A stretch of DNA of 64,000 nt from Borrelia recurrentis A1 (GTDB taxonomy: Bacteria; Spirochaetota; Spirochaetia; Borreliales; Borreliaceae). This document shows, one piece after another, positions 1 through 64,000 of the stretch (position 1 is its first letter; every line of letters begins with the position of its first letter). The position numbers were made by a program, and so were the translations under genes. The notes under the pieces were generated by a model. It searched no databases. It was not told where the DNA came from and saw only the letters and a list, made by a program, of their open reading frames with translations. The DNA is taken from positions 1 through 64,000 of the forward strand of contig NC_011246.1 in NCBI RefSeq assembly GCF_000019705.1, given 5' to 3'.

Positions 1-1497
1 CAAGCTACTCAAGAAAATTTAGCTTGGAAGAAGGCGTTTGGTATACAAAAATCAACAAACAGCACCTATAGTTTAAAAAGTAAACAGGATAAATTAAACA
101 AACTAAGAAAAGGAACAAGAAATACGACAGAAAAAATAAAAGAAAAACCATTAGAATTAGAAAAGAAAATACAAGAAGCAAAGAAACAAGACAAAAAAGC
201 ACAAGAAGCACAACAATTAGAATCAGAACTAGAATCAGCAAGAAAAAAACAAGAAGAAATAAGGGAAACAAAATTACAAAAAGAAAAAGAACAAGAAGCA
301 CAACGATTAACATCAGAACTAGAATCAGAACTAGAATTAGCAAGAAAAAAACAAGAAGAAATAAGGGTAGCAAAAGCACAAGAAGCAGAACAAAAAAGAA
401 AAAAACAATTAGAGTTAGAGGAACAAATAGCAGAAAGGGGAATAATAGCAATAGAAGAAAAAATAGAAGAACTAGAATCAAAATTATTAAAAGCTCAAGA
501 AGAAGAAGCATTAGCAGAAGAGGCATATAATAAGGCATATGATAAATTAGAAGAATTAGAAGAAGCAGAACAGACAGAAAACGAAGAAGAAAAAATACAA
601 CAAGCACAACAAGAAGAAGAACTAGCATTATTAAAATACGAGGAGATGCAACATGCAAAATCTACAATAGAGCAAGAATTAAAAGATACAAAAAAAACAT
701 TAAAAAGTGAACAAGCAAAATTATTATATGCACAATCAGGAATATTACAAGACAAAATAAAGGAAAAAGAGACAATTTTGAATGAACTTTTTCAATTAAC
801 TTCACAAATTAGTAGTGATAATAACCCAAACAACAGTATCACAAACTCTAATAGGTATGAAAAGTTTCCTGCCTCCTATGGTCATGGGCTGGGAATACCT
901 TTGGTTTCATTCTCCATTTTAATGGAAGTAGATCGCCATTTCTTTACTCAATATTTCAATGACCAAGCTATTGCTGCTACTTTTAAATATAATAAAGATA
1001 GAATATATCCAATATTATTGGGTGTAACTAGAATATATGATGCTTATCAAAAATTAAAGCAAAAAGACTATTATACTAAGCAGGATGAAAATTATAAAAA
1101 AATGAAAGAATATTCAGATGTTACTAGTAATTTCCTATATAACATAAATTCAATGATACCAAGCCTTAATTATCAAAATATGTTAGATGATATATATCGC
1201 AATATTCACAAAGTAAAAATAAATGCAACAATAGAAGAACTTTCAAATATAAAGGATCAGTTTAAGAAATATATACAAAAATTACTTGAAACAGCAAATA
1301 AAATACATAGACGTGTAAATTCTGTGAGATTTCAACAGTTTAATGTATTACCAGAAACAGAAGAATATTATAAAGTCTTTAAAAGTATCAATGATGATGA
1401 CCTTCAACAAGAAATTAAGACTACAAATGATTATTTTAGTGAATGTATGGCATATGTTAGGTCAATAATAAAAAGAGTAATCCCTCAAGAAAGTTAA
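1..1497 (+). CDS. Coiled-coil protein, 3' part (5' end outside window)
   Basis: The reading frame is open from the first base to a TAA at 1495-1497, giving 498 visible codons, so the true start lies to the left. Roughly the first 250 visible residues are almost only E, K, Q, A, L, R and I, with imperfect repeats built around QEAQ, SELES and ARKKQEEIR, typical of a long charged alpha-helical coiled coil. From about codon 270 the composition becomes ordinary, with aromatic residues (GHGLGIPLVSF, then a helix-rich tail), suggesting a separate C-terminal domain. No membrane segment or catalytic motif is seen. I do not recognise the family. The antisense leucine-rich frame over the repeats is a composition shadow. 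A structural or surface role is only a guess. Confidence 0.75.
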   Translation, partial: QATQENLAWKKAFGIQKSTNSTYSLKSKQDKLNKLRKGTRNTTEKIKEKPLELEKKIQEAKKQDKKAQEAQQLESELESARKKQEEIRETKLQKEKEQEAQRLTSELESELELARKKQEEIRVAKAQEAEQKRKKQLELEEQIAERGIIAIEEKIEELESKLLKAQEEEALAEEAYNKAYDKLEELEEAEQTENEEEKIQQAQQEEELALLKYEEMQHAKSTIEQELKDTKKTLKSEQAKLLYAQSGILQDKIKEKETILNELFQLTSQISSDNNPNNSITNSNRYEKFPASYGHGLGIPLVSFSILMEVDRHFFTQYFNDQAIAATFKYNKDRIYPILLGVTRIYDAYQKLKQKDYYTKQDENYKKMKEYSDVTSNFLYNINSMIPSLNYQNMLDDIYRNIHKVKINATIEELSNIKDQFKKYIQKLLETANKIHRRVNSVRFQQFNVLPETEEYYKVFKSINDDDLQQEIKTTNDYFSECMAYVRSIIKRVIPQES

Positions 1498-1563
1498 ACT
1501 ACAGAAATGCTATAAATACCTTTTACAAAGATAACATAATATAATGAATAAATTATGAACAAA

Positions 1564-1597
1564 ATATAACAGTACAAATTCTTTTGTACTGTTATAT
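1564..1597 (+). terminator. Hairpin after coiled-coil gene
   Basis: An inverted repeat (TATAACAGTACAAA and its complement) with a very short loop lies about 70 bases after the stop of the coiled-coil gene. There is no long U run, so it may act as an mRNA 3' stabiliser as much as a terminator. Confidence 0.5.
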
Positions 1598-1919
1598 CAA
1601 ATAGTATCTATAAAAATCAAATTAATTAAACTGTATTAAAAAAGCAATCAGTAATATATTATCCGATATTAATATCATTAATTAAAAAATATTATTTAAT
1701 TTATGATATTAATTAATTGTGATATATAATTTTCTATTGTAAATTATTGATAGTTTTAATTTGTAATTAAGGAGGTAGTCTTTTAATTAATTTTAATTAA
1801 TTTAGATGGTGAGATAATTTATGACATATAGATGGCATAAAGTATAAGCAATGTTTGTCTAATTTTAAGTATTGGGTAATGAAATTAGGTCTTTATAGTA
1901 GAAAAAGGAGGAATTAATC
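1598..1919. other. Intergenic, AT-rich leader region
   Basis: No supported gene. There is an AAGGAGG at 1789-1795 followed only by a very short frame. The real ribosome site of the next gene (AAAAAGGAGG) is at about 1904-1913. Confidence 0.5.
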
Positions 1920-2939
1920 TTGAAAAACATGATGATAAAGATATTAGTACTATTATTAATGGGACTGTTTGGGAGCTGTCATTTAAAAGGATTAGTGGAT
2001 ATAAGTACCGAAGAAGATGGAGAAGATATAAAATTTAAAATTCGCTTCAAAGAAAGTAATGAATTTGATCAAAATTCAAATAATAATAACGAAGAACTTA
2101 CAAATTTGTTGGTTAACAAATTTGGATTGTCAGCTCAACAAATAAAAGCAATTCAACATTTACGCAGAATAGTAGTTGATTTTGATAAAGAAGATAAATA
2201 TACTAATAATGAATTTTATCAATTTATAGACTGTCTTAAAGGATTAGAGCTAAAAGACTTAGCTGATAACATTTTATATATTATGAATGAAATAAAAGAA
2301 GTGATTAAATTTATTGGGGCTGTAAAAAATGACAAGAAAAAACAAGAATTATTTCTAGAATTTAAACAAATCGAAGATGATTATATGTCAATAATAAGGG
2401 ATTCTTATAGTAGACCTGTAATTAATAGAGCTGAAATTATAAAGATTTACAACCTAATTCAAAAAAATAAGTTTGAGACATTTAAATATCAACGTATAAG
2501 AGCAGTAGATTTTGCATCTACAAGAGAGAATAAAGAACTTATACGATATATAAAAGAAATCATTGATAATACCCAGCCTTCTGAGGAAACTGCTCAAATA
2601 AACAAAGATAGACATTATACTCGACTTATATTCAAAATAATTGAATCCGTTTATCTGAATGAAGATTTTTTAACATCTTTTAGTAAAAAGATTTCAGAAC
2701 TTCGTAAAATAATAGATTCGGTTATGTTAGTAATTGATAATGAACAAGATACAAATAAGAAACAAGAGATCGAGACTCAATTTAATAACGCTAAGGAACA
2801 ATATGAGTCTGATGTAGTAAACATATATATGAATTTTGATCATATGAAAGATCGCCCAGAGTGGTCACAATTTTTGGGACTACAAGAGCGTATTCTGCTG
2901 CATAAAAACGCTTTTAACAACATTATTACTTCTTCATAA
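1920..2939 (+). CDS. BTA121-like surface lipoprotein
   Basis: A 339-residue lipoprotein precursor. The signal peptide ends in LFGSC with the lipid-attachment Cys at residue 20. The start is TTG: AAAAGGAGG lies 6 bases upstream of it, while the first ATG is 15 bases away. Around residues 62-110 is a segment (FGLSAQQIKAIQHLRRIV, then EFYQFIDCLKGLELKDLADNIL) resembling the repeated BTA121 domain of relapsing-fever megaplasmid lipoproteins; the frameshifted gene at 53.9-54.5 kb has the same layout. The remainder is helical and charged. Expected location is the outer membrane surface; function is unknown. Family assignment is from recalled sequence pattern only. Confidence 0.7.
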   Translation: MKNMMIKILVLLLMGLFGSCHLKGLVDISTEEDGEDIKFKIRFKESNEFDQNSNNNNEELTNLLVNKFGLSAQQIKAIQHLRRIVVDFDKEDKYTNNEFYQFIDCLKGLELKDLADNILYIMNEIKEVIKFIGAVKNDKKKQELFLEFKQIEDDYMSIIRDSYSRPVINRAEIIKIYNLIQKNKFETFKYQRIRAVDFASTRENKELIRYIKEIIDNTQPSEETAQINKDRHYTRLIFKIIESVYLNEDFLTSFSKKISELRKIIDSVMLVIDNEQDTNKKQEIETQFNNAKEQYESDVVNIYMNFDHMKDRPEWSQFLGLQERILLHKNAFNNIITSS

Positions 2940-2968
2940 TTGATGTTTTAAATAATTATTAAAAAAAT

Positions 2969-3013
2969 AAAGTCGATACATCAAAGCTAAATGCTGGTGT
3001 ATCTGACTTTTTT
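2969..3013 (+). terminator. Rho-independent terminator
   Basis: Stem AAAGTC-GATACATCA pairs with TGGTGTATC-TGACTTT around an 11-base loop and is followed by a T run. It lies 30 bases after the BTA121-like gene. Confidence 0.8.
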
Positions 3014-3197
3014 ATTTGTATTATAAGAGTTTATCACTTATGCTTTACAAAGTTAATGATATTATTAAAATCTATTACATTGGTATAAATCAATTTGTTA
3101 TTCAAATTCATATAATACAATAATCTCATCGGTTATATGTTCAATCGATTTAAGCAGTTCTTAGTGTTGAATGCTAAATGCAGAAATATTGTTATTT

Positions 3198-3845
3198 TTA
3201 ACTCATTTTTTTAGTTACATATTCAATTGATTTGCGTATTTCTTCAAGTTGAATAATAAGTTCAGCAATACTATTATCCATATCATTAATATCAAGCATG
3301 TCCATTGAGGAAAAATATTGTTTTTTGGTTTTTCTATATATCTTTAATACCTCGCCTATATCCTTCATACGTTTATCAAGAACTTGTACACCTTTAGTAT
3401 TGTATATGTACCAATTATCATATTCTTGTATATCTCCAAAACTCCCAGCCACATCCTTCATTGTACGTATGAGATATATTACTTTGGCTGGATCTTTCCT
3501 TTTGAGCACTTTAAGAAAGTTATATGTTTTTGCAAACAAAGGTTCATATTCTTTTCCAAAATAACCATCTGGTGGATAACATTTAGTAGTATCAAAAATA
3601 ACTTCACAATAAACTCTAAAATCTGCCTCAGCATATATATCACGTGAAGGGGTATATATTCCTTCAGGTAGAGATTTAACATATTCGACTTCTTTTATAA
3701 ATTCTGGATCACCTTTTAATTCATTTAATTTATTTTCCCATTCTGTCACTATTGGTAATTTTATCTTTACTTTATCTTGTGCAAATAAATGAATTAAAGA
3801 TGTCATATATAAAATAATCAATAAAGATATTTTAAGATTTTCCAT
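3198..3845 (-). CDS. Secreted or periplasmic protein, unknown
   Basis: 215 residues with an N-terminal hydrophobic signal (residues 5-22, ending HLFAQD), which fits signal peptidase I cleavage after AQ or FA. There is no lipobox cysteine, so this is not a lipoprotein, unlike most neighbours. The mature part is charged and helical, with two cysteines near residues 79 and 88 (YCEVIF..TTKCYPP). No strong ribosome site is visible upstream of the ATG. I do not recognise the family. It is transcribed toward the convergent BTA121-like gene. Confidence 0.65.
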   Translation of the reverse strand: MENLKISLLIILYMTSLIHLFAQDKVKIKLPIVTEWENKLNELKGDPEFIKEVEYVKSLPEGIYTPSRDIYAEADFRVYCEVIFDTTKCYPPDGYFGKEYEPLFAKTYNFLKVLKRKDPAKVIYLIRTMKDVAGSFGDIQEYDNWYIYNTKGVQVLDKRMKDIGEVLKIYRKTKKQYFSSMDMLDINDMDNSIAELIIQLEEIRKSIEYVTKKMS

Positions 3846-3935
3846 TTCAATTTTATTGTATTTTATATATTGATTTATTACAATAGTTTAAAGCATAAAT
3901 GCCTCACATATAAAATGCATAAATTTCGTAATTAA

Positions 3936-3960
3936 AAAGCCCACAACTTTACTGTAGGCC
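3936..3960 (-). terminator. Terminator of the 4043-4837 gene
   Basis: On the minus strand, GCCTACA pairs with TGTGGGC around a short loop and is followed by TTTTTAATT. It lies about 80 bases after the stop of the lipoprotein gene. Confidence 0.65.
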
Positions 3961-4042
3961 TAAATGTAATTCCAATATATAATTAAATGTTTATATATAA
4001 CGCATTACATAAGTAGCTTTTACATTAGTAATATTATAAAAA

Positions 4043-4837
4043 TCACTTCTCTTTTTTTAATTTACTCACATTATCCTCAATTTGATTACTTAAACTTTTA
4101 AGTTCATTATTAATCACACAAATTCGATTAGTACTACATGCAAGACCAGTAGAACCTAATGCCAAAGTGATAATTGGTCTCAAATTCTCTTCAATTCTAT
4201 CTAAAGCATTAATACCAAATATTGCTGCTGAATTTATTATATTTTGAAGTAATCTTACAAGCTCTTCTCTAAGTTCAAGCATATGCTCTAAAGAAACCCT
4301 AATATCATTAATAATTTCTGTATTTGAACTACTCTTAATCATAATTAAATTAGCATCACTTAAAATATAACCTCTTCTAGCCAAAACACTATCGATACTA
4401 CTTGCAATATCCCATAACCCTATAAACAAATCCGAAACAACCGACTTTAAATTCTTATCAAAAGAACTTGACAAATTTGTTACTATTGTATTTAAGTTAT
4501 TTAAAGTTCCAATATCTCGCTTTAATACAGAATAAATTCCATATTTAACTCTTTTAATAGTAGAATTCCATTGAAATATGCTATCAAACTGTGCCTCATC
4601 AAATCCTACAGGTATATAAATATAAGAATCTCTAAGTTTCACAAAACTTACCTGTAATGCAGAATAAGCATCCAAAGTATTCAATCTATTTTTTTCATTC
4701 AAATTATCAAACGAATCTAAATCACCATTTAATAAAAAATCATTATTATTTATTATCTTTCCCAATGGACATTTTAAAATTACAATACTAAGCACCAATA
4801 TCACTACACATATAAAATATTTCCATTTCACTAACAT
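4043..4837 (-). CDS. Surface lipoprotein, array subfamily A
   Basis: 264 residues. The signal ends VILKC, with the lipid Cys at residue 23. Family landmarks: YIPVGFDEAQFD at about 72-84, GIYSVLKRD at about 99-107, and a C-terminal Cys pair (ACSTNRICVINNE) before a predicted helix. The family is probably the relapsing-fever lipoproteins annotated as virulence-associated (MIA), related to Lyme PFam54 proteins; that link is recalled. GGGGG touches the first ATG (TTA GTG follows), so the in-frame GTG at 4831 has better spacing and may be the true start. Presumed surface exposed; PFam54 relatives bind host complement or plasma proteins, but no binding site can be read here. Confidence 0.75.
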   Translation of the reverse strand: MLVKWKYFICVVILVLSIVILKCPLGKIINNNDFLLNGDLDSFDNLNEKNRLNTLDAYSALQVSFVKLRDSYIYIPVGFDEAQFDSIFQWNSTIKRVKYGIYSVLKRDIGTLNNLNTIVTNLSSSFDKNLKSVVSDLFIGLWDIASSIDSVLARRGYILSDANLIMIKSSSNTEIINDIRVSLEHMLELREELVRLLQNIINSAAIFGINALDRIEENLRPIITLALGSTGLACSTNRICVINNELKSLSNQIEDNVSKLKKEK

Positions 4838-4923
4838 TCCCCCTTTATATTTTTGAATTACAATACTGATTAAGCATCATCATACTACTTAAAGTAATAT
4901 ATTTTCATATCTATTATATTATA

Positions 4924-4965
4924 ATAATAAAACTATATTACAATAATATAATATAGTTTTATTAT
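4924..4965. repeat. Perfect 16-bp inverted repeat
   Basis: ATAATAAAACTATATT at 4924-4939 is matched exactly by its complement at 4950-4965, with a 10-base loop. It lies in the gap between two same-strand lipoprotein genes. It could be a transcript end or a cruciform; there is no clear U run. Confidence 0.6.
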
Positions 4966-5038
4966 AAATTTATACATAATATAAAAATTGATAATAATTT
5001 CTAATATCTATCTAAAGTCAAAACTAAAAGATCACTTT

Positions 5039-5072
5039 AATAGTAAACCTACATATTATAAGTTTACTATTA
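5039..5072 (-). terminator. Hairpin after the 5146-6114 gene
   Basis: AATAGTAAAC and GTTTACTATT form a stem around a 14-base loop, about 75 bases after the stop codon, in T-rich flanks. Confidence 0.55.
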
Positions 5073-5145
5073 ATTTTTATCAATTTATTTAATTATTTGT
5101 TATTTAATAAATTCAAATCCAAAAGGATTTACAAATACATCAAGA

Positions 5146-6114
5146 CTATAACCATAAATATATTTCACGTATCAATTGCTCAACCTTACGACCAAGCTTG
5201 ACTCGCAATACATTCAAATCATTCTTAACAGCACAAATTCTAGTATTACATTGTTGATTAGAATTTAAAGGTATAAGGCTAGTAATTGTTCCTACTCTTT
5301 GCAAAATATCATTTTTATCTTTTGATTTTGCCATATCATTAATGACATCTTGTACTAATTTTGTCATTTCTCCCCATTTTGCACAAAACTCATCTAGCCC
5401 ATTTTTAAGAAAATTAAAACCTGCAATATCTTTACTAATTGCCAGTTTAGATAAATTATAATTACTAAAGTCACCCCAATGCCCATTTATAAGTTTATGG
5501 ATAATATGATCCGAAATATCTTTTAATTTAGAAATTAAAGCATGAGATTCATTTTTAGATAAATATTCTTCCAAAACCTTCTCTGGATGACTATTAACCA
5601 CTATTTTTTGTAGATTATGCAAAGTTTTAATATCACCTTTTAAAATAGCATAAACATTATTTTTAAAAGGTAAACTATACTCAAAATTAAATTCACTCTC
5701 AATATCACTTAGCATATAATCATTAAATCCCTCAGGTCTATAATAATACAAAGCTTTAACCCTATCAAAGCTTGTCTTAAAGGCATCATAAGATTCCTCT
5801 TCTAGTGTTTTTCTTTTTTTATCCTGACCATCTCCCTTATCACCCACAACTACAATACCTTGATCAACTACATTATCTTGAACACCACCACCTGGCAAAT
5901 CTTTTCCTAATGTAGCCCCACCTCCTTGATTATCTAATGTAGACCCCACCAATGAATCATCTGTTTTTCCTATTCTATCAGAATTAATTGTCCTTACAGA
6001 TCTGTCCTTAGAGACATCTCTTTTACTTCCAGTATTATCAATTTTTCCTCCACCTTGCTTACAACACAATATTAATAAAGCAAATAGAAATGCCAACATA
6101 TAAATTCGCTGCAT
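5146..6114 (-). CDS. Surface lipoprotein, array subfamily A
   Basis: 322 residues. The signal ends LLILCC, lipid Cys 17 or 18. A Gly/Asp/Lys-rich, probably unstructured linker (residues 19-100) separates the anchor from a helical domain with LYYYRPEGF at 122-130 and VYAILKGDI near 152-160. The C-terminus has QQCNTRICAVKNDL, the Cys pair typical of subfamily A. AAAGGAGG lies 11 bases before the ATG. This is one of the clearest full-length members and serves as a reference for the broken paralogs nearby. The long linker should lift the folded domain off the membrane. Ligand unknown. Confidence 0.8.
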   Translation of the reverse strand: MQRIYMLAFLFALLILCCKQGGGKIDNTGSKRDVSKDRSVRTINSDRIGKTDDSLVGSTLDNQGGGATLGKDLPGGGVQDNVVDQGIVVVGDKGDGQDKKRKTLEEESYDAFKTSFDRVKALYYYRPEGFNDYMLSDIESEFNFEYSLPFKNNVYAILKGDIKTLHNLQKIVVNSHPEKVLEEYLSKNESHALISKLKDISDHIIHKLINGHWGDFSNYNLSKLAISKDIAGFNFLKNGLDEFCAKWGEMTKLVQDVINDMAKSKDKNDILQRVGTITSLIPLNSNQQCNTRICAVKNDLNVLRVKLGRKVEQLIREIYLWL

Positions 6115-6192
6115 AAATCAATATCCTCCTTTGTGTCTTTACTCCATCAACCTTTAAAAATTAGAAAATATCTCTATATTCTAACGTAATAT

Positions 6193-6219
6193 ATTCTACC
6201 CCACTATTACAAAACAACA
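6193..6219 (-). promoter_or_regulatory. Conserved upstream element
   Basis: Shares the pattern ATTCTACNCCNNTATNA with sites upstream of other minus-strand lipoprotein genes (8868, 10113, 17748). Read on the coding strand it gives TTGTTTTGTAATAG, then TAGAAT, which could be a -35/-10 pair with short spacing. It is about 80-105 bases upstream of the 6114 start. Confidence 0.35.
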
Positions 6220-6287
6220 CATAAATCATTAACAATTTTAATTAAATTTTATTAATTAAAATTATAATCTAATATATCTAATAAAAA

Positions 6288-6308
6288 AGCCTGCCTTAAG
6301 TGCAGACT
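6288..6308 (-). terminator. Rho-independent terminator
   Basis: On the minus strand AGTCTGCACTT pairs with AGGCAGGCT and is followed by TTTTTTAT. It lies about 50 bases after the 6357 stop. Confidence 0.75.
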
Positions 6309-6356
6309 AATTAATAAATTAACACATACAATAATTATAACTATTATAATAGTGAA

Positions 6357-7409
6357 TTACTCCTCGGCTTTTAATTTATAAACTTGAGTCTCAACCTGTT
6401 TGATTAAATCTAAAATCTCATCTTTAAGCAAACGTATTGGATCATTTTTATAATTATCAGAACGCACAAATAAATTAATAATAGGAGACAAGTGTTTAAT
6501 AAGTTCGTCTTTATGATAAAATATTGATGCTTGCACAATTTGATCTTTAATAAGCCCTACTAACCTATTCCATTTTAAACATATAGAATCTAAATTACTA
6601 ACAAGCTCCTTAAGACCCAATACATCTTTACTAGACTGAAGTGCAACTAAATTAGATTTATCAAAAATAGAACCATTCTCATTTATAATCCTAAAAATAA
6701 GAGACATCGAAATATGTTGCAAAACATTAAGTAAATCACGAAAATAAGTATAACTACCATCCCAAACTAAAAACAAATATATGAGCATTAAATCCAGTTT
6801 ACTTAAAATCTCCATATCGCCTTTAATAACAGCATAAATATTATTTTTATATAATTCACTATAACTAGCATCTAACTTACGTTCAATATTATTTAATATA
6901 TTCTCATCAAACATTCTAGGCCTAGAATAATACAAGGTCTTAAGCTCTTCAATTTTTGCCTGCAACATAGCATAATTTTTCTTCAATATTTCTGTTTCTT
7001 CTTCTACTTGAACCAACTCTTCTTCTTTATTAACTTCCTTATCTTGTGAAGGATTCTCAACATCTTTGTCTAAAACATCACTACCCAATGAATCAACCAC
7101 ATTGGTCTTTAAATTTGGTTTATTTGAATCTGTTGTTCTTACTTGATTTATGACGAAATGACCACTTGGAGTTAATCCAACTTCTAAATCCAAGTTCAAC
7201 TTTTTATTTTCAAAATCATCCACTGCAAATTTTGATTGAACATTTTTTACAGTTGACGACGAGATTGACTCAGGCCTAGCCCTAACCAAACTCGAATGCA
7301 ATACATGGTTAGTACCATGAGTCTCATCCCCCCAATGTTTACAACATAATATCAACACACTAAATATCAATATACTAAGTAAAAATATTAACCTATAAAC
7401 TCGTTGCAT
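6357..7409 (-). CDS. Surface lipoprotein, array subfamily A, long linker
   Basis: 350 residues, among the longest of the array. The signal ends LILCC, Cys 22 or 23. A linker of about 100 residues is followed by an acidic, coiled-coil-prone stretch (EEELVQVEEETEILKK, about 129-144), then YYSRPRMFDEN at 160-170 and NIYAVIKGDME. The C-terminal Cys pair of the subfamily is missing (DPIRLLKDEIL instead), as in the next gene, so these two form a sub-branch. The start is supported by AAAGGAGGGTATTA before the ATG. Presumed surface lipoprotein, function unknown. Confidence 0.8.
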   Translation of the reverse strand: MQRVYRLIFLLSILIFSVLILCCKHWGDETHGTNHVLHSSLVRARPESISSSTVKNVQSKFAVDDFENKKLNLDLEVGLTPSGHFVINQVRTTDSNKPNLKTNVVDSLGSDVLDKDVENPSQDKEVNKEEELVQVEEETEILKKNYAMLQAKIEELKTLYYSRPRMFDENILNNIERKLDASYSELYKNNIYAVIKGDMEILSKLDLMLIYLFLVWDGSYTYFRDLLNVLQHISMSLIFRIINENGSIFDKSNLVALQSSKDVLGLKELVSNLDSICLKWNRLVGLIKDQIVQASIFYHKDELIKHLSPIINLFVRSDNYKNDPIRLLKDEILDLIKQVETQVYKLKAEE

Positions 7410-7749
7410 TAATACCCTCCTTTTTTTATATCATAATTATCACATAAGCATTAAAAATATATTTATGAGATATAGATCTCAATAAACTCTATATCAATTA
7501 GAATTAAATAACATGCAATTATTAATTTATTTAATTAAAAATTAAATTATCAACAATATTATTTAATAAAAACTCTCTATCTCATATCAAATTATTCCCA
7601 ATTTTTACTATCAAAAACTCCTTAAAATAATAACTACTACAAAATAAAAAACATAATAAGTCTACATTTAAATGCAAACTTATTTACAAGTTATTTATAA
7701 ATTATTTACAAACAAGCAGATACAATAACTATAAAATTATATTAAATTC
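7410..7749. other. Intergenic, no gene seen
   Basis: 340 bases of AT-rich DNA holding the promoter region of the 7409 gene's downstream neighbour set and no open frame of note. It includes an ATTAATTTATTTAATTAAAAATT stretch that recurs near 8910. Confidence 0.4.
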
Positions 7750-8787
7750 TCAGTGTTGTCTCCTAGTTAATTCATAAACCTTATCTCTAAGAGAAGAACG
7801 CAAATTTGTCAACTCATCCTTAAGAATACGTATTTTTACTTCTTCAAAATTCTTAGGAGTATCATATACATCAACAATTAACGACAAGTATTCTACAATA
7901 AAAAATACAGAATCAAGATTGGATGCTTCAACAATTCGATCTTGAACTATCTTTACCAACTCACTCCACTTTTTATGCACAACACTTAAAGTATCTGTCA
8001 TAACATCAATACACCCAAAATCTTGACTATTCTTCAATTTACTTAAATTCTCATCACTAAATATCTCACCCTTCTCATCTATAATTTTAAAGATAAGACC
8101 CCCAAGATTGTTTAAAATTCTAAAAAAATAATGGGGGTAATTATATTCTGAACTCCAAGATCCAACTGAATATCTCATTATAATTTCCAATCTACTTAAA
8201 ATATGCATATCGCCCTTTAATACAGCATAAACATTATTGTTAGAAGTCCTACTATAATGCAGCTTGACATCACTCATAATTTTATCAAGTGTATATTCGC
8301 TAAATTTATCAGATCTGTAATAATACAATGTTTTAAGATTGTCAATGCTTGTCATTAATGCATCATAAGATTTCTCAAATGTCCTTTGTTTTTGTTCTGT
8401 ATAATCAGATCCCTTCTCCTCATCAACAACATCAGGTGTCTTCTCCCTATTACTTGGCATATCAGGTAAACCATTACTTAACACATTAGGTGGTGGGGTT
8501 AAAGTATTTGCATCCTCAGCATTTTCTGTTCGTCTTGATGCTGATAAATCACCCACTGGTTTTATGTTAATTGACAAATCTACACCTAACTTATTATGTC
8601 GTAAATCACCTGTACCTGAAGTCTTTGTTTCTTCCAAGTGAGTATTATTTAACACAGTAGCTGGCATTGATCCATAGATCTTCCTATCTCTATTCATTAA
8701 TTGACCATTACTAATATCGCCTCTATCCTGCCTACAACATAATATAAATACACTAAATACAAATATTACTCTATACATTTGATGCAT
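7750..8787 (-). CDS. Surface lipoprotein, array subfamily A
   Basis: 345 residues. The signal ends VFILCC, Cys 17 or 18. A polar Pro/Asn/Thr-rich linker spans about 20-130. The helical domain carries LYYYRSDKF near 154-162, NVYAVLKGDMHILSRL, and a C-terminus (VKIRILKDELTNL) without the Cys pair. It is closest in layout to the preceding gene (6357-7409). AAAGGAGGATTTA lies before the ATG. Outer-surface location inferred from the lipobox; no ligand can be inferred. Confidence 0.8.
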   Translation of the reverse strand: MHQMYRVIFVFSVFILCCRQDRGDISNGQLMNRDRKIYGSMPATVLNNTHLEETKTSGTGDLRHNKLGVDLSINIKPVGDLSASRRTENAEDANTLTPPPNVLSNGLPDMPSNREKTPDVVDEEKGSDYTEQKQRTFEKSYDALMTSIDNLKTLYYYRSDKFSEYTLDKIMSDVKLHYSRTSNNNVYAVLKGDMHILSRLEIIMRYSVGSWSSEYNYPHYFFRILNNLGGLIFKIIDEKGEIFSDENLSKLKNSQDFGCIDVMTDTLSVVHKKWSELVKIVQDRIVEASNLDSVFFIVEYLSLIVDVYDTPKNFEEVKIRILKDELTNLRSSLRDKVYELTRRQH

Positions 8788-8867
8788 TAAATCCTCCTTT
8801 TTCTATTTACATCATAATTTACATATAAGCATCAAAAAAAATATTGATGACATATAAAACCCACTAC

Positions 8868-8893
8868 AGTCTACACCCATTATTATCAAATAA
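8868..8893 (-). promoter_or_regulatory. Conserved upstream element
   Basis: Contains GTCTACACCCATTATTATCA, matching sites at 6193, 10113 and 17748. It is preceded by the shared block GACATATAAAAC (8849-8860), which would lie in the 5' leader. Confidence 0.4.
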
Positions 8894-9025
8894 CATGAAA
8901 TTATTAATTTATTTAATTAAAAATTTATTGATTAATGAAATTGCTCTATAAAACATAATTTTAAACAAATTAATTATATTTATCTTGTCTATATAAATCC
9001 TATTTTTTCATTCATAAAATAAAAC

Positions 9026-9050
9026 TAAGCCTGCACTTAAGCAGGCTCAG
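9026..9050 (-). terminator. Rho-independent terminator
   Basis: GCCTGC-ACTTAA-GCAGGC hairpin followed on the minus strand by TTAGTTTTATTTT. It lies about 80 bases after the 9128 stop. Confidence 0.75.
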
Positions 9051-9127
9051 AGAATATTTATACGTCTACTTGCACTCTTTGAAACGAATACAAGTCCTTA
9101 ATAAACAAATACTATTATCTACTATTA

Positions 9128-10003
9128 TCAATTTGATTTCACAAGCCCAAGCCTTAGTTTTCTAACTTGCTCTTCAATCTGATAGCACAAATCTAGCAAC
9201 TCATTTTTAAGTGAACATAATTGACTAGTAGATTTCTGATCACCTCTTAGAGTATCTAAATCAATAATAGGTTGTAAATTTTGAATAACATCCTCTTGGG
9301 TTGCAAACCTTGCTGCATTGTTAATTATATTTTGAAGCAACTTCACCATTTCCCTCCATTTTTCTCGAATATCATCCATCTTATTTCCAAGATTATTAAT
9401 ACCATCTACATCCTGACTATCTTGCATTAAAGCTAAATGATCCTTACTCAAAATAGCACCTGTTTCATTCATAATTGAAAAAATAGAGCTCCCTACAATA
9501 CCACACAACTTAATAAGCAAAGGTCTAGAATTAAGTTCAACACTATATGCATCCCCAGACCCTTTTGTAAGCATTAATATTTTTTCTAAGTTATTAAGAG
9601 AAATAATATCTCCATTTAAACTTTCATAAACACTATCCTTAAAACCTTGTTTCTCATCAACACCAAATTTTTTCCTTATGCTATCAAATAAAGACACATT
9701 AAAATTCTTAGGTCTACGATTATAAAATCTTTTAAGTTTGTCATAACTTCGCTTAAATTTGGCATAAGCCTTCTTTGGGGTTTTTGGTACTCTTTTGGTT
9801 CGATTATTAAATCTCTCTATAACTTCTACCTGAGCATCTGATGTTAAACCTGAATTACCTGATTTCACTTTAACATCTGGCGTAATTGTTGGGAATGAAC
9901 GTATTTTTCGCATTCCATATTTATCAGGAGTTATAACTCTATCTTGACCACAAGATAACACGCATACACTAAACAATAAGATTATAACGCGCATTCTCTG
10001 CAT
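9128..10003 (-). CDS. Surface lipoprotein, array subfamily A
   Basis: 291 residues from the ATG at 10003, which has AAAGGAGGATATTA upstream; the frame is open 18 codons further but without a ribosome site. The signal ends CVLSC, Cys 18. A short, very basic region (KRVPKTPKKAYAKFKRSYD, about 72-90) leads into FYNRRPKNFNVSLFDSIRKKFGV and VYESLNGD. The C-terminus has one cysteine (LCSLKNELLDL) instead of the usual two. Helical domain and presumed surface role are as in the paralogs. Confidence 0.8.
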   Translation of the reverse strand: MQRMRVIILLFSVCVLSCGQDRVITPDKYGMRKIRSFPTITPDVKVKSGNSGLTSDAQVEVIERFNNRTKRVPKTPKKAYAKFKRSYDKLKRFYNRRPKNFNVSLFDSIRKKFGVDEKQGFKDSVYESLNGDIISLNNLEKILMLTKGSGDAYSVELNSRPLLIKLCGIVGSSIFSIMNETGAILSKDHLALMQDSQDVDGINNLGNKMDDIREKWREMVKLLQNIINNAARFATQEDVIQNLQPIIDLDTLRGDQKSTSQLCSLKNELLDLCYQIEEQVRKLRLGLVKSN

Positions 10004-10112
10004 TAATATCCTCCTTTTGTGATTCAACCTACACAATAATATGTAATGTAATTTCAACTTCTATGTTTATAACACTATAAAACATGCTGATACACTACAT
10101 AGAATGACATAC

Positions 10113-10140
10113 ATTTTACACCCACTATAACCAAATAACA
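10113..10140 (-). promoter_or_regulatory. Conserved upstream element
   Basis: ATTTTACACCCACTATAACC matches the elements at 6193, 8868 and 17748. It lies about 110-135 bases upstream of the 10003 start and may be a shared promoter. Confidence 0.35.
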
Positions 10141-10196
10141 CAAAAACTACTAATTATTTTAATAAATTTAATTAATTTAATTTGTTACTCAACAGA

Positions 10197-11101
10197 TTAA
10201 AACTCTGATGTTGTCTCTTTCTCGGGATATATTATTTTAAAAACTTTCTCTGTAATTCTTGTTCTTAAATTTATCAAATCATTTTTAAGTTTACACATTT
10301 TAAAGCCAATTCCTAAAACATCAGCTCCACCTGTCACACACTTTTGTTCATATATACAATCTAAATTAATAATTGGTCCTAATCCTTTGATAATAAGATT
10401 TTTAGCATTAAGTTTTGCTACATCATTAATAACATATTCTATCAACTTCATAATATCATTAAATTTATTATACATATCACTCAACATAACAGAAATTTCA
10501 TTCAAATTTTCCACATTCCCAATAGATTTAATTTTTGCCAAATTAGCAACATTGAAAATTTCAGATTCATTATATTCAACTATAACTGCATAAATGGTAC
10601 GCCAAAAAATCTTCCTTAATGTATCAATCAAAGGTTCAGCATTTTTTTCATACAAATAATCAGATTTGTTTTCAACAGAAAACAGTACTATTTTTTTAAC
10701 TTATTAATAATATTAACATCCCAATTTAATACAGCATAAAGACTATCCTTCAAAGCTTGCATTTCCTCAACCCCAAAAGCCTCTTCAAAATCATCAAAAA
10801 AAGATACATAAAATCCTTTGGGTTTCTTATATAAAGCTTTAAGTTTTTCAAGATTTACCACAAGTGCCTCATAAGCTTGATCAGGAGTTAATAAAATTTT
10901 TTTCCTATCCACATTATCTTCAATAAACAAGACTTTACCTACGTCAAAACCTTTTTCTTTATATTCTGCAACACCTGTTACAACTTGATTTGGTTTGATT
11001 TTACTTTTTCTTACAATCGAACTACTAACATTCTCACTACTCCCTTGTCTGCAAGATAATACCAATACAAATGAAAAAATTACCACACATATTTGTTGCA
11101 T
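10197..11101 (-). pseudogene. Subfamily A lipoprotein, -1 frameshift at A7
   Basis: The start is the ATG at 11101 (AAAGGAGGATATTG upstream). The signal ends LVLSC, Cys about 17. The first frame stops at about 10688 after NIINKLKK, where TTA AAA AAA is followed by TAG. Reading one base back at the A7 run continues without a break as KKIVLFSVENKSD and on to the normal C-terminus (CKLKNDLINL, second half 10197-10655). The sum, about 300 residues, is the normal size. Two paralogs have A8 at the same codons and stay open. This is either a broken gene, a switched-off phase state, or a gene read by -1 slippage on A AAA AAA. Confidence 0.75.
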
Positions 11102-11356
11102 CAATATCCTCCTTTTATTTATTCAAAAAACAATTTTTATGAATAAAATATTATCAAAAAACAATGCATAAATACATTCTATATGCATTTTCATAAAATT
11201 AAACTTATTACACAATAACTTATGTAAATACTTATATTCAATTTCAATTTAATTTAAATACCATTTTTTAAGCTAATTAAGTTAACAACAAAAACAAAAT
11301 ACATTATTAAATTAGAACAAAAGATTAATATACTAAAGATTTATCATAATATAACG

Positions 11357-12163
11357 TTAATATATAACTCGAATCAATTCATTACTTTTAACTTCAATTT
11401 GATAACGCAAATTTATCAAATCATTTTTAAGTTCACAAATTTTATAATTGTCTTTATAAAATTGATTCTTATCTATAAAATTTATATCTCTAATTTTTCT
11501 CAATTGCAACAAAATCTCTTCTCTAAAAAAATCATTATAATTTTGAATATCATTATAAAAAAATTTTGATAAATTATTAATGAAATTTTTTAATAAAATC
11601 GAAAACTCTGTCCATTTCAAATGCATATCATATAACATATTCTTAATCTCATTTATACCCGTTATATCTCGACTATATTTAAGCTTGTTCAATTTATAAT
11701 TTCCAAAAACATCATTTTGCTCTAAAATCGCAGACAAGGTGTTTATTACTAAAGTATATATACCTAAAAGTAACAACACACTATCACTTAAAATATGATT
11801 TTTACTATCTCCATCAACAAAAATAACATCAGGACCATTCCAAGCATTAAAAAGGAAATAATTTTTTCTTAAAATAGCATAAATCAAATCAATATGAAAT
11901 TGTCTATTAGTAATATTAAATTTACTTTTAAAATCATTAAGAAAAGGAATATTTAAAATTTTAAAACTATCATGATATAAGGATTTAAGCTTATTAAAGC
12001 TATGTTCTAATTCAGAATAAGCTTGTTTTTTTAATTCAAACTCAGTTAACGATTTTGATACGCCTGTAACTATTCCTTCTCTTACATTTGCCAAATTAGT
12101 TACAGATTGAGCACAAGAAAACGATAATATATTAAGTGCAAATATTATCGCACATACTATCAT
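11357..12163 (-). CDS. Surface lipoprotein, array subfamily A, divergent
   Basis: 268 residues. The signal ends SFSC, Cys 17. The family motifs are worn: LYHDSFKILNIPFLNDFKSKF in place of YYYRPEGF, and LIYAILRKNY in place of VYAVLKGD. Asn and Phe are enriched. The C-terminus keeps CELKNDLINLRYQIE, with a single cysteine. A ribosome site (AAAGGAG) precedes the ATG. It lies next to the decayed IS605 copy. Likely still expressed as a lipoprotein, function unknown. Confidence 0.7.
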   Translation of the reverse strand: MIVCAIIFALNILSFSCAQSVTNLANVREGIVTGVSKSLTEFELKKQAYSELEHSFNKLKSLYHDSFKILNIPFLNDFKSKFNITNRQFHIDLIYAILRKNYFLFNAWNGPDVIFVDGDSKNHILSDSVLLLLGIYTLVINTLSAILEQNDVFGNYKLNKLKYSRDITGINEIKNMLYDMHLKWTEFSILLKNFINNLSKFFYNDIQNYNDFFREEILLQLRKIRDINFIDKNQFYKDNYKICELKNDLINLRYQIEVKSNELIRVIY

Positions 12164-12371
12164 TTATTTCTCCTTTCTTTTAAACATACAATAAATTTTT
12201 ACATTACAAATCTAATATCACATACTAATAAAACATGTATTACTACATATGTAAATCATTCAATATGCTAATTGTATTCAATACATAAATGTAATATGTT
12301 TTTTTATTATACAAAATATAATATAATATAATTAATCAATCTAATTAATATGTTTGCAATAAAAACCTTAT

Positions 12372-12802
12372 CTAACTACATGATTTTTTAGAAAATTTAA
12401 CATTTATTTTGATTTTGAATATATTTTTGATGATATCAATAGAGGCTCCTCCAGTAGAAATCAGACAATAACTTCTAGACCAAAAATAAGGTTTCCAATA
12501 ATATTTATCTAAATGAGTAGAATATTTTTTCCTTATAAGCCTTGAAGATACTGTTTTTAGAATATTGATAAATTTAGAAGGTTCAATATTGGGGGTAAAT
12601 TCTAGTAATAAGTAATAAATGAATATGATCCTTGTCATGGTTGAATTCATTAAGGGTTATTTTCCATAAAGAACATATATTAAGTATTATTTGGTAAAAA
12701 GAAGATGAAAGCTCGGCTTTTATGCCTATATTTAGTAACTAATACTAGGTGATAATTAATAGAATATACGCAGTGATTATTAAAAGTTAGCTTGTGTGAC
12801 AT
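12372..12802 (-). pseudogene. tnpA remnant (IS605-type copy 1)
   Basis: A near-identical relative of the intact tnpA at 40.57-40.98 kb, but with two frameshifts. A 7-base duplication (TTATTAC repeated) lies near 12606-12620 just after the HUH motif region, and one A is missing from the A6 run near 12430, which removes the catalytic Tyr segment (YIQNQ). The ATG equivalent to copy 2 is at 12802. Similarity to copy 2 ends at 12402. It is divergent from the tnpB remnant. It cannot make an active Y1 transposase. Confidence 0.8.
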
Positions 12803-12841
12803 ATACACTTAAGTATAAAATATTATAAAATAATAAAACAT

Positions 12842-13977
12842 ATGAGTGCTAATAAAGCTTATAAGTACAGAATATATCCTGACGCTAATCAAAAGAAATA
12901 TTTTTCAAAAGTATTTGGGTGCGTAAGATTTTTGTATAACAAAATGTTAAGTGATAAGAAAGATTATTATGAAAAAAATAAACAAAGTCTTATTCTTATC
13001 CAAGCAAATATAAAGAAGAATTTCTATTCTTAAAGGAAGTTGATAGTTTGGCTCTTTGCAATGCCCAACTTGACTTAAATTCTGCGTATAGTAATTTTTT
13101 TAGAGAAATTAAAAAAGGAAATAGAACACAAGGATTTCCTAAATATAAAAGTAAGAAAAATAGACAAACCTTTAGAACTAATAATCAAAAAAACTCAATA
13201 AGAATAGAAAATGATTATATAAAGCTACCTAAAATAGGATTTGTAAAATTAGCTCTACATAGGAAAATTAAAAGCAATGAACTTATTAAAAATGTAGTAG
13301 TAGAAAAAGATACTGATGATAAATATTACATTTCAGTAGCGGTTGAGTGCTTAGATGTTAAAAATAACGATAAAACTAAATGCAATAAAAAAGAGATAGT
13401 TGGTATTGATATGAGTATGAGGCATTTTTTAGTAAGTAGTGGGGGTGAAAAAATCAATCATTCCAAATGTTTACTAAAAAATGAATGTAAACTCAAGAAA
13501 TGCCAAAGAAAACTATCAAAAAAACAAAAGGGCTCTAGAAATAGAGCTAAATCTAGATTAAGAGTTGCCAAATTGCATAGGAAAATTTCAAATCAAAGAA
13601 AAGATTTTTTACATAAATTATCTTATTATTTTGTAGTTAATTATAAAAATATAGTAATAGAAAGTCTATCAATTAAAAGTATGCAAAAAGGAATGTTTGG
13701 CAAAAGTGTTAATGATTTGGGATGGCATAAGTTTGTAAGACAATTATCATATAAATCAGAGTGGTGTGGAGCCTATTTACATAAAGTTGATAGATATTTT
13801 CCATCAAGCAAGCTATGCAACAATTACGGTATTAAAAATACAACCCTAATAAAATTAAGTGATATTAGGTGGAGTTGTAGGAGTTGTAACACTTTGCAGG
13901 ATAGAGATATAAATGCAGCTCTAAATCTTAAAGCTTATTATTATAAGGAAATAAAAACTAAGGCAGGAACTGCCTGA
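12842..13977 (+). pseudogene. tnpB remnant (IS605-type copy 1)
   Basis: A copy of the intact TnpB at 39.4-40.5 kb, broken by a one-base deletion near 12990 (an A lost after CTTATT), splitting it into 12842-13033 and 13048-13977. The RuvC-like acidic residues remain (GIDMSMRHF, IVIESL, QDRDINAAL). The zinc finger is damaged: CNNCG has become CNNYG, and there is an extra codon before the second Cys pair. These extra changes point to real decay rather than a single base-calling error. Confidence 0.85.
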
Positions 13978-14094
13978 AGTAAAGCTTGTGGACCATGCTC
14001 TAGTGGATGACCGTTCTTATAGAACCTAAAAAGCTATCATGGGATGAAACAAGAAGCTATTTTTATAATCTTTGATTTAGAAATAGCAGTTCAC
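13978..14094 (+). ncRNA. Right-end and possible omega-RNA region, copy 1
   Basis: Conserved nearly base for base with the tnpB 3' flank of copy 2. It includes the GTTCTTATAGAAC hairpin and the terminal GCTATTT/AAATAGC hairpin. TnpB guide RNAs usually overlap this region; with tnpB broken here it could act only in trans. Inferred from family knowledge. Confidence 0.4.
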
Positions 14095-14144
14095 TCCCAT
14101 AATTTTAAATTATTCGCAACTCTTAATTACTCTATATAATAAAA

Positions 14145-14178
14145 TTGATGAAGTCCAAATTTATATGAACTTCATCAA
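14145..14178 (-). terminator. Rho-independent terminator
   Basis: TTGATGAAGT and ACTTCATCAA form a 10-bp stem around a 14-base loop, 47 bases after the stop of the 14225 gene. Confidence 0.7.
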
Positions 14179-14224
14179 CGATTAATTAATTAAAAAGCAA
14201 CTAATTTAAAATTTTAAACAAATT

Positions 14225-14998
14225 TCATTCAACACTTTTTTCTTTAATTTGAGAATATAAATCCATAAATTCATTCTTAAGCTTACAAATTACACCTTTA
14301 CATGACTGATTCGCATCTAATGACTTTAATTCGACAATTGGTTCTAATTGTGCTATCATTGCCTCTTTATCAGCAACATTTCTAGTTTCAATATATTTAG
14401 AAGCAAATACAGAAACATTATTAATTGTATTTTGAAGCAAGCTCACCAACTCATCCCATTTGACACCCATATCATCTAACATGTACTTAACTTCATTAAA
14501 TAGTGCAATATCTTGCCTATCTCTAATTTTAATTAAACCATCATTTCCAAAAACACTATCATTATTCAAAAATAAAAAAAGAATATTTCCCAGTTCATTT
14601 AACCTATAAAGCAAAGGCCTACCATTAAGTGCAGACATATATTCGTCCTTAGTTTCAATTGAATCTGCAACTATCTTTTTTAAGTTATCAATAGTTGCAA
14701 CATCTCCTTTAAATGCAGCATAAATGGTTTCCTTAAAATTTTCATAATAGGTATTTCCAAATTTATTCTTAATGTCATCAAACAGAGAAATATTAAACCC
14801 TTCCGGTTTATAATCATATAAGGCTTTTAGATCATTAAAACTTGCAATTAATGCAGAATAAATTTGCTGTTGTTCAGATGTCAATGATTTCATATCCATG
14901 TAATCACCTGCTTGATCATTTATCACATTATCCTCCTTTTCCTTACATGATAGTAATAGTATACTAGATGCAAAAACTACCATAAATATTCTTTTCAT
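14225..14998 (-). CDS. Surface lipoprotein, array subfamily A
   Basis: 257 residues. The signal ends ILLLSC, Cys 18. The linker is very short and acidic (KEKEDNVINDQAGDYMD). LYDYKPEGFNISLFDDIKNKF lies at about 60-80, TIYAAFKGD near 90-98, and NLKKIV follows. The last carries A6G rather than the A7/A8 tract found in other members, so the frame is stable here. The C-terminus has the Cys pair SCKGVICKLKNEF. AAAGGAGATATTA precedes the ATG. A compact, intact member, presumed surface exposed. Confidence 0.8.
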   Translation of the reverse strand: MKRIFMVVFASSILLLSCKEKEDNVINDQAGDYMDMKSLTSEQQQIYSALIASFNDLKALYDYKPEGFNISLFDDIKNKFGNTYYENFKETIYAAFKGDVATIDNLKKIVADSIETKDEYMSALNGRPLLYRLNELGNILFLFLNNDSVFGNDGLIKIRDRQDIALFNEVKYMLDDMGVKWDELVSLLQNTINNVSVFASKYIETRNVADKEAMIAQLEPIVELKSLDANQSCKGVICKLKNEFMDLYSQIKEKSVE

Positions 14999-15001
14999 TA
15001 A

Positions 15002-15559
15002 TATCTCCTTTTTCTTTAGTTACACAATATCTATTTAATTCAAACTTTACATCACACTATAAAACATATTTATGCAATGTAGCATGACATAAATTGATTC
15101 AATATTAATTTGTGCCCAATATAATATAATAATTATTTTAAATAATGGCAATAGAATTATTACTTAAGTTAAACATTTAAATAATAAAAACGTTTATATA
15201 ATATAAAATCTACAATAAAGACTTTATATGTAAACTTTGTCATTATCAACTATACATAAATATCATAATGGCTAAATGAAAACTATATTATAATTATAAA
15301 AATTAAGATTTTGGATTTTTTAAGATAGACCTCTACCAAGGTACGACATTCACACATTTAACTTACAAAGATGAATATAACAAATAAAATAATACAACAG
15401 ATATTCTTTAAATTTATTATCGTTTTTTTAATTGCAATATCACATACTTTAAAACATATAAAAAACAAAATCCAAACATGGGCTTCGTTTTTCAGTGAAT
15501 GAATATTACTATATCCTGATATCAGCAAAAATTAAATAAATATAACAACACATCTAACA
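15002..15559. other. Intergenic, 558 bases
   Basis: No supported gene. It holds the upstream region of the 14998 gene (including a partial GCATGACATAAA leader block near 15083) and an imperfect hairpin at about 15465-15495 (AAAACNAA..CC arms) that could terminate the 15560 gene. The rest is AT-rich with scattered stops in all frames. Confidence 0.45.
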
Positions 15560-16444
15560 TTATGGTGTTGAATTTTGTGGTTGCAATGCATTCAATAAAT
15601 CATCACCTTTATCCAAAATTTGATTAGCTAACCTCACCAACTCATTCTTAAGTTTACAAATCAAACTATCCGAACATACCTGATTAAAATTGTTTATATC
15701 TAAAACAGCAATTGGTCGTAATCCATCTTCAATACTTTTCATATAAGAAATTTTCTCATTATCTTTAAAACGATCATTTTTGATCTTAATATATGCATCA
15801 GCAAATACTGCAACATCATTTATTATTTTTTGAACTTCTGCGACTAACTTTGCCCACTCAACACAAAAATCATCGATCATCAATTTAATTTTTTTAAGCC
15901 CTTCTATATCTTTACTATATTTAAGCTTCTCTAAAAGCTGATTACCTTTAACATCATAATATGCTTTCATAATAGCAAAAATAGTAAACTGTGAAATATG
16001 ATCCAGTTTAGCAACCAAAGAATGACCATTGAAATTCTTGTACATATATGAAGATTGATCTTCATTAAGATCTATCACTATCTTTTTTAAATTTCCAACA
16101 ACATCAATACTCCCATGTAAGACAGCATAAACATTGTCATCCATAATGAATATATTATCTTTAATCCTAAATTCATCATCAATATCCGAAAACAAAGATA
16201 TGTTAAACCCATCATCTCTATAATAATATAACGATCGAAGATTATTTAAACTTGTACTCAATTCATCATAAGCCTGCTCTAAAGAATTCAAGTCATAATA
16301 ACCAAACCTTCCTCTTTTATTTTTCTTTCTTTCTTTTGTTTCTTCGAAATTTGAATCTTCCAAATCTTCTGTCATAATATTTCCTTGTCTACAACATAGA
16401 AATAAAACAGCAAAGAAACATAACATCAAACCCACTTTTGTCAT
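15560..16444 (-). CDS. Surface lipoprotein, array subfamily A
   Basis: 294 residues. The signal ends VLFLCC, Cys 17 or 18. A short linker contains KERKKNKRGRFGYYD. LYYYRDDGFNISLFSDIDDEF lies at about 73-93 and NVYAVLHGSID near 105-115. It has NLKKIV encoded with A6G. The C-terminus is VCSDSLICKLKNELVRLANQ, with the Cys pair. The helical segment with INDVAVFADAYIKIKNDRF is close to the 14225 paralog, pointing to recent duplication of this pair. Presumed surface role, ligand unknown. Confidence 0.8.
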   Translation of the reverse strand: MTKVGLMLCFFAVLFLCCRQGNIMTEDLEDSNFEETKERKKNKRGRFGYYDLNSLEQAYDELSTSLNNLRSLYYYRDDGFNISLFSDIDDEFRIKDNIFIMDDNVYAVLHGSIDVVGNLKKIVIDLNEDQSSYMYKNFNGHSLVAKLDHISQFTIFAIMKAYYDVKGNQLLEKLKYSKDIEGLKKIKLMIDDFCVEWAKLVAEVQKIINDVAVFADAYIKIKNDRFKDNEKISYMKSIEDGLRPIAVLDINNFNQVCSDSLICKLKNELVRLANQILDKGDDLLNALQPQNSTP

Positions 16445-16734
16445 CTTTTCTCCTCTATGATTAAATTAAAAACACATTTATTACAAATTCAATACCATAT
16501 AAAAATAAGTACTACAAAGCATGCTTATATAATAAAAACTATATATGTACAATATAATCATTATTTAAAATAAAACAATATTATTATTATTAAATTAATT
16601 AAAAAAAATTAATAATAATACCAACATTTCCTTCAAATAAACCTATTAATTATTCAATTAATAGTTCACATTCTCTCTACACAAAAATAAAAAAAATAAC
16701 AAATATAAATACTAAACACTTACAAATAATTTCA

Positions 16735-17680
16735 TTAGTAATCTTTATATCTTATCAACTTATTCATTTTCTCCTTAAGCTGTCTGCATAATACCCTTAG
16801 ATTATTCTTTAGTTTGCAAATATGCATATCATCATCTGGCAAATTACAATCACAATTCTGATTATATTTAATAACCTCCAAATCAGTAATTGGTTTCAAT
16901 CTTTCCATAATTTCATCTTTAGTAGTAAATCTTGAAGCATCGTTAATAATACCTTTAACTAAACTCACCATATTTTCCCATTTCAAACAAATATGCTCTA
17001 AAATACTTGCAAGTTCATTTAAACCTTCTATATCTTTACTATCTTGAAGTTTTAACAAATTATCATCATTTAAAATATAACCATTTTTATGCATAACTAT
17101 ACCTAAAAGATAATTTGCCATCTTACTAAAATGAAAAAGCAAAAAATAAGCATTACTCTCAAAAAGATAATCTTGACTTACTACCTCATTTTTTCCAAAA
17201 GAATGCATTACTATTTTTTCCAAATTCTTTAAAACAGCAACATCTCCCTTCACCATAGCATAAACACTGTCCCTAAAGTTTTGCTTCTTATCAACCCCAA
17301 ATTTAGTCTTAATGTTTTCAAACAAAAAATCACTAAATTCGCTAGGTCCTATAATGATATAAATCCACAAGCTTAGATAAATTTGTTCTTAATGCAATAT
17401 AAGCTTTTGTTCTCAATGAATCAAATGTTTCTGTCTCTTCATCTTCAACATGCCCATCTTCCCCATTTCCTTGAAAATCTTTAACACCTGTTGGTTTTAA
17501 CCCATCTGTTTTTTCTGTTCTTATATCAGATACAACTGGTGAGAATGGAAAATTTGACACACTTCCCAATTTATTCTTCGTCTCTTCAGTCCCTTTAATG
17601 TTATGTCTATCATTTCTCCATTGTTTACAACATAACATTAACATACCAAATAAAAATACTAAAATATAAATTCGCTGCAT
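16735..17680 (-). pseudogene. Subfamily A lipoprotein, frameshifted
   Basis: The signal (MQRIYILVFLF..LMLCC, Cys 17 or 18) and linker are read from 17680. The frame stops just after LYHYRT near 17344. The other frame resumes with PSEFSDFLFENIKTKF and runs to 16735 with the Cys-pair C-terminus (HICKLKNNLRVL). Removing one G (AGGACCT to AGACCT) restores YRPSEF, matching the family motif. Unlike the A-tract cases this needs a +1 correction. Either a broken gene or a base-calling error; without repair it gives only a secreted linker stub. Confidence 0.75.
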
Positions 17681-18282
17681 TAATATCCTCCTTTATATTC
17701 CATATCACACAACTAAAAATACTGTGGTGACATATAAAACGTAATGCATTCTACATCTATTATCACAAAACAATACATTAATTATTAAGATTATTAATTA
17801 ATAATGAATTAAACATTCAGCACAACCCCATATAACAAAAATTTATCGAATCTATATCCTTTTATTTCAAAACCATATCAATCACATACATCATAACTTG
17901 ATACAAAAAATCTAATATTGTAGATAAATTAAACCGTTAAATATATTAATGATGTTTTTCTAATTTCTTGCATTAAATTTTAAGTTAAAATATCATGTGT
18001 CAACTATTAATAGGTTAATTGGTAAATTAAAATTATTTTTAGGCTAACTTAAACCAAATAAATAGGATAGACAATGTTATAAATCACCACAATTTAAAAT
18101 TTATTTTAATATGGAATTTATAAATAATTAAACACAATTAAAATTGTTATATTTTTATTTTGATTTTTAATATTGCAATTAACAATATTAAACTGCAATT
18201 ATAACATTTAGGTAATATATGGTATGAAAAATCACAAATTTAAGAAACATTAAAAAAATATCTACGTAAAGGAGTATATTTG
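17681..18282. promoter_or_regulatory. Divergent promoter region
   Basis: A 600-base gap between a minus-strand gene (start 17680) and a plus-strand gene (start 18283). The minus side carries the conserved element at 17748-17776 (ATTCTACATCTATTATCAC) and GACATATAAAAC at 17729-17740, as upstream of other array genes. No open frame is supported. This is one boundary of the inverted four-gene block. Confidence 0.5.
17748..17776 (-). promoter_or_regulatory. Conserved upstream element
   Basis: ATTCTACATCTATTATCACA matches the sites at 6193, 8868 and 10113. It is about 70-95 bases upstream of the 17680 start. GACATATAAAAC lies next to it (17729-17740). Confidence 0.4.
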
Positions 18283-19107
18283 ATGAGATTAATATATAAA
18301 ACAATATTGATACTAAGCACATTTTTTATATGTTGTTGCAAACAAGACAAAGGTGAACAAAATGCAAGCACCATTAAAACCGACAGCAACAAATCTAGGC
18401 ATACTGATGCATGGAAAGAAAAAATGAAATTAAAAAAAGCAAAACAAATACCAAAAACACCAGAAGAAGCTTATGATGCATTAATTGAAAACTATAATGA
18501 ACTTCAAGTTTTACTTAATACCCCAAAAGAATTCAATAGTTCTTTTATTACAGAAATTGGAAATTTCTTTGGGGTAGATTATGAACTATTTGTAAAAAAT
18601 AATTTTTATCCTAGTGTAGGATTTGATATTACTACTATTAATAATTTGAAAAAGATGATAACGACTTTTAATCCAACTAAAAAACCTGATATTCCAGGGC
18701 TTGATGTTGCGTCTATCCATCAATTAAGTCTTTTTACCAAAGAACTTATTCGTCCAATTGATAATGCTTTCAAAGAAAACAATCAAATAAATATTCTTAA
18801 AAATAGTAATGATGTAAAAACTTTAAACGAGCTTATAAATATGTTGGATAATTTATACGAAAAATGGGATACAATTGTAAGCCTGATTCAAACTACAATA
18901 AACGAAGCAGCAAAATTAAATAAGAAAGATGATGTTACAAAAAAATTCAAACTGTTAAATGATTTACATCTTGGTAATTTTAATCAAATATGTAATGAAA
19001 ATGGTGTTAATAATGAAGTTTGTGAACTTAAAAATGAAATGGGCAAATTATCTAAAAATATTAAAAACAAAATTGAAAGCTTGATTGAAAGCTTGGTTGA
19101 CAATTAA
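18283..19107 (+). CDS. Surface lipoprotein, array subfamily A, plus strand
   Basis: 274 residues from the ATG at 18283 (AAAGGAGTATATTTG upstream). The signal ends FFICCC, Cys 17-19, then KQDKGEQ. A Lys-rich linker (KMKLKKAKQIPKTPEEAYD) leads to LLNTPKEFNSSFITEIGNFF and FYPSVGFD, a variant of the subfamily A motifs shared with the 19547 and 22854 genes. The C-terminus has QICNENGVNNEVCELKNEM. First of four genes on the plus strand; a terminator follows. Presumed surface lipoprotein. Confidence 0.8.
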   Translation: MRLIYKTILILSTFFICCCKQDKGEQNASTIKTDSNKSRHTDAWKEKMKLKKAKQIPKTPEEAYDALIENYNELQVLLNTPKEFNSSFITEIGNFFGVDYELFVKNNFYPSVGFDITTINNLKKMITTFNPTKKPDIPGLDVASIHQLSLFTKELIRPIDNAFKENNQINILKNSNDVKTLNELINMLDNLYEKWDTIVSLIQTTINEAAKLNKKDDVTKKFKLLNDLHLGNFNQICNENGVNNEVCELKNEMGKLSKNIKNKIESLIESLVDN

Positions 19108-19200
19108 GGTAGAAATTTCGAGATATTTATAATTTTATATTTCTATACATAATTTGATATCATTTACAGTTACAATCAATACAAAACTTCATAAAAATAA

Positions 19201-19229
19201 AAGCCCACAAAGGTGTGGGTTTCTTTTTT
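19201..19229 (+). terminator. Rho-independent terminator
   Basis: AAGCCCACA and TGTGGGTTT form a tight stem followed by CTTTTTT, about 95 bases after the 19107 stop. Confidence 0.85.
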
Positions 19230-19546
19230 CCTAAAATTGTTAAATTAAAAGTTACCTGATTTGAATCAAAATAATTAATATCTTTAAAAAATCTAACATT
19301 AAAAAATAAATAAATTGTTTATTTATTATTTATTAATAATGTTTTCTAATTTTTTTGCAGTAATTTTTAACTTAGGGTATTGTATGTCAAATATTGATTA
19401 TTATGATGAGTAATTTGACAAAAAAGTTACAAGAATTTAAAAACATTAATTATTAATGATACAAATTATTACACTTGTGTGATGTAGAGTATGAAAGTTG
19501 AAATTTAAATATTACGAAAAATATTTAATATGAAGGAGTATATTTA
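19230..19546. other. Intergenic upstream region
   Basis: No gene seen. AT-rich promoter region of the 19547 gene. Its last 60 bases resemble the region before 18283 (ending AAGGAGTATATTTAATG), consistent with duplication of gene plus leader. Confidence 0.4.
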
Positions 19547-20353
19547 ATGAAAATAATATATAAAACAATATTTGTGCTAAGTACATTTTTTATATGCTGT
19601 TGCAAACAAGATAAGGGTGAAAAACCTAAAATTCAAGATGAAACCAAGAATTTTGCATCTGGTCACACTGCTACAAATGAAGAAACAGAAAGTTTTGAAG
19701 AAACTGACAATATCCCAAATAAATCTCATAAGCAATTACTTGAAAAGTATAATAAAATTCAAGCTTTATTTAAAAAACCAGAAGGATTTCAAAGTTCTTG
19801 TATTGAAGAAATTGAAGGTTTCTTTAATACAGACTATAAACATAGTGTTAATGACAATTTGTACTATACGCTAAATTTTGACACTACTACTATTGATAAT
19901 TTAAAAAAAATAATAACTACTTTTGGTTCAAAGAATGATTATCCTAATCCAGCAATTGGTGAATCATTAGTCCGAAATTTAAGTTATCTAATAATAAATA
20001 TTATGCGTAAGATTGATAATTCATTTAACAGAGATAATCGTATGAATAAACTTAAGAACACTAAAAATTTAGAAAGTCTAAATGAAATTGCAAAAATGCT
20101 AGATGATGCATATATAAAATGGAATATGTTTGTCAGCCTAATTCAAAAGACAATTAACAATGCAGCAAGCTTAACGAATAAACAAGATGTTATACATATA
20201 TTCAAAATGTTAAATGAGTTGAAGTCTTATAAAACTGAAACATGTTCTACCAATAACGCTGAAATTTGTAAACTTAAAAATAAACTGATAGTATTATCTA
20301 CAAATATTGAAAATAAGATTACAGAATTGATAACTGAAAAAGTACAGCATTAA
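19547..20353 (+). CDS. Surface lipoprotein, array subfamily A, plus strand
   Basis: 268 residues. The signal (MKIIYKTIFVLSTFFICCC) is nearly the same as that of the 18283 gene. The linker is acidic. LFKKPEGFQSSCIEEIEGFF lies at about 72-91, then YYTLNFDTTTIDNLKKII. Here LKKI is encoded with A8 (TTA AAA AAA ATA), the same tract that is A7 and frameshifted in the 10.7 and 22.2 kb genes. The C-terminus is TCSTNNAEICKLKNKL. Intact member, presumed surface exposed. Confidence 0.8.
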   Translation: MKIIYKTIFVLSTFFICCCKQDKGEKPKIQDETKNFASGHTATNEETESFEETDNIPNKSHKQLLEKYNKIQALFKKPEGFQSSCIEEIEGFFNTDYKHSVNDNLYYTLNFDTTTIDNLKKIITTFGSKNDYPNPAIGESLVRNLSYLIINIMRKIDNSFNRDNRMNKLKNTKNLESLNEIAKMLDDAYIKWNMFVSLIQKTINNAASLTNKQDVIHIFKMLNELKSYKTETCSTNNAEICKLKNKLIVLSTNIENKITELITEKVQH

Positions 20354-20465
20354 TAACTGGAAAAAATTAAAGTAAAGATTCCAAAAAATTTTATGTTTAC
20401 ATTAAATTTTTATAAATAATTTGGTGCGAGTGATAATAAAATATAGTAACTAATATAAAATTATT

Positions 20466-20497
20466 AAACTAAGTCCATAAATATGTGGACTTAGTTT
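20466..20497 (+). terminator. Hairpin terminator
   Basis: AAACTAAGTCCATA and its near-perfect complement ATGTGGACTTAGTTT, about 115 bases after the 20353 stop. Confidence 0.8.
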
Positions 20498-20682
20498 GCC
20501 AACATCGTCTAACTAACGGATAAAAGTCAAATATTAAAATTGAATCTGCAAATCTATTTTTTTAATTCTCTAATTAAATATGATATTGATAAATAACTAT
20601 ATTGAGATAAATATAAAGGATTTATATTAACAAGATATTTTCATTAATGGTATTAAAATTGTAATTTAGAGGAGGATATTTA

Positions 20683-21483
20683 ATGTTCAAAGTATATTTT
20701 TTAATATTTATTTTAAATATATTATTACTGTGTTGCAAACAGGTAAGTAACGATCTGATAAATACAAGCACTCCTTTAGCAATTAAAACAAATTCAATCA
20801 ACAAAAGAAATTTAAATAAAAATAAGTTACAAACATCAAAATTAACAAAAGAGACAGAATATACCACACTCATAAAAAGCCTTAATAAATTTAAGGCACT
20901 ATATAATTGCATGCCCACAAAATTTCATGATCCTTTATTTTTTGATATTAATAAAAAATTTAATGTTACTTACAATAACAGAGATCATAAAAACCCTATC
21001 TATTCTTTGGTTAAAGGAGATACTAATACACTTCACAACTTAAAAAAAATAATAATAAAATTCAATACTCCTGCAGAATATTATACCTCAATGATTGGTG
21101 ATAAATTAATTGATAGATTAAGTCTACTTGCTTTTAATATTATTTTTAATACCATAGATATAAACAATGGTGTTTTTAAAAATACCAATATGCTTAAGCT
21201 TCAATATAGTAAAGATGAAAAAGATTTAAAGGAGCTTGCTGTGATGTTAGATAACGTATGTGTCAAATGGGATATGTTTGTAGAGCAAGTAAAAAATATA
21301 ATTAATGAAGCATCAAATTTAAACATAAAAAGTAATGTTATACATAAATTAATACAATTTTACGACTTAGATTTAAATAATCCTAATCAACAATGCAAAT
21401 ATGATGATAAACTTTGTAATCTTAAGAATGAATTTTTAAATTCATATTTAAAAACTACAAATAAAATTAAAAGCTTAATTTAA
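20683..21483 (+). CDS. Surface lipoprotein, array subfamily A, plus strand
   Basis: 266 residues. The signal ends ILLLCC, Cys 17 or 18. A short basic linker (INKRNLNKNKLQ) precedes LYNCMPTKFHDPLFFDINKKF and IYSLVKGDTNTL. LKKI carries an intact A8 tract (TTAAAAAAAATAATA). The C-terminus is QQCKYDDKLCNLKNEF. GAGGAGGATATTTA precedes the ATG. Presumed surface lipoprotein. The opposite-strand frame over its start is a shadow. Confidence 0.8.
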   Translation: MFKVYFLIFILNILLLCCKQVSNDLINTSTPLAIKTNSINKRNLNKNKLQTSKLTKETEYTTLIKSLNKFKALYNCMPTKFHDPLFFDINKKFNVTYNNRDHKNPIYSLVKGDTNTLHNLKKIIIKFNTPAEYYTSMIGDKLIDRLSLLAFNIIFNTIDINNGVFKNTNMLKLQYSKDEKDLKELAVMLDNVCVKWDMFVEQVKNIINEASNLNIKSNVIHKLIQFYDLDLNNPNQQCKYDDKLCNLKNEFLNSYLKTTNKIKSLI

Positions 21484-21765
21484 GATATAAATTCAATACT
21501 GTAATATTTAATATCAATATTTATATATATAAATATATGTAAAGCAAATAAACAAATTAAATACCAAAAATTAAAAAACTTCCATTTTAATACATAATTT
21601 ATTTTAATTACTAAACTTAATTAATAATATAAATTTTTTGATTTTTATTACAATAATGTATATACTATTAACAATATAAAATAACATAGTTAATTATATA
21701 TTTGTAATATTTTTGCAATATATGATATAAAAATTAAATTTTAAAAAAATAACGGAGGATATTTA

Positions 21766-22637
21766 ATGAAATTAATATATAAAATAATATTTATACTAAG
21801 TGCATTTCTTATATATTGCTGTAGTCAAAACACGAAAAACCCTACAGATGATACTAGAGCCAGTGCTCCATTTAATCAATTAAGTTCAAGCCCAGAAGAG
21901 GAAGAAGAGGAAGAAGAAATACTAACAGATACACTAAGAAAAGTTAAAACACTAAAGGAAGTGGCTTATGATGCATTAACTGCTAGCTTTAATGCGCTTG
22001 AAACATTGTATCATCATAAAGATGAAGGATTTGATATATCTTCACTATTTGAAGAGATTAACAAAAAATTTAATAAAGATAGTCACAGGCTTCACATTCA
22101 AGATGTTCAAGATAAAGTTACCTACAGTATATCTGGAAATATCAATTGTTTAGAGAATTTAAAAAAATAGTACTACATTCCTCAATTACCAATAAAGATG
22201 AGTATATGAAAGAACAAAACGCTAAGCCTTTAATTTATAAATTAAGTGATATTGCAAAACACTCTATTAATATAATATTAAAGGATGACAATAAATTTGG
22301 AAAGGGCAAATTAGAACAACTACAACAAAGCCAAAATATACAAGGTATCAACACACTTAAAGATATGTTAGATAATATGCATTCACAATGGCAAGAAATT
22401 GTGAAATCAATACAAGATATAATCGAAAAGGCTGCACAACATGACAGCAAAGATAATATTATTGAGGAATTAAAACCAATACTCACACTAGAGACTCTTA
22501 AAGACGATCAAGTATATAGTGCTCAGGAAAACGGTGATCTTAAACTTTGCAAACTCAAAAATCACTTTAAAACATTATGTTCTAAAGTGATAGATCAAGT
22601 GCAAGAACTACTTAACGAAATAAATCCAGCACCATAA
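21766..22637 (+). pseudogene. Subfamily A lipoprotein, -1 frameshift at A7
   Basis: The signal ends LIYCC (Cys 18 or 19). The linker includes eight consecutive Glu (about residues 45-52). LYHHKDEGFDISSLFEEINKKF and the SISGN variant of the KGD motif follow. The first frame ends at 22168-22170, where TTA AAA AAA TAG interrupts NLKK. Rereading one base in the A7 run gives NLKKIVLHSSITNKDEYM and continues to 22637 with LCKLKNHF. This is exactly the codon position of the break in the 10197-11101 gene, on an independent paralog. About 290 residues if joined. Confidence 0.75.
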
Positions 22638-22760
22638 GTTTTATATTTAATGTGCTTCTGAGCTCATATGCATATTGCATTTAAGTTATCAACAAACTTA
22701 AACCACAGTTTATGTGATATGCATAAAAACCGTAAGTCTCAAACAATTCGAAAAATAAAA

Positions 22761-22782
22761 AAGTCCACATATTTGTGGACTT
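22761..22782. terminator. Bidirectional terminator
   Basis: AAGTCCACA and TGTGGACTT flank a 4-base loop, between the convergent genes ending at 22637 (plus) and 22854 (minus). It has A-rich sequence on the left and can serve either strand. Confidence 0.75.
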
Positions 22783-22853
22783 AACTAATAACTAATTTTA
22801 CTCTGTTTAATTATTAATTTTTATTATAAATAACATCAAAAGATCGCAAATCC

Positions 22854-23594
22854 CTACTCCTTACCTACATTTTTTACCAACTCTAACACTTTGTCCTTAA
22901 TAGAAATAAACAACTGCAACAATTCATGCTTAAGATCACAAAGCTTATTATTAATACCTTGAACATCAACACATTGTTGATTAGGATTCTCAATCTCCAA
23001 ATTATCCAAAATTTCTAATTTATTTATAACAGCATTTTTAACGGTTAAATTTGATGCTTCATTAATCGCATTTTTTACTTGACCTACAAACATACCCCAT
23101 TTGACACACACATCATCTAACATCAAAGCAAGCTCCTTTAAACCTTCCATATTATTACTATCCTTAAGAACACCTATATTATCATTTTTCTGAAGCAAAT
23201 TATTAATCGGAACAATAAGCTTTAGACTAAACTGTCTTAACCTATGAACAAACGAATTACCAACCTCTGTATTATAATAATATCTATTAAGATTAAAAGT
23301 AGTTATTATACGTTTTAAATTATCAATAGCAACAGCATCAAACCCTAAACTAGCATAAAAATCATTTTGAGCATATTCTTCAACATAAGCATTAAATAAT
23401 CTCTTTATATCGTCAAAAAAGGAATTACTAAATCCTTTTGGCCCATTAATTAAACTTTTAAATCTATTATAACTATTAAGCAATACAATATAAGCTTCCG
23501 TAAAATCACCACTTATATCTTGCTCACCATCCTGTTTACAAGAACACACAAACAATACACCTAGTATAAATATTATTTTATATATCACATTCAT
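22854..23594 (-). CDS. Surface lipoprotein, array subfamily A
   Basis: 246 residues. The signal MNVIYKIIFILGVLFVCSC (Cys 17/19) and following KQDGEQD resemble those of the plus-strand genes at 18.3 and 19.5 kb. LINGPKGFSNSFFDDIKRLF and FYASLGFDAVAIDNLKRII are also shared with them. The C-terminus is QQCVDVQGINNKLCDLKHEL. It therefore belongs to the plus-strand block by descent but lies in the opposite direction, marking the inversion boundary. ATAGGAGTATATTTA precedes the ATG. Confidence 0.8.
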   Translation of the reverse strand: MNVIYKIIFILGVLFVCSCKQDGEQDISGDFTEAYIVLLNSYNRFKSLINGPKGFSNSFFDDIKRLFNAYVEEYAQNDFYASLGFDAVAIDNLKRIITTFNLNRYYYNTEVGNSFVHRLRQFSLKLIVPINNLLQKNDNIGVLKDSNNMEGLKELALMLDDVCVKWGMFVGQVKNAINEASNLTVKNAVINKLEILDNLEIENPNQQCVDVQGINNKLCDLKHELLQLFISIKDKVLELVKNVGKE

Positions 23595-23950
23595 TAAATA
23601 TACTCCTATATATATAAATATATTTTTTATGTTTATTAACCTTTAACCTAAACGTAACAAACCACAACAATAATATAAATTGTTTATTTTTTATATTATT
23701 TTTTTATATTTTAATAATTTTTATATTTTAATAATTATTAAAAATAATATCATAAATTAATCACAATAATCAAAAAATTTTTTCATAAAAATAAAACTAT
23801 TAAAATATATCAACTTACCTACAAGGTTATTTAATATATTGACAATAAAGATATAAAAGAATCAATAAAGATTGTATACATATTAATGATATACATATAT
23901 AAAATAAATAATTTGTATATCAACCTTTTAATTAATTACTTTTTATATTA
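23595..23950. other. Intergenic, 356 bases
   Basis: Extremely AT-rich, with short direct repeats of TTTTATATTTTAATAATT near 23700-23735. No gene seen. Confidence 0.4.
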
Positions 23951-24846
23951 TTAATTTTCTTTCTTTGACTTTTGTTTATCTGAATCTCCTTTTAATTTTG
24001 AATAAATACGGAACTTACGAGCCCTTTGTTCCTTCAGATCAACAATTTTTTCTTTAATTATTTCTTTAAAACCAAACAAACCACTCTTAGTATCAACTTT
24101 ATTAAAAATATCTCCATCATTACCAATAATAAGATCCAACTCATATTTAATGGAGGCAATTTTTTTAAATTCACTATATTTTCTATATTATCTATAAATA
24201 AATTAAAAACATATTCCTTTTGTTTAAACAAGTTATCTAAAGCAACACTAATAGAATTAATAGAATCTAAGTCATTATCCTCCTGCAACATATCTAAATT
24301 AGAGTTACTCAAAATTTCACCATTCTCTTCTACAACATCCAAAGCATATATCCCAATATCTTGTAAAACTATCAACAAATTCAAAGCTGTATTCTCATAT
24401 TCAGAAACTATTCTAGGATCATCAATCTTAACAGAAATCAATTTATTTACAATACTCTTTACTTTTTCAAGATATTCTACATTATATTTCATAGCAATAT
24501 AAACACAATTTTTGGAATAATCATCTTTAAAATAATGATTAAAACCATGAAACATGCCATCAAATTTGGATTTATCAAAACCTTTAGAACCAACATCTAA
24601 TGAAATCCTAAATTCCTGAACTTTTCTTTTTAATGATTCATAAGGTGTTATTGGCAAGGGAAGATCTCTATATAGATCTAAACTTTCTGTTGTATATGAA
24701 TCTAAATTTAGTAGGTCAAAATTATCTAAATGTTTTGAAAGAACAACTTTGTGTACATCACCAAAATTATCTTTTCTAACAACTGAACAACTAATGAATA
24801 AATTTAAAGCAACAATTATCAATACTCCCATACCTATTCTTGACAT
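23951..24846 (-). pseudogene. Array lipoprotein, -1 frameshift at A7 near 3' end
   Basis: The signal ends NLFISC (Cys 20). GSKGFDKSKFDGMFHGFNHYF is the subfamily motif and CVIAMKYNVEYL-like text follows (CVYIAMKYNVEY). In the first frame NIVNLKKLPPLNMSW runs into an unrelated hydrophobic tail ending at 24058. Rereading one base at an A7 run (AAT TTA AAA AAA TTG) gives NLKKIASIKYELDLIIG, then the normal helical C-terminus to 23951. So the 262-residue version has an out-of-frame tail of about 24 residues. This is the third A7 event, at a different place in the gene but again in an NLKKI codon string. Confidence 0.7.
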
Positions 24847-24999
24847 ATATTCTCCTTATTAAAACTTAATCAATTATAACATCCCTCTACTCAAGAATAA
24901 CAAAACTAAAAAATTAACATTCAAAATAACACCTACTAATCTTATATCAACACAATAAATACTTAAACATTTTAAATTAGCAAAAAAATATATATAAAA

Positions 25000-25872
25000 C
25001 TATTTGGTCAATTCTTCAACTTTCTTAATAATTGCAAAGTTTAAGCTCTGTAAACTCAATTTATTAGCACCAACAGGAGCATCAAAAGGATTAAAAATCC
25101 TATTATAAATATCACTATCCCTACTAATCATACTGCTAAGATAAACGCTTATTGCTCTAGCCTTACTCTGAGGGTCTGCTAAATCAGAATATATTCCCAT
25201 TGAACGTTCCAAAATTGCACTTAATTTACTTACTAAAACATTATGTTGCAATAAAACACTATCCAATTTAGATTTAAGATCTCTTAAACTAGCCACATTA
25301 TCTCTCCTTTTTAATATATTTAAATTGGCTACATTTAAAATAACCCCTTTCTCATCCACAATATCACTTATATATTGAGTACTAATACTTAAATATCTAA
25401 GCAAATTAACAACTAAATCACAACCCTTCTTTTCACCTGAATTTACTAAACTTTTTATTATTGTCTTTAAATTACCTAAAGAATCAACATCATAATTTAA
25501 ACTAGCATAAATTTCTCTTTTAACTTTTACATCATACCCAATTTTATAACCATATGAAGAACAAATTTGAAACATATCATCAAACTGAGCTTCATCAAAT
25601 TCCATACAATCAAACTTTAATGTCTTTTTAATATTGTTAATACTTTGAAGTAACTCAGAATAAGCTAGAGAACCTTTATTGCCTTGGCCTTGCTTTTGCA
25701 ATATTATATCTATACCAAAACTTGATAAAGCAGCAGTTCCCCCCTTATTACTCTTACTCTTAGCATACCTCAAATATGGGTAACTTTCACCACTTGATAA
25801 CTGCCCATCAAATGAACACCCTATGATCATCAAACAACTCAAAATAAAAAATATTAGACATATTATTTTCAT
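25000..25872 (-). CDS. Surface lipoprotein, array subfamily B
   Basis: 290 residues from the ATG at 25872 (AGAGGAGCTATTTG upstream). The signal ends MIIGC (Cys 19). The linker contains PYLRYAKSKSNKGG. FDCMEFDEAQFDDMF resembles the subfamily A motif, and EIYASLNYDVDSLGNL the second motif in the YASL-YD form typical of subfamilies B and C. The C-terminus lacks the Cys pair. It appears transitional between A and B. Presumed surface lipoprotein, function unknown. Confidence 0.75.
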   Translation of the reverse strand: MKIICLIFFILSCLMIIGCSFDGQLSSGESYPYLRYAKSKSNKGGTAALSSFGIDIILQKQGQGNKGSLAYSELLQSINNIKKTLKFDCMEFDEAQFDDMFQICSSYGYKIGYDVKVKREIYASLNYDVDSLGNLKTIIKSLVNSGEKKGCDLVVNLLRYLSISTQYISDIVDEKGVILNVANLNILKRRDNVASLRDLKSKLDSVLLQHNVLVSKLSAILERSMGIYSDLADPQSKARAISVYLSSMISRDSDIYNRIFNPFDAPVGANKLSLQSLNFAIIKKVEELTK

Positions 25873-26092
25873 CAAATAGCTCCTCTAACATAGAAATATT
25901 ACAAAACAATACCCTGACATATGTAATGAAATATATTAAAACATTATATTTCATTATTATTAATTAACAAATATTAAATTAATAATAATAAATATTTTTA
26001 ATTTAATTAAAGATATTAATCTCTTTTAATCAAAAGAGTAACATCAAATACACAACTTTAAAAAAACATTTAAAAAACAATTATTTTGACAT

Positions 26093-26890
26093 TCATAAAC
26101 ACAATTTTAAATTATCAAATTCTTCTTCAAGTGCAACTCTTAAATATCTAAGACTTTTTAAACCATTAATCATTTCTCTAATATATCCTTGCGAACCAGT
26201 AATCAAATTTAACTTAAGTAAAAATTTATCATTATCATTAATAACATCTATTGCACCACTTAGCATATTTTTAACTTCATCCACAATAGTATTTTGTAGT
26301 TTCAGCATTTCATCTAAATAAGACTTAATTAAATTAATACCTGTTATATTATTACTACATCGCATCATACTCAAATTATCCTGACTAAAAATTCCATAAT
26401 CTTCATCTATAACTTCTCTTACATAAATAGCACTAGCGCTCAAGCGATACAATAATATTAAAGCAATATCTTTATGATTAGCAGATATTAAAGTTTCTAT
26501 CAACCTTTTCAAATTTGCAATAATCAAAGAATTATACTTTAAACTACCATAAACATCATCTTTTGCCTCATCATCACTAAAATCCATATCATATATACCA
26601 AAAATACCATTGTCAAACTGCAATTTAACTGACAAAAAAGCATCACGATTTTCACTATAAGAAGACTTAAGAGCATACAAACTTTTCATTAATTGATCAT
26701 AAACCACATTTGCTTGAGGATATTTATATCTAATCGGAGGTAATTGTGATGGAGCTAACGTATTGCCACTTTGTGATAAATCATCAAAATTCATCACAAC
26801 AATATCATCTGCTGAATCATTATGTACTTTACACGCCAAAAATAAATTTAGGATATAAAACATAAAAATTAATATATAAATTCTTATCAT
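26093..26890 (-). CDS. Surface lipoprotein, array subfamily B
   Basis: 265 residues. The signal ends LFLAC (Cys 20). A short linker is rich in Pro and Gln. NRDAFLSVKLQFDNGIFGIYD and VYGSLKYNSLIIANLKRLI are the two family motifs. Long helices with few cysteines follow. Upstream of the ATG is AGGGAGGGTATTTA. Presumed surface exposed, not otherwise recognised. Confidence 0.75.
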   Translation of the reverse strand: MIRIYILIFMFYILNLFLACKVHNDSADDIVVMNFDDLSQSGNTLAPSQLPPIRYKYPQANVVYDQLMKSLYALKSSYSENRDAFLSVKLQFDNGIFGIYDMDFSDDEAKDDVYGSLKYNSLIIANLKRLIETLISANHKDIALILLYRLSASAIYVREVIDEDYGIFSQDNLSMMRCSNNITGINLIKSYLDEMLKLQNTIVDEVKNMLSGAIDVINDNDKFLLKLNLITGSQGYIREMINGLKSLRYLRVALEEEFDNLKLCL

Positions 26891-27025
26891 TAAATACCCT
26901 CCCTTAGCATTTCTTCTAAATCATATAGAAAAGCCATTAAATGTAATTATACTACTTTTAAAGAGAATATCCCAAATATATAAATACATCTAGAATAAAG
27001 AACAATAATTTACTGTAATTCAAAC

Positions 27026-27814
27026 TCATTGTAGCCATAATGTTTCTTTTAATTCCTCTAATTTTTTTATAATATCATTCTTTAACCCTAAAAGACTCTC
27101 ATCACCCACATGAATTTTTTTATAAATAATTCCCGTATTCGAACCAATTATCCTTATATTACCATTAATACTTGATATACGATCAGCAGAAGCAACTTCC
27201 ATGAATTTTTTTATGCTACTAAAAATATTCCTAATATCTTTAATTACACTTGCCCTTCTATATAATAATTCACCAAACATAGCATTAAGTGAACTAACAA
27301 TATGCATATTATTCCCCTTCTTAATATTAACAAGATTAAAATCACTAATAACAACATCACTTGCTGTTATAACAGCAGAAACATATTGATCAATATCTCT
27401 TAAAGAAAATAATAAAGCTTTAATATTTTGTTTCCTATCCTCATCAATAAAGCCAAATAATCTAGCTATGAGATTTTTTAAAATCTCAATATCTTCAACA
27501 TTATAATCTAAACTAGCATAAACACTATTTCTTTGACTTTCAGTTTTAAATTCATTATCAAATATAATATTGTCAAATGGAATTTCTTTATCAAAATCTT
27601 CCTTTTTTAATTTAAATGACTCATAATTGGAATGAAACATTCTTTTAAATTTTAAGTAATTTACTTTAAGTAACTCAACATCACTTCTTCCATCATAACC
27701 ACTAAGTCCATCTTTACCATTATGACCCACAAATCCAGCTAAACCACGCTCCCCTATTTTACATCCAAATACTAACAACATTAAAATAAAAATTACTACA
27801 TAAATTTTTTTCAT
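27026..27814 (-). CDS. Lipoprotein with collagen-like stalk
   Basis: 262 residues. The signal ends LVFGC (Cys 18). Directly after KI come eight Gly-X-Y triplets, GER GLA GFV GHN GKD GLS GYD GRS (residues 21-44). Then a helical domain begins with DVELLKVNYLKFKRMF and has VYASLDYNVEDIEILKNL. GXY runs form triple helices in bacterial collagen-like proteins, so a trimeric stalk lifting the helical head is possible; eight triplets without many prolines is short for that. Last gene of a tight three-gene run with two relatives of the same layout (27 bases after the previous gene). Function unknown. Confidence 0.8.
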   Translation of the reverse strand: MKKIYVVIFILMLLVFGCKIGERGLAGFVGHNGKDGLSGYDGRSDVELLKVNYLKFKRMFHSNYESFKLKKEDFDKEIPFDNIIFDNEFKTESQRNSVYASLDYNVEDIEILKNLIARLFGFIDEDRKQNIKALLFSLRDIDQYVSAVITASDVVISDFNLVNIKKGNNMHIVSSLNAMFGELLYRRASVIKDIRNIFSSIKKFMEVASADRISSINGNIRIIGSNTGIIYKKIHVGDESLLGLKNDIIKKLEELKETLWLQ

Positions 27815-27841
27815 AAAAACTCCTTTTAGAGCCTCAACATA

Positions 27842-28606
27842 CTAGACATTGGTATTTATTTTCTTAATAATTAGATCTCTCAAACTTTTCAAGCTATCAT
27901 TATCTCCATAAATTTTTTCATAAATATTACCACCAACATCAATAATTGGAGCTAACTCAACTTTAAGATTTGAAGGACTTGATGAACCCAATATTGCCAA
28001 ATTTGGATTTTTCAGTAATACTTTAATATCATTAACAATACTTTCTCTTAAACCTAACATACCCATCAAAAGAAAATTAAGTTCAAAAACAACAGACCTG
28101 TCAAAACTACGCAACCTATCCAAGTCAAAATCAGGAGTAAATAAATTTAAGTTTATAACCTCATCAATATAACTGGCACTATCTAATAGAGAATTCAAAA
28201 AATTTTTAGCAACATTATGATCTTGCGAAGTAGAACTACGACCTCCTACCAATAATCGCAAAATATGCAATACATCCTCAAAAACCAATTCATTACTCTT
28301 TACTGCAATACAAATATAATCTTTATTTTTATCTGATTGGAATTTATCCTCAAATGCAACATGTGAGAATATAGAAGACTTTTCAATAGAATCCTTAATT
28401 TTCTTAACATCACCAAGATTATAATTATAAGAACTCTTAAGGACTAAAAAGGCTGACATTAACAATTCAACATCACCATGATGATCTTGTCCCTTCTCTC
28501 CATCTCTTCCATCAGGACCCCTAAGACCCTGTATCCCAGTAGGCCCAACACATCCCAATATCACTAAAAAATTTACAACACATATTAATACATTCATTCT
28601 TTTCAT
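27842..28606 (-). CDS. Lipoprotein with collagen-like stalk
   Basis: 254 residues from the ATG at 28606, which has GGGAG at good spacing; an ATG 4 codons upstream overlaps that ribosome site. The signal ends VILGC (Cys 19). Then V and seven GXY triplets, GPT GIQ GLR GPD GRD GEK GQD, followed by HHGDVELL and a helical domain (YICIAVKSNELVFEDVL in the YASL position). It contains the typical collagen triplets GPD and GEK. The middle gene of the three, 30 bases from the next start upstream, so probably co-transcribed. Confidence 0.8.
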   Translation of the reverse strand: MKRMNVLICVVNFLVILGCVGPTGIQGLRGPDGRDGEKGQDHHGDVELLMSAFLVLKSSYNYNLGDVKKIKDSIEKSSIFSHVAFEDKFQSDKNKDYICIAVKSNELVFEDVLHILRLLVGGRSSTSQDHNVAKNFLNSLLDSASYIDEVINLNLFTPDFDLDRLRSFDRSVVFELNFLLMGMLGLRESIVNDIKVLLKNPNLAILGSSSPSNLKVELAPIIDVGGNIYEKIYGDNDSLKSLRDLIIKKINTNV

Positions 28607-28636
28607 AAAAACTCCCATTCTAAGAATCTATAAAAA

Positions 28637-29413
28637 CTAAACTCTTCGTTTTAAATTTTTTATTTTATTTAAAATTGCCTCTTTTAAACTAAACAAACTA
28701 TCAACACCTAAATTAACTTGTTTATAAATATTTCCTGATGAAGTAATAATTACATTTAATGAATTCATAATATTACGCATACTTGGGTTTCCAACATCGA
28801 TATATCCCTTTAACATACTAAACAACAATCTAATATCATCTATTATCTTTTCTCTCCCCATCCACATCATCATTAACATAACATTAAGGTCACTAATACC
28901 TTCAACATCATCAATTTCATTTAATACATCTAAACTAGGCTCCAATGCAGACAAAACTAATTTTACATGTCGAGCACTATCAACTAAAACATTCAATACA
29001 TGTAAAGCATTACTCCTAATTATTTCATCCTTATTATCCACCAATATCTCTACAACCTTTTCTACTACCTTAATATCCTCAATGTTATATTTTAAGCTAG
29101 CATAAAAATCATTTCTTTGCTCAACATTGCTACCCGAAAATTCATCTTTAAATACACTATGAGAGAAAAAAGCTTCAGCATCAAAATTATTAACTTCAGA
29201 ATCAAATTTTTCTCTATTAGCAGTATACGACCTATAAAGATTAAAAAAATTCATATACAAAATCGCAAGATCACCTCGTCCAGCCTTACCCGGTTTTCCA
29301 TCAACCCCATCACTTCCTGCAAGCCCCATCCGACCTGAAGGGCCTTTAGCATCACAACCCGTAAATAACAAAACACCAAATGTAATACTCATTACCATAC
29401 ATATAAATTTCAT
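28637..29413 (-). CDS. Lipoprotein with collagen-like stalk
   Basis: 258 residues. The signal ends LLFTGC (Cys 20). After DAK come eight GXY triplets, GPS GRM GLA GSD GVD GKP GKA GRG, then DLAILYMNFFNLYRSY. FYASLKYNIEDIKVVEKVV is the second family motif. GKP and GPS are typical collagen triplets. First gene of the three-gene run, with GTGAGGAGTGGTTGA upstream of the ATG. The head domains of the three genes are clearly paralogous but differ throughout, while the GXY layout is kept, suggesting the stalk matters. Confidence 0.8.
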   Translation of the reverse strand: MKFICMVMSITFGVLLFTGCDAKGPSGRMGLAGSDGVDGKPGKAGRGDLAILYMNFFNLYRSYTANREKFDSEVNNFDAEAFFSHSVFKDEFSGSNVEQRNDFYASLKYNIEDIKVVEKVVEILVDNKDEIIRSNALHVLNVLVDSARHVKLVLSALEPSLDVLNEIDDVEGISDLNVMLMMMWMGREKIIDDIRLLFSMLKGYIDVGNPSMRNIMNSLNVIITSSGNIYKQVNLGVDSLFSLKEAILNKIKNLKRRV

Positions 29414-29756
29414 TCAACCACTCCTCACTTCTCCTTCATAACTAAAAATACATTAAGATATCAATACTTATTATCTAAGTATAATTAGTTTCAAACAATA
29501 AGAAGTATTAGTTTATAATAATTATAACACAAATTATTAAAATAATTAAAACAATATATTAAATGACATTTATGTATATTTTTTACTATAATCAATATTA
29601 ATATACATAATGATCAATTGGCCTATCTTTAATACCATACCCTCAATATAAATAAGTAGTAATAGATATAATCAAATAGGATTTCAAACTTTAGAATATC
29701 TAAATAAATGTCTTATATTCTAATTTTAAGATAACTCATAAGAACGCTTCTTATTG
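29414..29756. other. Intergenic, 343 bases
   Basis: Holds the upstream region of the collagen-like run. A weak inverted pair near 29470-29530 is seen, but no supported gene. Confidence 0.4.
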
Positions 29757-29903
29757 TTAGTTAAATTTAAATTCATTTTGTTTAATCTCAATATGTTCCT
29801 GTTGTAAGTTCTCAGCAACATCCTGCTTACAAGACAAAATACTTAGCATACATAACACATACAGTACACATATTATAAATAACAAAACGCCTATTCCTTT
29901 CAC
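29757..29903 (-). CDS. Small lipoprotein, 48 residues
   Basis: The start is GTG at 29903 with AAAAGGAGAATT just upstream; stop TAA at 29757-29759. The product begins MKGIGVLLFIICVLYVLCML and has the lipobox SILSC (Cys 25), then a 23-residue charged tail (KQDVAENLQQEHIEIKQN). A good ribosome site, signal and lipobox in so short a frame argue for a real gene. Tiny Borrelia lipoproteins are known, but I cannot name this one. Alternatively it is the 5' stub of a deleted array gene, since the tail lacks any family motif. Confidence 0.6.
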   Translation of the reverse strand: MKGIGVLLFIICVLYVLCMLSILSCKQDVAENLQQEHIEIKQNEFKFN

Positions 29904-30160
29904 ACAATTCTCCTTTTCTAAAATTACATGATAATAATAATAGTAATACTATATAATTAATAAGTTTTAATATTGATTATAATATAAAATATTATCACAA
30001 ATAAAAAAACAATTTAAACTTTAAAAAAATAAATTTTATAGATATCAATCTAATATAAAAGACAATATATATCAAAAAAAGCAGACAACAGGATACTTAT
30101 TTTAAAAATATAATTAATTATAAATTTTAACAAAAAAAATTCATAAACTTAATAAGTTAA
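29904..30160. other. Intergenic, no gene seen
   Basis: AT-rich DNA between the small lipoprotein gene and the terminator of the following pseudogene. Nothing beyond runs of A and T was recognised. Confidence 0.4.
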
Positions 30161-30193
30161 TAATAACTACCTCTAAATTAGAAGTAGCTATTA
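30161..30193 (-). terminator. Hairpin terminator
   Basis: TAATAACTACCTCT and AGAAGTAGCTATTA pair with two G-T type mismatches around a 5-base loop, just after the end of the 30215 pseudogene. Confidence 0.65.
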
Positions 30194-30214
30194 TTTATAT
30201 AGAATATTGAAGAA

Positions 30215-31276
30215 TTATTTTACTAAATATGCTATGCGAGTTACCATTCCTATAATAGAATAAGATGCATGCTGAATCTCTCTACTAGAATTATTCTCAA
30301 GCCCAATAGTTTGTTTTAACCCCCTCAACACTTCTTTTTTATTTTTCGATGCTAATGAGAGTATTTATTCTTGAATTATCTTTACTGCATTGTCTCTTTC
30401 GATCATAAATTTTTCTAAGAGATCATTAAGTGCAATTATATCTTCCACGCTCTTACCATTTTTAATTCGATCTAAATTTGCAGTATTTAAATGATTATTG
30501 ATAAGTTTTCTTGTATAATTTGAAATATTTAATAATAGATTAAATAAATGAGCTGCAACTCTTGTATCACCATAAGAATAAAGAGCAGGATATTTTAAAT
30601 CCAAATTATTTAATATTTTCTCTAATCCCGTAATAACTTTAACATCACTCCCCAAAGCAGCATAAATATCTGATTGTTACTCTGCAGAAGTAAAAATTGG
30701 TGACACCTTTTTAAAAGGAATACTTAATGAATAATGCCTTGGATTAAATCGTCTGCGTTCATGTATAAGTTTTGATTTATACTTTAATACTCTAGATTCA
30801 AATGCAGCATAAACTTCTTGTGCTGTTTTTTTAGGAATTAATAACTTAACTTTTCCATCAATCTTTAAATTTGACCTAAACTTACTTTTACTTTCAAGTT
30901 GCCTAGCATCACTCTTTTCATTTTTTGCAGATTTATTATCTCCAAACACTCTATCCCCAACTCTCTTGTTTGAAACATCCTTCTCTAAAACCCCCTTACC
31001 TAAATCTAGAGATTTAGCAACAACTTTGGTTAAATCTCTATCTTTTGCTACAATCTCTTTTGATTCAAGTTTTACTTTATCCAAAATTAAAGATTTTTGA
31101 TCCTTTAAATCCGTTTGTTCAAGTATTTCTGTTTGTTTAAGTGTTTTTTTACGTGAATAATTCTTTAAATTATCTTTTGATTGATGCATATCTAAAAAAT
31201 TAGTAATTTCTGACAATTTAAGCTGCTTACAAGATATCATACCAAATGCATATAAAATTATGCCCAATCCTTGCAT
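30215..31276 (-). pseudogene. Subfamily C lipoprotein with two in-frame stops
   Basis: The start is the ATG at 31276 (AAAGGAGAAGTTT upstream). The signal ends GMISC (Cys 16). A long Lys/Asp-rich linker leads to YSLSIPFKKVSPIFTSAE, then TAA (near 30677) in the place of a sense codon. The same frame goes on with QSDIYAALGSDVKVITGLEKIL to IIQE, a second TAA (30365-30367), and then about 49 more codons ending YLVK at 30215. No base shift is needed, so these are point nonsense changes, unlike the tract frameshifts elsewhere. Only the N-terminal 200 residues would be made. Confidence 0.75.
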
Positions 31277-31430
31277 AAACTTCTCCTTTATCTTAGCGTT
31301 TACACCAACCAATATTTAAACTCAATATAATGCAATATAATGATATTTACTAAATGATTTATATAAAAAAAGAAAATTTTGCTAATATTTTTTTTCTTTT
31401 TGTTATATGGTTTTTAATTATAATATTTAA

Positions 31431-31469
31431 AAAAATCTTGAGATTCCAATTCAAAACCTCAAGATTTTT
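31431..31469 (-). terminator. Rho-independent terminator
   Basis: AAAAATCTTGAG and CTCAAGATTTTT form a perfect 12-bp stem right after the stop of the 31477 gene. Confidence 0.85.
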
Positions 31470-31476
31470 CTTTAAT

Positions 31477-32364
31477 TTAACTATTCTTCAATCTTAATAA
31501 TTGTTCTTCTAATGAGACGATTTCATAAGATAATGACTTAATATTGTTGTCATAACCGTCAACTAAACCAAGTGTTGCTCGCAATTTATTTAAAAATTTT
31601 TCTGTCTTCACTAATGATTTTAATAATGTCAATTCTTTTTTCATAGTTTCTACAGCACGAGATCTAACTTTAACAAACTCATCGAAACACTTACTAATTG
31701 ACAAAAGCTTTTCTTTATTTTTATCCCTATAAATTTTACTAAGACTTGCATTATCTAAATGATTCATAAATTTTTCAGAATAATGCCCAACTTGCCACAC
31801 AAGAATAAGTAAATTATTAGCAAGCATCCACTCATCATTTTTACCTTCAGCAGATCTGTCATGCGAAGGCATTGCTTTTTCTAAATTCAAATTATTGAAT
31901 ATCAAACCCACATCCTTAATAGCCTGAACATCATATCCTAATCCAGCATAAAAATTTGATTGTCGTTTCAAATTATCATATTGTAAATCTATTTTTCTAA
32001 AAGGAATATTGTATGGATTACCAGCTAAATTACTTAAAGAAGCCTCATCTACAAGTGTAGCTTTATAACGATCCGTTTTATTTACAAGCACATTATAAAG
32101 CTCATCTATTACGCTTTGTTCTGAACCATTAATCGTAACCTCTACTGGACCAGGATTGCCACCATTTGTTGACCCATTAACTGTTGTACTACCTGATCTA
32201 GCAACACTACCGTTATTATCTACTTTCCCCAAAACATAAACAGATCTACCTCCAACATTCAATTGCCCCTCAACCCCCGGATTTTTCCTTAAAGTATCTA
32301 AGAGATCTTTACCACAAGATACCATAATAAAGCAAAACAAAAAATAAATTCTTATTACTCTCAT
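31477..32364 (-). CDS. Surface lipoprotein, array subfamily C
   Basis: 295 residues. The signal ends IMVSC (Cys 17). A Gly/Ser/Asn-rich linker (VNGSTNGGNPGPVEVTING) leads into the helical domain with NIPFRKIDLQYDNL at about 119-132 and FYAGLGYDVQAIKDVG near 138-153. Long helices follow, ending LEEQLLRLKNS. NIPFxKI and YxxLGYDV define subfamily C, which fills 30-47 kb. GGGGGATGATTT precedes the ATG. Presumed surface exposed. Ligand unknown. Confidence 0.8.
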   Translation of the reverse strand: MRVIRIYFLFCFIMVSCGKDLLDTLRKNPGVEGQLNVGGRSVYVLGKVDNNGSVARSGSTTVNGSTNGGNPGPVEVTINGSEQSVIDELYNVLVNKTDRYKATLVDEASLSNLAGNPYNIPFRKIDLQYDNLKRQSNFYAGLGYDVQAIKDVGLIFNNLNLEKAMPSHDRSAEGKNDEWMLANNLLILVWQVGHYSEKFMNHLDNASLSKIYRDKNKEKLLSISKCFDEFVKVRSRAVETMKKELTLLKSLVKTEKFLNKLRATLGLVDGYDNNIKSLSYEIVSLEEQLLRLKNS

Positions 32365-32595
32365 AAATCATCCCCCTTTTCTTAAGGATTATTATATTGT
32401 AATTAATATAATATAACATCATCTACAATATAACATAAATTACAAAAAAAATAATAAGTATAAAATTATCACATAATAACAAAAAAAGATTAAAAATTAA
32501 CAGAATAACAAATAAAATGTATGATATACACGATATTCATTACATAAAATTTATATTAAATAAATACTAACTTTAAATATCAACAAATAAAAGTT

Positions 32596-33336
32596 TTAAC
32601 TAAGACTCCAAATCGTAATTGCAATTGTGCTCATTAAATTTATATCCTGCCCAATTTCACCCTCATAAGCAACCATTTCCTTCATCCCTGTCAATACGGA
32701 CTCTCTAGTAATTTTTGATTCTAAGTATGTTATTTGTAACTTGATTTTAGACATACAATTTTCCCTTAAAGTAATAAAGTCCTCCAAATGATTATAAATC
32801 TCAGTAATGCGCAATTTATCTTTGCTAGATTTAATATGAAGTAAAGTTTCATCACTCAAATAATAATTAACAAGTGTCTTAGCATAATCTGTAATATTAT
32901 TTAAAAATTTTAATAATTTATAAGCAACATCAGCATCAATATTAATGAAATGAGGACTATTAAAATCAAGCTTATTTAATACATTTCCTAATTGTTTAAT
33001 AACCTCCATATCGTATCCCAAACTAGAATAAATTTTATACTGCTTATCTGAATCGGCAAAATCTGATGAGATTTTCTTAAAAGGAATATTTAACAAAAAT
33101 TTACCTGAATTAAATTGAGAATATAAACCATTAATTTCTTCTCTGTAAGCAATCACTCTTGTCTTTAGAGTATAAAAAACCTGCTCTTTATCACTAATAT
33201 TAAAAGACCCTTGTACACGTACATTACCACTACTTGTATTACGTTTTAAATCAAATACCTTTCTAACAGGTCGATTTTTTACAATACTTCCCACACTATA
33301 AACCAAAGTACCTGTCAATAAACCAAATAATTTCAT
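32596..33336 (-). CDS. Subfamily C member without lipobox cysteine
   Basis: 246 residues. The N-terminus is hydrophobic (MKLFGLLTGTLVYSVGSIVK) like a lipoprotein signal but has no cysteine where paralogs read ISC or VSC. The rest is normal: NIPFKKISSDFADSDKQYKI at about 71-90, YSSLGYDMEVIKQL, and helices to the end. As written it cannot be lipidated; it may be secreted to the periplasm, held by the uncleaved helix, or non-functional. AGGGAGAAGAGACTT precedes the ATG. Confidence 0.75.
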   Translation of the reverse strand: MKLFGLLTGTLVYSVGSIVKNRPVRKVFDLKRNTSSGNVRVQGSFNISDKEQVFYTLKTRVIAYREEINGLYSQFNSGKFLLNIPFKKISSDFADSDKQYKIYSSLGYDMEVIKQLGNVLNKLDFNSPHFINIDADVAYKLLKFLNNITDYAKTLVNYYLSDETLLHIKSSKDKLRITEIYNHLEDFITLRENCMSKIKLQITYLESKITRESVLTGMKEMVAYEGEIGQDINLMSTIAITIWSLS

Positions 33337-33537
33337 AAGTCTCTTCTCCCTATTACAATTAATATACTATATAGTAATCAATATAATAAAATACACAATA
33401 TATATTTATATATAAAACAATATTGTAACAACTCAGTTCATGCATAATTTCATCACAATTCAAGGAATACTATTCACTTTTAATGTAAAAAACTAAAGAA
33501 AATTTTTAACATTCCTTAAATAATAAATAACAAACAA

Positions 33538-33573
33538 AAACATTAAATGGGCTTATAAGCCCATTTAATGTTT
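33538..33573 (-). terminator. Perfect palindromic terminator
   Basis: AAACATTAAATGGGCTTA and its exact complement form an 18-bp palindrome touching the stop codon of the 33572 gene. It can act on either strand. Confidence 0.85.
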
Positions 33574-34633
33574 AATTTATAACCAAATTTGAAATTAGCA
33601 TAGCAAACTCTCTTAAAACACTAATTTTCATCTTATATTTACCCTCACCAAAATCCTTTTGTAATAAAGATATTATTTCACTCTCATCATCAATAGAGCC
33701 CAATGATTCTATATTATCCCTAATATCCTCAACAAGTTCTTCTTTTAATTGAACAATATTATCCAAAGCATCACTAATACGCTTAATGTCAATATCTCGT
33801 TCTCTAATATTTGCTAGAATTTCTTCATTTAAAAGCTCTAAAGAATCTTTGGGATATTGTGATAGTTCACTTAAAACTGATAACACATCATCAAAGACCT
33901 CTAAAATTCCATTAGAAATATTTGTTAACAATAACTTATCAAATAAGTTACCCAACCTTGCAATAAGACCAACATTATATCTTAATCCTGAATAAACTTT
34001 ATCCTGTTCCTCCTCAAAACTAAAATCTGAAGAGATTTTATCAAAAGGAATATTAAAAAATAATTTAGTTAAATAAAACTGATCACGTTCATTTAAAAAC
34101 TTTGCCTTGTAAGTTTGTACCTTCTCCAAAAGAAAATCATAAACTTTTCCCTCACCACCCAAATCGCTATCATCATTCTCAAAATTATCTCTAAATTCAA
34201 CTTCCCTTTCTTCCAAAATTTTATTTCCATCAACCCTATCTGTCTTCTCTAAATTATCTTTATCAATTTCATCTCCACCATTAACACCCTCTCTAGCATC
34301 ATTAGTTTGAAAATCATCTATCCTTTGTTGTTTTTCTATATCTAACTGAAAATCAAATTCATTTTCTGGAAATACTATCTGCTCCCCATAATCACTACTC
34401 TTAACACTATCTTCCGGATGATTAAAAATTTCATCCCATAAATCTGAACTTATAAATGACAGATTTGTCACTTCTGACTGGTTTAATTTATCCAATTTTT
34501 TTAAATTACGTGTACCACCAACCTCATCTTTTTGGTTAAAATCTTTATCCATTCTCTCCTCTAAAGACCAATATCTACAAGAAATCATATTCATTACACA
34601 CAACAAATAAAATATTAAACCTAATATTTTCAT
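33572..34633 (-). CDS. Surface lipoprotein, array subfamily C, long acidic linker
   Basis: 353 residues, the longest subfamily C member. The signal ends NMISC (Cys 19). A linker of about 140 residues, rich in Asp, Glu and Asn, precedes the domain with FNIPFDKISSDFSFEEEQDK at about 196-215 and VYSGLRYNVGLIARL. The end is helical (REFAMLISNLVIN). AAGGAAGGAGAAGCAT precedes the ATG. Presumed surface lipoprotein with an extended tether. Confidence 0.8.
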   Translation of the reverse strand: MKILGLIFYLLCVMNMISCRYWSLEERMDKDFNQKDEVGGTRNLKKLDKLNQSEVTNLSFISSDLWDEIFNHPEDSVKSSDYGEQIVFPENEFDFQLDIEKQQRIDDFQTNDAREGVNGGDEIDKDNLEKTDRVDGNKILEEREVEFRDNFENDDSDLGGEGKVYDFLLEKVQTYKAKFLNERDQFYLTKLFFNIPFDKISSDFSFEEEQDKVYSGLRYNVGLIARLGNLFDKLLLTNISNGILEVFDDVLSVLSELSQYPKDSLELLNEEILANIRERDIDIKRISDALDNIVQLKEELVEDIRDNIESLGSIDDESEIISLLQKDFGEGKYKMKISVLREFAMLISNLVIN

Positions 34634-34970
34634 ATGCTTCTCCTTCCTTAAGATTGTATATCTTTAAACTCAATATTTAATAATACCAATACAATTTAAT
34701 ACTTATTATTATATAATATAATTATATTTATTCAAGAAGATGTTATAAATCACATCACAACTTTAAAACATTCTTATCAAATGAATTAAAATCACACCAA
34801 GTTAATAACACTAAGACAAATAAAAACTCAAATATTAACCAACATGTAAACAAAAAATAGTCTCTCTCATGTAAAAATATTTAAAAATTACTTATTATTA
34901 CAAAATTTCAAATGTTATTAAATAAGTTTGATAATTAAAGACAATACCTATAGTAAAGAATAAATCACAT
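34634..34970. other. Intergenic, 337 bases
   Basis: No gene seen. AT-rich, with no recurring element recognised. Confidence 0.4.
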
Positions 34971-35765
34971 TTATTTAATCAAACATTTAATTATGGTTAA
35001 TGGTCCACTTTTTAGGTCCTCAAAATCTCTAATAAGTCTAGTATTTGATAGACCTATCGTTAATTCACCGTTAGGAAATTTTAAAAAAATATTCACAATA
35101 CTATTATTAAAAACATTTAACATAGTCTCTCTATCAGCTCCTTCAGCTACCAATTTAATTAATATGGCTTCAAGATCCTGATCCAAACTTGCTTTTTTCT
35201 TTATAAAATCAACTAAATAATAATAAATTAAAGCAAGTTCTTTATCTGTCTTAGTAGTCTTAAGTCGCTCTAAAGTTTCATCATTAAAATCATCATTAAC
35301 AAGCCTTTTTAAAACTTTTGAATTTTCGTCTAAATAAGATAAAAAAATAGAAAAACGCGATGCATCTCCCAAAATACTACTATAAGTCGGTAATATTAAT
35401 GTATGAAACATATATTCCAAACCATAAATAGCTTTAACATTATAGTTTAAACTTTCAAAAATAAAATTTGCATCACTATAAACTGGAAATATCTTTGATA
35501 AGGGAAACTTAAACTCAGGCTTAGACTCACCCTCTTTTAATTTAAATGTCCTACCATTAAGTTTATTTCTATACTCTTTGACTAACCTATGAATCTTATA
35601 AAAAGTCACATAACGAGGATCAATGCCAACAAGTCTTATAAATGATAAATTAGAACACACATCTTTATCATCTGCATCATTCACATTTTCACTTGACTTA
35701 TCAACATTCTTTTCACTACAAGATAAGATGAACAATATACATAATATAATATTAATTCTTCTCAT
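34971..35765 (-). CDS. Surface lipoprotein, array subfamily C
   Basis: 264 residues from the ATG at 35765 (AAAAAGGGAATATTT upstream; the frame is open 16 codons further without a ribosome site). The signal ends FILSC (Cys 16). Motifs: FKFPLSKIFPVYSDANFI, a variant of NIPFxKIS, and FESLNYNVKAIYGLEYMF. The C-terminus is less helical and ends TIIKCLIK. A divergent but intact member; presumed surface exposed. Confidence 0.75.
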   Translation of the reverse strand: MRRINIILCILFILSCSEKNVDKSSENVNDADDKDVCSNLSFIRLVGIDPRYVTFYKIHRLVKEYRNKLNGRTFKLKEGESKPEFKFPLSKIFPVYSDANFIFESLNYNVKAIYGLEYMFHTLILPTYSSILGDASRFSIFLSYLDENSKVLKRLVNDDFNDETLERLKTTKTDKELALIYYYLVDFIKKKASLDQDLEAILIKLVAEGADRETMLNVFNNSIVNIFLKFPNGELTIGLSNTRLIRDFEDLKSGPLTIIKCLIK

Positions 35766-35850
35766 AAATATTCCCTTTTTCATATATAAATATATATACA
35801 CAAATTTCAACAATAATATTCAAAAAATATAATTATATTTGAATAAACAA

Positions 35851-36746
35851 TCATATTCTCCTTGCATTTATATACATATCTACCTTGGGCAAATCCTTTA
35901 TGATTCCAATAACTAATTCTTGAATAGTTTTTGCAAAATCAGAACTATCAGCAATTTTCTTCTGAATCCCTCCATCTCTAATAATCTTACCAAGTTCCGC
36001 CTCCATTAACCTTCTGTAACGTTTTAAGTTTGCCACACTATTTATAACATTTTTAAAATCCGCTATCAATTCATCTCTTAATTGCATAAACAATAATAAT
36101 AAATTGGTGATACTCGAAACATTTTCCACTGTAATCTCTTTACTCATCTTAATTTTTTCTAATACTTCATCACTAAAGAGATTAACAACAAAATTAATAT
36201 GATATGCAAGTTGCTCTAAATTAAATAATAAAAAAGAGATGCAATTCTTACATCCACCTTATCTATATTTCTCTCTGAAAGCGGTATATCAATAAAAGTT
36301 AATCCCACATTTAATGTATTGAGTATCTCTCTTAATGCATTAATGCAATCAAGATCATATCCTAAAACCATATAAATATTGCGACTCTTATTAACTCCAT
36401 CACAATAAGTATCAAATTCCAAATTTCCCTTTTGAAGAGCTGACATCTTACCATAACATGACAACTCTTTAACAATATCCTTGCTATATTGATCAATAAC
36501 AGAAATAGAACTCTTGCTCAAACCACTATTTCTATATTCATAATCAATCAACAATTTAAAAAAAGAAACTAAAGATTCTAAATCATTATAAGTTCTACTT
36601 ACTGAACTTCTAAAAAATGGAATCAATTCAAATGTTGAAAATGCGAATTTATCATTATTAATCTTCTCTCCATCATTCAAAACAGCATCAGATCTGCATC
36701 CTAATACAAAATTTAACACACATAAGAAAATAAAAAACCTTATCAT
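35851..36746 (-). pseudogene. Subfamily C lipoprotein, frameshift at T6
   Basis: The start is the ATG at 36746 (TAGGGGAGAAATTT upstream). The signal ends FVLGC (Cys 17). The first frame stops at 36216 after RIASLFYYLI. Adding one T to the T6 run there gives RIASLFLLFNLEQLAYHINF, which matches paralogs (TNLLNGLMYVAHSI type), and continues to 35851. The correction is again a -1 shift in reading. About 295 residues if joined. This member has an insertion (YSKDIVKELSCYGK) before the YMVLGYDLD motif. Confidence 0.7.
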
Positions 36747-36869
36747 AAATTTCTCCCCTAATATTATCAATATTTTAACAAATAGTAATATACTCTATAA
36801 CGATATGTCAAATTACTATATATATAAATATATAGATTAGAAATACCTAAATTTATAACATCAAACCAA

Positions 36870-37466
36870 TTATAAAAGATCAACCAACTCTATAATATCA
36901 AATAAAATATAATGGATATTGCGCATTTCCTTATTAAAATTTGAATCTGAACTAGCTATAACTTTCTGTAGTTCATTTAATATATCATCCTCATTGGTCT
37001 TTGATGCAACAACAACAATAACATCTCTAAACTTAGACATTAAATCTTTAACAGCATCTATAAATTGAACTAAATACTTAGTAATTTTTTCAAGATCATC
37101 TTCATCTCTAAATTTAAGCATTTCTAATTTAGCTTTATTTAAAACATCTTCAAAGAAAATTTGAATTGAATGAGCAACGTACATTAAACCATTTAGCAAA
37201 TTAGTAACAATTCTTGTATCTCTATCTCCCATATTCTTAAAATTCAACATTTGAAATACTCTACCCAAACTAAGAATAATCTCAATATCATATCTTAATG
37301 CTTCATAAACCTCATCCAAATCTGAAGGATAATAAATGTCATTTAAAATCCCTTTAAAATTAATACTTATCCTCTCTTCTTTGGAAAAAAATGCAACTCG
37401 CTTACTTTCAAGCTCTTGCTTAAATTTCATCAATAAGTTACTCAAAATACCAAAAGAAGATTTCAT
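36870..37466 (-). CDS. Subfamily C helical domain without signal peptide
   Basis: 198 residues. It starts directly with MKSSFGILSNLLMKFKQELE, with no hydrophobic signal and no linker, then ISINFKGILNDIYYPSDLDE (the NIPFxKIS position) and VYEALRYDIEIILSL. AAAAGGAG lies 15 bases before this ATG but 10 before another ATG, out of frame, that reads only MK and stops (ATGAAATGA), which may dampen or couple translation. As written the protein would stay in the cytoplasm. It is a close paralog of the next gene. Confidence 0.7.
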   Translation of the reverse strand: MKSSFGILSNLLMKFKQELESKRVAFFSKEERISINFKGILNDIYYPSDLDEVYEALRYDIEIILSLGRVFQMLNFKNMGDRDTRIVTNLLNGLMYVAHSIQIFFEDVLNKAKLEMLKFRDEDDLEKITKYLVQFIDAVKDLMSKFRDVIVVVASKTNEDDILNELQKVIASSDSNFNKEMRNIHYILFDIIELVDLL

Positions 37467-37631
37467 TTCATCTATATATTACTCCTTTTATAACACTATT
37501 TACCAATATTTACAGTATACATACATAAACATCAATTAATTAAGATGAATTAATAAATAACTATTATTTAAAATTTTTTAATTTCATATTCAAAACAAAA
37601 AAACACAATATTATTTAATAATTTACTACTT

Positions 37632-38240
37632 TTACAAAAAATCAACTAACTCTATAATATCAAATAAAAGATAATGAATATTACGAACACCTTTATTAAA
37701 TTTTGAATCTAACTTAGCAACCACTCTACTCAACTCTTTTAATATGCTATCTTCATTAATTTTTGATGCAACAGATACAATGATAGCCTTAACTTGCAAC
37801 ATCAAATCTTTTATTATTTCTATAAACTGTTCTAGATAAATAACAATTTTTTTAATATCCTCATTATCTCTTAACTGGAGCAAATCCAATTTTGTTTGAT
37901 TAAAAATATCTTTAAAGAGAGTCTGAATTGAATGTGCGACCCGCATTAAACCATTTAATAAATTCATCACAAGTCTTGTGTCTCTATCATAAACATGCTT
38001 AAAATTCAATTTACTAAAAATCAAACCTAACCTACCAATAATTTCAACATCATACCCTAACATAGTATAAATTTTATCTCTATCTGATTGATAATAAATA
38101 ATATCATCTAATACCCCCTTAAAATTAATATCCAATTGAGACTGTTTAGAAATAAATGCATAACGTTCATTTTCAAGTTCTTCTCTAAAACCAATCAATA
38201 TTTCTTTAAGCTCATCAAAATTTTGCTCCCTTAAATCCAT
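37632..38240 (-). CDS. Subfamily C helical domain without signal peptide
   Basis: 202 residues, starting MDLREQNFDELKEILIGFRE. There is no signal peptide, yet a good ribosome site (AAAGGAGTATAAATAT) directly precedes the ATG, so the short start looks genuine. LDINFKGVLDDIIYYQSDRD and IYTMLGYDVEIIGRL are the family motifs, and the ending (RNIHYLLFDIIELVDFL) is almost the same as in the 36870 gene. The pair duplicated after losing the signal. Either a cytoplasmic role or an unlipidated remnant. Confidence 0.75.
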   Translation of the reverse strand: MDLREQNFDELKEILIGFREELENERYAFISKQSQLDINFKGVLDDIIYYQSDRDKIYTMLGYDVEIIGRLGLIFSKLNFKHVYDRDTRLVMNLLNGLMRVAHSIQTLFKDIFNQTKLDLLQLRDNEDIKKIVIYLEQFIEIIKDLMLQVKAIIVSVASKINEDSILKELSRVVAKLDSKFNKGVRNIHYLLFDIIELVDFL

Positions 38241-38425
38241 ATATTTATACTCCTTTGTGCAAGCTATCTATTATTAGAACGCATACATTATACTACCAAT
38301 CACATTGTAAAAACAATATAATATAATAACAATATCACTAATTTATTAAAAAAATTTTTACTCTTTAGCTTATATTAAAAATAAAATGAAATTGACTTTA
38401 AAAAATGAAATTTTTCAAATTAAAA

Positions 38426-39189
38426 TTATGATTTAAATATTTCATTCAGTTTATCTTCAATTTTAAACACATTATCTACAATGCCAATCAAAATTCTATT
38501 TAACAAAATACCATCATCAATTAAACTCTCTAAATAATTTATCATCATCAATTTATCACCTCTTCTTGCAGCTGCCTCATTAACAAAATGCTTAATATCT
38601 GAGATTAACTCTTCCCTTGCCTTCATAAAGTAATCTAAATGAAACATAATATTATCAATAAAAGTCACTAAACCTTCTTCAAACTTAAAATAGTCTTTAA
38701 TTTTAGCCAGATTCTCATTGTTTAAATGCCTATTTAATAATATAATTCCGTATTTTGTAACATTTTCCAATTCTTTTAAAAACCTAATAGCAACATTAAC
38801 ATCATTATCATTTAAATTACCAACATCCTTATTAAAACGTAAATCTGATGTAATATATCTATAAGTCTTTTAACAACTCCCAAATCATCTCCCAATGTAG
38901 CAAAAATAACACGTTTGGTAGTATCTTCATTAAAGTACAACAATTTATCTGAATAAGCTTCTTTATCACCAGTAAAAAAAGAAATTTTTGAATCAATAAA
39001 ATTGAGAAGACTATCAGATCTCGATAAAAATATTATTTTATAATTTTCAACCTTATTTTTAAAAGCCTTATAAACTTTTCTTGCGTCTGGATCTAAGAAT
39101 CCCGAATATTCTGATACACAAGATATGAATATCATTAAAAGCAAAAATACAATATTCACCCTTAAAAATACCATAATAACTCTCTTCAT
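38426..39189 (-). pseudogene. Subfamily C lipoprotein, frameshifted
   Basis: The signal ends FISC (Cys 24), with AAAAAGGGGAATAT before the ATG. The first frame leaves the family pattern after VIFATLGDDLGVVKRLID and stops near 38812. The second frame reads DLRFNKDVGNLNDNDVNV, then IRFLKELENVTKYGIILLN, and runs to 38426 as a normal C-terminus. The shift lies near 38850-38860 in a TATATTA region and is again in the -1 sense. About 250 residues if joined. Confidence 0.7.
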
Positions 39190-39280
39190 ATATTCCCCTT
39201 TTTACAATAAAGCAACACTTACATAAAAGTTAAATAAGATAATACTACTACAACTAATATATTTAACTCAAGTAAAAAGT

Positions 39281-39395
39281 GAACTGCTATTTCTAAATCA
39301 AAGATTATAAAAATAGCTTCTTGTTTCATCCCATGATAGCTTTTTAGGTTCTATAAGAACGGTCATCCACTAGAGCATGGTCCACAAGCTTTACT
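39281..39395 (-). ncRNA. Right-end and possible omega-RNA region, copy 2
   Basis: The 3' flank of the intact tnpB up to the right end of the element. It holds the GTTCTTATAGAAC hairpin and the terminal GCTATTT/AAATAGC hairpin before AGTTCAC. TnpB-associated omega-RNAs typically span the tnpB 3' end and this region, with the guide taken from DNA just beyond the end (here TTTTTACTTGAG). Inferred from the family, not shown. Confidence 0.45.
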
Positions 39396-48141: not shown

Positions 48142-50211
48142 CTATATTGCACAAAGAATACACTCATCTACTGAGAGATTTTTATTACGTGTATAATACA
48201 AGCTTTTAAGCCCCTTATTCTTTGCATAAATATAAAGTTTTACAAGTTCTCTAGTACTAGTTTCATTTGTAACATAAAGCAAAGTACTAATTCCTTGATC
48301 AACATGTCTTTGTGCTTCACTTACAAGATCAATCAATTTTCTCATATCCATATAATATGCAGACTTAAAGAAAATAGCATTTTCTCTGCTAAGATATGGC
48401 ATTGGATAATAAGTTGTAGAATTTCCATAAACTCTAGCCTCAACAGGCTCAACAATAGGCATAAGAGATGTTGTCGCATTCTGAATATAAGATATACTCT
48501 GAGTTGGAGCTACAGCTAGTCTATAAGCATGGTAAAGTCCATATCGTTGAATATCTCCTTTCAGATTGTTCCAATCACTCTTAGAAGGAATTTGAAGACA
48601 GCTAAATATTTCCCTTACAACTTCACTTCTTGGAGAGAAATCTTCATTAAGATACATATTAAAATAATTACCATTATAATATTCACTCTGCTTAAAATCT
48701 TTAAAAACAGAATTTCTCTCTTTTGCTATATTCATGCTGCTCTTTAGAGAATAAAAATTTAACAACATAAAAAATGTGCGAACAAAATCCAAAGCCTCAT
48801 CACTCTCATAAGGAATTTTATTTTTAATTAAAAAACCATGCAAATTCATAACACCAAGACCAACAGCACGATAATCATCATTAGCTTTACGTACACTTGG
48901 AGCATTATTAATACAAGACTTGTCAACAACAGATGTCAAAGCTCTCATAGCCAAGTCAACAATAAATTCAAAATCACTATTAATGACATTAACAATATTT
49001 AATGAACCCAAAATACAACTAACATCATATCCAATAACATCACCCTCACCATAATTGCCAATAACAGAAGGTGTTTGAATCTGAAAAATTTCTGTACAAA
49101 GATTAGACATCTTAACACGTCCAACTTCTTTTAATGGATGATTTAAATTACATGAAGTTTGATACATAATATAAGGGTATCCTGATTCAAACTGAAGCTT
49201 TGCAATACGAACAAGCATATCTCTAGCCGATATTTCTTTTTTTATAATACGAGGATTACTTGCAAGTAAATCATAATCTTTATCAAAATCAATATCATTC
49301 ATCATAAGCCCAGTCTCTTTATAAACTGAATATGGGGCTAATGCATAATAATTTTTATCTTGCTTTGCAAGTTCAAAAAATTTATCTGGAATTATTACTC
49401 CCAATGACAATGTCTGAACACGACTCTTCTCATCAGCATTAATCTTTTTTGTATCCAAAAAATCTTCTATATCATAATGAAAAATATTTAAATATACAGC
49501 ACCAGCACCCTTTCTCTGCCCCATCTGATCTGCATAATTAAACCCATCTTCTAAAAGCTTCATAACGGGAATAACACCTTTTGCAACATTACAAATTCCC
49601 CGTATCTCTTCACCCCTAGCTCTAATATTTGAAAGATTTAAAGCAACACCTCCACCAATTTTAGAAAGCTGCATAGCAGAAGAAATATTAAAAGTAATGC
49701 TATTTAATGAATCACCTACCTCTAATAAAAAACAAGATACAAGTTCACCTCTAACATACTTACCAGCATTTAAAAAAGTGGGGGTTGCAGGCTGATATCG
49801 CTGTTTTATCATATCTAAAGCAAGTCTCAATGCAAAATCAAAACATCCATCAGCAAGAAACAAACTAACTGCAATAATTCTATCTTCATAAGACTCAAAA
49901 TAAGTATCTTTTACTTTAAGTGCATAATCCTTATAAAATTTTGAAGCACTCATATAAGACTTAAATTTAAATTCCTCTCCCTCAACAGCTTTATATATTT
50001 CAAGTATTTGATCTTCAGAATATTTTTGATAAAAATCTTCATATAAATTGTTATCAATCAAATAATGCATTCTTTTATTTGGATTTTCAAATTTTAAAGA
50101 TTTACTTTTAATTTCTTCCAAAAAAACACTCAAAGCCTCAAGATCTTTCTCTAACCTATAAAACCCGTCTCTTAAAACCATCATCTCATTATTTAACTCT
50201 AAGTGTCTCAT
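48142..50211 (-). CDS. nrdE: NrdE, class Ib ribonucleotide reductase alpha subunit
   Basis: 689 residues from the ATG at 50211 (AAAGGATTAGTG upstream); the frame is open 18 codons further inside nrdI, but without a ribosome site. It reduces ribonucleoside diphosphates to deoxy forms. Active-site residues: C160 (LVSCFLLEVGDS), N370, C372 and E374 (SNLCTEI), and C399 (VSCILGSLN). The phosphate-binding loop is PTQSISYIQNAT. The C-terminal redox pair is ECILC, four residues from the end. It overlaps nrdI by 23 bases, indicating translational coupling. Nothing is missing. Confidence 0.96.
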   Translation of the reverse strand: MRHLELNNEMMVLRDGFYRLEKDLEALSVFLEEIKSKSLKFENPNKRMHYLIDNNLYEDFYQKYSEDQILEIYKAVEGEEFKFKSYMSASKFYKDYALKVKDTYFESYEDRIIAVSLFLADGCFDFALRLALDMIKQRYQPATPTFLNAGKYVRGELVSCFLLEVGDSLNSITFNISSAMQLSKIGGGVALNLSNIRARGEEIRGICNVAKGVIPVMKLLEDGFNYADQMGQRKGAGAVYLNIFHYDIEDFLDTKKINADEKSRVQTLSLGVIIPDKFFELAKQDKNYYALAPYSVYKETGLMMNDIDFDKDYDLLASNPRIIKKEISARDMLVRIAKLQFESGYPYIMYQTSCNLNHPLKEVGRVKMSNLCTEIFQIQTPSVIGNYGEGDVIGYDVSCILGSLNIVNVINSDFEFIVDLAMRALTSVVDKSCINNAPSVRKANDDYRAVGLGVMNLHGFLIKNKIPYESDEALDFVRTFFMLLNFYSLKSSMNIAKERNSVFKDFKQSEYYNGNYFNMYLNEDFSPRSEVVREIFSCLQIPSKSDWNNLKGDIQRYGLYHAYRLAVAPTQSISYIQNATTSLMPIVEPVEARVYGNSTTYYPMPYLSRENAIFFKSAYYMDMRKLIDLVSEAQRHVDQGISTLLYVTNETSTRELVKLYIYAKNKGLKSLYYTRNKNLSVDECILCAI

Positions 50212-50554
50212 CACTAATCCTTTCCATAAAATTCTTAACATCATGTGATGTTCCAGATAACTCAAATTTCAATATTTCAGGAACACCATATTTATCTTTT
50301 ATTAAATTAACAGCATTGCAAAATGAATCACCCCAATTTTTATTTCCACTACCAGCAACACCAATCATCAATTTAAAATTATGCTCTAAAAATTTATCAA
50401 CTTCAGATGGCACTTTCCCAAATGCAATAGTATAAGTAAGCAAAACATAAGGTTCCTCAACAATCTCATCACCTGTAACAATACGAAAAATATTACCAAG
50501 TCCTGTCTTTGAGATAAAACGCCCTATGTTTCCTGTTTTTGAAGCATAAACCAC
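50189..50554 (-). CDS. nrdI: NrdI, flavodoxin-like activator of NrdF
   Basis: 121 residues. The start is GTG at 50554, with AAAGAGGTGAG 9-10 bases upstream; there is no in-frame ATG before it. FMN-binding loops are visible: ASKTGNIGRF at the start, LLTYTIAFGKVP near 38-49 and AGSGNKNWGD near 67-76. NrdI supplies the oxidant that assembles the manganese-tyrosyl cofactor of NrdF in class Ib systems (family knowledge). It lies 75 bases after thyX. Confidence 0.93.
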   Translation of the reverse strand: MVYASKTGNIGRFISKTGLGNIFRIVTGDEIVEEPYVLLTYTIAFGKVPSEVDKFLEHNFKLMIGVAGSGNKNWGDSFCNAVNLIKDKYGVPEILKFELSGTSHDVKNFMERISDETLRVK

Positions 50555-50629
50555 TAAAATATACTCACCTCTTTGTAAAGATTACAATATTGATAAAAAA
50601 ATAATTCATAAATATTATAACCAAATTAA

Positions 50630-51448
50630 CTATAAATTAAGTTTTTCTTTTAACCTATCTAAACTTTTTTGTGATAAATTAAGTTTTGTTAAATCTAATG
50701 CCTTTCTAATCTCACATACCTCTTCACTTGAAAGCATTACACCTTCTAAAACATGCTTTTTAAAACTACTAGTTGCCAATGGTACCACCAAATTAACAAT
50801 ATCCAATAAAACATTAGCATATTCTCTTATCTCTTTTTGTGCATGGCCTGATGATCTTAGTTTAATGAAACGAAATAAATTATTAAGATCAATCTGCCAA
50901 TACCATTCGGTATATAAACTTAAAGGCAAAGTTATTCTTGCAAGCTCCCTGGAGACATCTTTTTTAATCATATCATCATAAATTTTATAAGCATTTTTAT
51001 AACTCTCATCAAGACCATCTAAAAAAGATATAGCAACATCAATGTCAATCTCCTCATCCGATCTACCCTGTTTATTTATCAAACTTTGTGTCTTAATATC
51101 TTCTCTTAAAGGCACATAAAACTCTTCTCTCATAAGACTATAACGTCCTGAGACTTCATTAATTCTTGAAGTTCTATGTCTCATCCACTGTCTTGCAACA
51201 AATATTGGAGCCTTAACATGAAAAGTAAAAACCACTTGCTCAAAAGGACTTGTATGCTCATTCCTGATTAAATAGTCAATAAGAGCAGCACTATCTCTTT
51301 TTGCTTTAGAATCTCTATAAGAAACTCTAGCAGAATTAACTATTCTCTCATCACTGCCCATATAATCAATAAGTCTCAAGAACCCTTTATCTAATACTTT
51401 ATATTCTCTGTCCAATACTTCTTCTGCTGCATCTACATGATCATGCAT
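50630..51448 (-). CDS. thyX: ThyX, flavin-dependent thymidylate synthase
   Basis: 272 residues. The ThyX signature is complete: RHRTSRINEVSGRYS at residues 90-104. SPFEQVVFTFHVKAPIFVARQWM before it and the RITLPLSLYTEWYW and RFIKLRSSGHAQKEIREYA segments after it are also typical. It makes dTMP from dUMP using FAD/NADPH and methylene-tetrahydrofolate. TAGGATGG lies before the ATG. First gene of the thyX-nrdI-nrdE-nrdF run, a set known on relapsing-fever megaplasmids. It gives the cell its own dNTP supply in a purine- and deoxynucleotide-poor genus. Confidence 0.96.
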   Translation of the reverse strand: MHDHVDAAEEVLDREYKVLDKGFLRLIDYMGSDERIVNSARVSYRDSKAKRDSAALIDYLIRNEHTSPFEQVVFTFHVKAPIFVARQWMRHRTSRINEVSGRYSLMREEFYVPLREDIKTQSLINKQGRSDEEIDIDVAISFLDGLDESYKNAYKIYDDMIKKDVSRELARITLPLSLYTEWYWQIDLNNLFRFIKLRSSGHAQKEIREYANVLLDIVNLVVPLATSSFKKHVLEGVMLSSEEVCEIRKALDLTKLNLSQKSLDRLKEKLNL

Positions 51449-51873
51449 AAAACCATCCTACTTAATTAAAAATTTTTTTCAAAAAACAAATTATCGTCTG
51501 CGTATCAAAGCCACAAAAACAAACATCAAAATATAAAAAAACTAATAAATGACTCTACAAACACCTTATGAATCACCCATCACACGATATATCTTACCTT
51601 TAAATACCACAATACACCCCAAACACCTTAACGATTTATAAAAAACTTAATCACTACAATCAAAGTAAAAATTAATAAATAAATGTTAACACAAAACTAT
51701 TCAATATTAAACAAGCTATTTTGCCCAAAAACGCACATTTAATTTATACACAATTAAGACAAGAATAAACTTGAAAATAATAACATATAAAATATAAATT
51801 AAATTTAAAAATAATAAAATTGCTATAAAACCATATTTTTATGATACAATACAATTTTTGGGAGGATTAAAAA
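51449..51873. promoter_or_regulatory. Divergent region, thyX and lipoprotein promoters
   Basis: A 425-base gap. On the plus side TTGCTA (51820-51825) and TATGATACAAT (51840-51850) are plausible -35 and -10 elements for the 51874 gene, with uncertain spacing. Nothing clear is seen for thyX. No open frame is supported. Confidence 0.4.
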
Positions 51874-52710
51874 TTGAAAAAAATAATTATTTTATTAGCT
51901 TTATTTATAATAATACTATCTATGGCATCTTGTTTTTTAGATGATCAAATAGATTACTCAAAAGTTCAACTTGATCAAGCATTAAGTAATATTATAAATA
52001 AATACAATCATAATAAATTAAAAGATTTACAAAAAGAAAAGGTTGAAGAAGAAGAACAAACCACATTTGAAGTGATTGAAGGGCAAAAAGAACAATGCAT
52101 GTGCATAGGCTGTTGGTTCTGGTGTAGTTGCCCAAAACCTAAATGTTATATTACTTGGATGAAAATTAAAGCCAAAGAAATTGTTGACCAGGATAAAAAG
52201 GTAATAGCAGCGCTTAAAGACAAACTTAGATATTCATATTCAGTATCGCCCATCAAATATAATAATGATTACAGCAAATACGTTATGCCTTTAATCCTAT
52301 TTGAAAGTATGGACGAAAATATTGAAGTTACATCATTTAATTTAACAGACCATAAAAACTTAGACTTTAATAATAAGAGAGTTCTTGGTGGTTTGATTCA
52401 AGGAATACCAAAGGTAGAAAAATCATCTGAAGAAGGATATCAAAATGTATACCCTTATGGAATACTAAATGCAACAGCTCCAACTGGTGGGGAAGAATTG
52501 ATATCTGCTTTTAAATCTCTATACAAAAACGGAAAATGGGATTTCATGAAGGCAGAAATTAAAGTAAAAGACAAGACAAAGAATCAAGAATCAACACATA
52601 ATATACTGCTTGATGGGAAATTATTTAATGAATTTATAAAAACAGTAATAAATAACCATCAAGGCACAACTACTGCAAATACCAAATTCCAAGTTCCCAT
52701 TAACAATTAA
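51874..52710 (+). CDS. Lipoprotein with Cys/Trp-rich patch
   Basis: 278 residues. The start is TTG with GGGAGGA 7 bases upstream. The signal ends SMASC (Cys 20). After an acidic helix comes a patch with six cysteines at 75, 77, 80, 84, 86 and 91 (CMCIGCWFWCSCPKPKCYI). The remainder (KYVMPLILFESMDENIEVTSF, YPYGILNATAPTGGEELISA, KSLYKNGKWDFMKAEIKVKD) matches the next gene throughout. The pair may belong with S2-type Borrelia antigens, but I cannot confirm this. Distinct from the array families. Presumed surface or periplasmic lipoprotein. Confidence 0.75.
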   Translation: MKKIIILLALFIIILSMASCFLDDQIDYSKVQLDQALSNIINKYNHNKLKDLQKEKVEEEEQTTFEVIEGQKEQCMCIGCWFWCSCPKPKCYITWMKIKAKEIVDQDKKVIAALKDKLRYSYSVSPIKYNNDYSKYVMPLILFESMDENIEVTSFNLTDHKNLDFNNKRVLGGLIQGIPKVEKSSEEGYQNVYPYGILNATAPTGGEELISAFKSLYKNGKWDFMKAEIKVKDKTKNQESTHNILLDGKLFNEFIKTVINNHQGTTTANTKFQVPINN

Positions 52711-52749
52711 AAATATAAAAAATTATACAATTAATACTTAAAATTTCAG

Positions 52750-52779
52750 TAATTCTTATATTAATTGTAGAATTACTCA
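52750..52779 (+). terminator. Hairpin after the 51874 gene
   Basis: AGTAATTCT and AGAATTACT form a 9-bp stem with a 12-base loop, 40 bases after the stop codon. No strong T run. Confidence 0.5.
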
Positions 52780-53011
52780 GACTTATTAAACAACCTCAAA
52801 CAAAAGCAAATAACCCTAGATACACAATTCTCAACATTTTTTTAAAGTATCATTTTGATAATGACCCTTAATTTATATTTCAATTCATAATATTTAATAT
52901 ACTTAAACAATGAAAAAAATTTTTATTGATATAATTTATATTATACTAATTAAAAAAACCACTATATCAAATACAAAATTTAAAAAAACAAACAATTAAA
53001 GGGGGTAAAAA

Positions 53012-53842
53012 GTGATAAGAATCATAATAGCATTATTAGCCATCGTATCATGCAGTGTCCAACAAAACCACAACTTAGAAAAACAACATAAACGATTTAT
53101 TCAGCCTACATATAACAAATTTAAACACAAGAGAACTCCAGGAAACATAGACCCTGACAACGATATAACTAAATATCAATCAGAACAATTACAAATAGAA
53201 GAAGGAAGCTTAGATGTATGCCTACAAGTAACACCTCATTCGTGGTGGCCTTTTTCTTCAAACAATTGCAAAATTACTTGGATAAAAAACAATTTTCAAA
53301 AAATTATTGAAACAGATACACAAAAAGAATCAAAACTATTGCAAGGTAAATTGCATTACACATATATAGTAGCACCAATTAAAAGCCATAATGAATATAC
53401 TAAATATGTTATGCCTTTAATATTATTTGCAAGCCTGGTTGACTACATTGAAATAATTTCATTTAAATTAAAATGTCGTCCAAATTTAAATCTGGATTTT
53501 GAAAAAGGTTCCATGCAAAATCTTAGAAATCGGGTAGCTGATCAAGTAAATAAAGCAGTTAAAGCCCAAGGTTATAAAAAAGCATATCTTTATGGAACAA
53601 TAAATATGCTCTACCCAGAAGGTGGAAAAGACTTAATAAATGCATTTAAAAGTCAGTATAAAAATGGTAATTGGAGCTTTATGGAAGCAGAAATAACCAT
53701 TAAAGACACACTTGATCACAAAACAACCACTCAATCAATACTTTTAGACAGCATAATGTTTAACGAATTTTTAAAATTAGTTATAAAAAAGCATCCTGAC
53801 ATAAAAGAGGCAAATAATCAATTTAGGGCACCTGTTGATTAA
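53012..53842 (+). CDS. Lipoprotein, paralog of the 51874 gene
   Basis: 276 residues. The start is GTG with GGGGG just upstream. The short signal ends AIVSC (Cys 14). It shares with its neighbour KYVMPLILFASLVDYIEIISF, KAYLYGTINMLYPEGG and FKSQYKNGNWSFMEAEITIKD. The cysteine patch is reduced to two residues, C70 and C86 (SSNNCKITW), with HSWWPF between. Tandem duplication followed by change of the patch. Function unknown. Confidence 0.75.
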   Translation: MIRIIIALLAIVSCSVQQNHNLEKQHKRFIQPTYNKFKHKRTPGNIDPDNDITKYQSEQLQIEEGSLDVCLQVTPHSWWPFSSNNCKITWIKNNFQKIIETDTQKESKLLQGKLHYTYIVAPIKSHNEYTKYVMPLILFASLVDYIEIISFKLKCRPNLNLDFEKGSMQNLRNRVADQVNKAVKAQGYKKAYLYGTINMLYPEGGKDLINAFKSQYKNGNWSFMEAEITIKDTLDHKTTTQSILLDSIMFNEFLKLVIKKHPDIKEANNQFRAPVD

Positions 53843-53867
53843 TCTGATCATTCCTAATGATCAGATT
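53841..53867 (+). terminator. Rho-independent terminator
   Basis: AATCTGATCAT and ATGATCAGATT form an 11-bp stem with a 5-base loop and end in TTTT. It starts at the stop codon of the 53012 gene. Confidence 0.85.
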
Positions 53868-53912
53868 TTAAATATCAACAGTTTTTAAAAACTTTAAAAT
53901 GAAATATCCAAA

Positions 53913-54520
53913 CTAATACGAATGCAAAACATCATACACCTGCCTCTTTAATGACGCAAATATCCCTGCATGATTGGCCAATTTAAGCGCTAAATAAGCC
54001 CCATTATAACCACTATCACCACAACAAGCAACTTTTAAAGTTTTTAGATATTCTTTTTCTTTTACATTAAGTTGTATTTCAAATGTATCTTTTTTAGGAT
54101 TTTACCATCTGCAAATTCATATATAGCATCAAGTATTTCATCTCTAACTTTTAATGTCAAAACTATATCAGCAACTGCCTCTTTTACCTTATCAGCATTA
54201 AGAATAACTAAAAATTCATAAAACTCATCATCACTATAAGTACGTATATGAGACATATCGTCTAAAATAGTAGAATCTGTTAATGCACTCCTTAAAAATC
54301 TAACTGCCTGCTTTTCTTCATTTGATAAGTCAAAATCTGAAATTAACTTTTCTAATGAAACATTATCAAAATTAACACCAATATCAAAATCACTATCAAT
54401 AATATCACGAAAAGCAACATCATCAGAATCATAAACTAAATCAAAATTACCAGAATACTTTTCATCCTTACAACAAAAAAATAAAACAAAAAACAAGAGC
54501 AAATTACCAAGAACTTTCAT
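53913..54520 (-). pseudogene. BTA121-like lipoprotein, frameshifted
   Basis: The start is the ATG at 54520 (AAGGAGATATTAAAAAT upstream; the frame is open 13 codons further without a site). The signal ends LFFCC. FDLSNEEKQAVRFLRSALTD and YSDDEFYEFLVILNADKVKE resemble the BTA121 domain. The first frame stops at 54062 after ILKKIHLKYNLM. Adding one A to the AAAA run of GGTAAAATCC gives GKNPKKDTFEIQLNVKEKEY and an ordered tail (KVACCGDSGYNGAYLALKLA) to 53913. About 200 residues if joined. Again a -1 correction at an A run. Confidence 0.65.
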
Positions 54521-54733
54521 ATTTTTAATATCTCCTTCTAATTGAAAAAGATATCTCATTAATATTCATTTAAACAAAATTTAATAAAATTAATTAATTA
54601 AACTTCAATATATAATGTATAAATATGTAAACTGACAATAAAAAGACTTAATTTTAGATAACTTTGACTACAAATTAAATTCAGGAAAGAAAATAATACA
54701 ATATAATACCTAATTAAATACTATCTATAATAC

Positions 54734-55351
54734 TCAAGATACACCTGCAGTACTGCCACTTGCAAGAGTAGGAGCTCCACTGGCATTTATATAAGTTATG
54801 GTTCCAGAAGAATGTGTATGACTTTCAAACAATTTGCCATTAATATACACATTACCTTTAAGTTCAATATTACCAGCTTCAATAACTAAAGACTTAAGAG
54901 AAATTTTGGAATGTTCACCATCACAAATTATGTTCTTTAAATTCAAAGAAGAATCCTCACTAGTAACATCAAGTTCCTTTGTATCAATTTTAAATTTCTC
55001 TACACTTATTCCCACATTTCTAAGAGTTAGAGCATTTAAAATATAAAAATAATGCTTATCAAAATAATTATTATCACTCTCATTAAAAATATTTATGCTG
55101 CTTTGAAGCAAAACCACCCTATCACCTTCTACAAGCTCAAGTTTTAAATTTGAAATATTACGACTTATAATATTTAAATCTTCATATTCTTCAATTACAA
55201 CAATTCCCTCTTGTTTTTCAAAATCAAATTTCTTAACAATTCCAATCCTACAGATAAATACATTATCTTGCAAATATCTCTTAGCATCCTCAAATGCCAA
55301 ACCTTCACTCAAATTTCCAAGCCTTCTTGAAATTTCATAATTGCTTTGCAT
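54734..55351 (-). CDS. DUF777-type phage protein, baseplate-spike-like
   Basis: 205 residues. The second half reads like a beta-helical spike (ISLKSLVIEAGNIELKGNVY), ending FESHTHSSGTITYIN and ASGAPTLASGSTAGVS, the HTH-x-G and GxTxGxS ends typical of phage baseplate gpV/gp45-type proteins. It lies last in the tail operon, where cp32 and lp54 carry DUF777. A membrane-piercing spike role is inferred. No further baseplate genes follow, so the tail set looks incomplete. Confidence 0.75.
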   Translation of the reverse strand: MQSNYEISRRLGNLSEGLAFEDAKRYLQDNVFICRIGIVKKFDFEKQEGIVVIEEYEDLNIISRNISNLKLELVEGDRVVLLQSSINIFNESDNNYFDKHYFYILNALTLRNVGISVEKFKIDTKELDVTSEDSSLNLKNIICDGEHSKISLKSLVIEAGNIELKGNVYINGKLFESHTHSSGTITYINASGAPTLASGSTAGVS

Positions 55352-55384
55352 AAATCCTACCTATAAAATATAAATTACAAATAC

Positions 55385-56297
55385 TTATAAAACATTAGAT
55401 TTGTCATAAAGACTTAACCTTAATACACACTTACCTACATTATTTAACTCAGCACTGGTTCTGTGAACAACAGTCTTAACAATATTACCATACCTATCAA
55501 TAAACTGAAACGGATCTCCTACCTTAATTTTATCTGTAAAGAGAAGTGTAGCATCCCAAAAATTAATAGTAGATTTACCCACAAACCTAACCTCTCTTTG
55601 AGGACTAGAGAGAGGTACAAAATTTTCAAGTTTGTTATAATTTTGATTACTGCTAAATCCATTAAAATTAATAAATACAAATTTAGTATCAACTTTATAA
55701 TCTAAATCCCCAATATCAACAAAAATTAATTGAACATATTTCCCAATAAGTCTTTCTATAAATTCTCTTAAAGTAGAGGCATAAAAACTCTGATATATGA
55801 TACTCTCCCTATCTTGTTCACTCATATAAATAATTGCTTGCCCTGGACATGCCAAATTAATTGCATCTTTAAGAGATTTACCAGTATAATCTTTAATATC
55901 AAGTTTTTTATTGAAAAACGTATCTTGAGATAAAAGATAAACTTCATATTGAGAAATAAAATCGCCATTCTGACACTCAAAATCAACAGGAGCACCTAAA
56001 TACCCAGAAATAATAAATTTATAACCTAAATCATCATCACTAGCAAATTTCTTATAATATATTCTAACAATATCTCCCTCCCTGTCCTAAAGATTTGCTA
56101 AAATTCAAAGGTACATTAAACAATCTAATTTGTGCTTTTTCCCACTGCAAAGAACCTACACAAGAATATTCATTACTAATTATAATATTAACAACAGGCC
56201 CTCCATTTTTTGTTTCTACTACCAATTTAGGTCTTTGATCTCTAAATGCAACATCATCATAAAATTCTATTTTAAAGTCATACTGAAATAACAACAT
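55385..56297 (-). pseudogene. DUF693-type phage protein, frameshift in G-rich run
   Basis: The likely start is the ATG at 56297 (AAGGAATTGT upstream; MLLFQYDFKIEFYDDVAF). The first frame ends at 56064 after LGQGGRYC. Dropping one G from CAGGGAGGGAG gives GQEGDIVRIYYKKFASDDDL and an open frame through ISGYLGAPVDFECQNGDF and on to 55385. Joined length is about 303 residues, close to the family. Order and sequence fit DUF693 of the cp32/lp54 late genes, probably a baseplate or tail-hub part. One lost base would inactivate it unless this is a read error. Confidence 0.75.
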
Positions 56298-56441
56298 ACA
56301 ATTCCTTATCATTGCAACCAAAATTATCAATTACAACCTATAATTAATCTCCAATTAAATCAATACTTACAAAGACCTACAAAATTTAAAAATTCAATTT
56401 AACTAAAAAATTCAACATCCAAATCAATCGCCAAATTGCAA

Positions 56442-57428
56442 TTACTCATCACCACTATCTTTACTGCCTCTCTTATAAGTCACAGGTTTCTCACCAAGTG
56501 GCCTTACAATAGGTCTTACAAAATTTGGTCTAATATCACTACCAGGTCTCCTAAGACTAGGTCTTATGCTACTTGGTCTAAGGTTGCCTCTCTTAATACT
56601 ACTTGGTTTTACAACTTTTGACCCTGAAACATTTGGCCTTCCACTTGACTGTCTTGAAACAACAGATCTTGGCATTTCTTGTCTTGGAACAGATTGTTGC
56701 ACACGACTTTCACGATCATAATTTGGTCTTTGTACTCTACTTACAGGACGACTTCCACGATCATAACCTGGCACTACCGCACCTCTTCTTTCCTGCGAAG
56801 CATCATCATATTCATTTTCCATAGAATTATTACCATATCTTTGATCATTTAATTGATGATTTACCTTCTGACCATTTGCACCCAATTTAATACCAAGTCT
56901 TTGTTTAATATAATCTTCAACAAACTCAATCTCTTTAAGTTGCAATTTAATAAATAACTTGGTATAGTCTGGATTTTTAATCCAAGTTTTATTGCTAAAA
57001 GTTAAAACTCTATGTCTATACATCCCAAATGTATCTTCCATAGGAATTTCTATCAATTGCTTAAATCTATTATCAGTTTCTGTAAAAACATCATCATCAA
57101 AATATTGACCATATTCTCTTAAAAACTCATCTTCTACTTGTAAAAAAATATTATCTCGTATCACATTTACAAGACATTTATAATAACCTTCAAGCTCTGA
57201 TATTCTAGATAAAATATGCTTTGATTTAACATTTTTATTTGGATCATCAACATTTACCAAAATACCATCTACAACTTTATAACTTGCCTCATAAGCTTCC
57301 TCAATATCTCGTTCAAAATTCCAACTACTAAAATCAAAAGGTCTAACTAAAGGTGATGATGGACTTACAACTGAATTAAGATTTGAAAATAAAATGAATA
57401 AAAATACAATATACCGAACTTTAACCAT
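56442..57428 (-). CDS. Secreted Arg/Ser/Pro-rich protein in tail operon
   Basis: 328 residues from the ATG at 57428; an ATG two codons upstream lies too close to TAGGAGA. The signal peptide (about 1-21, FLFILFSNLNSVVS) has no lipobox. A helical domain (about 30-185) follows, then a low-complexity tail of about 130 residues with repeated RGS, RPS, RRP and IRP units (PSSIRPSLRRPGSDIRP), strongly basic. It lies between DUF792 and DUF693 in the tail gene order. lp54 may hold a comparable gene here (BBA49 region), but I am unsure. A basic disordered tail could bind acidic surfaces or DNA; not shown. Confidence 0.75.
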   Translation of the reverse strand: MVKVRYIVFLFILFSNLNSVVSPSSPLVRPFDFSSWNFERDIEEAYEASYKVVDGILVNVDDPNKNVKSKHILSRISELEGYYKCLVNVIRDNIFLQVEDEFLREYGQYFDDDVFTETDNRFKQLIEIPMEDTFGMYRHRVLTFSNKTWIKNPDYTKLFIKLQLKEIEFVEDYIKQRLGIKLGANGQKVNHQLNDQRYGNNSMENEYDDASQERRGAVVPGYDRGSRPVSRVQRPNYDRESRVQQSVPRQEMPRSVVSRQSSGRPNVSGSKVVKPSSIKRGNLRPSSIRPSLRRPGSDIRPNFVRPIVRPLGEKPVTYKRGSKDSGDE

Positions 57429-57472
57429 AAACATTCTCCTAAATAAATATAATTATATTATATAATTATATT

Positions 57473-58039
57473 TTAACCTTTATAAGTAGAAATATTAAAA
57501 GTTTTTAATATTTTAATTTGCAAACTAACATTAATCTCTTCAATAAATGCAGCATCTCTAAATTTTAAAGAATTAATAATAGCCAATTCATGAAATCCAA
57601 TCATAGGACCATAAACAGAATAATAAGAACCCATCTTAAATCGTTCTCTAAAGTGCACTTTAACAAAATTAACATTAAACTCTAAAACACTATTTGCATA
57701 AGATGTTTTTTTAAAATGTTCGATCAAAAACTTATCATGTATGGAAGACAAAATTCCATTAGAAACATTAATTATCTCTGGATTTGACACAACATTATAA
57801 CTTAAAATTTCACCTTCCTTTAAATTAACATTAACAGTTCCCTGCTCACTACTGGCATTGCTAAAACTCTCCTCGGTTGGTTTTGATTTTGGAAATATAA
57901 AAAACAACTGTGGCACATACACAAATCCCTTAAAATCGGGACGAGGAAAAAGGACAATAAAATTAGATGAAGCTGAGAGACTTAAAATATGATTTACAAT
58001 ATCCAAAATCATTGATGTTACATTTTTTTTATCTAACAT
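57473..58039 (-). CDS. DUF792-type phage protein
   Basis: 188 residues, starting MLDKKNVTSMILDIVNHILS. It has FIVLFPRPDFKGFVYVPQLFFIFP, then a beta-rich body ending FNISTYKG. It lies after the tape-measure-type gene, where cp32/lp54 place DUF792. AGGATATTTAT precedes the ATG. By position it is probably a tail hub or baseplate part (LysM-adaptor-like proteins occupy this place in other contractile phages); no catalytic motif. Confidence 0.7.
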   Translation of the reverse strand: MLDKKNVTSMILDIVNHILSLSASSNFIVLFPRPDFKGFVYVPQLFFIFPKSKPTEESFSNASSEQGTVNVNLKEGEILSYNVVSNPEIINVSNGILSSIHDKFLIEHFKKTSYANSVLEFNVNFVKVHFRERFKMGSYYSVYGPMIGFHELAIINSLKFRDAAFIEEINVSLQIKILKTFNISTYKG

Positions 58040-58063
58040 ATAAATATCCTCATAAATAAAATT

Positions 58064-59530
58064 TTAAGGAATACGCGAGATTGCATTACCAATCTTACTA
58101 TCATTTATATTACTCCCAAAAGACCCACCTTGAGAATTACGAGTTATTGCATCCGACAAAGCATTAATAGCATTCTCAACATTATTAAAATAAACACTTA
58201 AAGGATCTAAAACATTCCTCTCAAAATCCATACCACAAACCTGCTTTATTGAATCTCTAATTTCTATTAAAATTACATTTAAATCATTACAAACATCATT
58301 AAATTTTAAACTATCCAAGTCTAAATTGGTTCCCAAATTAGCTTCTGGTTCTATTTTTAAACTGGTTTTATCCACTACATCTTGCTCTGCATCTTCAGAT
58401 TTCTCTTCATCACTATTCCAACCAATAATTTTCTTTAAATTGAAATCTTTTAACATTACATCTAACTTCGTACCAAATTGTGACATCAAATTAGAAAAAA
58501 GATCTGAGGCTAAACCTCCCAAAGGTGCTCCAAGAGAATTACCAAGAGAACCTTTGATATAATCTGTTCTCTTTTCTTTAATAGTAGCAAAACTTTTTGT
58601 TAATTGATTCTTAAAAGGAGACAAAATATTATCATTAAATAATTTATAAACAACAGAAACAGCATCATCATTATCATTTGGTTTCTGTTTACCCTTAAAA
58701 TTACTTGCCAAATTAACCATTTCAAAAAACATTTTGGGTATATCTGTTACACTTTTCTGTTGATCATTAAACAATAGAGATTTAAAACCAGCCGTTTTGC
58801 GAATAAAATCATTAATATCCACCTGAGTATCAAATTTGCCCGTACTTGCAAGCATGCTTTTAATTTTTTGAGTTTCAGATTTGTTATAAGTCACATCATT
58901 AATTCCCAATACAGAACCACCTTTGGTTTTAAAATCAAAATCACCAGGAAGCATATTTAAACGTGTCTTAGAAGCTGCATTTACATTTAAATATTTAAAA
59001 ATATCTGAATATAACATATTTGACTTTATATTTGCATTTGAAACCAAATCTAAATTTGAATTTAAGCGTGGCAAATTATCATATAAATTATTAGACTCCA
59101 TAGGTACTAAAGGTATTAAAAAAGAATTTGAAACTAAAGGTTTAATTAAATTAAAATTATTTTCTTGATTGTCATTCTTTTCTCTAGACCTAAAAGGTTT
59201 CATACTTAAATCTTTAAAATTTAAATTTTTCATAGATTTTGGTGATTCAATTAAGTCAAAATCAATATTTGGTAATTTAGATTTTGATAATTTGGGCAAA
59301 TAACTTATAAAATCATCACTAAAATCTTTGGCAAAGACTTTACCAAAATCTTTAGATTTAAAATCATTAGAGTTAGATATAGAAAAAAGAGAAGCTATTT
59401 GTTTTTTAAAAAAATCATTACTACCCATAAACTTTGATTTAAATTTTGATTTTAAATATTCATCTAACTCAATATTAAAATTAGAAAGATAGGTTAAATC
59501 TTTCTTTGTAGCATCAATGCCCAAACCCAT
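58064..59530 (-). CDS. Tape-measure-type tail protein (DUF759-like)
   Basis: 488 residues, the longest of the phage block. The N-terminal half is rich in Asn, Ser and Lys with helices; a Gly/Ala-rich segment (SLGNSLGAPLGGLASDLFSN, about 335-354) follows, then a helical C-terminus. Size, helicity and place between DUF1322 and DUF792 match the putative tape-measure gene of cp32/lp54. It is short for a tape measure, implying a short tail if functional. GGGAG lies before the ATG. Confidence 0.7.
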   Translation of the reverse strand: MGLGIDATKKDLTYLSNFNIELDEYLKSKFKSKFMGSNDFFKKQIASLFSISNSNDFKSKDFGKVFAKDFSDDFISYLPKLSKSKLPNIDFDLIESPKSMKNLNFKDLSMKPFRSREKNDNQENNFNLIKPLVSNSFLIPLVPMESNNLYDNLPRLNSNLDLVSNANIKSNMLYSDIFKYLNVNAASKTRLNMLPGDFDFKTKGGSVLGINDVTYNKSETQKIKSMLASTGKFDTQVDINDFIRKTAGFKSLLFNDQQKSVTDIPKMFFEMVNLASNFKGKQKPNDNDDAVSVVYKLFNDNILSPFKNQLTKSFATIKEKRTDYIKGSLGNSLGAPLGGLASDLFSNLMSQFGTKLDVMLKDFNLKKIIGWNSDEEKSEDAEQDVVDKTSLKIEPEANLGTNLDLDSLKFNDVCNDLNVILIEIRDSIKQVCGMDFERNVLDPLSVYFNNVENAINALSDAITRNSQGGSFGSNINDSKIGNAISRIP

Positions 59531-59543
59531 AAAAAATCTCCCA

Positions 59544-59762
59544 TTAACCTAATAACTTTGAAACCAAAAATTTTTCATACACTTTTTTCTTAAGTTTAAA
59601 ATTAGCAATTTTGTTAATTTCCATAAGTTCATCATATTTAAACTTCTTAACATCATTAAATGTACAAACCTCCATTAAAACGGGGAAATAATACTTACAA
59701 GTTTCACTTCTTAAATACTTTAAATAATTTAAATATTCATTTAAAATTTCACTGCGATTCAT
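59544..59762 (-). CDS. DUF1322-type small phage protein
   Basis: 72 residues, MNRSEILNEYLNYLKYLRSE, helical throughout and ending KFLVSKLLG. It lies directly before the tape-measure-type gene, a place often taken by tail assembly chaperones. The gap to the next gene is 13 bases. DUF number from recalled cp32 order. Confidence 0.7.
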   Translation of the reverse strand: MNRSEILNEYLNYLKYLRSETCKYYFPVLMEVCTFNDVKKFKYDELMEINKIANFKLKKKVYEKFLVSKLLG

Positions 59763-59786
59763 AAATTTTCCTTAAATTTTTTAAAT

Positions 59787-60209
59787 CTAACCAACTTCTC
59801 TTAACACTAAATCATCATAATTCCACCTCTCATCAATATATGAATACTTAACAAAAGTCCCATCAGAATCTTGAAAACTCTCAATATAAACCAGACTAGG
59901 CTTTTGCAATCCCGATATTTTTTCAACTAAAGAATACTCAATAGCAAACAAAATAGTAGGAAGTGGATATTTATACAAAAATGAATACTCTTTATTATCA
60001 TTAATAATGTCATAAAATTCATCAAAAAAAGATGCAGATATCATTAAAGAGCTTATTTTTTTCAAAGTAGATAAATTATTTAATTCTCGTCTTAAAGTTT
60101 CTTGACTTGAATCAAAACCTAAAATAGAATCCCAATCATACATAGGAATATCTCTTATAACATATTCATAAGCTTTATGCTTAGTTAAAATTTTAAGTTT
60201 ATATCTCAT
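59787..60209 (-). CDS. DUF1473-type phage protein
   Basis: 140 residues, MRYKLKILTKHKAYEYVIRD. Mixed alpha/beta, with WDSILGFDSSQETLRREL. It follows the tail-tube-type gene by 3 bases and precedes DUF1322. Together with DUF1322 it occupies the assembly-chaperone position of contractile phages (inference from order). The ribosome site GAGAGGAGTTG lies in the end of the previous gene. Confidence 0.7.
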   Translation of the reverse strand: MRYKLKILTKHKAYEYVIRDIPMYDWDSILGFDSSQETLRRELNNLSTLKKISSLMISASFFDEFYDIINDNKEYSFLYKYPLPTILFAIEYSLVEKISGLQKPSLVYIESFQDSDGTFVKYSYIDERWNYDDLVLREVG

Positions 60210-60212
60210 TCA

Positions 60213-60632
60213 TCAACTCCTCTCAACTTCACAATTAATTGCATGAATTACAAAATTTACAGTATCACTGCCACTTGCATAAGTTCTACTTGGAATTTCA
60301 GAAAAAAATGCACTATTAGAAATAATCTTAAGTCCCATCTGGTCATTAAAAACCAATGATTTTAATTTGTCTCTCTTATAGCTAGAACCATAAAATTGCT
60401 CATTACTAAGTTTAGTTAACACCTTATAATCAAATGATCCTTTGGTAATCTCTAAATTAAATATGTGAATAATAGTTCTAGGATCTCTAAAACTTGGAAT
60501 TGGAACATTTCGCTCCTCAGTACTGGCAGTTGCCATAACATTTGGAGAAGTTGAATATTGCAATTTGCCCCTATCAATAAGCACACCTGAGAAACTAAAG
60601 AACACTAAATCTAATGAATAATAATCCTTCAT
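60213..60632 (-). CDS. DUF1463-type phage protein, tail-tube-like
   Basis: 139 residues from the ATG at 60632 (GGGAGG 7 bases upstream), overlapping the sheath-type stop in ATGA. It is rich in beta-like stretches (SLDLVFFSFSGVLIDRGKLQ; DTVNFVIHAINCEV). Small size and the place directly after the sheath gene fit a tail-tube protein, as in the sheath-tube pairs of contractile phages. DUF number recalled. Confidence 0.72.
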   Translation of the reverse strand: MKDYYSLDLVFFSFSGVLIDRGKLQYSTSPNVMATASTEERNVPIPSFRDPRTIIHIFNLEITKGSFDYKVLTKLSNEQFYGSSYKRDKLKSLVFNDQMGLKIISNSAFFSEIPSRTYASGSDTVNFVIHAINCEVERS

Positions 60633-61708
60633 CAATCAACCTCCCGTCTTAAATAATCATTAATATCATCACTACTTATGTTTAACACAACACTCTTAAA
60701 ACTATCATTATATTTAACACGAATAGACAAATCTAAACCCAAAATATTATCTCTCTTAAGTCCAAACTTAATATCACCAAAAGACACAATAAGTCCCCTC
60801 TCTTTAAATTCTTTAAATAAACACTCAAGTCCTGCTGTATAAGCATTTGGTTTCCCATCAGCAAATTTTAATTCACTAAGCTTACTATTTTGCCTATGAT
60901 TTCGATTCCAAATACGAATAAGTTCATGTGTTGATTCATTCTTTAAAAGACAATAAGTGAATGCCTCATCAATTGGCATTGATGAACAATCTACCGCTTC
61001 CTTAAATGCCAAAACACCATCTCTACCGGTTTCATTTAAAAGCGAATAAAAATTAATATTATTACGTCTTAAATTATTAATCAAAGTTGCATCATAAATT
61101 GGACTTGCTCGTAATGTAATTCCATAAGGATTTACAGAATGAAACATGCTAGCTTCATATAAATATTTAGCTACAAATTTAAGATGTAAATTATCAGCAC
61201 CATTATCATAAACCAAAATAACACCATCCCTCTGACTTACTGCTAACGCTTCCAAAAATTCAGGCAGTCTATTAAGATTTGTTGAGAATACTACAAATTT
61301 AACAAGACCTTTAATCATATTCCATTCTGCTCCAAAATTTTCTTCTAGATTAGCAACAAATATAACAACTACATGTATATTTTTCTTTAAAAACTTAACA
61401 ACATCTTCTATATTTTCGTAGATATAAAAATCAAAAGACCTAAGCCCCTCCTCATTAAAAAAATCATTGCTACTCTTTATTAAAAACTCAATCTGATCGG
61501 CAGCTAATTTAACCTTTCCTACATCTGTTTTAACATCATCTCTTACACTCATAGAAGTTAAAAAATCTCTAAAACTTCCACTAGTCAAGACGAAATGCCC
61601 TTTTTCTAAAACATCACTCTTATAAATAAGCAAAGGATTATAATAACCAATATTATTCAACTTCACTTTATCTTCAATTAAATTGACATTAATTGTATCT
61701 TGTGGCAT
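60632..61708 (-). CDS. DUF787-type phage protein, tail-sheath-like
   Basis: 358 residues. FVLTSGSFRDFLTSMSVRDD near 38-57, a Rossmann-like middle (NIHVVVIFVANLEENFG; DGVILVYDNGAD), and a C-terminus ending VVLNISSDDINDYLRREVD. The layout fits the cp32/lp54 DUF787 protein, considered a contractile sheath by size and by pairing with the following small tube-like gene. AGGAGATAAT precedes the ATG. No break seen. Confidence 0.75.
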   Translation of the reverse strand: MPQDTINVNLIEDKVKLNNIGYYNPLLIYKSDVLEKGHFVLTSGSFRDFLTSMSVRDDVKTDVGKVKLAADQIEFLIKSSNDFFNEEGLRSFDFYIYENIEDVVKFLKKNIHVVVIFVANLEENFGAEWNMIKGLVKFVVFSTNLNRLPEFLEALAVSQRDGVILVYDNGADNLHLKFVAKYLYEASMFHSVNPYGITLRASPIYDATLINNLRRNNINFYSLLNETGRDGVLAFKEAVDCSSMPIDEAFTYCLLKNESTHELIRIWNRNHRQNSKLSELKFADGKPNAYTAGLECLFKEFKERGLIVSFGDIKFGLKRDNILGLDLSIRVKYNDSFKSVVLNISSDDINDYLRREVD

Positions 61709-61753
61709 ATTATCTCCTATTTTTAAATTTAACTTTTAAGTTTAATTTATTTT

Positions 61754-62302
61754 TTAATCTATTTTATTTTCAACAATTTGTATATTTGCCCTGTAATTCT
61801 GACTAAGTCCCAAAACACCTTTTAATCCATTACAAGAAGTCTTAACAAACCCTCCATTTCTTAAATCACTTGTGGATTTTAAATAATAATTCAAAGATAA
61901 ATCATATTCCTTTTCTAAAGGATTTTGTTTTAAAAACTTAAATTTAAATGCATTCTCATGCAAAAATTCTAAAAAATATTCATAAATAGTATGCAATCCA
62001 ACATATATCTTAAGTTCCCCAACCTCTCCCACAAATCCCAAAAAGAAAAGTATAAATTTAAATCCAAACTCATTAACATTCTCATAAAAACTCCCACTTC
62101 TAAAATTCCTAACATCCAAAGAATCAAAACCTTCAGGCCTTATTACTAAAAGATAAGAACCATTAATTTCTAGATCATTTAAATATAAAGGATTATAAGA
62201 ATTGATAATCTTCACTTTTAAAGAATGTTTCTTTAAATAATCTTTAAACTCAAACAATATTTTTACTAAAAAAGTTTGAGATTCATATAAACTCAGTAAC
62301 AC
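61754..62302 (-). CDS. DUF764-type phage protein
   Basis: 182 residues. The start is GTG at 62302 with TTTGGAGAATATTT upstream. Rich in Phe and Leu (FGFKFILFFLGFVGEVGELK), with no long enough membrane helix. It lies between DUF1506 and the sheath-type gene, the place of tail-completion proteins. Identification by order and size in cp32/lp54. Confidence 0.72.
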   Translation of the reverse strand: MLLSLYESQTFLVKILFEFKDYLKKHSLKVKIINSYNPLYLNDLEINGSYLLVIRPEGFDSLDVRNFRSGSFYENVNEFGFKFILFFLGFVGEVGELKIYVGLHTIYEYFLEFLHENAFKFKFLKQNPLEKEYDLSLNYYLKSTSDLRNGGFVKTSCNGLKGVLGLSQNYRANIQIVENKID

Positions 62303-62334
62303 AAATATTCTCCAAATAAACGTAAAAATTTAAG

Positions 62335-62709
62335 TTAAAGTTTTCTAAGCATCAAAACAATATATCTAAATCTTTGATTTAAAGAAAAATTTAAATGCCT
62401 ACTTACACTTAAAATTTCCATAATATCATTACCCACTAATAATTGCTCTCCTGAATTAAAATCAAGAATATCTAAAGTATAAGTCTTTGCATGAATTTCT
62501 TTAACAAATATATTAGAATCAAAAAGCTCAATATTACTCTCACCACTTGGTAAAAACACTCCATCAAATTTAATAGGAGTTGTCTTATCAATCTTAATTT
62601 CATAAGAAAAATTGGTCCTGTTTTTAATTAAATTTTTCTTAAATAAAAACATTGGTTGTGTATACCTTTTCATATTTCGAACTATGGCTAAATTAATAGC
62701 ATCCATCAT
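62335..62709 (-). CDS. DUF1506-type phage protein
   Basis: 124 residues, starting MMDAINLAIVRNMKRYTQPM. Beta-rich middle (YEIKIDKTTPIKFDGVFLPS). It overlaps the end of the upstream gene by 4 bases (ATGA), a coupled start. The place corresponds to a head-tail joining protein. Recalled DUF number. Confidence 0.72.
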   Translation of the reverse strand: MMDAINLAIVRNMKRYTQPMFLFKKNLIKNRTNFSYEIKIDKTTPIKFDGVFLPSGESNIELFDSNIFVKEIHAKTYTLDILDFNSGEQLLVGNDIMEILSVSRHLNFSLNQRFRYIVLMLRKL

Positions 62710-63098
62710 ACAACCCCTATTAAAACTTTCCTATTAGTCTTAATATCCTCTACAAGATTATTAAAAGCAGAACAAAAATCATTAACCAAAACTTCACCAT
62801 GCAATGCATCATCAAAATACTCAACTGATACTTCACCTAATCTTTCTGATTTAATTTTACCCAAATCAAAATACAAAAGTTTTCCTCGCTTTTTAAGTTC
62901 ACATCCAATAAAATAATAAATAAGCAAAAACACATTACTTGAATTTAAATCTTTAAGTCCTAAACCTCTGCTAAGTAAAACATCCTCAAGTAACCCTATA
63001 TACAAATTAAATTCTTCAAAATTAAAATCTAAACTCTTAATCATAAGTAAATTCAATATTTTAGAATAAATTTTATCTAAATCCTCATTACTATCCAT
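62706..63098 (-). CDS. DUF3890-type phage protein, head-tail adaptor position
   Basis: 130 residues from the ATG at 63098, which lies 2 bases after the stop of the upstream gene; a TTG 4 codons earlier overlaps it. Helical N-terminus (DLDKIYSKILNLLMIKSLDF), then LSRGLGLKDLNSSNVFLLIY. Position and helicity match head-completion adaptors (gp6-like) and the cp32 DUF3890 family. Confidence 0.72.
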   Translation of the reverse strand: MDSNEDLDKIYSKILNLLMIKSLDFNFEEFNLYIGLLEDVLLSRGLGLKDLNSSNVFLLIYYFIGCELKKRGKLLYFDLGKIKSERLGEVSVEYFDDALHGEVLVNDFCSAFNNLVEDIKTNRKVLIGVV

Positions 63099-63100
63099 TA

Positions 63101-64000
63101 TTATGTCCAACTTATCTTAAATCTAAGTATTGATTTTTCACTTGCAAGAATGCTTCCAATAGAAAAATCCAAAAAACTAGTTCTAAAATTACTACTTGAC
63201 ATTTGTGTATATGCATTTAAAATTGGAGGATGTCCATCTTTTAGCAATAAAAGCTTAGAACTTTTTGGATAAATTAACATCTCATCATCCAATAAATTGG
63301 TAGTCTCAAACTCAATATCAGCATCATTATTTATTGCTCTTAGAGAATCAAACAACACATCTTTATATGAATAATTATTATTACTCAATCTCTCAAGCAA
63401 TATCGCTTTAATTTTAGGAGTTGTAAGTACTCTAAAAGGCACTCCTCGCTCATCTTCTACATTAATATTACCAATCTCATCATTACAAGCCTTTATTAAA
63501 TCAGAAGCTTTAGTAATTTTAATATTTTTATCTATTTGTCCTGGAATATTAAGTAATCCATACATAGTTTCTCTATTAGAATCATCAACCAAAAGTGTTC
63601 TCTCTTTAGAACCAGAAAAACACAAACCACCCCTTAAATAATGTGAACTTAAAAGTTTATGTATTTGTGATAAGGAATACCTAAGTCCTTCTCTCATATT
63701 AATATTATTAACTGCTTGAATATCCAATCTGCCATCAGGTGCATAATATGTAAATGCATATTGAAAAGGTAAATAATTAACAAGAACAACTTGTCTTTTA
63801 AACTTAATAGTAGCAACCGTACTAAAATCATTTACTTTCAGTGTTGGTAAATCCACGATACTAGAATTCCATTTAATAACTCGCTCACTTGTAAGTGATG
63901 CATCATTAGTTTCTATTTGTTCATTATCAAAAAAATGATAATATTCAGGGATTGGCCTATCAACAAAAAGAGAATCTCTAAGAGTATTTACAAATTCTTC
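63101..64000 (-). CDS. Probable phage major capsid protein, 5' end outside window
   Basis: The frame is open from the right edge (EEFVNTLRDSLFVDRPIPEY is the first visible part) to TAA at 63101-63103, about 299 residues visible, so the internal GTG at 63856 is not the start. It contains TMYGLLNIPGQ, like the GLLN-x-PG segment of HK97-fold capsid and encapsulin proteins, and ends ILRFKISWT. A capsid gene directly before a head-tail adaptor is the expected order. Fold assignment is an inference. Confidence 0.65.
   Translation of the reverse strand, partial: EEFVNTLRDSLFVDRPIPEYYHFFDNEQIETNDASLTSERVIKWNSSIVDLPTLKVNDFSTVATIKFKRQVVLVNYLPFQYAFTYYAPDGRLDIQAVNNINMREGLRYSLSQIHKLLSSHYLRGGLCFSGSKERTLLVDDSNRETMYGLLNIPGQIDKNIKITKASDLIKACNDEIGNINVEDERGVPFRVLTTPKIKAILLERLSNNNYSYKDVLFDSLRAINNDADIEFETTNLLDDEMLIYPKSSKLLLLKDGHPPILNAYTQMSSSNFRTSFLDFSIGSILASEKSILRFKISWT

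Follow-up and report, generated by a model that had tools for sequence, protein, structure and literature searches.

The closest described systems to the three genes reported here, designated A, B and C, are the Borrelia PFam54_60 lipoproteins CspA/BbCRASP-1, BBA64-BBA73, BBE31, BGA71 and ChiA-ChiE (PMC13128870). Lipobox, helical fold and tandem plasmid array are shared with A, B and C. The described members carry a plain disordered tether, whereas A, B and C carry a Gly-X-Y (GXY) stalk, and as proteins they score below the Pfam cut-off for the family. Among the family's members are CspA, which binds factor H, BGA71, which inhibits complement, and ChiA-ChiE of B. recurrentis; the report on these proteins does not mention collagen (PMC13128870). 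The array itself is, by position and content, probably block B of the relapsing-fever megaplasmids. Region 1 of block B has been described as hypothetical proteins with a few Bbcrasp-1 matches, and the description mentions no GXY stalks; the one "collagen-like" mention in that study refers to a B. parkeri gene of block D (PMC10580987).

Collagen-like proteins of other bacteria offer a second comparison. Scl1/Scl2 and BclA likewise have uninterrupted GXY runs and an adjoining globular domain, with proline favoured at X as it is in the Borrelia stalks taken family-wide; A, B and C differ from them in an N-terminal lipid anchor, a predicted spirochete surface location, only 7–9 triplets and a PFam54 head. 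Bucl3 and Bucl8 of Burkholderia, a bacterium that also has two membranes, are likewise predicted to be lipoproteins and contain collagen-like regions, with partner domains unrelated to PFam54 (Talin-1-like and efflux OEP; PMC4565658). Complement C1q and the collectins share the layout of an N-terminal collagen-like region followed by C-terminal heads. This is an analogy of layout without homology, as the stalk of A, B and C is far shorter, the head is helical and the chain is lipid-anchored. C1q is built from three different chains (A, B and C).

We analysed the first 64,000 nucleotides of Borrelia recurrentis A1 contig NC_011246.1 (hereafter the window). An earlier note on this DNA had reported three adjacent lipoprotein genes with 7–8 uninterrupted triplets, and these open reading frames were confirmed on the minus strand. 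Gene A (28637–29413, 258 aa) encodes eight triplets (GPS GRM GLA GSD GVD GKP GKA GRG; 29273–29344), gene B (27842–28618, 258 aa) encodes seven (GPT GIQ GLR GPD GRD GEK GQD; 28484–28546) and gene C (27026–27814, 262 aa) encodes eight lacking proline (GER GLA GFV GHN GKD GLS GYD GRS; 27683–27754). Inspection by eye and a simple script identified a lipoprotein signal peptide in each, with a hydrophobic N-terminus and the lipoboxes FTGC, ILGC and VFGC. The predicted mature N-termini read C-DAK-(8 triplets)-DLAIL for A, C-V-(7 triplets)-HHGDVELL for B and C-KI-(8 triplets)-DVELL for C. The run is thus uninterrupted as originally described, but starts 1–3 residues past the lipidated cysteine and not directly after it. 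A helical head of ~210 residues follows the stalk. Pairwise head identity is only 27–32% while the 8/7/8 triplets are perfect, in agreement with the observation that the heads differ widely as the layout stays.

The A–B (28619–28636) and B–C (27815–27841) intergenic gaps show operon-like spacing and span only 18 and 27 nt, making co-transcription of the three genes likely on sequence grounds. Gaps in orthologous trios are ~40 nt. A promoter and terminator scan gave the same result as shuffled sequence. Downstream of the trio lies a stalkless array member (26093–26890, minus strand), which a tree of head sequences places with other stalkless genes and outside the D group, the long-stalked set found in other species.

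The GXY runs were next compared with chance and with other array tethers. Among 200,000 shuffles of each 31-residue tether, the observed run was reached three times for A, once for B and never for C. A DNA pattern of GG every nine bases over six triplets gave nine overlapping matches in the window, all within A, B and C, and none in 100 shuffles. A chance origin was ruled out on both counts. Remaining lipoprotein ORFs in the window have at most two consecutive triplets. Across 188 lipoprotein-like ORFs taken from the equivalent arrays in 13 Borrelia genomes, a set with a few spurious frames, every one of them in the low class, run length was bimodal: 145 ORFs had 0–3 triplets, 43 had 7–37 and none had 4–6.

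Proline occupies 30% of X and 9% of Y positions over all stalks, compared with 4% in other tethers. The short stalks have 24% proline at X, and those of the window 3 of 23 X positions, with none in C (two prolines each in A and B, none in C overall). In the C stalk, X positions are also occupied by Phe and Tyr, residues that destabilise triple helices. For bacterial collagens, >30% proline at X and 5% at the Y position have been described (PMC3707005). With the Pfam Collagen model (PF01391), A, B and C scored 12.8–14.3 bits, under the 27.2-bit cut-off. The collagen-domain search proposed in the earlier note was positive for long-stalk relatives in B. parkeri and B. puertoricensis, which exceed the cut-off, and not for the window's own genes. 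None of 18 sister-genus genomes matched the model. A further match, at ~124 kb on the B. parkeri megaplasmid, is antisense to a gene annotated there and was taken as spurious.

The heads were assigned by profile and by structure. Against the PF05714 HMM, C scored 18.5 and A 18.3 bits and B gave no match; all lie under the curated cut-off of 27 bits, which is a detection threshold and not a structural definition, and we use the wording PFam54_60-type head in place of Pfam membership. Eight of the 26 members of set A1 matched PF05714 at E ≤ 0.01 (best 4e-7), and a window neighbour (25000–25875) scored 89 bits. A profile of A, B and C recovered the rest of the array, with matches at 21 sites of the same genome that extend down to 3e-5; one of these (25003–25647, E 3.4e-20) is part of the 89-bit gene. 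NCBIfam borfam54 models gave at most 14.6 bits. A PDB sequence search with A alone found nothing, and the A1 profile gave weak PDB matches to BGA71, ChiB, BBA65, BBA66 and CRASP-1. AlphaFold2 monomer models of C and A (mean pLDDT 84.6 and 85.7) have a CspA-like helical fold and match BBA65, BBA66, BBE31, BBA64 and BBA73 with Z of 15–17.6 over ~190–200 residues. The top 14 structure matches are all PFam54_60 (Z 10.7–17.6), with unrelated helical folds at ≤9.6. On the predicted models, the heads are of PFam54_60 type, and the earlier description of a helical head of the array family is borne out by both fold and profile homology. The stalk was modelled with pLDDT 36–58 over the first 20 residues, which is uninformative either way.

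Eleven genomes of the soft-tick type have the trio in synteny: the window genome, the same-species genome G003, G005, B. persica, B. coriaceae, B. hermsii, B. nietonii, B. parkeri, B. puertoricensis, B. turicatae and B. venezuelensis. Whole-genome searches with C gave strong matches in soft-tick-type genomes (99% identity in G003), faint matches only in G001 (E ~1e-5) and no match in nine other Borrelia genomes. A related-locus search with A2 found B. persica alone, and a plasmid search at the DNA level returned no near match. Triplet counts for A, B and C are 8, 7 and 8 in six genomes and 9, 8 and 9 in five, such that A = C = B+1 in 11/11. Wherever B occurs, A and C are also present. Ca. Borrelia fainii p100 has a single stalked trio-type gene (L005:6001-7850), with a C-terminal part like slot C; it aligns as an A-type protein with a C-type end, suggesting an A–C fusion by deletion. 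The gene that follows it is a stalk gene of the D type, which the annotation splits into two fragments.

Glycine-specific constraint was assessed by codon comparison with orthologs whose heads are 33–47% identical to the window's across species groups and 82–99% in close relatives. Stalk glycine codon pairs were non-synonymous in 0 of 1155 cases and synonymous in 51–61%, a comparison of intact stalks only and so open to ascertainment bias; X/Y codon pairs were non-synonymous in 53–74%. The bias should be limited, because 33 of 35 trio-type heads are stalked however chosen and the B. parkeri A protein, skipped by the lipobox filter, has nine triplets. When 26 proteins of the A, B and C types were aligned, only 14 columns were invariant, and six of these are stalk glycines; a seventh stalk glycine is >90% conserved. 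Uninterrupted, constrained GXY runs, as in bacterial collagen-like proteins, are therefore found here (7–8 triplets) and in relatives (7–37). Loss of the triplets in orthologs had been named in advance as evidence against the stalk; they are instead conserved, and the proposed selection on layout is upheld by a glycine phase kept in ~11 genomes while X and Y drift.

Two mutational origins of the repeat were considered and ruled out. Recent tandem 9-bp duplication does not fit glycine codons that vary silently in every column beside X/Y residues that differ. Gene conversion among the three stalks would raise paralog identity within a species, and X/Y identity among A, B and C stalks is 0.09 within and 0.11 between species.

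Long-stalk relatives were found in the New World species, where downstream array genes of the D group carry 9, 11, 17, 22, 28, 34 or 37 triplets after the cysteine. On the 140-row head tree, stalked proteins fall into two groups only, the trio and the D group, and stalk state requires 4 changes, compared with 37 for shuffled labels. Of 35 trio-type heads, 33 have an intact stalk and fall in one clade. The two exceptions, from B. hermsii and B. nietonii, are additional A copies that have lost strict GXY phase, each adjoined by an intact A copy. The longest D-group stalk (37 triplets) belongs to B. nietonii; at the same position in B. hermsii lp185 (L003:6829-7590) only small fragments are seen, as if the gene had decayed.

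We propose that A, B and C are lipid-anchored lipoproteins whose PFam54_60-type heads are trimerised by the stalk, a reading that we hold to be somewhat better than evenly probable. Each chain would comprise a lipid anchor, a short collagen-like (Gly-X-Y)7-9 stalk and an alpha-helical head, located on the surface of the outer membrane. The stalks of three chains would wind into a short collagen triple helix beside the membrane, clamping the three heads and keeping them clear of the surface in a small bouquet of three. Such an arrangement could provide avidity for a multivalent ligand. Family analogy suggests complement, or else other components of blood or of the tick, as that ligand, and any role of A, B and C towards complement is itself such an analogy. 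Trimerisation is favoured by the glycine-only constraint, which is expected since only glycine fits the helix core, by family-wide proline at X and by the long-stalk relatives. At the sequence level, fixed glycine with free X and Y is characteristic of a collagen triple helix and not of a flexible tether. The earlier interpretation was thus right on conservation, and its trimers are plausible. It is doubtful that the stalks could form a triple helix on their own at 37 °C, as there are only 7–8 triplets with 0–2 prolines each, and work in Burkholderia indicates that short collagen-like regions may not form triple helices (PMC4565658). The missing stability could come from three lipid anchors held in the membrane plane and from head–head contacts. 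CspA, of the same family as the heads, has been proposed to dimerise. A title cited in PMC13128870 proposes the same for BBA73, and such dimers fit poorly to a trimer.

The main rival to the trimeric stalk is a monomeric spacer, in which the GXY run forms a stiff, extended polyproline-II-like tether that spaces a single head without any oligomer. A disordered N-terminal tether is general among Borrelia lipoproteins (PMC13128870), the window's stalks are short and proline-poor, and stalkless PFam54_60 heads occur in the same array. A spacer would, however, tolerate both loss of glycine phase and substitution of Gly by Ala, Ser or Asn, and no such change occurred in the 1155 codon pairs while X and Y changed freely, and the other array tethers have no such pattern. 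We therefore regard this explanation as unlikely. Host-ligand binding by the stalk is very unlikely. Here the stalk would act as a host-collagen mimic, or the junction as an RGD, binding integrins, platelets or collagen-binding host proteins. At the stalk–head junction there is indeed an [R][G/S]D motif, which reads RGD in the A protein of every species and in 8/11 B proteins, and RSD in the C protein of every species; its Asp is invariant and its Arg >90% conserved in 26 sequences. The X/Y residues that would form a collagen-recognition motif are nevertheless not conserved, RSD is not the integrin tripeptide, and B of the window's lineage has HHGD or YHGD. The motif also lies at, or a few residues from, the predicted start of helix 1, where the Asp may merely cap the helix. 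PGKAG in A of the window's lineage resembles a C1r/C1s/MASP-binding motif; it was dropped from consideration, as other species do not conserve it.

A special case of the trimeric stalk is an ABC heterotrimer, in which three chains from one transcript form a single mixed triple helix like that of C1q; we consider this improbable. Tandem genes 18 and 27 nt apart, the A = C = B+1 relation in every genome, which fits matched chains, and the joint presence of all three wherever B occurs are consistent with it. The covariation is weak evidence, though, as a single concerted change in length suffices on the head tree; the single gene of Ca. B. fainii implies that three chains are not obligatory there, and a downstream long-stalk gene would be a homotrimer. 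The complete picture of one lipid-anchored heterotrimer in a C1q-like layout, with three different PFam54 heads per stem and perhaps stable mainly at tick temperature, is less probable again.

Were stalk-mediated trimerisation correct, a whole set of relapsing-fever surface lipoproteins would be trimeric or mixed-trimeric, in a family whose members have been treated as monomers or dimers. PFam54 heads produced recombinantly without tethers would then not have the true valency, and this could account for assays in which ligand binding is weak or absent. The locus would also represent a lipid-anchored collagen-like stalk system in spirochetes, and stalks of 7 to 37 triplets form a natural series for asking what length does on a bacterial surface. 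Stalk and head together are a new combination of two known kinds of domain. Open-licence literature on collagen-like or GXY Borrelia lipoproteins yielded no description of the A, B and C architecture, in line with the earlier note; several orthologs are nonetheless already labelled "collagen-like protein" by RefSeq automatic annotation.

Expression of the B. turicatae orthologs was inferred from gene numbering. The nrdF gene bta048 and the phage terminase gene bta098, both named in PMC4741519, correspond in accession order to WP_020282285 and WP_020282335, a constant offset of 237. By the same offset, B. turicatae A, B, C and D would be bta029, bta028, bta027 and bta026. The bta022-bta042 cluster is up-regulated at 22 °C relative to blood (PMC4741519), and the trio orthologs appear, from this numbering, to lie within it; the idea of a heterotrimer stem stable mainly at tick temperature draws on this.

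Other repetitive tethers and collagen-like proteins were also encountered. A G003 PFam54 lipoprotein (L040; G003:C5:14838-17893) has a Gly-rich tether, GSQGGTGAVGSQGGTG, which is periodic with Gly at X positions and not collagen-like. Two further lipoproteins, from two other Borrelia genomes (L108:5850-6434, G010:C2, and L109:7303-7836, G016:C2), are nearly all collagen-like (GPA GAK GEK GDP ..., ~40–55 triplets), have no head domain and have an N-terminus unlike the array genes. Within the window, at least four array genes (21766–22637, 24058–24846, 30365–31312 and 36216–36770) look broken or shortened relative to G003, in contrast to the three stalk genes, which are intact and 99% identical to it. 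IS200/IS605-type transposase-like sequences lie inside the lipoprotein array at 13048–13977 and 39396–40982, comprising TnpB-like ORFs at 13048–13977 and 39396–40529 and a TnpA-like ORF at 40563–40982.
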